Below the pieces are notes generated by a model, which saw only the letters and a list, made by a program, of their open reading frames with translations, was not told the origin of the DNA and did not search any database. A DNA stretch of 33,304 bases from an uncultured Bacteroidota bacterium (GTDB lineage Bacteria > Bacteroidota > Bacteroidia > Flavobacteriales > Flavobacteriaceae), in assembly GCA_913060705.1 (NCBI GenBank), contig CAJXTX010000012.1, positions 1 through 33,304 on the forward strand. Reading direction: 5' to 3'. Of this stretch, positions 1 through 33,304 are shown piece by piece. The position numbers and the translations under genes are program-made. Every line of letters begins with the position of its first letter. The first letter of the stretch is position 1.

Positions 1-234
1 GAAACTGCTACAGAAGAGGCTCCTGCTGAGGAGGCTGCTCCAGTTGAGGAAGCTCCTGCTGCTGAAGAGCCGGTTGCTGAAGAAGCTCCTTCTGTTGAAG
101 AGGCTCCTGCTGCTGAAGAAGCACCAGTTGCTGAAGAGCCGGTTGCTGAAGAAGCTCCTGCCGAAGAGGCTCCTGCTGCTGAAGAGGCTGCTCCTGCTGA
201 AGAAGAGGCAGACGAAGAGAAGCCAGCAGAGTAA
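1..234 (+). CDS. rpsP: 30S ribosomal protein bS16, C-terminal tail only (partial, 5' end outside window)
   Basis: The window opens inside an open frame that ends with TAA at 232-234. The visible 77 residues are almost entirely Ala, Glu, Pro and Val, arranged as EEAPA / VEEAP / AEEPVAEEAP units, and end in DEEKPAE. No folded domain is visible. The call rests on context plus family knowledge: bS16 in Bacteroidota carries a long acidic Ala/Glu-rich C-terminal extension, and rpsP typically lies directly upstream of rimM, which starts 14 bases after this stop. The DNA is internally repetitive: the same 30 bases occur at 61-90 and 130-159. The globular bS16 domain lies before base 1, so the identity is inferred, but the neighbourhood makes it likely. 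Reading frame 1 is the coding one; the Leu/Lys-rich frame overlapping it is a shadow. Confidence 0.75.
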   Translation, partial: ETATEEAPAEEAAPVEEAPAAEEPVAEEAPSVEEAPAAEEAPVAEEPVAEEAPAEEAPAAEEAAPAEEEADEEKPAE

Positions 235-248
235 AATCTCATTTTCTG

Positions 249-776
249 ATGAAGAAAGATGCTTGTTATCGATTAGGTCACATTGCATCCAAATATAGCT
301 TTAAGGGAGAGGTGCTACTTAAGCTAGATACCGACGATCCCGAGACGTACGAAGAAATGGAATCAGTTTTTGTGGAATTAGACCACGAACTGGTTCCATT
401 TTTTATTGAGTCTTCTCGATGGCATAGGGATTTTCTACGCGTTCGTTTTGAGGGGGTAACTTCTGAGCAAGAAGCAGAAGCTTTAATCGGAAAATCATTG
501 TACAGACCACTTTCTGAACTTCCTGAATTAGAAGGAGATCAATTTTACTTTCACGAAGTGATCGGTTACACCGTGACAGACCGGACCCATGGAGAGGTAG
601 GAACCCTTATAGCCATTAATGACAGCGCTGCACAAGAGCTACTTGTAATTACTCACGAATCGGGTAAAGAGGTATTGATTCCGCTCGTTGACGAACTTTT
701 TCTAGGTATTGATCGCGAACAAAAAGTGCTTACTATTGACGCACCTGAAGGATTAATAGCGCTTTATTTATCTTAA
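249..776 (+). CDS. rimM: 16S rRNA maturation factor RimM
   Basis: A 175-residue protein of the usual RimM length. The N-terminal domain opens with RLGHIASKYSFKGEV, the RimM signature (G-x-x-x-x-x-x-GxKGEV type). The second half is a PRC-barrel-like domain beginning near FYFHEVIGYTV, with LIPLVDELFLGID before the end. In the family, RimM binds the 30S head through uS19 and assists 16S rRNA processing. The start is the ATG at 249, 14 bases after the rpsP stop. There is no Shine-Dalgarno, as expected for Bacteroidota. Co-transcription with rpsP and the methyltransferase downstream (5-base gap) is likely. Confidence 0.95.
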   Translation: MKKDACYRLGHIASKYSFKGEVLLKLDTDDPETYEEMESVFVELDHELVPFFIESSRWHRDFLRVRFEGVTSEQEAEALIGKSLYRPLSELPELEGDQFYFHEVIGYTVTDRTHGEVGTLIAINDSAAQELLVITHESGKEVLIPLVDELFLGIDREQKVLTIDAPEGLIALYLS

Positions 777-781
777 ACGAA

Positions 782-1498
782 ATGTCTGTGTTTCGCTTTA
801 AACACTTTTCAATTGATCAGTCTAAGGTGGCGATGAAGGTCGGCACCGATGGAGTCTTGTTGGGTGCTTGGGCTGAGGTTTCGAATAAAGCTTCTCGTAT
901 CTTGGATGTCGGGGCGGGATCGGGCCTAATTTGTCTGCAGATGGCACAGCGTTATCCGGCTGCCCAGGTTTTAGGTATTGAGCGAGACCAGGGGGCTGCT
1001 TCGGCTGCTCTAGCGAATATTTCAAATAGTGCGTTTTCGGAGCGTATCGCTATCCTTGAGGATGATTTTGTAAGCTGGTACCCGAATTGTGAAGAACGTT
1101 TTGATGCGGTGGTGAGTAATCCTCCTTTTTTCGATGAATCTCCTAAAGAAGTTCACGATGCGCGCCATCTGGCAAGGCAATCGGCATATCTCCCGTTAGA
1201 CATTTTGGTTAAAGGTGCGGCACGATTGCTTGTAGTAGACGGATCTTTTTCTGTGATTTTACCCTATGAGCAGGCCACAGAGCTTCAACGTATAGCTGCT
1301 TCACACGGACTTGAATTAAAGCGCTATTGCTTGGTAAAAGGGCGAAGCGACACCCCTGTTCGCCGTGTTTTATTTGATTTTGTGAAGACTAAAAATCCAA
1401 TCATTGCACATCGCGAAGAGTTAGTGATTGAGCTTGACCGCAATGTGTATACCGAAGAATACCGCGAACTTACGGCGCCATTTTACTTGAACTTCTAG
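782..1498 (+). CDS. trmN6: tRNA1(Val) (adenine(37)-N6)-methyltransferase, TrmN6/YfiC family
   Basis: A 238-residue class I SAM-dependent methyltransferase. The start FRFKHFSIDQSKVAMKVGTDGVLLGAW is the family's N-terminal signature. The SAM-binding loop follows as ILDVGAGSGLICLQMA (about residues 39-54). The catalytic N6-adenine methyltransferase motif is NPPFF (about residue 117). Family members modify A37 next to the anticodon of tRNA1(Val). The gene sits 5 bases after rimM and probably ends that operon. Its last 29 bases overlap the convergent dnaE-like gene, so both C-termini are encoded by the same DNA. The exact tRNA substrate in this organism is inferred from the family. Confidence 0.88.
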   Translation: MSVFRFKHFSIDQSKVAMKVGTDGVLLGAWAEVSNKASRILDVGAGSGLICLQMAQRYPAAQVLGIERDQGAASAALANISNSAFSERIAILEDDFVSWYPNCEERFDAVVSNPPFFDESPKEVHDARHLARQSAYLPLDILVKGAARLLVVDGSFSVILPYEQATELQRIAASHGLELKRYCLVKGRSDTPVRRVLFDFVKTKNPIIAHREELVIELDRNVYTEEYRELTAPFYLNF

Positions 1499-4475
1499 AG
1501 CTAGGTGCCAGTGATTTTGTGCTGTATCTAGGGTCAGGAACATAATCGAGTCGTTCGAGAGAAATAACCTCTATACTGTAGTGATTGAAACTGTTCACGA
1601 CTTTTCCGTAACAGCTATAGATTCCCTTGCTTCGACAAGGATATTTTCGTGCGACATCCGGAAAGGATACACTGTCGAAAACAGTTCCTTCTCGGTCGAG
1701 AAAGGTCGCGAATTGCATGTGTTGGCCTTTATGTGTTTTGGTGTTTTTTACGGTAACCAAGTATCCGTATAGCGTAATACAGCGGTTTTCGAATGCGTGC
1801 AGTGCTTTAGCGCTCGGGTGTTCGGGTAGTGGTGTTTTTAAGAGCTCAAAAGTGAGGCTAAGCGGAAAACCTAAGAGCTCCCATACTTCAAATACCTCTT
1901 CTATAGGATTGACTTCTATATGCTTGAGCTCGAATTTCTGCTCATCGGTAGGAAACAGACGTGCTGAACCTTTCACGGCAGGTAGATTTCTGTAGCTGTA
2001 GAGTTGCCACAACAACTCGTGCTTGGTTTTATTGGTGAAGCGAAAGGCGTTGATGCGAATAAGCAGGCTGATTTGATCGGTGCTTAACGGCACACGGTCG
2101 ATAAAATCAGTGAGGCTCTTAAAGGCTCCTCTGTGCTGGCGCTCTTTGAGTATCCGCTCGCAGCTGCGGTCTTCGAGCTCTTTCAGATACATAAGACCGA
2201 GGTAGAGACGCTTGCCAACAAGCGTATTGAGGTAATGACTGTGATTGATGCATTGGAGTTCGACAGTACCTCCGAGTTGTTCGAGATGCTTGAGGTAGAA
2301 TTCAGGACTATAGAATCCTCCGCCGTTATTGAGTACGGCGGTCATGTATTCTAGGGGGTAGTAGACCTTGAGGTAAAGGGTCTGATAACTTTCTATGGCG
2401 TACGAGGCCGAGTGTCCCTTGGCGAAGGCATAGCCTGCAAAGCTTTCGATTTGCTTCCAAACCTCTTGAGCAACCTCTTTCGAGTGACCACGACGTGCGC
2501 ACCCTTCGAAATAGCTTCTCTCTAGCATTAAGAATTCTGATTTCGAACGTGACTTTCCGCTCATAGCTCTTCGAAGAATGTCGGCTTCGGCTAGGGAAAG
2601 ACCGGCAAACAAATGAGCGACCTTGATGACGTCTTCTTGATAGACCATTACGCCATAGGTGTCTGGCATGATCTTGAGTAGTTCAGGATGCGCCTTGTGC
2701 ATTCGTTCTTTGTCGCGATGTCTCAAGATATACTCGTTCATCATACCGCTTTGTGCCACCCCTGGGCGTATGATTGAGCTCGCTGCCACAAGTTCTAGGT
2801 AACTGCGAGTTTCTAGCTTTTGCAGAAGCATGCGCATGGCCGGGGATTCGATGTAGAAGCAGCCCATGCAATCACCGCGACTCAAATACGCATTCAATTT
2901 GGGGTCGTTTTTAAAACGATCGACCTGGTGAATGTCTAGTGCTTCACCTTGATTAGAAGCCACTAGCCTTATGGCCTCTTGTATTTTTGAGACGCCGCGT
3001 TGCGATAAAATATCAAACTTGTACAGGCCTACGGCCTCGGCGATATGCATATCGAATTGCACAGTCGGATATCCCTTGGGGGGCATAAAGGTGCTTGCAA
3101 AACAGTGGATGGGTTTGCGACTAATTAAGATTCCTCCAGCATGGATGCTTAAGTAGTTGGGTAACCCGTGTATATAAGCGGCGTATTTGAGTACCAATTG
3201 GTGCAGTGATTCGTTGGGATGTTGACGCGAAAGAGGCCTTAGTGTTTCGACCAGGTGATCGATCTCGTCTTTAGGTAGTCCGAACACTTTTCCGATTTCT
3301 CGTATAACCGCCCTTTTCTGAAAAGTTACGTAGCTACCAAGCAGTGAAACGTGTGTGAAGCGTTGAAAGATGTAGTCGATTATTTCATTGCGCTCTTTCC
3401 AACAAAAGTCGATATCAAAATCCGGAGGACTTGATCGGTACTCGTTCATAAAACGTTCAAAATACAGATCGAGTTCTAGGGGGTCTACATCGGTGATGCG
3501 CAGCAGATAAGCTACTACACTGTTGGCACCGCTTCCGCGTCCGACATAGTGGAACCCTCTTTTTTGAGCATAGGTTACAATGTCGTGGTTGATCAAAAAG
3601 TACGAGACAAACTGCTTTTGTTCGATGAGCGAAAGTTCTTTCTCTATACGTTGCTTTAAGGCCTCAGTAGGCTCGGGGTAGCGATAATGTAGTCCTTCAT
3701 TGCAGAGTCTGCGAAGCAGATGAATATCTTCACGGGTACTGCCGGTGAAGGTGCTGAGGTTTTGCGATTCAGCCTGCTGATCAAATTGAAAATCAAGCTG
3801 ACAACGATCGATAAGTGCAGCGGTGTTTTCTAGTAAGAACTCAACGTCTGAGAGTCGCTCATAGAGTGTCGATTTTGAGGGCATTTGATCGGTAGGATCG
3901 GCCTGTTCTTCGCTACTGAGCTTACTGAGCAGCGTGTTGTTGTCAATAGCTCTGAGCAGCCGGTGTGTGTTGAAGTCGCGCTTTGATCTAAAACTTACGG
4001 GCTGCAGCAATACCAGTTTGTCAGGGGTTTTGATCAGTTTGTTGAGACGAAGTTTTCTGAGTTCGTGAAGACTAACTCCAATGTATTCGTTGGGTCTCAA
4101 TGCGTATCCTGAGCTTTTGAGAATGGCTTCAAAAGGGTAGACGATCAGGGCATGTTCAAATGCTGGAGCTTTTGTTTCAAAGGCTCTACCCTCGTGAAGG
4201 TGCTTGGCGAGAAAGGAGTTCAATTCGAAGTAGGCTTCTTCGTTTGGGGCGATTCCGACGAATTGACAAGAGGTGCCGTTTCTGAAATCGATCCCTACGA
4301 TACCCTTTATCTGTTTACGCTGTGCATACCTCAAAAATGAAAGTACTCCAGAGGTGGTATTGATGTCTGTTAGGCCTACACTGCTGTAACCTTGTTCTAT
4401 AGCGAGGTCGACGAGCGCCTCTTCTGAAAAGGTTCCGTATCTCAGACTGTAGTAACTGTGGCAATTCAGTAGCAT
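1470..4475 (-). CDS. dnaE2: Second, short DNA polymerase III alpha subunit (DnaE2-like, translesion cassette)
   Basis: 1001 residues, shorter than a replicative DnaE (about 1150 or more). C-family polymerase signatures are clear. The catalytic aspartates sit in PPDFDIDFCW (about residues 350-356), and a third acidic site in LYKFDIL (about 484-490). The palm and fingers contain VGRGSGANSVVAYLL and FAKGHSASYA. A C-terminal OB-fold-like segment begins at ITLYGYLVTVKNTKTHKGQ. The N-terminal PHP domain is degraded: the usual HxH is NCH (residues 4-6) and the usual TDH is TDI (36-38), so metal-dependent PHP activity is unlikely. The ATG lies 2 bases after the dinB stop. Known from the family: such short DnaE proteins next to Y-family polymerases act in damage-induced mutagenesis. 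That role is inferred here. Confidence 0.88.
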   Translation of the reverse strand: MLLNCHSYYSLRYGTFSEEALVDLAIEQGYSSVGLTDINTTSGVLSFLRYAQRKQIKGIVGIDFRNGTSCQFVGIAPNEEAYFELNSFLAKHLHEGRAFETKAPAFEHALIVYPFEAILKSSGYALRPNEYIGVSLHELRKLRLNKLIKTPDKLVLLQPVSFRSKRDFNTHRLLRAIDNNTLLSKLSSEEQADPTDQMPSKSTLYERLSDVEFLLENTAALIDRCQLDFQFDQQAESQNLSTFTGSTREDIHLLRRLCNEGLHYRYPEPTEALKQRIEKELSLIEQKQFVSYFLINHDIVTYAQKRGFHYVGRGSGANSVVAYLLRITDVDPLELDLYFERFMNEYRSSPPDFDIDFCWKERNEIIDYIFQRFTHVSLLGSYVTFQKRAVIREIGKVFGLPKDEIDHLVETLRPLSRQHPNESLHQLVLKYAAYIHGLPNYLSIHAGGILISRKPIHCFASTFMPPKGYPTVQFDMHIAEAVGLYKFDILSQRGVSKIQEAIRLVASNQGEALDIHQVDRFKNDPKLNAYLSRGDCMGCFYIESPAMRMLLQKLETRSYLELVAASSIIRPGVAQSGMMNEYILRHRDKERMHKAHPELLKIMPDTYGVMVYQEDVIKVAHLFAGLSLAEADILRRAMSGKSRSKSEFLMLERSYFEGCARRGHSKEVAQEVWKQIESFAGYAFAKGHSASYAIESYQTLYLKVYYPLEYMTAVLNNGGGFYSPEFYLKHLEQLGGTVELQCINHSHYLNTLVGKRLYLGLMYLKELEDRSCERILKERQHRGAFKSLTDFIDRVPLSTDQISLLIRINAFRFTNKTKHELLWQLYSYRNLPAVKGSARLFPTDEQKFELKHIEVNPIEEVFEVWELLGFPLSLTFELLKTPLPEHPSAKALHAFENRCITLYGYLVTVKNTKTHKGQHMQFATFLDREGTVFDSVSFPDVARKYPCRSKGIYSCYGKVVNSFNHYSIEVISLERLDYVPDPRYSTKSLAPSSRSSSKMAP

Positions 4476-4477
4476 GG

Positions 4478-5698
4478 CTAATACTTTCGGTGCGCAAGCA
4501 CTATAGGCGGTTTACCGTTAAACGGATTGTCAAGTCGTCCTATGGTTTTTGCATTCATTCCTGAAGCCCTGATCACACTTCTGTCGCCGTACTTTACACG
4601 GATGTGATCTAGGGCCTGATACAAGCGTGTTTGAGTTTCGGTGTCTTGAAAGAGGTCAATCTGATAGTTTCCGGCAACGAGGTGACTGAAACGTACACCG
4701 ATCAAACGCACTCTCAGTCTTCGGTGATATAAGGCCTGAAAGAGCTCTAGTGTTTTGGGTATGAGTTCGTGGTCTGCACTCGTATACGCAATGCGTGATT
4801 GCTTAGAGTGCGTTTCAAAATCCGCATATCGAATTTTCACACTGACACAGGCAGTGAGCTTGTTTCCTCTGCGCAATTGAAAGGCGAGGTTTTCAGTCAT
4901 CGCCACCAAAAGTGACTTTAAGTGTGCCACATCTATGGTGTCGCGGTCGAAGGTGCGCTCTGTGGATATAGACTTGCGTTCGCTATACGGAATTACAGGA
5001 GAGGGATCGATTCCTTGAGCCTTTCTCCACAGTACTTGCCCGTTTTTGCCCAAGGTATTTATCATCAGCTGTTCAGGAAGCTGTTGCAGGTCGTGAATAT
5101 GTCGGATGCCCAAGCGCCTCAACAATTGTTCAGTCTTAACACCAACCATCGGCATCTTTTGTATAGGTAGCGGGGCCAAAAAAGGCTTTTCGTAACCAAA
5201 ATCAACTTTTAGCTGATTGTTAGGCTTTGCTTCACTGGTGGCCACCTTTGAAACGAGCTTGCTTGTTGAGAGCCCAAAAGAGAGAGGAAGCCCGCTCTCT
5301 TTCATTACTTTCTGACGCAATTCGCTGGCGAATTTATAGCTACCAAAAAAGTGATCTAAACCGCTGAGGTCGGCATAGAATTCATCGATACTTGACTTTT
5401 CAAACACAGGTACCTCTTGCTGTATGATTGCTGTAATGAGATCAGAATACTTGCTGTAGGTTCCGGCGTTTCCGCGTATTACGATAGCTTCTGGGCAGCG
5501 TTGACGTGCAATTTTCATGGGCATACCTGAATGCACCCCGAACCCCCGGGTTTCATAGCTGCATGCTGCTACCACACCGCGATCGCCCACGCCTCCTACG
5601 AGGAGGGGTTTTCGGGTTAAGCGACGATCGAGGAGGCGCTCTACCGAGACAAAGAAGCTGTCGAGATCTAGATGTAAAATACTGCGTTCCAAAAGCAT
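4478..5698 (-). CDS. dinB: Y-family DNA polymerase (DinB/Pol IV-like) of a mutagenesis cassette
   Basis: 406 residues. The N-terminus ILHLDLDSFFVSVE carries catalytic Asp11. The second catalytic site is SSIDEFYADLSG with Asp105-Glu106. The palm/fingers motif SYETRGFGVHSGMPM is complete, so unlike classical ImuB this looks like an active polymerase. A helix-hairpin-helix region follows (GVKTEQLLRRLGI, about 186-198), then the little-finger domain. QIDLF at 346-350 matches a beta-clamp-binding motif (QLxLF type), as found near the UmuC/ImuB C-terminus. The gene precedes the dnaE-like gene by 2 bases, so the two are almost certainly one transcript. Two identical palindromes lie 21-55 bases upstream of the ATG, which suggests repressor control. 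No SOS-repressor-like gene (S24 peptidase) is adjacent. Confidence 0.92.
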   Translation of the reverse strand: MLLERSILHLDLDSFFVSVERLLDRRLTRKPLLVGGVGDRGVVAACSYETRGFGVHSGMPMKIARQRCPEAIVIRGNAGTYSKYSDLITAIIQQEVPVFEKSSIDEFYADLSGLDHFFGSYKFASELRQKVMKESGLPLSFGLSTSKLVSKVATSEAKPNNQLKVDFGYEKPFLAPLPIQKMPMVGVKTEQLLRRLGIRHIHDLQQLPEQLMINTLGKNGQVLWRKAQGIDPSPVIPYSERKSISTERTFDRDTIDVAHLKSLLVAMTENLAFQLRRGNKLTACVSVKIRYADFETHSKQSRIAYTSADHELIPKTLELFQALYHRRLRVRLIGVRFSHLVAGNYQIDLFQDTETQTRLYQALDHIRVKYGDRSVIRASGMNAKTIGRLDNPFNGKPPIVLAHRKY

Positions 5699-5718
5699 TG
5701 AAAAAGGGGAATAAAAAT

Positions 5719-5753
5719 ATGGAATAATTCCATTTATAAAGGAATAATTCCAT
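5719..5753. promoter_or_regulatory. Tandem palindromic operator upstream of dinB-dnaE
   Basis: The 11-mer GGAATAATTCC occurs at 5721-5731 and again at 5741-5751, exactly 20 bases apart (about two helical turns). Each copy is a palindrome around a single central base. The first extends to ATGGAATAATTCCAT (5719-5733). I found no other copy in the window. A weak candidate -7 box for dinB, TATTTTTA on the minus strand at 5712-5719, would place the first palindrome in the promoter spacer, a position suited to repression. The arrangement is seen directly; repressor binding and SOS control are inferences. Confidence 0.6.
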
Positions 5754-5786
5754 AAAAAATAAAATGATAGTAAGGGTGCTTCGGGC

Positions 5787-5794
5787 TATATTTG
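5787..5794 (+). promoter_or_regulatory. Bacteroidota-type -7 box (TATATTTG) for the candidate small RNA
   Basis: TATATTTG fits TAnnTTTG exactly, and the identical octamer precedes the tRNA-Leu in this window. No good TTG lies at the expected -33 distance. Transcription would start near 5799-5801, ahead of the hairpin series at 5807-5890. Confidence 0.45.
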
Positions 5795-5799
5795 CAGTG

Positions 5800-5890
5800 T
5801 TGTGTTGTGCAGTACACACTGCACGCTAAGAGCGGCCTCGCAGATGCGATGCTGACCTTTGAAAGGCTTTCCTTAGGGGAGGCTTTTTTT
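5800..5890 (+). ncRNA. Candidate structured small RNA or leader, about 90 nt
   Basis: Between the promoter box at 5787-5794 and the terminator at 5862-5890 there is no worthwhile ORF, but there are consecutive stems. Hairpin 1 is GTGCAGT-ACAC-ACTGCAC (5807-5824), a perfect 7-bp stem. Hairpin 2 is TCGC-AGAT-GCGA (5838-5849), capped outside by AGC (5831-5833) with GCT (5851-5853). The third is the terminator. Alternative pairings exist: CCTTT (5856-5860) with AAAGG (5862-5866), and GCCTC (5835-5839) with GAGGC (5879-5883). Either would break the terminator. The element could therefore be a free small RNA or a terminator-based leader of the nitroreductase gene 60 bases downstream. It does not resemble SRP RNA, tmRNA or RNase P RNA. 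Confidence 0.45.
5862..5890 (+). terminator. Rho-independent terminator upstream of the nitroreductase gene
   Basis: AAAGGCTTTCC (5862-5872), loop TTAG, then GGGAGGCTTTT (5877-5887). All eleven positions pair, three of them as G-U wobbles, and a run of seven T follows (5884-5890). It would end a + strand transcript starting near 5800. Confidence 0.7.
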
Positions 5891-5949
5891 GTTTACACCC
5901 TATCTCAAGCCTTGCAAATAGCGTATTTTTAAAGGATAAAAAGAACGCT

Positions 5950-6510
5950 ATGTCACTACAAGATATTATCCGAAGCCGCAGAAGCGTGCATCCGCCCGCT
6001 TATAACGATAAGCCCATTGCTGAACAAGACATTCAAGAAATGCTCGAAGCAGCACGATGGGCACCAACACATAAAAAAACGCAGCCCTGGAGGTTTGTGG
6101 TCATCCGCGACGCTGCTAAGCAGAGATTGGCAGATGCTATAGGAGAGGCCTATAAAACCCACACTCAGAAATTCAGTGAGATTACCTTCGACAAACTCAG
6201 AGGCAACCCGTTAAAGTCTCAAGTTGCTATTGCTATCTGCATGAAACGCGACCCGAAAGAGTCGCTGCCCGAGTGGGAAGAAATTGCGGCAGTAGGAATG
6301 GCTGTGCAAAATCTTTGGCTTGTGAGCCATGAAAAGGGAATAGGCGGATACTGGAGTTCTCCTGGGGTTATCGCACATCTCAACGACTTTCTTGAACTCG
6401 ATGAGTACGAGCGTTGTCTAGGATTCTTCTACATGGGGTATTACGATGAGGCCCCTAGAGACTCAGAGCGCCTCGCGCTAAATGAGGTGGTACGTTATAT
6501 AGACAACTAA
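5950..6510 (+). CDS. Nitroreductase family protein (YdjA-like)
   Basis: 186 residues, the size of the short YdjA-type nitroreductases. The N-terminus IIRSRRSVHPPAYNDKPI carries the FMN-phosphate-binding SRRS motif. EAARWAPTHKKTQPWRFVVI is the second conserved block. The C-terminal part holds GGYWSSPG and CLGFFYMGYYDE, corresponding to the family's FMN and dimer contacts. These are cytosolic flavoproteins that reduce nitro compounds, quinones or other substrates with NAD(P)H; the substrate cannot be read from sequence. The gene follows the terminator hairpin at 5862-5890 and is 18 bases ahead of ruvC. I saw no strong promoter immediately upstream, only a weak TATTTTTA at 5924-5931. Confidence 0.88.
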   Translation: MSLQDIIRSRRSVHPPAYNDKPIAEQDIQEMLEAARWAPTHKKTQPWRFVVIRDAAKQRLADAIGEAYKTHTQKFSEITFDKLRGNPLKSQVAIAICMKRDPKESLPEWEEIAAVGMAVQNLWLVSHEKGIGGYWSSPGVIAHLNDFLELDEYERCLGFFYMGYYDEAPRDSERLALNEVVRYIDN

Positions 6511-6515
6511 TTCGG

Positions 6516-6523
6516 TACCTTCG
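6516..6523 (+). promoter_or_regulatory. Possible -7 box (TACCTTCG) before ruvC
   Basis: TACCTTCG differs at one base from TAnnTTTG and lies 6 bases before the GTG start of ruvC, so it would give an almost leaderless transcript. There is no clear -33 element. ruvC may equally read through from the nitroreductase gene. Confidence 0.2.
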
Positions 6524-6528
6524 TTGCT

Positions 6529-7080
6529 GTGGCAGCATCAAAGATCATTTTAGGGGTAGATCCAGGAACTACGATCATGGGGTTTGGATTGATCGAGGTG
6601 AAGGGGGCTGAAATGCAGTTCATTGATATGAACGAGCTACAGTTAACCAAGATCTCAGACCCTTACGTTAAACTCAAGATGATTTACGAACGAACCGTTG
6701 AGCTGATCGATCGGTTTCATCCCGATGAAATGGCTTTAGAAGCTCCTTTTTTCGGTAAAAACGTTCAGTCGATGCTCAAACTCGGAAGGGCCCAAGGCGT
6801 GGCGATGGCCGCGGGTTTGTCGCGTCAAATTCCGGTAACGGAGTACCTTCCGAAGAAAATAAAGATGGCCATCACGGGCAACGGAAATGCCTCCAAAGAA
6901 CAGGTGGCTAAAATGCTTCAAGGGATGCTCGGTCTCAAGTCGCTTCCGAAAAATCTAGATGCCACCGATGGTTTAGCTGCTGCGGTATGCCACTTTTATA
7001 ACGCGGGTAAACCTGAAACGACAAAGGCCTACCATTCTTGGTCTAGTTTTATTTCTCAGAACAAAGATCGCATCAGTTAG
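6529..7080 (+). CDS. ruvC: Holliday junction resolvase RuvC (crossover junction endodeoxyribonuclease)
   Basis: 183 residues with an RNase H-like resolvase fold. The four acidic catalytic residues are all visible: Asp11 in GVDPGT, Glu71 in LEAPFFGKN, and Asp144 and Asp147 in DATDGLAAA. RuvC cleaves Holliday junctions symmetrically as a dimer with RuvAB. Translation starts at a GTG (6529-6531), chosen because it places MAASKIILGVDPG at the conserved N-terminus and no closer ATG exists. The stop is 2 bases before hemW. The ruvC-hemW pairing is common in flavobacteria as I recall it. Confidence 0.95.
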   Translation: MAASKIILGVDPGTTIMGFGLIEVKGAEMQFIDMNELQLTKISDPYVKLKMIYERTVELIDRFHPDEMALEAPFFGKNVQSMLKLGRAQGVAMAAGLSRQIPVTEYLPKKIKMAITGNGNASKEQVAKMLQGMLGLKSLPKNLDATDGLAAAVCHFYNAGKPETTKAYHSWSSFISQNKDRIS

Positions 7081-7082
7081 GT

Positions 7083-8234
7083 ATGGCCGGATTGTATCTT
7101 CACATTCCCTTTTGCCGCCAGGCATGTCATTACTGTGATTTTCATTTTTCTACTTCTTTAGCCAAGATCAATCCGATGATTCAAGCGATGAAGTCAGAGC
7201 TTAAATTGAGGGCTACAGAATGGAAAGACGAGTGCTTTGAAACCCTTTATTTCGGCGGAGGAACCCCTTCGTTAATTGCTCCTGAGTTGCTGTTAGAGCT
7301 TATCGAAGCGGCGAAATCTACTCTTCATTTTGAGTCTGAACTAGAGGTGACACTCGAATGCAACCCAGAAGATATAAACGGGACCTCTTTAGAGGCCTGG
7401 AGATCGCTAGGGGTCAACCGACTAAGTATCGGTATTCAGGCCTTTGACGATCATGCTTTGACCTTGATGAATCGCATTCACGATGCAGCCGGAGCGAAGC
7501 ATGCTTTAGAATTAGCTACTACTTACTTCGAGCGCATTTCTGTCGATTTGATTTACGGTATACCCGGAAGGTCTGATGCGCAGCTGATGGACGATCTAAG
7601 TACGCTTTTAGATCTTGGAATCACCCATGTTTCTGCCTATGCGCTGACGGTTGAGCCTCAAACGGCTCTGGAGCGTTTCATTGCCAAGGGGGTCATCGAT
7701 CCCATAGACGAAGAGCAAGCGGCGCGTCAATTCAATTTGATCATGGATCGGTTAGAAGATGCGGGCTTTTTGCATTACGAGCTCTCTAACTACGCCCTTC
7801 CCGGTCACGAATCTCGAAACAATTCAGCCTATTGGATGCGTAAACCGTACCTGGGAATCGGTCCGGGTGCCCATAGTTTCAAGGAACATGAAAGGCGTTG
7901 GAACGTCTCAAATAACCCGTCTTACATTCGCGCGTTGAAAGACAAAACCTCTTTTTTCGAGACCGAAACACTGAGCAAGCGAGACCACTACAATGAATAC
8001 GTGATGACCGCTTTGCGCACCCATTGGGGAGTTTCTTTAGACTATTTGACGACTACTTTCGGACGTGCGTTCAAAGACTATTTCACGATGATCAGCACCC
8101 CATTTATACTCGACAATTTACTGTTCGAGGATGAGGGTGTGATTCGGGCTACTCGAAAGGGTAAGTTTCTAGTAGATGGGATAGCAAGTGAGCTTTTTAT
8201 GCTTGAACTGCAGTCTCCAAAAGACGAAGATTAG
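7083..8234 (+). CDS. hemW: Radical SAM protein HemW (haem chaperone, formerly coproporphyrinogen III oxidase-like)
   Basis: 383 residues. The N-terminus HIPFCRQACHYCDF carries the CxxxCxxC iron-sulphur motif (Cys11, Cys15, Cys18). YFGGGTPS is the SAM-binding glycine motif and LECNPEDI follows. The fold ends with the HemN_C-like domain. HemW proteins bind haem and transfer it to client proteins; most are not true coproporphyrinogen oxidases. The HemW-specific HNxxYW motif reads N246-N-S-A-Y-W251 here, with Asn in place of His. The gene starts 2 bases after ruvC. Its stop overlaps the convergent dipeptidase gene by 4 bases. Confidence 0.9.
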   Translation: MAGLYLHIPFCRQACHYCDFHFSTSLAKINPMIQAMKSELKLRATEWKDECFETLYFGGGTPSLIAPELLLELIEAAKSTLHFESELEVTLECNPEDINGTSLEAWRSLGVNRLSIGIQAFDDHALTLMNRIHDAAGAKHALELATTYFERISVDLIYGIPGRSDAQLMDDLSTLLDLGITHVSAYALTVEPQTALERFIAKGVIDPIDEEQAARQFNLIMDRLEDAGFLHYELSNYALPGHESRNNSAYWMRKPYLGIGPGAHSFKEHERRWNVSNNPSYIRALKDKTSFFETETLSKRDHYNEYVMTALRTHWGVSLDYLTTTFGRAFKDYFTMISTPFILDNLLFEDEGVIRATRKGKFLVDGIASELFMLELQSPKDED

Positions 8235-9622
8235 GCCTTAGTAAGCTCGGTGTAATACTGATAGAAATAAGGAATCGTTTCTATCCCCTTAAAGTAATTC
8301 CACACCCCAAAGTGTTCGTTGGGCGAGTGAATGGCATCGCTGTCAAAACCGAATCCCATCAATACCGATTTGACCCCAAGAACTTCTTCAAAAAGAGCTA
8401 CAATCGGAATACTGCCTCCGCCGCGTTGCGGCACCGGTGTGATGCCGAAACTGCGCTCAAGAGCTTTTTCTGCTGCAAGGTATCCGACGCTATCGATAGG
8501 AGTCACATAAGGTTTTCCGCCGTGATGCGGAGTGACCTTGACTTGAACCCCATCAGGCGCGATAGCTTTGAAGTGATCGGTGAAGAGTTGCGTAATCTCT
8601 TCGTGATCTTGATCTGGAACCAGACGCATTGAAATTTTTGCATAGGCTTTAGAAGGTAAAACTGTTTTTGCGCCTTCACCTGTATACCCACCCCAGATAC
8701 CGTTTACATCGAGGGTCGGACGGGTAGAAGCGCGTTCGTTGGTCGTGTAGCCCTCTTCTCCTTGTACTGCATTTATATTGAGGTGTTCTTTGTACTCTTT
8801 TTCATCGAAGGGGACACGTGCCATAGCTTCGCGCTCTTCTGCTGAAAGTTCAATCACTTTATCGTAGAACTGTGGGATGGTGATGTGCCCCTTCTCATCG
8901 TGAAGCGATGCAATCATTTGAGAAAGCACATTGATCGGATTGGCCACAGCCCCGCCGTAGACCCCGGAATGTAAATCGCGGTTTGGACCGGTGACTTCAA
9001 CTTCTACGTAACTCAATCCGCGCAATCCGGTCTGAATAGAAGGGATGTCTCTACTGATCATTCCGGTATCTGAGATGAGAATGATATCGCAAGCAAGTTT
9101 GTCGAGGTGATCCTTGAGGAATCCCGCTAGATTGTCGCTTCCGACCTCTTCTTCTCCTTCAATCATAAATTTCACGTTACACGGTAGCTGATCGGTCTGG
9201 GTCATGTATTCGACGGCCTTCACATGCATATAGAACTGTCCTTTGTCGTCACAAGCACCACGCGCAAAAATGGCTCCTTCAGGATGGGTCTCAGTAGTGC
9301 GGATCACGGGCTCGAAAGGCGGAGAATCCCACAAGTTGATAGGGTCTGGAGGTTGAACGTCGTAATGCCCGTATACGAGCACCGTAGGAAGGTTCGGATC
9401 TATGATTTTTTCTCCATAAACCACAGGATAGCCCGGGGTTTGAATGACTTCACATGAGGTGCATCCCACGCGCTCCAATTGCTCTTTGGTATAGGCTGCA
9501 GCGCGATGAACCTCTTCTTTATAAGCCGGATCTGCGCTTACCGAAGCGATTTTAAGTAATTCGATAAGTTCATCGAGCATGCGCTCTTTGTGAGTCGCTA
9601 TATAAGCCTTGGGGTCTTGCAT
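8231..9622 (-). CDS. M20 family metallo-dipeptidase
   Basis: 463 residues from the ATG at 9622 (MQDPKAYIATHKERM). Zinc ligands and catalytic residues of the M20 family are present in order: GHYDVQPPD (His and Asp), GACDDKGQ (bridging Asp), EGEEEVGS (catalytic Glu pair), SDTG (Asp), and HSPNEHF near the C-terminus. A lid domain lies in the middle, with DLHSGVYGG at its start. The enzyme probably hydrolyses dipeptides in the cytosol; no signal peptide is visible. The frame stays open upstream to 9811, but that extension would run antisense through the tRNA-Leu and has no family homology. A TAATTTCG box at 9646-9653 also sits between it and the ATG. Confidence 0.92.
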   Translation of the reverse strand: MQDPKAYIATHKERMLDELIELLKIASVSADPAYKEEVHRAAAYTKEQLERVGCTSCEVIQTPGYPVVYGEKIIDPNLPTVLVYGHYDVQPPDPINLWDSPPFEPVIRTTETHPEGAIFARGACDDKGQFYMHVKAVEYMTQTDQLPCNVKFMIEGEEEVGSDNLAGFLKDHLDKLACDIILISDTGMISRDIPSIQTGLRGLSYVEVEVTGPNRDLHSGVYGGAVANPINVLSQMIASLHDEKGHITIPQFYDKVIELSAEEREAMARVPFDEKEYKEHLNINAVQGEEGYTTNERASTRPTLDVNGIWGGYTGEGAKTVLPSKAYAKISMRLVPDQDHEEITQLFTDHFKAIAPDGVQVKVTPHHGGKPYVTPIDSVGYLAAEKALERSFGITPVPQRGGGSIPIVALFEEVLGVKSVLMGFGFDSDAIHSPNEHFGVWNYFKGIETIPYFYQYYTELTKA

Positions 9623-9645
9623 GGAGATTCGTTTAAAACGTTTGT

Positions 9646-9653
9646 CGAAATTA
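9646..9653 (-). promoter_or_regulatory. Possible -7 box (TAATTTCG) for the M20 dipeptidase gene
   Basis: On the minus strand TAATTTCG lies 23 bases ahead of the ATG at 9622. It deviates at one position from TAnnTTTG and has no clear -33 element. Its position supports the short start of the gene. Confidence 0.25.
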
Positions 9654-9698
9654 CAAAACAAGAAATGGAAAACGTGGTCAGAAATTTCAAAAAATAAG

Positions 9699-9706
9699 TA
9701 TATTTG
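9699..9706 (+). promoter_or_regulatory. -7 box (TATATTTG) of the tRNA-Leu gene
   Basis: An exact TAnnTTTG match 22 bases before the mature tRNA 5' end, identical to the box before the candidate small RNA at 5787. The -33 region is not recognisable. Confidence 0.55.
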
Positions 9707-9728
9707 CCGCCTCCTTATTAGAGAAGTC

Positions 9729-9810
9729 GCGGGCGTGGTGGAATTGGTAGACACGCTAGACTTAGGATCTAGTGCCGCGAGGTGTGGGAGTTCGAGTCTC
9801 CCCGCCCGCA
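9729..9810 (+). tRNA. tRNA-Leu, anticodon UAG
   Basis: The acceptor stem GCGGGCG (9729-9735) pairs perfectly with CGCCCGC (9803-9809), with discriminator A at 9810. The anticodon stem CTAGA/TCTAG encloses the loop CTTAGGA, giving anticodon TAG and decoding CUA (and CUN by wobble). A long variable arm typical of class II leucine tRNAs follows. The T arm is GGGAG-TTCGAGT-CTCCC. The 3' CCA is not encoded and must be added post-transcriptionally. The gene stands alone between the divergent dipeptidase gene and the convergent waaA. Confidence 0.97.
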
Positions 9811-9838
9811 CTAAAACTTCTCTCTTTTTCTTTCTATT

Positions 9839-11065
9839 TTACAGGTAGTTTTCAATGGCTTTCATCACCTTTTGGGTAGCCCCAACGTGTTTGATGATCT
9901 CTGACTTGTTGAGTGTTCCCATTTCTGTGACGAGTCGAGATTGCTTTTGAAAGTTAGAGAGAGCTTCTTCGAATGTCTCATAGTCGTGAACCACGAGGAG
10001 TCCACCTTGTTTGACCAATTCGACGACTTCCGGAAAGGTATCGTATTGAGGACCTATAAGTACCGGGATGCCTAGAGCTGCAGGTTCGAGCGTATTGTGC
10101 AGTCCTGTCTTAAATCCCCCACCTACTAGGGCAATCGTTGCACTTTGATATACCTGATTTAAGAGTCCGATGTGGTCAATAATAAGAACTCTTGAAGAGG
10201 GCGTTTCTTCTTCGCTCCACAGGACCACAGGTTCATTGAGTGCGCTTCGCAACCCATCTGAATGCGATTTTGACGGACGATGTGGAGCGATAATCACACA
10301 AAAATCATCGCGAAGGTTTTCTTTCAGGTACCGGATGATCAGTTGGTCTTCTTCTGGCCAAGAACTTCCGACCACTAAGCAAAACCTTTGATTCACGAAC
10401 TTTTCAATGCGTTCTACAGGATGGAGCTCCTCTGCTAAGTGATAAACGCGATCAAAACGGGTGTCCCCGGCTAGAGAAACGGATGTATTAGGTGCCATTT
10501 GTTGAGCAAGCTCTAGGGATTGTTGGTCTTGACAAAGGATCGCCTCAAAAGAAGACAGTAGCTTTCGACCGAAGCGATAGTTAAAGAGGGCTTGGCCCTT
10601 ATAAAATCGAGCAGCCACTAAAAAATGAGGTATTTTTCTATGACGTAATGTTTTGAGGTAGTTCGGCCATAATTCGTACTTCACGAAAAGAGCAACATCA
10701 GGATTGAGATGATGTAAAAAGCGTTTGGCATTCGATGGAGTGTCCAAGGGAAGGTAGCAAACGACATCTGCTAACACCCTGTTCTTCACTACTTCATAGC
10801 CTGATGGTGAGAAGAAACTAACCGCCACAAAGGGAGGTGTAGCCTGACTTTTCATGGCCTGAAGGATGGGTACGGCCTGTTCGTATTCTCCTAAGGATGC
10901 CACATGAAGCCATACGGTTTTGCGATCCTGTTTTGGGAGGCCTGCGATGATTTTCCACGTTTGTCGTCTCCCTTTCGTCCAAGTATTGAGCTTCGCATTA
11001 AAAAAGCTTAAGGGCCAAAATAGACCTTGAGCGAAATAGGTGATAAAACCGTAGACTGTGAACAT
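9839..11065 (-). CDS. waaA: 3-deoxy-D-manno-octulosonic acid (Kdo) transferase
   Basis: 408 residues, GT-B fold glycosyltransferase of family GT30. A hydrophobic N-terminal segment (about residues 5-22) fits the usual inner-membrane anchor. WLHVASLGEYEQ holds the conserved glutamate (Glu60) of the family. The C-terminal CMP-Kdo domain shows ALVGGGFKTGLHNTLEPAALGIPVLIG-type motifs with PEVVEL downstream. The enzyme transfers Kdo from CMP-Kdo to the lipid A precursor, so the organism makes Kdo-containing lipopolysaccharide. The gene is divergent from the aminotransferase gene, with 74 bases between the two starts, and ends 29 bases from the tRNA-Leu. Confidence 0.93.
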   Translation of the reverse strand: MFTVYGFITYFAQGLFWPLSFFNAKLNTWTKGRRQTWKIIAGLPKQDRKTVWLHVASLGEYEQAVPILQAMKSQATPPFVAVSFFSPSGYEVVKNRVLADVVCYLPLDTPSNAKRFLHHLNPDVALFVKYELWPNYLKTLRHRKIPHFLVAARFYKGQALFNYRFGRKLLSSFEAILCQDQQSLELAQQMAPNTSVSLAGDTRFDRVYHLAEELHPVERIEKFVNQRFCLVVGSSWPEEDQLIIRYLKENLRDDFCVIIAPHRPSKSHSDGLRSALNEPVVLWSEEETPSSRVLIIDHIGLLNQVYQSATIALVGGGFKTGLHNTLEPAALGIPVLIGPQYDTFPEVVELVKQGGLLVVHDYETFEEALSNFQKQSRLVTEMGTLNKSEIIKHVGATQKVMKAIENYL

Positions 11066-11079
11066 CCGGTTGTTTTTGG

Positions 11080-11087
11080 CGAAGGTA
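11080..11087 (-). promoter_or_regulatory. Possible -7 box (TACCTTCG) for waaA
   Basis: On the minus strand TACCTTCG lies 15 bases before the waaA ATG at 11065, one mismatch from TAnnTTTG. The -33 element is unclear. Confidence 0.3.
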
Positions 11088-11112
11088 CAATCTTTAGAAA
11101 AGTGTGAATTGC

Positions 11113-11120
11113 TACCTTTG
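11113..11120 (+). promoter_or_regulatory. -7 box (TACCTTTG) for the aminotransferase-galE operon
   Basis: An exact TAnnTTTG match 20 bases before the ATG at 11140. A weak TTTA lies 16 bases upstream as a poor -33 element. It is divergent from the waaA promoter candidate. Confidence 0.5.
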
Positions 11121-11139
11121 AGATTCTATAAATCGGTTC

Positions 11140-12300
11140 ATGAAAGAACATACTATCCAGATGGTTGACCTGGTGGGTCAATACGAGGAAATCAAAAATG
11201 AAATTAAGGCAGGATTCGACGAGGTGCTTGGAGCAGCCTCTTTTATCAATGGACCCGCTGTCAAAACTTTTCAATCTTCATTGGAGCAGTACCTAGGAGT
11301 CAAACATGTGATTCCTTGTGCTAACGGAACCGATGCGCTGCAAATCGCCATGATGGGATTGGGTTTAAAACCTGGCGATGAGGTCATCACCGCAGATTTC
11401 ACCTTTGCCTCAACGGTTGAGGTCATCGCATTGCTCGGATTAACGCCGGTCTTAGTTGATGTTAAATGGGATGATTTTACCATTGATGTAGCGGCAGTAG
11501 AAAAAGCGATTACGCCAAAAACAAAGGCGATAGTACCCGTTCATCTGTTTGGGCAATGCGCAGATATGAAAGCCATCATGGAATTGGCAGAACGCTACAA
11601 TCTCAAGGTGATCGAAGACAACGCACAAGCTATTGGTGCACGGTATCTTGATCCGTCTGGAGCACGTCCGATGGCCGGAACAATCGGACATGTAGGGGCT
11701 ACTTCATTCTTTCCTTCCAAGAATTTAGGGTGCTATGGCGACGGTGGTGCTTTGTTCACCAACGACGACGATCTGGCCCATACCTTACGTGGAATTGTCA
11801 ATCACGGAATGTATGAGCGCTATCATCACGATGTGGTCGGGGTAAACTCAAGACTAGATAGTCTGCAGGCGGTGGTGCTTAATGCAAAGTTGTCGCGGCT
11901 AGATACTTACGGTGCGAAAAGACAAGCTGCAGCCCGTGCCTACAACAGCGCACTTGCCGGTCTTTCAGGAGTCGAAACCCCAGTGACAGTAAGTGCTTGT
12001 GAAGGAATTTGCGACACCTGCAACTGCCATGTTTTTCACCAATACACGCTGAAAATTGACGGTAATAGGAGAGATGGGCTGGCGCAACATTTAGCCCAAA
12101 AAGGGATTCCGTTTGGAATCTATTATCCGATTCCGCTTCACCGTCAGAAAGCCTATCGCGATGAGCGCTACAACGAAGAAGATTTTCGGGTGACTAATGC
12201 CTTGAGCGACGCGGTAATTTCGCTTCCTATGCATACCGAGTTGACCCCTGAGCAGATTGATTATATCACCTCAGAAATTCGAAGTTTCTTAAGTCAATAA
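11140..12300 (+). CDS. DegT/DnrJ/EryC1/StrS family PLP-dependent sugar aminotransferase
   Basis: 386 residues, full family length. The N-terminus reads IQMVDLVGQYEEIK. CANGTDALQIAM is the cofactor phosphate-binding region, VIEDNAQAIGA the conserved Asp/Gln segment, and SFFPSKNLGCYGDGG carries the PLP lysine Lys194. Such enzymes transaminate keto-sugars bound to UDP or dTDP for surface polysaccharide or lipopolysaccharide. The exact sugar is not readable. The gene precedes galE by 2 bases and is divergent from waaA, which fits an envelope role. One oddity is a cysteine cluster at Cys287, Cys291, Cys294 and Cys296, just before HVFHQYTLKI, where most family members have a plain loop. Confidence 0.9.
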   Translation: MKEHTIQMVDLVGQYEEIKNEIKAGFDEVLGAASFINGPAVKTFQSSLEQYLGVKHVIPCANGTDALQIAMMGLGLKPGDEVITADFTFASTVEVIALLGLTPVLVDVKWDDFTIDVAAVEKAITPKTKAIVPVHLFGQCADMKAIMELAERYNLKVIEDNAQAIGARYLDPSGARPMAGTIGHVGATSFFPSKNLGCYGDGGALFTNDDDLAHTLRGIVNHGMYERYHHDVVGVNSRLDSLQAVVLNAKLSRLDTYGAKRQAAARAYNSALAGLSGVETPVTVSACEGICDTCNCHVFHQYTLKIDGNRRDGLAQHLAQKGIPFGIYYPIPLHRQKAYRDERYNEEDFRVTNALSDAVISLPMHTELTPEQIDYITSEIRSFLSQ

Positions 12301-12302
12301 GC

Positions 12303-13319
12303 ATGAAAAAAGTATTGGTTACAGGGGGATTGGGGTATATCGGATCGCACACCACTGTAGCGCTTATTGAGTCGGGTTTTGAAGTAATTGTCATTGACGA
12401 TTTATCCAATGCCTCAATAGAGGTGTTGACCGGTATTAAGGCTATAACAGGAGTACTCCCTGAATTTCATCAACTAGACCTCCGCGACAAAGAAGCGGTT
12501 CAAGGATTTTTTAAAACACATAACGACTTGAACTACGCCATTCATTTTGCCGCCTCAAAGGCGGTTGGAGAGAGTGTGTCTGATCCGTTGTTGTATTACG
12601 AGAATAACTTGATGGGTTTGATCAACCTGTTGAATCCTTTTATTTCAAAACCCTCCGGTGTAATTTTTAGTTCTTCGTGTACCGTATACGGTCAAGCCGA
12701 TCAGATGCCCATCACCGAAAAAGCTCCGATCAAAACAGCTGAGTCACCTTATGGTAATACCAAACAAATAGGTGAGGAGATTTTAAGGGATACCGTTGCT
12801 GCTCATCCGCAGCTTTCGGTAGTAGCCTTGCGCTATTTCAATCCTATAGGAGCTCACGAGTCTGCCGAAATAGGAGAACTACCTATTGGGGTTCCTCAAA
12901 ACTTGGTACCCTTCATCACTCAAACGGCCATTGGAATGAGAGCCCAGCTTTCAGTTTGGGGAGATGATTATCCTACTCCAGATGGCACATGTATTCGTGA
13001 TTACATCCATGTGGTAGATCTTGCCCATGCGCATGTAGCCGCATTGAATCGTCTCATTCAAGAGCAGCAAGAAACATCTTTTGAAGTCTTCAATGTAGGG
13101 ACCGGAAAGGGAAGTTCGGTACTAGAGGTGATTGAAAGTTTTGAGCGCGTTTCTGGTCAGAAGTTGAACTATCGGATTGCAGAACGCAGAGCGGGTGATG
13201 TCATACAGGCATATGCAGACACGACAAAAGCAAATGAAGTGCTCGGATGGAAGGCACAATTTACCCTAGACGATGCAATGCGATCAGCCTGGAAATGGGA
13301 ACAAAAGGTACGTCGATAA
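12303..13319 (+). CDS. galE: UDP-glucose 4-epimerase GalE
   Basis: 338 residues, short-chain dehydrogenase/reductase fold. The NAD-binding glycine motif is TGGLGYIGSH (residues 7-16). The catalytic Ser-Tyr-Lys set is present as FSSSCTVYG and YGNTK. ALRYFNPIGAH and CIRDYIHVVDLAHAH are GalE hallmarks. It interconverts UDP-glucose and UDP-galactose in the cytosol. The gene starts 2 bases after the aminotransferase stop, so the two are likely co-transcribed and both feed surface glycan synthesis. Confidence 0.94.
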   Translation: MKKVLVTGGLGYIGSHTTVALIESGFEVIVIDDLSNASIEVLTGIKAITGVLPEFHQLDLRDKEAVQGFFKTHNDLNYAIHFAASKAVGESVSDPLLYYENNLMGLINLLNPFISKPSGVIFSSSCTVYGQADQMPITEKAPIKTAESPYGNTKQIGEEILRDTVAAHPQLSVVALRYFNPIGAHESAEIGELPIGVPQNLVPFITQTAIGMRAQLSVWGDDYPTPDGTCIRDYIHVVDLAHAHVAALNRLIQEQQETSFEVFNVGTGKGSSVLEVIESFERVSGQKLNYRIAERRAGDVIQAYADTTKANEVLGWKAQFTLDDAMRSAWKWEQKVRR

Positions 13320-13363
13320 GTGTATGGAGTTAAATTATTACCAATTCACTACAAAACATGGCA

Positions 13364-13390
13364 TTGGGCCGCTCAAAGGTCTTATTTTTG
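13364..13390 (+). promoter_or_regulatory. sucA: Promoter of sucA-sucB-tatD (TTG-N16-TATTTTTG)
   Basis: TATTTTTG at 13383-13390 matches TAnnTTTG, with TTG at 13364-13366 as a -33 candidate, 16 bases upstream of the -7 box. It lies in the 97-base gap between galE and sucA and 27 bases before the sucA ATG. No terminator is visible after galE. Confidence 0.5.
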
Positions 13391-13416
13391 TGGGTCGAAA
13401 TCCTATGGTTTTTTAG

Positions 13417-16218
13417 ATGGATAAGTTTTCATTTTTAAATGCCGCTCACACGGTATTTTTTGAAACGATGTACGAACAGTACCTCGAAAACCCTGATAGT
13501 GTAGAGCCAAGCTGGAAGGCTTTTTTTCAAGGGTTTGATTTCGGGGTTGAAAGTGTTCTTGAAGATTGGGATCTCGAGGACGCCGCGAATGGCCAAGCTC
13601 ATCACCTTCAGAATGGTGCCGTTCATGTGCTTCCTGAATCGGTACAAAAGGAATTTCAAGTTGTTAAGTTAATAGACGGTTACCGTACAAGAGGCCATCT
13701 ATTCACCCAAACCAATCCCGTTCGTGAACGCAGAAAATATGCGCCTACTCTAGCGATTGAAAACTTTGGGTTGCAAGAATCCGACCTTGACCTCGAATTT
13801 AGTGCAGGTGAGATCATAGGTATGGGTAAAGCCACCCTAAGAAAAATCATTGAACACCTCGAGCGTATCTATTGCGAGTCTATTGGGGTGGAATACATGT
13901 ACATGCGCAATCCAGAGCGCATCGCATGGGTTCAAGAACAATTGAATCAAAACGACAACCGCACGGTATTCTCAAGTGAAGAGAAGATTTACCTCCTTAA
14001 AAAGTTGAATGAAGCAGTTGCCTTTGAGAGCTTTTTGCACACGAAATATGTAGGTCAAAAACGGTTTTCGCTCGAAGGTAACGAATCGTTGATTCCTGCG
14101 CTCGACGCCATTATTGAACGTGCTGCAACAAAGGGAGTGAAGCAGTTTGTTCTGGGCATGGCGCACCGCGGAAGACTAAACGTACTGACAAATATTTTTG
14201 GAAAGTCGCCTAAAGACATTTTTTCTGAGTTTGACGGTAAGGACTATGAAGAAGCCATTTTTGATGGTGATGTAAAATATCACTTGGGGTGGACCTCAAA
14301 GAGAGAAACCCTCTCGGGTCATGTGGTAAATATGAATATTGCTCCGAACCCTTCTCACCTTGAAACGGTGAACGGAATTGTTGAAGGGATCACGCGTGCG
14401 AAGCAAGACAATGATCACAGTGAAAATCCGCAAGAGGTGCTTCCGATTTTGATTCACGGAGATGCCGCGTTTGCGGGCCAGGGCGTGGTCTACGAAGTGA
14501 TCCAAATGGCAAAATTAGACGGATACCGCACTCAGGGTACTGTTCATATTGTGGTCAATAATCAAATTGGTTTTACAACGAACTATTTAGACGCGCGCTC
14601 TTCGACTTACTGTACCGATGTTGCTAAGGTGACGCTTTCTCCGGTGCTGCACGTTAATGCAGATGATGTGGAGGCTGTGGTGCATGCTGCACAATTGGCC
14701 TTAGAATATCGTATGCGCTTCTCACTGGATATTTTCATCGATTTACTAGGATACCGCAAGTACGGGCACAATGAAGGAGATGAGCCCAAGTTCACTCAGC
14801 CTCTACTGTACAGCGCTATTGCTAAACATAAAAATCCAAGAGACCTCTATGCTGATAAATTGATAGCCTCGGGAGTTATTTCAGCAGATTTCGTGACGAA
14901 AATTGAGGAGGAATATAAAAACAACCTAGAATCTGATCTGATCGATTCGCGCAAGGTTGACAAAACAGTGATCACTCCTTTCATGCAGGATGAGTGGGAG
15001 GCCTTTAAAGGCTTAGCCGACGCGTCTGCAATGCTTAAAGCGGTTGACACCTCGTATCCCCTTGACAAATTGAATACCCTGGCCGAGCGCATCACCACCC
15101 TTCCGGAGGGTATAAAGCTTATACGAAAGACCGAACGATTGATTGATACTCGTCGTCAGATGTATTTTGAGAACAATCAGCTCGATTGGGCGATGGGAGA
15201 ATTGCTCGCTTATGCCAGTTTACTAGAAGAAGGCAACGATGTGCGTATCACGGGTCAAGACGTAGAACGCGGAACCTTCTCGCACAGGCATGCGGTGCTC
15301 AAAACTGAGAAACACGAAGAAGAGGTGGTGCTCCTCAATAAGTTAGGAGACCTGCAACACGGAGACTTTTATGCTTATAATTCGCTGCTCTCTGAGTATG
15401 CAGTAATGGCTTTTGATTACGGATATGCCATGGCGAGTCCTTCTACCTTGACGATATGGGAGGCTCAGTTTGGCGATTTCTCGAATGGTGCGCAAATTGT
15501 AATCGATCAATACCTCTCGGCTGCAGAAGACAAGTGGAAGATGCAAAACGGTTTGGTGCTTTTCTTGCCTCACGGATACGAAGGGCAAGGAGCTGAGCAT
15601 TCATCCGGAAGAATGGAGCGTTACCTTCAGCTCTGCGCTAAAGACAATATGTTTATTGCAGATGTAACCACACCTGCAAACCTCTTCCATATCGTAAGAC
15701 GCCAACAAAAGGCTCCCTTTAGAAAGCCTTTAGTTGTATTTACTCCAAAGAGTTTATTGAGACACCCTAAGGTGATCTCTACTAAAGAGGAGCTCGCAAA
15801 TGGAACGTTTCAGCCGCTCATTGACGATTCAGAAGTGAAGCTTTCTGAAGTCAAGACACTTGTTCTGTGCACGGGTAAGTTTTACTATGACCTCCTTGCA
15901 CGTCGAGAAGAAGAAAATCGCACGGATGTTGCCCTTGTGAGGCTTGAACAACTGTTTCCTCTTCCTGTAGAGGAGCTCGATGCCTTGCTAGAAAAATACA
16001 ATAAGGTTGATGAGGTTGTCTGGGCTCAAGAAGAGCCTAGAAATATGGGAGCCTACTCTCATTTACTTCTTCACTACGATAAAGCGAGAGCATTTAGAGT
16101 TGCCTCAAGAAGATTTTACGGAGCTCCAGCTGCTGGTAGCGCGGTTCGTGCAGCAAGAAGACACCAACAAGTCATCGATTATGTATTCGATAAAACACGC
16201 GATAATTTTAAACTTTAA
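13417..16218 (+). CDS. sucA: 2-oxoglutarate dehydrogenase E1 component
   Basis: 933 residues, normal for SucA. The N-terminus (FLNAAHTVFFETMYEQYLENPDSV) is the E2-binding tail, with PSWKAFFQGF following. The thiamine diphosphate enzyme core shows GMAHRGRLNVL, PSHLE, HGDAAFAGQGVVYE and NNQIGFTT. The transketolase-like C-terminal half contains WEAQFGDFSNGAQ and LFLPHGYEGQGAEHSSGR. It decarboxylates 2-oxoglutarate and passes the succinyl group to the lipoyl arm of SucB, encoded 21 bases downstream. The E3 subunit is not in this window. Confidence 0.96.
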   Translation: MDKFSFLNAAHTVFFETMYEQYLENPDSVEPSWKAFFQGFDFGVESVLEDWDLEDAANGQAHHLQNGAVHVLPESVQKEFQVVKLIDGYRTRGHLFTQTNPVRERRKYAPTLAIENFGLQESDLDLEFSAGEIIGMGKATLRKIIEHLERIYCESIGVEYMYMRNPERIAWVQEQLNQNDNRTVFSSEEKIYLLKKLNEAVAFESFLHTKYVGQKRFSLEGNESLIPALDAIIERAATKGVKQFVLGMAHRGRLNVLTNIFGKSPKDIFSEFDGKDYEEAIFDGDVKYHLGWTSKRETLSGHVVNMNIAPNPSHLETVNGIVEGITRAKQDNDHSENPQEVLPILIHGDAAFAGQGVVYEVIQMAKLDGYRTQGTVHIVVNNQIGFTTNYLDARSSTYCTDVAKVTLSPVLHVNADDVEAVVHAAQLALEYRMRFSLDIFIDLLGYRKYGHNEGDEPKFTQPLLYSAIAKHKNPRDLYADKLIASGVISADFVTKIEEEYKNNLESDLIDSRKVDKTVITPFMQDEWEAFKGLADASAMLKAVDTSYPLDKLNTLAERITTLPEGIKLIRKTERLIDTRRQMYFENNQLDWAMGELLAYASLLEEGNDVRITGQDVERGTFSHRHAVLKTEKHEEEVVLLNKLGDLQHGDFYAYNSLLSEYAVMAFDYGYAMASPSTLTIWEAQFGDFSNGAQIVIDQYLSAAEDKWKMQNGLVLFLPHGYEGQGAEHSSGRMERYLQLCAKDNMFIADVTTPANLFHIVRRQQKAPFRKPLVVFTPKSLLRHPKVISTKEELANGTFQPLIDDSEVKLSEVKTLVLCTGKFYYDLLARREEENRTDVALVRLEQLFPLPVEELDALLEKYNKVDEVVWAQEEPRNMGAYSHLLLHYDKARAFRVASRRFYGAPAAGSAVRAARRHQQVIDYVFDKTRDNFKL

Positions 16219-16239
16219 TCATTTAGTTCTGCCCATATC

Positions 16240-17463
16240 ATGATTTTAGAAATGAAAGTTCCCTCACCGGGAGAGTCCATCACAGAAGTTGAAATTGCAA
16301 CTTGGCTCGTTCAAGATGGAGACTATGTAGAAAAAGACCAAGCTATTGCTGAGGTGGATTCTGACAAGGCTACTCTTGAGCTTCCTGCAGAGGCTAGCGG
16401 CGTTATCACGCTCAAGGCTGAAGAAGGAGATGCAGTAGCCGTAGGTCAGGTGGTGTGTCATATTGATACTGCTGCCGCTGCCCCTGAAGGAGCAAAAGCT
16501 ACAGCTGCAGCGCCATCGACCCCAGCACCATCAACTCCTGCTGTTGAGACAGCTGCTCCTGCTGCACCTAAAGCCGAGACGTATGCTTCAGGGACCCCTT
16601 CTCCGGCAGCGAAAAAACTAATGGATGAGAAAGGTCTTGATGCACAACAAATCACAGGTACGGGTCGCGATGGTAGAATCACCAAAGACGATGTAGTGAA
16701 CGCGAAGGTAGCCATGGGAGCCGTTTCGCCAGATGCGAACCGCAAAGAGACCCGAACAAAACTCTCTATGCTGAGAAGAAAGGTAGCAGAACGCCTTGTG
16801 TCAGCAAAAAATGAGACAGCGATGTTGACCACCTTTAATGAGGTAGATATGTCAGCGGTTTTTGAGCTTAGAGCTCAATATAAGGATGCCTTCAAAGAGA
16901 AGCACGATGTAGGATTGGGCTTTATGTCATTCTTTACCATGGCGGTTATCCGTGCACTTAAGGAGTATCCGGCCGTAAATTCAATGATTGACGGTAAAGA
17001 AATGATCAGCTACGATTTTTGTGACATCAGTATCGCTGTTTCAGGTCCAAAGGGCTTAATGGTGCCGGTTATTCGCAATGCAGAAGAGTTGACTTTCAAG
17101 GGTGTTGAGAGTGAGGTAAAACGTCTTGCCTTGCGTGCACGAGATGGACTGATCACAGTAGATGAGATGACCGGAGGAACCTTTACCATTTCTAACGGAG
17201 GAGTCTTCGGTTCAATGTTGAGCACACCTATTATCAATCCGCCGCAGAGTGCCATCTTAGGAATGCATAACATTGTGGAGCGTCCTATTGTTAAAAATAA
17301 AGAGATCACAATCGCCCCTGTCATGTACCTGGCGCTTTCGTATGATCACCGTATTATAGACGGGCGTGAATCGGTTGGGTTCTTGGTAGCCGTCAAAGAA
17401 GCTATTGAAAATCCGGTTGAATTGTTAATGAATGGTGACATTAAAAAGGCTCTTGAACTCTAA
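16240..17463 (+). CDS. sucB: Dihydrolipoyllysine-residue succinyltransferase, E2 of 2-oxoglutarate dehydrogenase
   Basis: 407 residues with the E2 domain order. The N-terminal lipoyl domain has EVDSDKATLEL with lipoyl-lysine Lys43. An Ala/Pro-rich linker follows (about residues 82-115). The peripheral subunit-binding domain reads SPAAKKLMDEKGLD...GTGRDGRITKDDV. The acyltransferase core ends in SYDHRIIDGRESVGF, which carries the catalytic His and Asp. A single lipoyl domain and pairing with sucA favour SucB over the pyruvate E2. The ATG at 16240 gives MILEMKVPSPGES; the second Met at residue 5 is an alternative start. The stop abuts the next ATG. Confidence 0.95.
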   Translation: MILEMKVPSPGESITEVEIATWLVQDGDYVEKDQAIAEVDSDKATLELPAEASGVITLKAEEGDAVAVGQVVCHIDTAAAAPEGAKATAAAPSTPAPSTPAVETAAPAAPKAETYASGTPSPAAKKLMDEKGLDAQQITGTGRDGRITKDDVVNAKVAMGAVSPDANRKETRTKLSMLRRKVAERLVSAKNETAMLTTFNEVDMSAVFELRAQYKDAFKEKHDVGLGFMSFFTMAVIRALKEYPAVNSMIDGKEMISYDFCDISIAVSGPKGLMVPVIRNAEELTFKGVESEVKRLALRARDGLITVDEMTGGTFTISNGGVFGSMLSTPIINPPQSAILGMHNIVERPIVKNKEITIAPVMYLALSYDHRIIDGRESVGFLVAVKEAIENPVELLMNGDIKKALEL

Positions 17464-18237
17464 ATGATCGTCGATACGCATATTCATCTCTATTCAGAAG
17501 AATTTGCGCAAGACGCACACGAACTAATCGCTCAAGCCCGAACACTGGGTGTTGAGCGATTTTTTCTTCCAGCAATCGATGCCTCGTATTACGATGCCAT
17601 GAAGGCCTTGAAGACGGCGTATCCAGAACAAGTTCATCTTATGGCGGGCCTGCATCCTACCCATGTGAACGACACGGTTGAAGACGAGCTGATCAGGGTA
17701 GAAAAAGAATTGAATGAAGGCTATGCCGTCGCCATTGGTGAAATTGGGATTGACCTTTACTGGGACACTTCAACCCTAAATCTTCAGCAATACGCCTTTG
17801 AGAAGCAAGTGAATTGGGCTCATCAGCGTAATCTCCCTATTGTGATTCACTGCCGTGAGGCCTTCGACGAGATTTTTGAGGTATTAGAGCGTCTGCGTGA
17901 AAAGGGAGTTGCTGTTAAAGGTATTCTGCATTGTTTTACCGGAACCTTGGCACAGGCAAAGCGGGCTATTGACCTTGATTTATTATTAGGTATAGGAGGG
18001 GTAGTGACTTTCAAGAACGGAAAAATAGACACCTTCCTTTCAGAGATTGATATCGAACATATCGTGTTAGAGACAGACGCTCCTTATCTAGCCCCTGTGC
18101 CGCATCGCGGAAAGCGCAACGAACCTTCTTATATCTATAGGGTAGCCGAAAAGGTGTCTTCTTGTTATGGTCTTTCAATAGAAGAAGTTTCAAGGCAAAC
18201 CACGCGTAATGCTTTTGAGCTATTTAAGGTTCAATGA
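17464..18237 (+). CDS. tatD: TatD family metal-dependent hydrolase
   Basis: 257 residues, a TIM-barrel metallohydrolase. Metal ligands are visible in the expected order: DTHIHLY (His6, His8), IGEIGIDLYW (Glu), IVIHCREAF (His), ILHCFTGT (His) and LETDAPYLAP (Asp). Family members are cytosolic 3'-5' exonucleases or deoxyribonucleases and have been linked to DNA quality control; the substrate here is unknown. The ATG follows the sucB stop with no gap. The stop overlaps the start of the asparaginase remnant in an ATGA arrangement, a translational coupling that presumably once served the intact downstream gene. Confidence 0.9.
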   Translation: MIVDTHIHLYSEEFAQDAHELIAQARTLGVERFFLPAIDASYYDAMKALKTAYPEQVHLMAGLHPTHVNDTVEDELIRVEKELNEGYAVAIGEIGIDLYWDTSTLNLQQYAFEKQVNWAHQRNLPIVIHCREAFDEIFEVLERLREKGVAVKGILHCFTGTLAQAKRAIDLDLLLGIGGVVTFKNGKIDTFLSEIDIEHIVLETDAPYLAPVPHRGKRNEPSYIYRVAEKVSSCYGLSIEEVSRQTTRNAFELFKVQ

Positions 18238-18401
18238 GCACGCGCAGATCCATATTGATAATTTATACCGGTGGGACGATTGGTATGCAAACCGGCGCTT
18301 CTAATGAAGGATTGGTCCCTGTACACTTTAGCGACTTGATCCGAAATCTACCCGAATTGCGATTCGAGACCCCCTTATGCGGTGAAATTTTAGTAAAATA
18401 A
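18234..18401 (+). pseudogene. ansA: Remnant of type I L-asparaginase (ansA), internally deleted to 55 codons
   Basis: An ATG overlapping the tatD stop (ATGA) opens a 55-codon frame. It begins SILIIYTGGTIGMQTG, the unmistakable N-terminus of type I asparaginase with the nucleophile threonine in TGGTIG. It continues through LIRNLPEL, which fits the family up to about residue 45. The normal protein has about 340 residues. The last residues, PLCGEILVK, resemble the family's C-terminal end (L-x-GE-[LI] type, as in LRGELT). The simplest reading is therefore an in-frame deletion of the middle of the gene that kept both ends, as inference. The product cannot be an active asparaginase. tatD-ansA-exbB is a gene order I recall from flavobacteria, which supports an in-situ origin. 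Confidence 0.75.
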
Positions 18402-18516
18402 TTCTATCACCTTTTCTAGGTCTTTTATTTTTTGTTTCTTGGTGCTCGCTTGCAAAAGCTCGAATCAATAATTTTTTATCTTTAAACCGTTACTAACAAA
18501 TTTTAAGTCTTAAAAA

Positions 18517-19245
18517 ATGAAAAGATTAACCTTAACTCTAGCTACAGCTGGAATGTTCATTTTTGGTACAGCATCTGCTTCTGCTGCTGTTTTACAAGAA
18601 GAAGCTGCTGCTTCTAAAGGATTTACTCAAGTACTAAAAGAGCAATTTATTCAAGGGGGACCTGCCTTTATGGGTATCGTACTTCTTTGTTTGATTCTTG
18701 GTCTTGCCGTTGCTATTGAGCGTATTCTATACCTCAACATGGCTACTACCAACACTGTTGCTCTAAGAGAAAAAGTAGAACAAGCTTTAGCCGAAGGTGG
18801 TGTAGAAGAAGCAAAATCAGTTTGTAGAGATACTAAAGGCCCAGTTGCTTCCATTTTCTATCAAGGTCTTGAGCGCGCTGGAGACGGAGTTGAGGCTGCA
18901 GAGAAAGCCGTTGTTTCTTACGGGGGTGTTCAAATGGGACAACTCGAGAAAAACGTCTCATGGCTGTCTCTCTTTATCGCAATTGCTCCCATGCTTGGGT
19001 TCATGGGTACGGTAATTGGTATGATCCAGGCCTTCCAAAAGATCGCTGCTGTAGGTAACCTTTCAGCATCACTTATCGCCGGAGATATTCAGGTGGCTCT
19101 TTTGACTACAGTATTTGGTCTGATCACTGCGATTATCCTTCAAATTTTCTACAACTATATTATCGCTAAAATCGATGCTATTGTAAACGATATGGAAGAT
19201 TCTTCGATCTCTCTTATCGATATGTTAGCTACTGTTAAGAAATAA
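18517..19245 (+). CDS. exbB: MotA/TolQ/ExbB family proton channel protein
   Basis: 242 residues. The N-terminus is a signal-peptide-like stretch (MKRLTLTLATAGMFIFG, then ASASAA), as in many Bacteroidota ExbB proteins. A transmembrane segment lies near residues 49-71. After a cytoplasmic loop come the two conserved helices: WLSLFIAIAPMLGFMGTVIG with the TolQ/ExbB Pro-Gly pattern, and VALLTTVFGLITAIILQIF. With ExbD it forms the inner-membrane motor that energises TonB or Tol. The gene heads a four-gene set ending at the terminator at 20872. The 115 bases upstream hold the end of the asparaginase remnant and a weak TATCTTTA box at 18477-18484. Confidence 0.92.
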   Translation: MKRLTLTLATAGMFIFGTASASAAVLQEEAAASKGFTQVLKEQFIQGGPAFMGIVLLCLILGLAVAIERILYLNMATTNTVALREKVEQALAEGGVEEAKSVCRDTKGPVASIFYQGLERAGDGVEAAEKAVVSYGGVQMGQLEKNVSWLSLFIAIAPMLGFMGTVIGMIQAFQKIAAVGNLSASLIAGDIQVALLTTVFGLITAIILQIFYNYIIAKIDAIVNDMEDSSISLIDMLATVKK

Positions 19246-19273
19246 TTTAGTAGAACTCTCAAAACACGAAATC

Positions 19274-19720
19274 ATGCACAGAATTATTAAAATTGTTCTC
19301 ATAGTGCTAGGAGTGCTTTCGGCAGTTCTATGGTCAAGTCTTCCAGAGGCTGACATGCCGCCTTCTGAGGCTATTCAAAGTGTACCGATGGATCTTATGT
19401 TCAAAGTAGTATTCTTATTACTACTGGTGGCTACAGCCGCTTCATTGTTCTTTGGTCTTAAAAAGACGTTCACTTCTCCTGGAGGGCTCATGAGAATTCT
19501 TAAAACCGTTGGTTTTGCCGCAGTGCTTACAATTATAGGGTATGCTGCAGCTGGCGGAGAAGAGCAAGTGGTAGAGGCGGTTCAGACTGAACGTGGTCTT
19601 ACTACTACTGTTGGAACAGTTAAAACAATCGGAACCCTTCTGAATATTTTCTTCGGAATGGTAGTGATTGCTATTGTTCTAATGGTCTTCCCAAGTCTTA
19701 AGCGTCTAATTGGAAAATAA
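19274..19720 (+). CDS. Small conserved membrane protein of the exb cluster, function unknown
   Basis: 148 residues with three or four hydrophobic segments: IIKIVLIVLGVLSAVLW (about 4-20), LMFKVVFLLLLVATAASLFFGL (about 41-62), VGFAAVLTIIGYAAAG (about 77-92) and IGTLLNIFFGMVVIAIVLMVF (about 121-141). No catalytic motif or named domain is recognisable. It lies 28 bases after exbB and 7 before exbD, so it belongs to the same transcript. A small membrane protein at this position recurs in Bacteroidota exb loci as I recall it. It may be an accessory subunit of the ExbB-ExbD motor, which is inference from position only. Confidence 0.8.
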   Translation: MHRIIKIVLIVLGVLSAVLWSSLPEADMPPSEAIQSVPMDLMFKVVFLLLLVATAASLFFGLKKTFTSPGGLMRILKTVGFAAVLTIIGYAAAGGEEQVVEAVQTERGLTTTVGTVKTIGTLLNIFFGMVVIAIVLMVFPSLKRLIGK

Positions 19721-19727
19721 TTAAGCT

Positions 19728-20348
19728 ATGCCTAGAAGAAAAGGAGCCCCAGAGGTAAATGCCGGGTCGATGGCCGATATTGCTTTCTTACTGCTTATCT
19801 TTTTCTTGGTGACGACCACCATTGAAACAGATGCAGGTTTAGATCGTATGTTGCCTCCTATTGAGCCGCCAGATACTGATGTAATTATTAAGCAGAAGAA
19901 TATTTTTACGGTAAACATCAACAGAAACGGTCAGCTATTAGTTGAAGAAAAGTTGATGGATATCAAAGATCTTCGTGCTGCGGCTATTGCCTTTTTAGAT
20001 AATGGAGGTAGTCCATCTGGAACGCCAGAGTACTGCAACTATTGTAAAGGAGAGCGAGATGCCAGTTCGTCAGATAACCCACAGAAAGCGATTATCTCAT
20101 TGAAAAACGACCGTGAAACATCTTACAGTACCTATATTACTGTCCAGAATGAGCTTGTTGCGGCCTACAATGATTTGAGAAATCGTGAATCTAAAAGGTT
20201 ATACGGACGTGACTTCACAGAGATGGAAGCGGAGTATTTGAATCCTGAAACTCCTTCTAGCGTTCGTGATGAACTGAAAGAAAAGGTACAGCGTATTCAA
20301 GAGCTCTTTCCTCAAAAACTCTCTGAAGCGGAAACAAGTAAAATTTAA
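19728..20348 (+). CDS. exbD: ExbD/TolR family protein, long form with CxxC insert
   Basis: 206 residues. A short basic N-terminus is followed by the single membrane helix SMADIAFLLLIFFLVTTTIE, in which Asp17 is the proton-carrying residue of the family. The periplasmic part is longer than in E. coli ExbD (141 residues). It includes EYCNYCKGERD with a CxxC pair and a charged helical C-terminal tail rich in Glu and Lys. It should pair with the exbB product in the inner-membrane motor. The gene starts 7 bases after the small membrane protein and 20 bases before a second exbD. Confidence 0.92.
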   Translation: MPRRKGAPEVNAGSMADIAFLLLIFFLVTTTIETDAGLDRMLPPIEPPDTDVIIKQKNIFTVNINRNGQLLVEEKLMDIKDLRAAAIAFLDNGGSPSGTPEYCNYCKGERDASSSDNPQKAIISLKNDRETSYSTYITVQNELVAAYNDLRNRESKRLYGRDFTEMEAEYLNPETPSSVRDELKEKVQRIQELFPQKLSEAETSKI

Positions 20349-20368
20349 CTTTTAAGAATAAGAGCGTC

Positions 20369-20851
20369 ATGTCAAAATTTGCAAAAAAGAAAGACGGAGA
20401 TTTACCAGCGGTATCAACCGCTTCGCTTCCGGATATCGTATTCATGCTTCTCTTCTTCTTTATGACGGTAACTACGATGAAAGACAGTTCACTCCTTGTA
20501 GAGAACATTCTTCCGAATGCCGATCAGACTAAAAAGTTAGAGAAGAAAGATCGTGTTATTTATATCTACGCGGGTAAGCCTACTCAAGAGTATTCGAAAA
20601 CCTTTGGTGAGGAGCCGAAGATTCAGCTCAACGATAAGTTTGCTAATGTTCCTGAAGTAGGCCCATACATTCTTGCAGAGCGTGCTAAAAAGCCGCAAGA
20701 GTTACAGAATGTATTAACTACAGCTTTGAAAGTGGACAGAAACGCGAATATGGGTATCGTGATGGATATTAAGCAAGAGTTGCGCAAGGTAAACGCCTTG
20801 AAAGTGAACTATACTACCTATGAGGGTAACGCTTTTGCAAACTTGCAATAA
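20369..20851 (+). CDS. exbD: ExbD/TolR family protein, second copy
   Basis: 160 residues. The single helix STASLPDIVFMLLFFFMTVT carries the family Asp (Asp22). The periplasmic domain lacks the CxxC insert of the first copy and has the short ExbD layout (VIYIYAGKPTQ, then a helix and KVDRNANMGIVMDIKQEL). Two different ExbD paralogues in tandem are common in Bacteroidota and probably assemble as a heteromeric stator. The gene ends the exb cluster, 20 bases before the terminator hairpin. Confidence 0.9.
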   Translation: MSKFAKKKDGDLPAVSTASLPDIVFMLLFFFMTVTTMKDSSLLVENILPNADQTKKLEKKDRVIYIYAGKPTQEYSKTFGEEPKIQLNDKFANVPEVGPYILAERAKKPQELQNVLTTALKVDRNANMGIVMDIKQELRKVNALKVNYTTYEGNAFANLQ

Positions 20852-20871
20852 CAACTAGTAACGTGTTGTAT

Positions 20872-20902
20872 AAAAAGCCTCGGTTCTGCCGGGGCTTTTT
20901 TT
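20872..20902. terminator. Bidirectional rho-independent terminator between exbD and rpoN
   Basis: The stem AAAAAGCCTCGG / CCGGGGCTTTTT has loop TTCTG and one T-G pair. T runs follow on the + strand (20895-20902), and the matching A run at 20872-20876 gives a T run on the minus strand. It serves both the exb cluster (+) and rpoN (-), whose stop codon is at 20901-20903. Confidence 0.85.
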
Positions 20903-22343
20903 ATAGGCTCCTTCGAAGGCGTGCTACGGGTAATTCTAGTTGTTCTCTATATTTAGCTACCGTTCTGCGCGCCACCTTATAACCTTTTTCTTTTAGAGCT
21001 ATACCTATTTGATCATCGGTCAGAGGACTACTCTTGTCTTCAGTATCAATCAGTTCTTTAACTAAAGATTTTATTTGTCGGGTAGAAACGGTTTCACCCT
21101 CTGCATTGGTCATAGCGTCTGAGAAGAACGACTTGAGTAATTTTGTTCCATAAGGAGTATCGGCGTATTTGCTGTTGGCTACTCGAGAAACCGTAGAGAT
21201 ATCCATCTGAATGGCTTCTGCAATATCCTTAAGGATCATAGGTTTTAGATCTTGCTCATCTCCACTTAAGAAATAGTCCTTTTGATGATTGACTATGGCA
21301 TTCATAGTAATGAGTAAGGTGTTCTGACGTTGCTTAATAGCGTCGATAAACCACTTAGCTGCATCTAGTTTTTGTTTTACAAACTGAACGGTATCTTTTT
21401 GTTCCTTGGTAGGTTTACCGTCTTGATACGTTCGTATCAGATCTTGATATGATTTTGATACGTGAAGCTCTGGTGCATTGCGTCCATTTAAGAGCACCTC
21501 TATGGTGTCATTTTCAACCCTTATCGTAAAATCAGGAACGATGTAGGTGGTGGTTTTATTCTGTCCTGCAAAGCTTGCTCCTGGCCTTGGATTGAGCTTT
21601 TCGATTTTCTGTAAGGCTTCCTTTAGAAGGTGCTGATCGGTTTTGTGTTTGCTTAATAATTTCTCAAAATGCTTTTTCGAGAACAATTCAAAAGAATCCT
21701 GAATAACGGCTTTAGCCAGTTCGTTTGCTGGACTATTACTTTGACGTTCGAGTTGCAAGACTAGACATTCAGCGATGTCCCTGGCTCCAACACCAGCGGG
21801 ATCCAATTGATGGATAATTTTTAAGGCCTCCTCAAACTGTTCCTTTTCAACCATGAGGTTCATGTGAAAGGCCATGTCGTCAATGAGGTCTTCTTCGGGT
21901 CTTCTGAGATATCCGCCTTCGTCAAGGCTGCCGATCAGGTATTCTGCGACTAAGAAAATACGCTCACTTATATCAAAGGTGCCAAGTTGGCTTATCAGAT
22001 GCTGGTGAAAGGTTGTTCCTGCAGCATAAGGTATCTGTTGATCTTTAGACTCTTCTGGATAATTGGAGCTGGTTGTTTTATAATCAGGGATGTCGTCATC
22101 TGTAAGATAACTCTCCATGTCAAGTGTGTCGTTCTCCCGATCCTCCCACTCTTCTTCTTGCGATTCAAAGAGGTCATCGTTTTCTAATTCTTCTCTTCCT
22201 TGCTCTAACGCAGGATTTTCTTCGATTTCTTGCTTCAACCGCTCCTCAAAGGCTAAAGTCGGTAGCTGAATCAGCTTCATGAGCTGAATCTGCTGCGGAG
22301 ATAGCTTTTGGCTTAGTTTGAGTTGAAGTTGCTGCTTAAGCAT
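20901..22343 (-). CDS. rpoN: RNA polymerase sigma-54 factor
   Basis: 480 residues. Region I is the Gln/Leu-rich activator-interaction segment at the N-terminus (QLQLKLSQKLSPQQIQLMKLIQ). Region II is acidic. The core-binding region and the helix-turn-helix follow (DISTVSRVANSKY). The RpoN box ARRTVAKYRE near the C-terminus recognises the -24 element. This sigma factor needs AAA+ enhancer-binding activators; none is encoded nearby. The gene lies 11 bases downstream of asnS and probably shares its transcript. Confidence 0.96.
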   Translation of the reverse strand: MLKQQLQLKLSQKLSPQQIQLMKLIQLPTLAFEERLKQEIEENPALEQGREELENDDLFESQEEEWEDRENDTLDMESYLTDDDIPDYKTTSSNYPEESKDQQIPYAAGTTFHQHLISQLGTFDISERIFLVAEYLIGSLDEGGYLRRPEEDLIDDMAFHMNLMVEKEQFEEALKIIHQLDPAGVGARDIAECLVLQLERQSNSPANELAKAVIQDSFELFSKKHFEKLLSKHKTDQHLLKEALQKIEKLNPRPGASFAGQNKTTTYIVPDFTIRVENDTIEVLLNGRNAPELHVSKSYQDLIRTYQDGKPTKEQKDTVQFVKQKLDAAKWFIDAIKQRQNTLLITMNAIVNHQKDYFLSGDEQDLKPMILKDIAEAIQMDISTVSRVANSKYADTPYGTKLLKSFFSDAMTNAEGETVSTRQIKSLVKELIDTEDKSSPLTDDQIGIALKEKGYKVARRTVAKYREQLELPVARLRRSL

Positions 22344-22354
22344 GAACTACCTCT

Positions 22355-23740
22355 TTAAAATTCTGCATTTTGGGGAGTCCTTGGATAAGGGATCACATCT
22401 CTAATATTCCCCATTCCCGTGGCAAACATGACCAGGCGCTCAAAGCCTAGCCCAAAGCCACTGTGAACGGCAGAACCAAATCTTCTGAGGTCGAGGTACC
22501 ACCAAAGCTCTTGTGGATCTATACCCATGGTGTTGATCTTTTGCTCCAACACCTCTAGACGCTCTTCACGTTGAGAACCACCGACGATTTCTCCAATTCC
22601 TGGAAAGAGCACGTCCATAGCGCGTACCGTTTTCTGATCTTCATTAAGACGCATATAAAAGGCCTTAATTTTCGCCGGATAATCAAAAAGTACCACGGGT
22701 GCATCAAAGTGTTTCTCAACTAGGTAGCGTTCATGTTCGCTTTGTAAGTCTGCACCCCACTCAGAGATAGGATACTTGAATTTCTTCTTCTGATTGGGCT
22801 TAGAGTGCTTTAGAATTTCAAAGGCCTCTGTATAACTCAAACGTATAAAAGGTTTGTTAACCACAAAGTTGAGCTTCTCTAGGAGACGCATAGGGCTGCG
22901 CTCTGCTTGTGGCTTCGTCTTATCTTCATCTTCAAGGCGTTGCTCTAAGAAGGTTAGATCTTCTTTGCAATGCTCTAGTACATAACCCAGTGTGTATTTG
23001 ATAAAATCTTCGGCTAACTGCATCGTATCTTCTAGATCGTAAAAGGCCATCTCAGGCTCAATCATCCAGAATTCGGCAAGGTGTCTTGAAGTATTCGAAT
23101 TCTCTGCTCTAAAAGTAGGACCGAAGGTGTATACCTTTCCGAGCCCCATCGCATAGGTCTCGGCTTCTAGTTGTCCGGAAACGGTAAGGTGGGTGGTTTT
23201 ACCGAAAAAGTCTTCGTTCTCTAATTTGAACATTTCTCCGGCACCCTCGGCATCTGAGCCGGTAATGATAGGAGTATTCATATAAAAGAACCCATTTTCA
23301 TTAAAATAGCGATGCACCGCAAATGCTAGGGCAGATCTCACGCGCATAATCGCTGCGAAGGTGTTCGTTCTGATGCGCAGATGTGCTTTTTCTCTTAAGA
23401 ATTCGAGACTGTGTTTCTTGGGTTGAATAGGGTACTTTTCTGGATCGGATCCGCCTAAAATTATTAGGCTAGAAACCTGAACCTCTACCGTTTGCCCTCT
23501 TCCTTGGCTTTCTACCAATTCGCCTTCAACCTTAATTGCTGTTCCCGTATGTATTGCATTTAGTACCGCTTCATCCAATTGTTCAAAATCAACTACACAC
23601 TGAAGGTTCGTCAGCGTAGAACCGTCGTTTAATGCTATAAAACGGTTGCTTCTGAATGTTCTTACCCAACCCATCAAAGTGACAGATTGGTTTATTGGAC
23701 TGCGCTCTAAAAGTTCCTTTATCGTTTCAGGCTTATACAT
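22355..23740 (-). CDS. asnS: Asparaginyl-tRNA synthetase
   Basis: 461 residues, a class II synthetase of the usual AsnRS size. An N-terminal OB-fold anticodon-binding domain (VTLMGWVRTFRSNRFIALNDGS) is followed by the catalytic domain. Motif 2 reads FRAENSNTSRHLAEFWMIEP and motif 3 GLGFERLVMFATGMGNIRD. The ending PYPRTPQNAEF is typical for AsnRS rather than AspRS. It charges tRNA-Asn in the cytosol. A weak TATCTTTA box lies about 20 bases upstream of the ATG. Confidence 0.96.
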   Translation of the reverse strand: MYKPETIKELLERSPINQSVTLMGWVRTFRSNRFIALNDGSTLTNLQCVVDFEQLDEAVLNAIHTGTAIKVEGELVESQGRGQTVEVQVSSLIILGGSDPEKYPIQPKKHSLEFLREKAHLRIRTNTFAAIMRVRSALAFAVHRYFNENGFFYMNTPIITGSDAEGAGEMFKLENEDFFGKTTHLTVSGQLEAETYAMGLGKVYTFGPTFRAENSNTSRHLAEFWMIEPEMAFYDLEDTMQLAEDFIKYTLGYVLEHCKEDLTFLEQRLEDEDKTKPQAERSPMRLLEKLNFVVNKPFIRLSYTEAFEILKHSKPNQKKKFKYPISEWGADLQSEHERYLVEKHFDAPVVLFDYPAKIKAFYMRLNEDQKTVRAMDVLFPGIGEIVGGSQREERLEVLEQKINTMGIDPQELWWYLDLRRFGSAVHSGFGLGFERLVMFATGMGNIRDVIPYPRTPQNAEF

Positions 23741-23788
23741 AATCAGGCAATTTTAGGGCTATAAAGATACATTTTGCCCTTGGCTTGT

Positions 23789-26194
23789 TTAGTCAATCGA
23801 GTCGACTTCTTTAGGTAGAATGTCAATTTTAGGTTGTTTCAATACCTTTTTGTTCGCGATACTTCTCTCTAAGGATAGCAATAAGCAAGGAAGCAGCACG
23901 AGGTTAGCAAGCATGGCTAGAAGAAGCGTAGCTGAGATTAATCCTCCTAAAGCCTTGGTGCCTCCGTAATTACTGATCATGAATACCGAGAACCCAAAGA
24001 ATAGCACTACGGAGGTATAGAACATACTCACCCCTGTTTCTTTAAGTGCCGCAAAGACCGACTTTTTGATGTGCCAGTCGTTCAACACCAATTCTTGGCG
24101 GTATTTCGCCAAAAAGTGAATGGTGTCATCTACAGAGATTCCAAAGGCGATACTAAAGATGAGAATGGTAGAAGGTTTAATAGGTATTCCTACAAACCCC
24201 ATAAGCCCTGCGGTTACTAGAAGGGGCAAGAGGTTCGGAATGAGTGAGACAATAATCATCTGATACGACCGAAACAGATAGGCCATAAATAAAGAAATCA
24301 GAATCACTGCTAATAGCAGGGATATCAATAGGTTGTTAACCAGATAACGTGTTCCCTTTAAATACAATAAGGCTTTTCCGGTGATGCTTACGTTATAGCG
24401 GTCAGAAGGAAAAATGCGATCTATAGACCGGTAGAGTTGTTCTTCTAGAATTTCCATTCTACTGGTTTTCACATCCTTCATCATGAGTGAAAGACGAGCA
24501 ATTTGCTCTTTGCTGTCGACCATCGAACCTAAAAGGTCACCTTTGGATTCTGAATCGATGGGAGAGGTGATCGCACCCAAAATAAAGTTACGCTCTTGGG
24601 ATGTTGGCAATTGATAATACCTGGGCAGACCCTTGTAAAAGGCTTGTTTGGCATATTTAATTACTGCAGATATCGATAAGGGCTTAGATAGCTCATCGTT
24701 TTGCGCAATTTCTTCTGATAAGCGTTCAATTCTATTGAGGTTGGCGGTGTTTAATGCTCCTTTTTCACGGCCAGTATCTACTAAGATTTCTACGGGTAGT
24801 ATACCACTGAATTGATTTTCGTAAAACAGAATATCATCGTAAAAGTCGGTGTTCTTTGGAAGATCTTCGATGCGACTTCCGGTGATCTCGATTTGATAGA
24901 TACCAATGATACTCAACGCAAGTAAGGCCACTGATGTTCCGTAGACTGCAATTCGATGATTCCGTACAATCCGCTCCATCGTAGAAACGAATAGGTCAAT
25001 CCAAGGCGTATTTAGGTGCTGCAGATGCTTGTCTTGCGGCAGGGGTAAGTAGCTGTATATGATAGGAATGATGAGCAGTGAAAGGGCAAAAATTCCAAGG
25101 ATATTTATGGAGGCCACGACTCCAAACTCTCTGAGTAAAGAACTGCTTAAAATGATAAAGGTTGCAAAACCTGAGGCTGTGGTAATATTGGTCATCAGAG
25201 TAGCGTTTCCGACTCGTGAAATGACGCGCATCAGCGACCTAGCCTGATTTCCGTGTTTTTTGACTTCTTGCTGGTATTTATTGATCAAGAAGATACAATT
25301 CGGAATTCCGATTACGATAATTAAAGGAGGAATAAGTGCGGTGAGTATCGTAATCTCATACCCGAGCAATCCAATGATTCCGAATGACCAGCTTACTCCA
25401 ATGAGTACCACAACCATTGAGATGAAGGTGGCTCTGAAACTCCTGAAAAAGAAGAAAAAGAGCACTGCAGTGACCAGTAAGGCAGCAATGACAAACAAGA
25501 TCATCTCTCGTTTTAGGGTCTCTGCATTTCTTGTTTTGATATAGGGCATACCCGAGATACGCGCCTCAACACCTGATTCTCGTTCAAAGGTTTTGATCAT
25601 TCCCTCAAAGTCGTTCAATATGAATTGGCTTCTAACCTTTGTATTGACAAGGTCGGGATCCATATAGGCGATCGTTCGAATCGCTAAGCTTTTAGGGTCG
25701 TATATGATGTTTTCGTAAAATGGAAGGCGCTCGAAGAGGTGGTAAAGCTTTGATTTAGCGTTTTCATCACTTAATGCTTCTCGCGGATTGAATGGAGCAG
25801 TGGTGAGTTGCCCTGATTTTCCTTCCCTCACGATTTCATCGATATTATCTAGAGAGATCACCTTAGTGATTTCGGGGGCAGCTTCGAGTTGTTTGCTCAA
25901 TCGATTAAAGGCATTGAACGACTGAGCTGTAAAGAGGTCACGCCCTTCTACGGCAATCAAAATGGCATTGTCTTCTATGCCAAAGATGTCGGTGAATGCC
26001 TGATATTTTAGGATCTCAGGGTGATCGTTGGGTAGTACAGAAGTTTCAGCATTAGAGAACTTGACGTTGCTCCATTGACTGATAAAAAAGAGGGTAGTAA
26101 TCAAGATACCAACTACCCACGCGATACGGTTCCTGAGAATGATACGGGCTACTGCAGGCCAGAAACCTTCGAAGAATGCGGCCAGCTTTCCCAT
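23789..26194 (-). CDS. RND superfamily transporter, MMPL/Patched-like
   Basis: 801 residues arranged as a duplicated RND unit. One membrane helix near residues 24-42 is followed by a periplasmic domain (about 45-220), a block of five helices (about 225-385) and another helix near 415-435. A second periplasmic domain (about 440-610) precedes the final helix block (about 620-780). SVDDTIHFLAKYR (near residue 688) is the characteristic motif of the MMPL/Patched branch, with Asp residues likely in proton relay. Cargo (lipid, hopanoid or drug) cannot be told. The gene starts 4 bases after frr and is 48 bases ahead of asnS. Confidence 0.85.
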   Translation of the reverse strand: MGKLAAFFEGFWPAVARIILRNRIAWVVGILITTLFFISQWSNVKFSNAETSVLPNDHPEILKYQAFTDIFGIEDNAILIAVEGRDLFTAQSFNAFNRLSKQLEAAPEITKVISLDNIDEIVREGKSGQLTTAPFNPREALSDENAKSKLYHLFERLPFYENIIYDPKSLAIRTIAYMDPDLVNTKVRSQFILNDFEGMIKTFERESGVEARISGMPYIKTRNAETLKREMILFVIAALLVTAVLFFFFFRSFRATFISMVVVLIGVSWSFGIIGLLGYEITILTALIPPLIIVIGIPNCIFLINKYQQEVKKHGNQARSLMRVISRVGNATLMTNITTASGFATFIILSSSLLREFGVVASINILGIFALSLLIIPIIYSYLPLPQDKHLQHLNTPWIDLFVSTMERIVRNHRIAVYGTSVALLALSIIGIYQIEITGSRIEDLPKNTDFYDDILFYENQFSGILPVEILVDTGREKGALNTANLNRIERLSEEIAQNDELSKPLSISAVIKYAKQAFYKGLPRYYQLPTSQERNFILGAITSPIDSESKGDLLGSMVDSKEQIARLSLMMKDVKTSRMEILEEQLYRSIDRIFPSDRYNVSITGKALLYLKGTRYLVNNLLISLLLAVILISLFMAYLFRSYQMIIVSLIPNLLPLLVTAGLMGFVGIPIKPSTILIFSIAFGISVDDTIHFLAKYRQELVLNDWHIKKSVFAALKETGVSMFYTSVVLFFGFSVFMISNYGGTKALGGLISATLLLAMLANLVLLPCLLLSLERSIANKKVLKQPKIDILPKEVDSID

Positions 26195-26198
26195 AGAA

Positions 26199-26753
26199 TC
26201 ACACCTTCATGATTTCTGACTCTTTTAATTTCAAAGCGTCGTCAATCTTGGTGATGAATGAATTCGTTAGCTCTTGCACATCTGCCTCGGCGTCCTTGAG
26301 AACGTCTTCGCTGATCTCAATTTTCTTAAGCTCTTTATTGGCTTCTTGACGTGCCGATCTTACACTGATCTTGGCATCTTCAGATTCTGCCTTGGCCTGT
26401 TTCACGAGATCTCTTCTGCGTTCTTCTGTGAGTGGAGGAACGCTAATGATAATGAAATCACCGTTATTCATAGGGTTAAACCCTAGATTTGAATTAATGA
26501 TTGCTTTCTCGATTTCAGGAAGCATCGCCTTTTCCCAAGGTTGAACCGATAACGTTCGGGCATCAGGCGTATTGACATTGGCTACCTGAGAAAGAGGGGT
26601 AAGTGAACCGTAATAGTCCACTTGAACCGTTGAGAGCATTACGGGATTTGCTTTTCCGGCTCGTATTTTGACAAAGGCTTTTTCTAGGTGGGTTATTGCC
26701 CCTTGCATTTGATCCTTTGCTTCTTCTAAAATGAGTTCAATTTCTTCGTTCAT
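26199..26753 (-). CDS. frr: Ribosome recycling factor
   Basis: 184 residues, exact family length. The family motifs are clear: KIRAGKANPVML, YYGSLTPLSQVANV, LSVQPWEKAMLPEIEKAI, PPLTEERRRDLVKQAK and SVRSARQEAN. RRF splits post-termination ribosomes with EF-G. The gene begins 4 bases after pyrH, the usual pyrH-frr pair. Its TGA stop lies 4 bases before the RND transporter ATG. Confidence 0.97.
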   Translation of the reverse strand: MNEEIELILEEAKDQMQGAITHLEKAFVKIRAGKANPVMLSTVQVDYYGSLTPLSQVANVNTPDARTLSVQPWEKAMLPEIEKAIINSNLGFNPMNNGDFIIISVPPLTEERRRDLVKQAKAESEDAKISVRSARQEANKELKKIEISEDVLKDAEADVQELTNSFITKIDDALKLKESEIMKV

Positions 26754-26757
26754 AGCA

Positions 26758-27465
26758 TTAGAGGTTTACTTCTGTACCTACATCTTCTCCGGTAACTACT
26801 TTGAGTAGATTACCATCTTTATTCATATCGAAAACTACAATGGGTAATTCGTTTTCTTGACTCAAGGTGAAGGCTGTAGTATCCATCACTTTTAGCCCTT
26901 TGCTGAGCACATCTTGAAAACTGATTTTATCGTATCGAATAGCGCTTTTGTCCTTTTCTGGATCAGCACTATAAATACCGTCTACACGTGTTCCTTTCAG
27001 GATAACGTCTGCCTTGATTTCAATAGCCCTTAAGACAGCGGCAGAATCTGTGGTGAAATAGGGGTTCCCTGTACCGCCGCCAAAGATGACTACACGCCCT
27101 TTCTCAAGGTGCCTCATAGCACGTCGACGAATGAAGGGCTCCGCCACTTCATCAATCTTGATAGCCGTTTGAAGTCTTGTTTCAACACCCTGGTTTTCGA
27201 GGGCGCTTTGTAATGCGAGACCATTAATTACCGTAGCGAGCATTCCCATATGATCTCCTTGAACCCGATCCATTCCTTGGCTCGCTCCCGATAGGCCTCT
27301 GAAAATATTTCCGCCACCAATGACGATAGCGACCTCAATGCCGCGATCGATCACAGTTTTGATCTCGTTGGCGTATTGCTCAAGTCTTTTGGCGTCTATT
27401 CCGTACTGTTGGCCCCCCATTAGGGACTCTCCGCTAAGTTTGAGGAGGATTCGTTGGTAGCGCAT
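26758..27465 (-). CDS. pyrH: Uridylate kinase (UMP kinase)
   Basis: 235 residues of the amino-acid kinase fold. [13 protein letters not shown] is the phosphate-binding start, and IGGGNIFRG and [15 protein letters not shown] are UMP-kinase-specific. Later, [15 protein letters not shown] and [17 protein letters not shown] complete the signature. It phosphorylates UMP to UDP. The gene follows tsf after an 82-base gap that contains a strong terminator hairpin, so it has its own promoter or is expressed by read-through. Confidence 0.97.
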
Positions 27466-27494
27466 TGCTATTTTTATTCTAATTCAAAAGTACA

Positions 27495-27523
27495 CAAAAA
27501 AGCCATCCTATTGGGATGGCTTT
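27495..27523 (-). terminator. Rho-independent terminator between tsf and pyrH
   Basis: The perfect 10-bp stem AAAGCCATCC (27499-27508) / GGATGGCTTT (27514-27523) has a 5-base loop. On the minus strand it is followed by a T run (complement of 27495-27501). It ends the rplM-rpsI-rpsB-tsf transcript or attenuates entry into pyrH. Confidence 0.85.
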
Positions 27524-27547
27524 GGTATTAACGATATGCAGCTCGGA

Positions 27548-28372
27548 TTATCCTAGCGCTACTCTTTTAAATGCAGTAACACTTAAATTCTTGTCTGCGG
27601 ACTTCACGTACTGATCAACACTCAATTTAGAGTCTTTGATAAAGTCTTGGTTAACAAGTGTGTTATCCTTGAAGAAACGCTTGATTTTACCTTTAGCAAT
27701 ATTGTCTAGCATTTCTTCAGGCTTACCTTCTTGGCGTAACTGATCTTTAGCGATCTCGATTTCTTTGTCGATAATTGACTGATCAACGCCTTCTTCATTT
27801 AAGGCTACAGGGTTCATAGCTGCAGCTTGCATCGCTACATCTCTTGCGATAACGTCAGCTTGATCTACATTGGCTGATAAACCTACTAGGGTAGCAATTT
27901 TGTTCCCGGCATGGATGTAAGATCCTACGAATGGAGCTTCTAGTACTTCGAATGCACCAATCTCGATCTTTTCTCCGATAACTCCTGTTTGCTCTGTAAG
28001 TTTCTCTGAAACCGTAATTGAACCGTATGTTTTGCTCAAAAGGTCTTCTAATGAAGAAGCGTCAAGGGCTAACTGGGCGAATTCATTTGCCATAGCTACG
28101 AAAGAGTCGTTCTTCGCTACGAAATCAGTCTCACAGTTTAGAGAGATCACGACACCTTTAGTCGCATCGCTGTTTACAACAGCAATTGCAGCACCTTCAG
28201 AAGACTCGCGGTCTGCTCTGTTGGCTGCAACTTTTTGTCCTTTTTTTCTAAGGATTTCGATTGCTTTGTCAAAATCACCTTCTGCTTCTACTAAGGCTTT
28301 CTTGCAGTCCATCATACCGGCACCGGTAGACTTTCTTAATTTGTTTACATCTGCTGCAGAAATTGCACTCAT
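27548..28372 (-). CDS. tsf: Translation elongation factor Ts
   Basis: 274 residues. The N-terminal UBA-like domain has VNKLRKSTGAGMMDCKKAL and the core has NCETDFVAKNDSF, whose Asp-Phe pair displaces Mg2+ from EF-Tu. The dimerisation domain and the end segment GKIKRFFKDNTLVNQDF are as in other EF-Ts proteins. It is the guanine-nucleotide exchange factor for EF-Tu. It lies 86 bases after rpsB in the standard rpsB-tsf order. Confidence 0.97.
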   Translation of the reverse strand: MSAISAADVNKLRKSTGAGMMDCKKALVEAEGDFDKAIEILRKKGQKVAANRADRESSEGAAIAVVNSDATKGVVISLNCETDFVAKNDSFVAMANEFAQLALDASSLEDLLSKTYGSITVSEKLTEQTGVIGEKIEIGAFEVLEAPFVGSYIHAGNKIATLVGLSANVDQADVIARDVAMQAAAMNPVALNEEGVDQSIIDKEIEIAKDQLRQEGKPEEMLDNIAKGKIKRFFKDNTLVNQDFIKDSKLSVDQYVKSADKNLSVTAFKRVALG

Positions 28373-28458
28373 ATTAAATGGTATTTAATTCTTCTAAATG
28401 ATTCGATAAAGATCTGGCCTTTAGATAAGACTCAGATTAAGCAAAGGTTATTCGCTTT

Positions 28459-29277
28459 TTATTTTTCGTCTTTAGCTTCTTCGGCTTCTTCAGAAGCAGT
28501 AGCTTCTTCAGAAACTTCCGCTGAATCCTCGATAGCTTCAACCTCCTCTGTTTCTTCAACAGCACCTTCGCTAGCGTCAAGTTTTTCAGCCTTACGTTCT
28601 GTTAATCCTTCGCTAATAGCTCCCGTTACACTTGAGAGGATGATTTCAATTGATTTACCAGCATCGTCGTTTGCAGGAATAACGAAATCAATATCTCTAG
28701 GATCACAGTTGGTGTCTACCATTGCAAAAACAGGGATGTTTAAGCGCTGTGCTTCTTTCACCGCGATGTGCTCACGCATTACGTCTACGATGAATAAAGC
28801 TCCTGGAAGGCGCGTCATGTCTGAGATTGAACCTAAGTTCTTTTCTAATTTCGCGCGTAGACGATCTACTTGAAGTTTTTCTTTCTTAGATAAAGTGTTG
28901 AACGTACCGTCTTTTTTCATGCGGTCGATTGCACTCATCTTCTTTACCGCCTTACGGATAGTGATAAAGTTGGTTAACATACCTCCTGGCCAACGCTCAG
29001 TAATGTAAGGCATGTTTACTGCAGAAACTTTTTCTGCTACAATTCCCTTAGCTTGCTTTTTAGTGGCAACAAAAAGAATCTTACGCCCAGAGGCAGCAAT
29101 TTTCTTAAGTGCTTCATTCGCCTCTTCGAGCTTTGCAGCGGTTTTGTAAAGATTGATTACGTGAATCCCGTTGCGCTCCATGTAGATGTAAGGAGCCATG
29201 TTTGGATTCCATTTTCTGGTGAGGTGACCGAAATGTACACCTGCATCAAGAAGTTGTTTAACTTCGACTTTTGCCAT
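28459..29277 (-). CDS. rpsB: 30S ribosomal protein uS2 with acidic C-terminal tail
   Basis: 272 residues. The uS2 core is plain: LLDAGVHFGHLTRKWNPNM, RWPGGMLTNF, PGALFIVDVMREHIAVKEA and DTNCDPRDIDFVIPANDD. About 35 residues beyond the core form a tail of Glu, Ala and Val (from DASEGAVEE to AKDEK). The ATG at 29277 is preceded by an A-rich stretch on the coding strand and no Shine-Dalgarno. The gene follows rpsI after 136 bases with no exact TAnnTTTG box, so read-through from rplM-rpsI is plausible. Confidence 0.97.
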   Translation of the reverse strand: MAKVEVKQLLDAGVHFGHLTRKWNPNMAPYIYMERNGIHVINLYKTAAKLEEANEALKKIAASGRKILFVATKKQAKGIVAEKVSAVNMPYITERWPGGMLTNFITIRKAVKKMSAIDRMKKDGTFNTLSKKEKLQVDRLRAKLEKNLGSISDMTRLPGALFIVDVMREHIAVKEAQRLNIPVFAMVDTNCDPRDIDFVIPANDDAGKSIEIILSSVTGAISEGLTERKAEKLDASEGAVEETEEVEAIEDSAEVSEEATASEEAEEAKDEK

Positions 29278-29383
29278 TTTTAATTTAGTTTACGTTCTGA
29301 TTTAGCAATAGTCCGGTGGTCATTATTGAAAATCGCCCTTACTATTTAGATGCTAAACTAAACTGGTTATCACTATGTAAATT

Positions 29384-29415
29384 GAACACGAAGTGTTCGT
29401 CCCAATCTCGAGATT
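29384..29415. repeat. Two short perfect palindromes between rpsI and rpsB
   Basis: AATCTCGAGATT (29404-29415) overlaps the rpsI stop codon, and GAACAC-GAA-GTGTTC (29384-29398) follows it. Read in the gene direction they could form successive hairpins, but no T run follows, so they are not a standard terminator. They may mark mRNA processing or a uS2 leader structure. Confidence 0.35.
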
Positions 29416-29800
29416 AACGTTTCGAGAATTGGAATTTCTTTCTTGCTTTTTTCTGTCCGAATTTCTTACGCTCTACCATGCGAGGGTCTCTTGTAAGAAG
29501 TCCTTCTGGTTTTAGCGCAACTCTGAATTCTTGATCGATTTCGCATAGCGCACGAGAAATCGCTAATCTCAATGCCTCAGCTTGTCCAGTAATTCCTCCT
29601 CCGAAAACTGATGCTTTCACATCGTATTTTCCGACTGTTTCAGTCAATTCGAAAGGTTGATTTACCTTGTATTGCAGGGTTCCTGTAGTAAAATAGCTAT
29701 CAAGTGGTCTTTTGTTAATGGTAACAGATCCACTTCCTTCAGAGAGGTAAACTCTAGCTACAGCTGTTTTTCTTCTTCCTATTTTGTGTATTACTCCCAT
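29414..29800 (-). CDS. rpsI: 30S ribosomal protein uS9
   Basis: 128 residues. IGRRKTAVARVYLSEGSG opens the protein, GGGITGQAEALRLAISRAL is the central uS9 motif, and LLTRDPRMVERKKFGQKKARKKFQFSKR-type residues form the basic C-terminal tail that reaches the P-site tRNA, ending in the conserved Lys-Arg. It follows rplM by 10 bases in the universal rplM-rpsI order. Confidence 0.98.
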   Translation of the reverse strand: MGVIHKIGRRKTAVARVYLSEGSGSVTINKRPLDSYFTTGTLQYKVNQPFELTETVGKYDVKASVFGGGITGQAEALRLAISRALCEIDQEFRVALKPEGLLTRDPRMVERKKFGQKKARKKFQFSKR

Positions 29801-29810
29801 TACAGATTAG

Positions 29811-30266
29811 CTATTTGAGATCGTTTAAATTGATTTGAACTGGCTTTTGCGCTTCTTGATCGTGCGAGTCGCCTGCATATACTCTTAGGTTTCTGAAGAG
29901 TTCTGCACCTAATTTATTTTTTGGAAGCATCCCTTTTACTGCATTCTCGATGATGCGCTCAGGATGACTCTCAAAGAGTTCTTTGGTGGTTGTTTCGCGC
30001 TGACCACCTGGATACCCGGTGTGACGCAAGTACTTCTTATCCGTTGCTTTTGAACCTGTCAACGCAACTTTTGAAGCGTTAATAATCACCACGTTATCTC
30101 CACAATCAACGTGAGGAGTAAAACTAGGCTTGTTTTTACCTCTTAAAATTGTCGCCACTTTAGAGGCTAAACGTCCCAAAATTTGCCCTTCAGCATCCAC
30201 TAAAACCCACTGTTTGTCTACAGTGGCCGCATTGGCAGATTTGGTTTTATAACTTAATGTATCCAC
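29811..30266 (-). CDS. rplM: 50S ribosomal protein uL13
   Basis: 151 residues. WVLVDAEGQILGRLASKVA, KPSFTPHVDCGDNVVIINA, TGYPGG and AVKGMLPKNKLG are uL13 signatures. Translation starts with GTG (complement of 30264-30266), chosen because MDTLSYKTKS matches the Bacteroidota N-terminus and no ATG lies closer in frame. A near-consensus promoter sits at 30311-30341. The short leader between promoter and start contains a small hairpin (30292-30305). Confidence 0.97.
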   Translation of the reverse strand: MDTLSYKTKSANAATVDKQWVLVDAEGQILGRLASKVATILRGKNKPSFTPHVDCGDNVVIINASKVALTGSKATDKKYLRHTGYPGGQRETTTKELFESHPERIIENAVKGMLPKNKLGAELFRNLRVYAGDSHDQEAQKPVQINLNDLK

Positions 30267-30291
30267 AGTTAATGAAATTTTATTCGCTACA

Positions 30292-30305
30292 CGTTAAAAC
30301 TAACG
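30292..30305 (-). promoter_or_regulatory. Small hairpin in the rplM leader
   Basis: CGTTA-AAAC-TAACG on the + strand (CGTTA-GTTT-TAACG in the transcript) forms a perfect 5-bp stem just downstream of the expected start site. It is a possible autoregulatory site for uL13, but the stem is short and could be chance. Confidence 0.25.
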
Positions 30306-30310
30306 GGCTG

Positions 30311-30341
30311 CAAATGTACAATTATTCGTTTGAAATACAAA
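30311..30341 (-). promoter_or_regulatory. rplM: Consensus promoter of rplM (TTTG-N19-TACATTTG)
   Basis: On the minus strand the -7 box TACATTTG (complement of 30311-30318) is preceded by TTTG (complement of 30338-30341) at exactly 19 bases. This is the best match in the window to the Bacteroidota sigma-A promoter. Transcription should start near 30306, giving a leader of about 40 bases before the GTG. Confidence 0.7.
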
Positions 30342-30365
30342 TCGATAAAATGATGTTGCAAAACT

Positions 30366-33179
30366 TTAATGTGCTTCAAACCAGTTCGCCCCAATTCCGA
30401 CATCTACCTCTAGCGGAACACCTAATTGTGCTGCATTTTCCATTTCTTGGACGACAAGACTTTTGAGAAGATCTATTTCTTCGTTCGGACACTCAAAAAC
30501 AAGTTCGTCATGCACTTGAAGCAACATCTTAGCCCTCAATCCATCTGCATGCATTCGTTTATCAACGGCGATCATTGCTTTTTTGATGATATCTGCAGCA
30601 GATCCCTGAATCGGAGCATTGACGGCATTACGCTCTGCAGCCGATCGAATCATCCCGTTTGCTGCATTAATATCCTTAAGGTAACGTCTTCGTTTAAACA
30701 GGGTTTCTACGTAGCCGTGTTCTCTGGCGAATGCCACCTGATCGCTAATGTAGGCTCTAAGTTTAGGATAGGTAGCATAATAGGTTTCAATCAATTCCTT
30801 GGCCTCAGATCTACTCAAGGTCGTTTGATTGCTCAATCCGAATGCCGAAACTCCGTAGATGATTCCGAAGTTAACGGTCTTGGCTTGGCTGCGCTGCTCG
30901 CGTGTCACTTCGGATAAGGGTACCCCAAAGACTCTAGAAGCTGTTGAACGGTGAATGTCTTCTCCTTTCTCAAAGGCTTCGATCATCGTGTCTTCTTTAC
31001 TCAAAGCAGCAATGATTCTCAACTCGATCTGCGAATAATCTGCAGCAACCAGGGTCCATGAAGCGTCTGTTGAAACAAAAGCTTTACGGATAAGGCGTCC
31101 GTTGTTTGTTCGGATGGGGATGTTTTGAAGATTGGGCTGAACACTACTCAATCGACCTGTAGCGGCTACGGTCTGCATGAATTGGGTATGAATACGCTTA
31201 CTCTGTTCATTGACTTGTAAAGGAAGTGCCTCTACATAGGTATTTAAGAGTTTAGCTAGGCCTCGGTATTCTAGGATATCTGCTGCAATCTGATGCTCTT
31301 TTGCGAGCTCAGATAAAATTTCTTCAGAGGTAGCGTATTGACCTGTCTTCGTTTTCTTCGGCTTTTCAACCAGTTTTAATTTTTCAAAGAGAACAATTCC
31401 CAATTGCTTGGGAGAAGCAAGATTGAAGGTTTCGTCCGCTTGCGCGTAGACCGATTCTTCTAGAGCAGTGAGTTGCTTGCTAAAGGTTTCTTTCAAAGAC
31501 TCAAGGTATTTTTCGTCCAGTGCAATACCATTGAATTCCATTCGGGCGAGTACGCGCAGAAGAGGGATTTCTAATGTAGTGTAAAGTTCGAGTAGTCCCC
31601 ACTTCTTGAGCTCTTCAAGGAGTAAAGGATACAAGCGTAGATTAAAATCGCTAAGACTGCAGAGGTACTCGGTTGCCTTTTCTGGTTCAATCGATTCGAG
31701 ATCTGCGGTTTTTATGTTTTTGACCCCTAACAATTCTTCGGGTCTCTTTAAATCGACTCCCAAATAGCTTTTTACTAGAGTGCCGAAATCATGCCGCATG
31801 TCTGGGTTGATCAAATAGTGCGCCAAGGTGTTATCAAATAGCTCAGCACTCAGGTTGACCTCATGGCGACGCAGAATTTTTAGCACCTCTTTTAACTGGT
31901 GACCAATGAGCGTGACACCACCATTGAGGATTTCTTGGAGTTGCAACCAAAATTCTTTTTGATGTGGATCGTCGGATTTAATGGGAATGTAGAATCCTTT
32001 GTGCGTGTTCCAAGAAAGAGCTAATCCGATGAGCTTACCTTCCATCGCATGCTCTGAGGAATTCAGCAAGGCAATGCTTACCACCTTCTGATTTTGAAGT
32101 CCTTTAAGAAAAAGCTCTTGTGTTCTGGGGCTGTCTACGCGTTGATAGAGATGCCCTTTGTTAGAGGCGGGTTCAGAGGTGTCTTGAACGTCGAAGAGTG
32201 AAAATTGACCACTGCCGGCGGTATCAGAAGCGACAATGGTTTGTGCGGTACTATTCGAAGTAGCAGTTTCGGTACTCGAATCGTCTTTGGGTGCAAATAA
32301 CTTGTGAAACTGATCCTTAAGCCTTCTGAATTCAAGAGCATCAAAGATGCGATCAAGCTCTTCTAGATGAGGTTCAGAGCGTATAAAAGACTTTGGATCG
32401 AACGATACGTCACAATCGATTTTAATGGTGGCCAATTGCTTTGAAAGAAGCCCTATTTCTGCATTTTCGGCAATGCGTTCTTTGAGCTTTCCGCTTAGTT
32501 CTTCAAGATTTTCTAGCAGGCCTTCAAGAGACCCATAGGCCTGAATAAACTTCTTGGCGGTTTTGTCTCCGACTCCAGGAAGACCAGGGATATTGTCACT
32601 CGCATCTCCCATCATCCCAAGGTAGTCGATCACCTGCTCGGGTCTTTCTACTCCAAAACGCTCTTGAACCTCAGGAATTCCCCAGATTTCAATGTCATTG
32701 CCCATTCTAGATGGACGATACATAAAAACATTTTCGCTCACCAATTGACCAAAATCTTTATCAGGGGTAACCATGTAGACTTGGAAGCCTTGACCTTCAG
32801 CCTGCTTAGATAGTGTGCCTATGAGATCGTCAGCCTCGTAACCTTCTTGAACGACTATCGGAATATCCATCGCACGCAGCAGGGCCTCAATATGGGGGAC
32901 TGCAAAACGTATAGGATCTGGAGTTTCTTGACGGTTCGCTTTGTAGTCTGCAAAGATTTCGGTCCGCTCGGTGCTACCGCCTTTGTCGAAACACACACCG
33001 ATGTATTCAGGCTGTTCGCGCTTGATAAGATCGAGTAGGGCATTCATAAAGCCCATGATGGCTGAGGTGTCTTCTCCTTTTGAATTGACCCTTGGATTTT
33101 TAATCAGGGCGTAATAGCCTCTGAATATTAATGCATATGCGTCAACAAGAAACAGTCTCTTTACATCGGTCTTACTCAT
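30366..33179 (-). CDS. polA: DNA polymerase I with apparently inactive 3'-5' exonuclease domain
   Basis: 937 residues from the ATG at 33179 (MSKTDVKRLFLVDAYALIF). The N-terminal 5' nuclease (about 1-290) has LVDAYALIFRG, FDKGG, YEADDLIG, TPDKDFGQL and LGMMGDASDNIPGLPGVG. A Ser/Thr-rich linker lies near 300-335. The polymerase domain is complete: motif A DYSQIELRIIAALS (about 714), motif B RSQAKTVNFGIIYG (about 762) and motif C VHDE (about 889). In the exonuclease region, however, the DxE motif, the GQNLKYD motif and the YAAEDAD motif read VVSIALL (about 364), GHQLKEV (about 424) and YLCSLSD (about 503), so the metal ligands appear lost. The frame extends 8 codons to a TTG at 33203, but the ATG is preferred. 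Confidence 0.95.
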   Translation of the reverse strand: MSKTDVKRLFLVDAYALIFRGYYALIKNPRVNSKGEDTSAIMGFMNALLDLIKREQPEYIGVCFDKGGSTERTEIFADYKANRQETPDPIRFAVPHIEALLRAMDIPIVVQEGYEADDLIGTLSKQAEGQGFQVYMVTPDKDFGQLVSENVFMYRPSRMGNDIEIWGIPEVQERFGVERPEQVIDYLGMMGDASDNIPGLPGVGDKTAKKFIQAYGSLEGLLENLEELSGKLKERIAENAEIGLLSKQLATIKIDCDVSFDPKSFIRSEPHLEELDRIFDALEFRRLKDQFHKLFAPKDDSSTETATSNSTAQTIVASDTAGSGQFSLFDVQDTSEPASNKGHLYQRVDSPRTQELFLKGLQNQKVVSIALLNSSEHAMEGKLIGLALSWNTHKGFYIPIKSDDPHQKEFWLQLQEILNGGVTLIGHQLKEVLKILRRHEVNLSAELFDNTLAHYLINPDMRHDFGTLVKSYLGVDLKRPEELLGVKNIKTADLESIEPEKATEYLCSLSDFNLRLYPLLLEELKKWGLLELYTTLEIPLLRVLARMEFNGIALDEKYLESLKETFSKQLTALEESVYAQADETFNLASPKQLGIVLFEKLKLVEKPKKTKTGQYATSEEILSELAKEHQIAADILEYRGLAKLLNTYVEALPLQVNEQSKRIHTQFMQTVAATGRLSSVQPNLQNIPIRTNNGRLIRKAFVSTDASWTLVAADYSQIELRIIAALSKEDTMIEAFEKGEDIHRSTASRVFGVPLSEVTREQRSQAKTVNFGIIYGVSAFGLSNQTTLSRSEAKELIETYYATYPKLRAYISDQVAFAREHGYVETLFKRRRYLKDINAANGMIRSAAERNAVNAPIQGSAADIIKKAMIAVDKRMHADGLRAKMLLQVHDELVFECPNEEIDLLKSLVVQEMENAAQLGVPLEVDVGIGANWFEAH

Positions 33180-33242
33180 AGAAACAGGGTCAAGGAGATG
33201 CAAGATAGCAGAATTTTAACTCTAAGCGGTCGAGATAAATGG

Positions 33243-33250
33243 TACTTTTG
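33243..33250 (+). promoter_or_regulatory. -7 box (TACTTTTG) pointing out of the right edge
   Basis: An exact TAnnTTTG match on the + strand, 64 bases upstream of the polA ATG in the opposite direction, suggests a divergently transcribed gene beyond base 33304. No gene start is visible within the remaining bases. Confidence 0.4.
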
Positions 33251-33304
33251 CAGGATAAAAAAAGAGCTGTGTTTTACCTTGTTTTTGGCGTTTTTTATTT
33301 GTTT

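Follow-up and report, generated by a model that had tools for sequence, protein, structure and literature searches.

Two identical 11-bp dyads lying upstream of dinB in the window (the whole stretch of 33,304 nucleotides analysed here, from a Flavobacteriaceae bacterium) very probably form a double operator of the non-canonical LexA of Bacteroidetes, a repressor joining an S24 peptidase to a phage-repressor-like HTH, which would control dinB and dnaE. The case is of an ordinary kind for which an explanation already exists, and it is clearly confirmed and well conserved; what is added here is the location of the repressor, an operator pair common to lexA and uvrA, a regulon of two promoters as recognised by pairs, and a constrained operator spacing. 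The features of the window concerned are the following:

1470–4475, minus strand: dnaE, encoding a second alpha subunit of DNA polymerase III (1001 aa), following dinB in the putative operon.
4478–5698, minus strand: dinB, Y-family DNA polymerase, 406 aa, with QIDLF; first base of the ATG at 5698.
5712–5719, minus strand: putative sigma-A −7 box TATTTTTA, one mismatch to TAnnTTTG, starting 1 bp past the proximal operator.
5721–5731, no strand: proximal operator GGAATAATTCC (GGA-N5-TCC), at −14 to −24 if the putative −7 box is right.
5741–5751, no strand: distal operator GGAATAATTCC (GGA-N5-TCC), at −34 to −44 by the same reckoning.

In the sections of Sanchez-Osuna et al. (2021; PMC8565304) drawn on here, GGA-N5-TCC upstream of DinB/UmuC genes in Bacteroidetes is given as the operator of an S24 "non-canonical LexA", and DinB is said often to share its operon with an alpha subunit of DNA polymerase III (COG0587). 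The preliminary description had taken the operator to be novel, which does not hold, since the operator sequence, the S24 repressor with its cleavage residues and the dinB-dnaE target were all published then; autoregulation and the occurrence of more than one site in several promoters are likewise shared with that regulon of Flavobacteriaceae. Compared with those sections, the regulon described here differs in being recognisable by pairs at two promoters only, in uvrA facing the repressor gene across an operator pair, and in a pair spacing that was measured and found to be constrained. The strings "uvrA", "cooperativ" and "array" are absent from the main text of that paper.

Operators and promoter of the dinB-dnaE unit

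The dinB product matched the IMS domains of Pfam and carries QIDLF close to its C-terminus, together with SIDE, an active-site signature. The dnaE gene follows on the same strand (minus) after 2 bases, in agreement with the tight pair of a QIDLF-bearing Y-family polymerase and a second DnaE described previously, and the arrangement suggests that the two genes form one operon. Another DnaE-like gene was found in the assembly on contig C19. The coupling of an active Y-family polymerase with DnaE2 has been treated as an unusual Bacteroidetes system, a putative PolY2-DnaE2 mutasome, in the sections of Timinskas and Venclovas (2019; PMC6511836) considered, and the present unit can be likened to it by gene layout, with an apparently active Y-family polymerase beside DnaE in one operon and the third gene absent. 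Assignment to the ImuA-ImuB-DnaE2 cassette, which has imuA and a catalytically dead ImuB, was rejected, since the unit consists of dinB and dnaE only, with no imuA in it, and since the Y-family protein matches the IMS domains and carries SIDE.

The sequence GGAATAATTCC is a 5+1+5 dyad with a one-base centre. Its two copies, earlier described as 20 bases apart and 21–55 bases from the ATG, are exact at the positions listed above, with a start-to-start distance of 20 bp, and lie 22 (proximal) and 42 (distal) bases from the dinB ATG, close to the earlier figure. A third exact copy is absent from the window, as had been claimed, and also from the assembly searched (1.59 Mb, 89.85% complete). Among the 53 dyads of the 5+1+5 type in the window, this was the only identical pair within 100 bp. 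Single near-copies occurred at chance level, with 10 observed against 10.96 expected in the window at two mismatches, and in the genome, at one mismatch, 29 strand-matches where the reversed pattern gave 30; the signal is thus carried by the pair and not by the 11-mer. Those near-copy counts are what could be said for the repeats being AT-rich dyads that arose by chance, or belonging to an RNA hairpin, with no regulatory role, a reading that is barely credible, as such an identical pair arose in 0 of 300 first-order Markov windows and a GGA-N5-TCC pair at 17–24 bp in 0 of 20,000 simulated copies of the intergenic region. When dinB upstream regions were compared, as the preliminary description had proposed, the pair was kept in all 11 genus genomes, by which the chance reading is regarded as already refuted. 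No similarity to phage DNA was found in the intergenic region upstream of dinB.

The sigma-A −7 consensus of Bacteroidetes is given as TAnnTTTG (PMC7366714; PMC9723704) and placed at −12 to −5 (PMC9723704) in the portions of these sources used here. If TATTTTTA is the −7 box, transcription would start near 5707. In shuffled sequences, a box with no more than one mismatch arose somewhere in a 13-position stretch in about 20% of cases; a stronger sign for the −7 box than this single match is the fixed offset, exactly 1 bp past the last site, of a box with at most one mismatch in 11 of 13 dinB promoters (related to one another). The same offset was found in 8 of the 11 repressor promoters of the genus. 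A −33 element was unrecognisable in the dinB promoter. A sigma-70 promoter scan, which gave one weak match on the plus strand, was set aside as unhelpful because Bacteroidetes use another −7 box.

From their positions, the operators overlap the likely core promoter, a geometry that is likely that of a blocking repressor. In the undamaged cell one repressor dimer would sit on each site, the distal one covering the −33 region and the proximal one in the interval from there to the −7 region, so that RNA polymerase would be excluded and dinB-dnaE kept silent; cooperative binding of the two dimers is suggested by the geometry. After DNA damage, RecA filaments would trigger repressor cleavage at the Ala-Gly bond, the operators would be emptied and both polymerases made. 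By analogy with the published regulon, we infer this course of repression, cleavage and release for the S24 protein described below. That this protein binds and activates dinB-dnaE instead is very unlikely: the authors of PMC8565304 state, in the sections considered, that activation cannot be discarded without non-cleavable mutants, against which stands the overlap of the sites with the likely core promoter.

The S24 repressor gene and its own operator pair

Searching the assembly with PF00717 gave a single match, C1:87262–88020 on the minus strand, encoding 252 aa. The repressor gene is thus on a contig other than that of dinB, consistent with the earlier remark that no S24-type repressor gene is adjacent; as the assembly is about 90% complete, a further S24 gene may exist in the genome. 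In Pfam the protein matched Peptidase_S24 above the cut-off and HTH_19 below it (19.8 bits against 30.2). The motif KAAAGY with A103-G104, together with S142 and K181, was invariant in all 13 aligned sequences, the repressor itself included, so that the Ala-Gly bond and the Ser-Lys residues of self-cleaving repressors are kept. Canonical LexA was rejected, since the only S24 protein of the assembly has no match to PF01726 (the winged-helix LexA_DNA_bind) among its Pfam matches. A search of PDB sequences with the repressor gave zero matches. The fold model available is that of L122, a homologue with 95% identity; it shows helices at the N-terminus, but its confidence is low (mean pLDDT 60), and Foldseek matched it to LexA, to a lambda-186 hybrid repressor and to small HTH proteins.

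In the genome as a whole, GGA-W5-TCC was found at 18 places, against 15 for the control. Four of these make up two pairs, and the remaining 14 all lie within ORFs of at least 142 aa. The scan for further pairs before repair or S24 genes, suggested in the preliminary description, located the other AT-spacer pair between the S24 repressor gene and uvrA: the repressor promoter contains GGAATATTTCC and GGAATAAATCC, 21 bp apart and 13 bases from the repressor ATG, within the 82-base gap that separates the two divergent genes (L037:4022–4103, corresponding to G000:C1:88021–88102). The identity of uvrA is backed by its domains. Through this pair the repressor would regulate its own gene and probably also controls uvrA, which is the direct divergent neighbour of the repressor gene in 8 of the 11 genus genomes and lies about 0.8 kb from it in the other three (G002, G005 and G006); in L080, the one of these three examined, a TIGR03915-like DNA-repair gene, below the cut-off, is placed in between. 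On the strand directed away from the repressor gene, an exact TAnnTTTG box was found 13 bp past the pair in 5 of the 11 genomes; in the others the box had one mismatch and stood at 14 bp (three genomes) or 9 bp (three genomes).

Pairs at 18–23 bp were present in all 11 genus genomes, and those with AT spacers were confined to the dinB and repressor-gene promoters; in four additional pairs (in G001, G002, G006 and G008) a spacer includes G/C. Across the genus, the reversed pattern used as a control matched 5 times in all. The pair pattern demands GGAA in one site, so pairs made solely of sites reading GGAT both ways are missed. By the pair criterion, the genus regulon is reduced to the mutagenic polymerases, the repressor and, probably, uvrA; a genus with small genomes is thereby added to the known range of the non-canonical SOS response.

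Among 59 relatives, 19 carry a repressor homologue with 41% identity or more, and 18–23 bp pairs were found in 18 of these; the 40 without a close homologue had none, and the control pattern was found in 0 of 59. In G047, the one exception, a pair at 19 bp is present but escaped the strict pattern; three of the 40 genomes have a pair at 14, 17 or 35 bp. The same threshold divided the 30 repressor-homologue loci, of which the 19 at or above 41% identity all have 2–4 sites and the 11 below it have none. At dinB the pair was present at 13 of 30 loci and absent within 300 bp at 17; the latter include a fragment missing its start (L051) and three operons that start with another gene and have sites ahead of that gene (L049, L056 and L062). 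The other LexA motif of Bacteroidetes, CTAA-N5-TTAG, occurred only once (L075) among 60 upstream regions, and a regulon based on it was rejected on that count.

A dyad by itself does not name its protein, and the S24 protein has a weak match to an HTH; the dyads might therefore bind another regulator, neither S24 nor damage-responsive, that favours sequences of the GGA-N5-TCC type. This is improbable, as the pairs track the S24 gene across genomes and occur in that gene's own promoter, and as a homologue binds the motif in vitro (PMC8565304). In the experiments described in the sections of that paper considered, EMSA with mutated sites established binding to the motif on the umuD promoter and the repressor promoter, the EMSAs covered the umuD, recA and repressor promoters, with dinB not among them, and mitomycin C induced several predicted targets. 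The SOS-type control by a distant S24/HTH repressor put forward in the preliminary description is thus well supported by the pairs at the S24 gene, their co-occurrence across genomes and the published homologue.

Operator spacing and targets in the Flavobacteriaceae

In a survey of 120 genomes of the family (119 genera), at least 48 had a pair; among the matches listed, the control gave 3 in 2 genomes. The 70 listed places not already covered were fetched and their genes assigned by tblastn: the repressor gene at 23 (3 of them also at dinB), dinB at 15, a SplB-like radical SAM gene at 12, a DnaQ-like exonuclease at 2 (L263 being a weak match), dnaE at 1 and SRAP, weakly, at 1 (L262), with no assignment for 16. 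When the nearest ORFs of these 16 were inspected by eye, 9 pairs stood ahead of a gene for a UmuD-like protein some 120 aa long (all 3 tested matched Pfam S24), 1 ahead of dnaE, 1 ahead of a SplB-like gene, 1 ahead of a gene presumably for the radical SAM protein that partners a uracil-DNA glycosylase, and 2 ahead of a small unknown ORF, while 2 were inside ORFs with off-range spacings (14 and 27).

A protein of 84–95 aa, alike by eye in three genera (L262:1637–1891, L306:1345–1632 and L322:1338–1595), is encoded directly 3′ of operator pairs with spacings of 20, 19 and 19 bp, respectively. The two sequences tested had no Pfam match, and the protein is possibly an unrecognised SOS gene product. 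In G020 (L224:479–3075), dinB has no pair of its own and stands behind a SRAP gene, whose start carries one site and is turned towards the lexA operator array; this suggests a SRAP-dinB operon.

At the 70 fetched places, 86 of the 90 gaps of 35 bp or less measured 18–23 bp, in a search that allowed 13–35. The dinB gap was 19 bp at 14 of 15 fetched loci and 22 bp at the other; within the genus it was 20 bp in 8 of 11 genomes and 19 bp in three. The 42 gaps at lexA loci were distributed as 18 (11), 19 (8), 20 (1), 22 (10), 23 (11) and 32 (1), so that 32 of them were 18, 22 or 23 bp, and the 13 at splB as 19 (7), 21 (5) and 32 (1). In the promoters of named lexA genes (the best 80 of 534 confirmed, the close homologues kept being Flavobacteriaceae or labelled Flavobacteriales), two or more sites were found in 80 of 80, and 177 of 181 gaps were of 18–23 bp, mainly 18 (71) and 23 (92). 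By comparison, in 213,576 bases 3′ of the starts of these genes there were 29 sites, no two of them within 45 bp. Because the loci are related by descent, the counts cannot be treated as independent, and common ancestry accounts for part of the regularity.

The same-face phasing that had been read from the 20-bp spacing stands only approximately: it agrees with the dinB promoters of eight genus genomes, but not with the 19 bp of the other three or with the repressor promoters, mostly at 18, 22 and 23 bp, and a strict placement on one face of the helix is weakened by the range of 18–23 bp. The chances are evenly balanced that the LexA of Flavobacteriaceae reads an operator-spacing code, in which neighbouring sites stand at 18–23 bp with values typical of each gene. 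If so, the dimers would touch in at least two fixed arrangements, as do phage CI repressors, and the spacing would set how tightly each promoter is held. From CI of phage lambda it is known that an S24 repressor with a CI-type HTH can be served by an array of several operators lying side by side; adjacent operators are thus a shared feature, whereas the lambda spacing is longer than the 18–23 bp found here. Conserved pairing and spacing permit a sharper calling of true sites, as pairs and not as singles, and offer a direct handle on the cooperative binding of a CI-like SOS repressor to neighbouring operators. Apart from the extent to which it is contained in supplementary Table S5 of PMC8565304, the constrained and partly gene-typical spacing is a new detail.

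Small RNA candidate divergent from dinB

On the other side of the intergenic region, a small RNA candidate comprising two hairpins and a terminator hairpin is divergent from dinB:

5787–5891, plus strand: small RNA candidate (RNA 5799–5891), −7 box TATATTTG at 5787–5794 and predicted 5′ end GUUGUGUUG at 5799.

The stretch 5799–5891 likely encodes a small RNA, and a counterpart was found at the same place in all 11 genus genomes. Further afield, the pattern GTTGTGTT ... AAGGCTTTCC was present in 36 of 199 family genomes, from many genera, with 0 for the reversed control. The middle part folded better than shuffled sequences (z below −2) at 18 of 21 loci, the others being L325, L328 and L331; in L328 the match fails to fold and seems to be due to chance. 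The hairpin sequences differ among loci, and the variable hairpins were poorly aligned by MAFFT. An exact TAnnTTTG box was present at 13 of the 21 loci and started 12 bases before GTTGTGTT in all 13, so that the RNA should begin with GTTGTGTT.

Rfam gave five matches on the intergenic region, all below the gathering scores, and no family at gathering score for the small RNA itself (the window stretch and 14 loci). It may be one of the Rfp sRNAs of Flavobacterium psychrophilum, as these are described in the portion of PMC9723704 used. In G021, G028, G063 and G118 the small RNA is on a contig different from that of the operator pairs found there, and a link to the SOS response is thus not indicated outside the genus. 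In L324, L327, L333 and L336 the small RNA recurs near position 1501, following a tRNA gene at a distance of about 50 bases; having no exact −7 box, these four copies may use another promoter.
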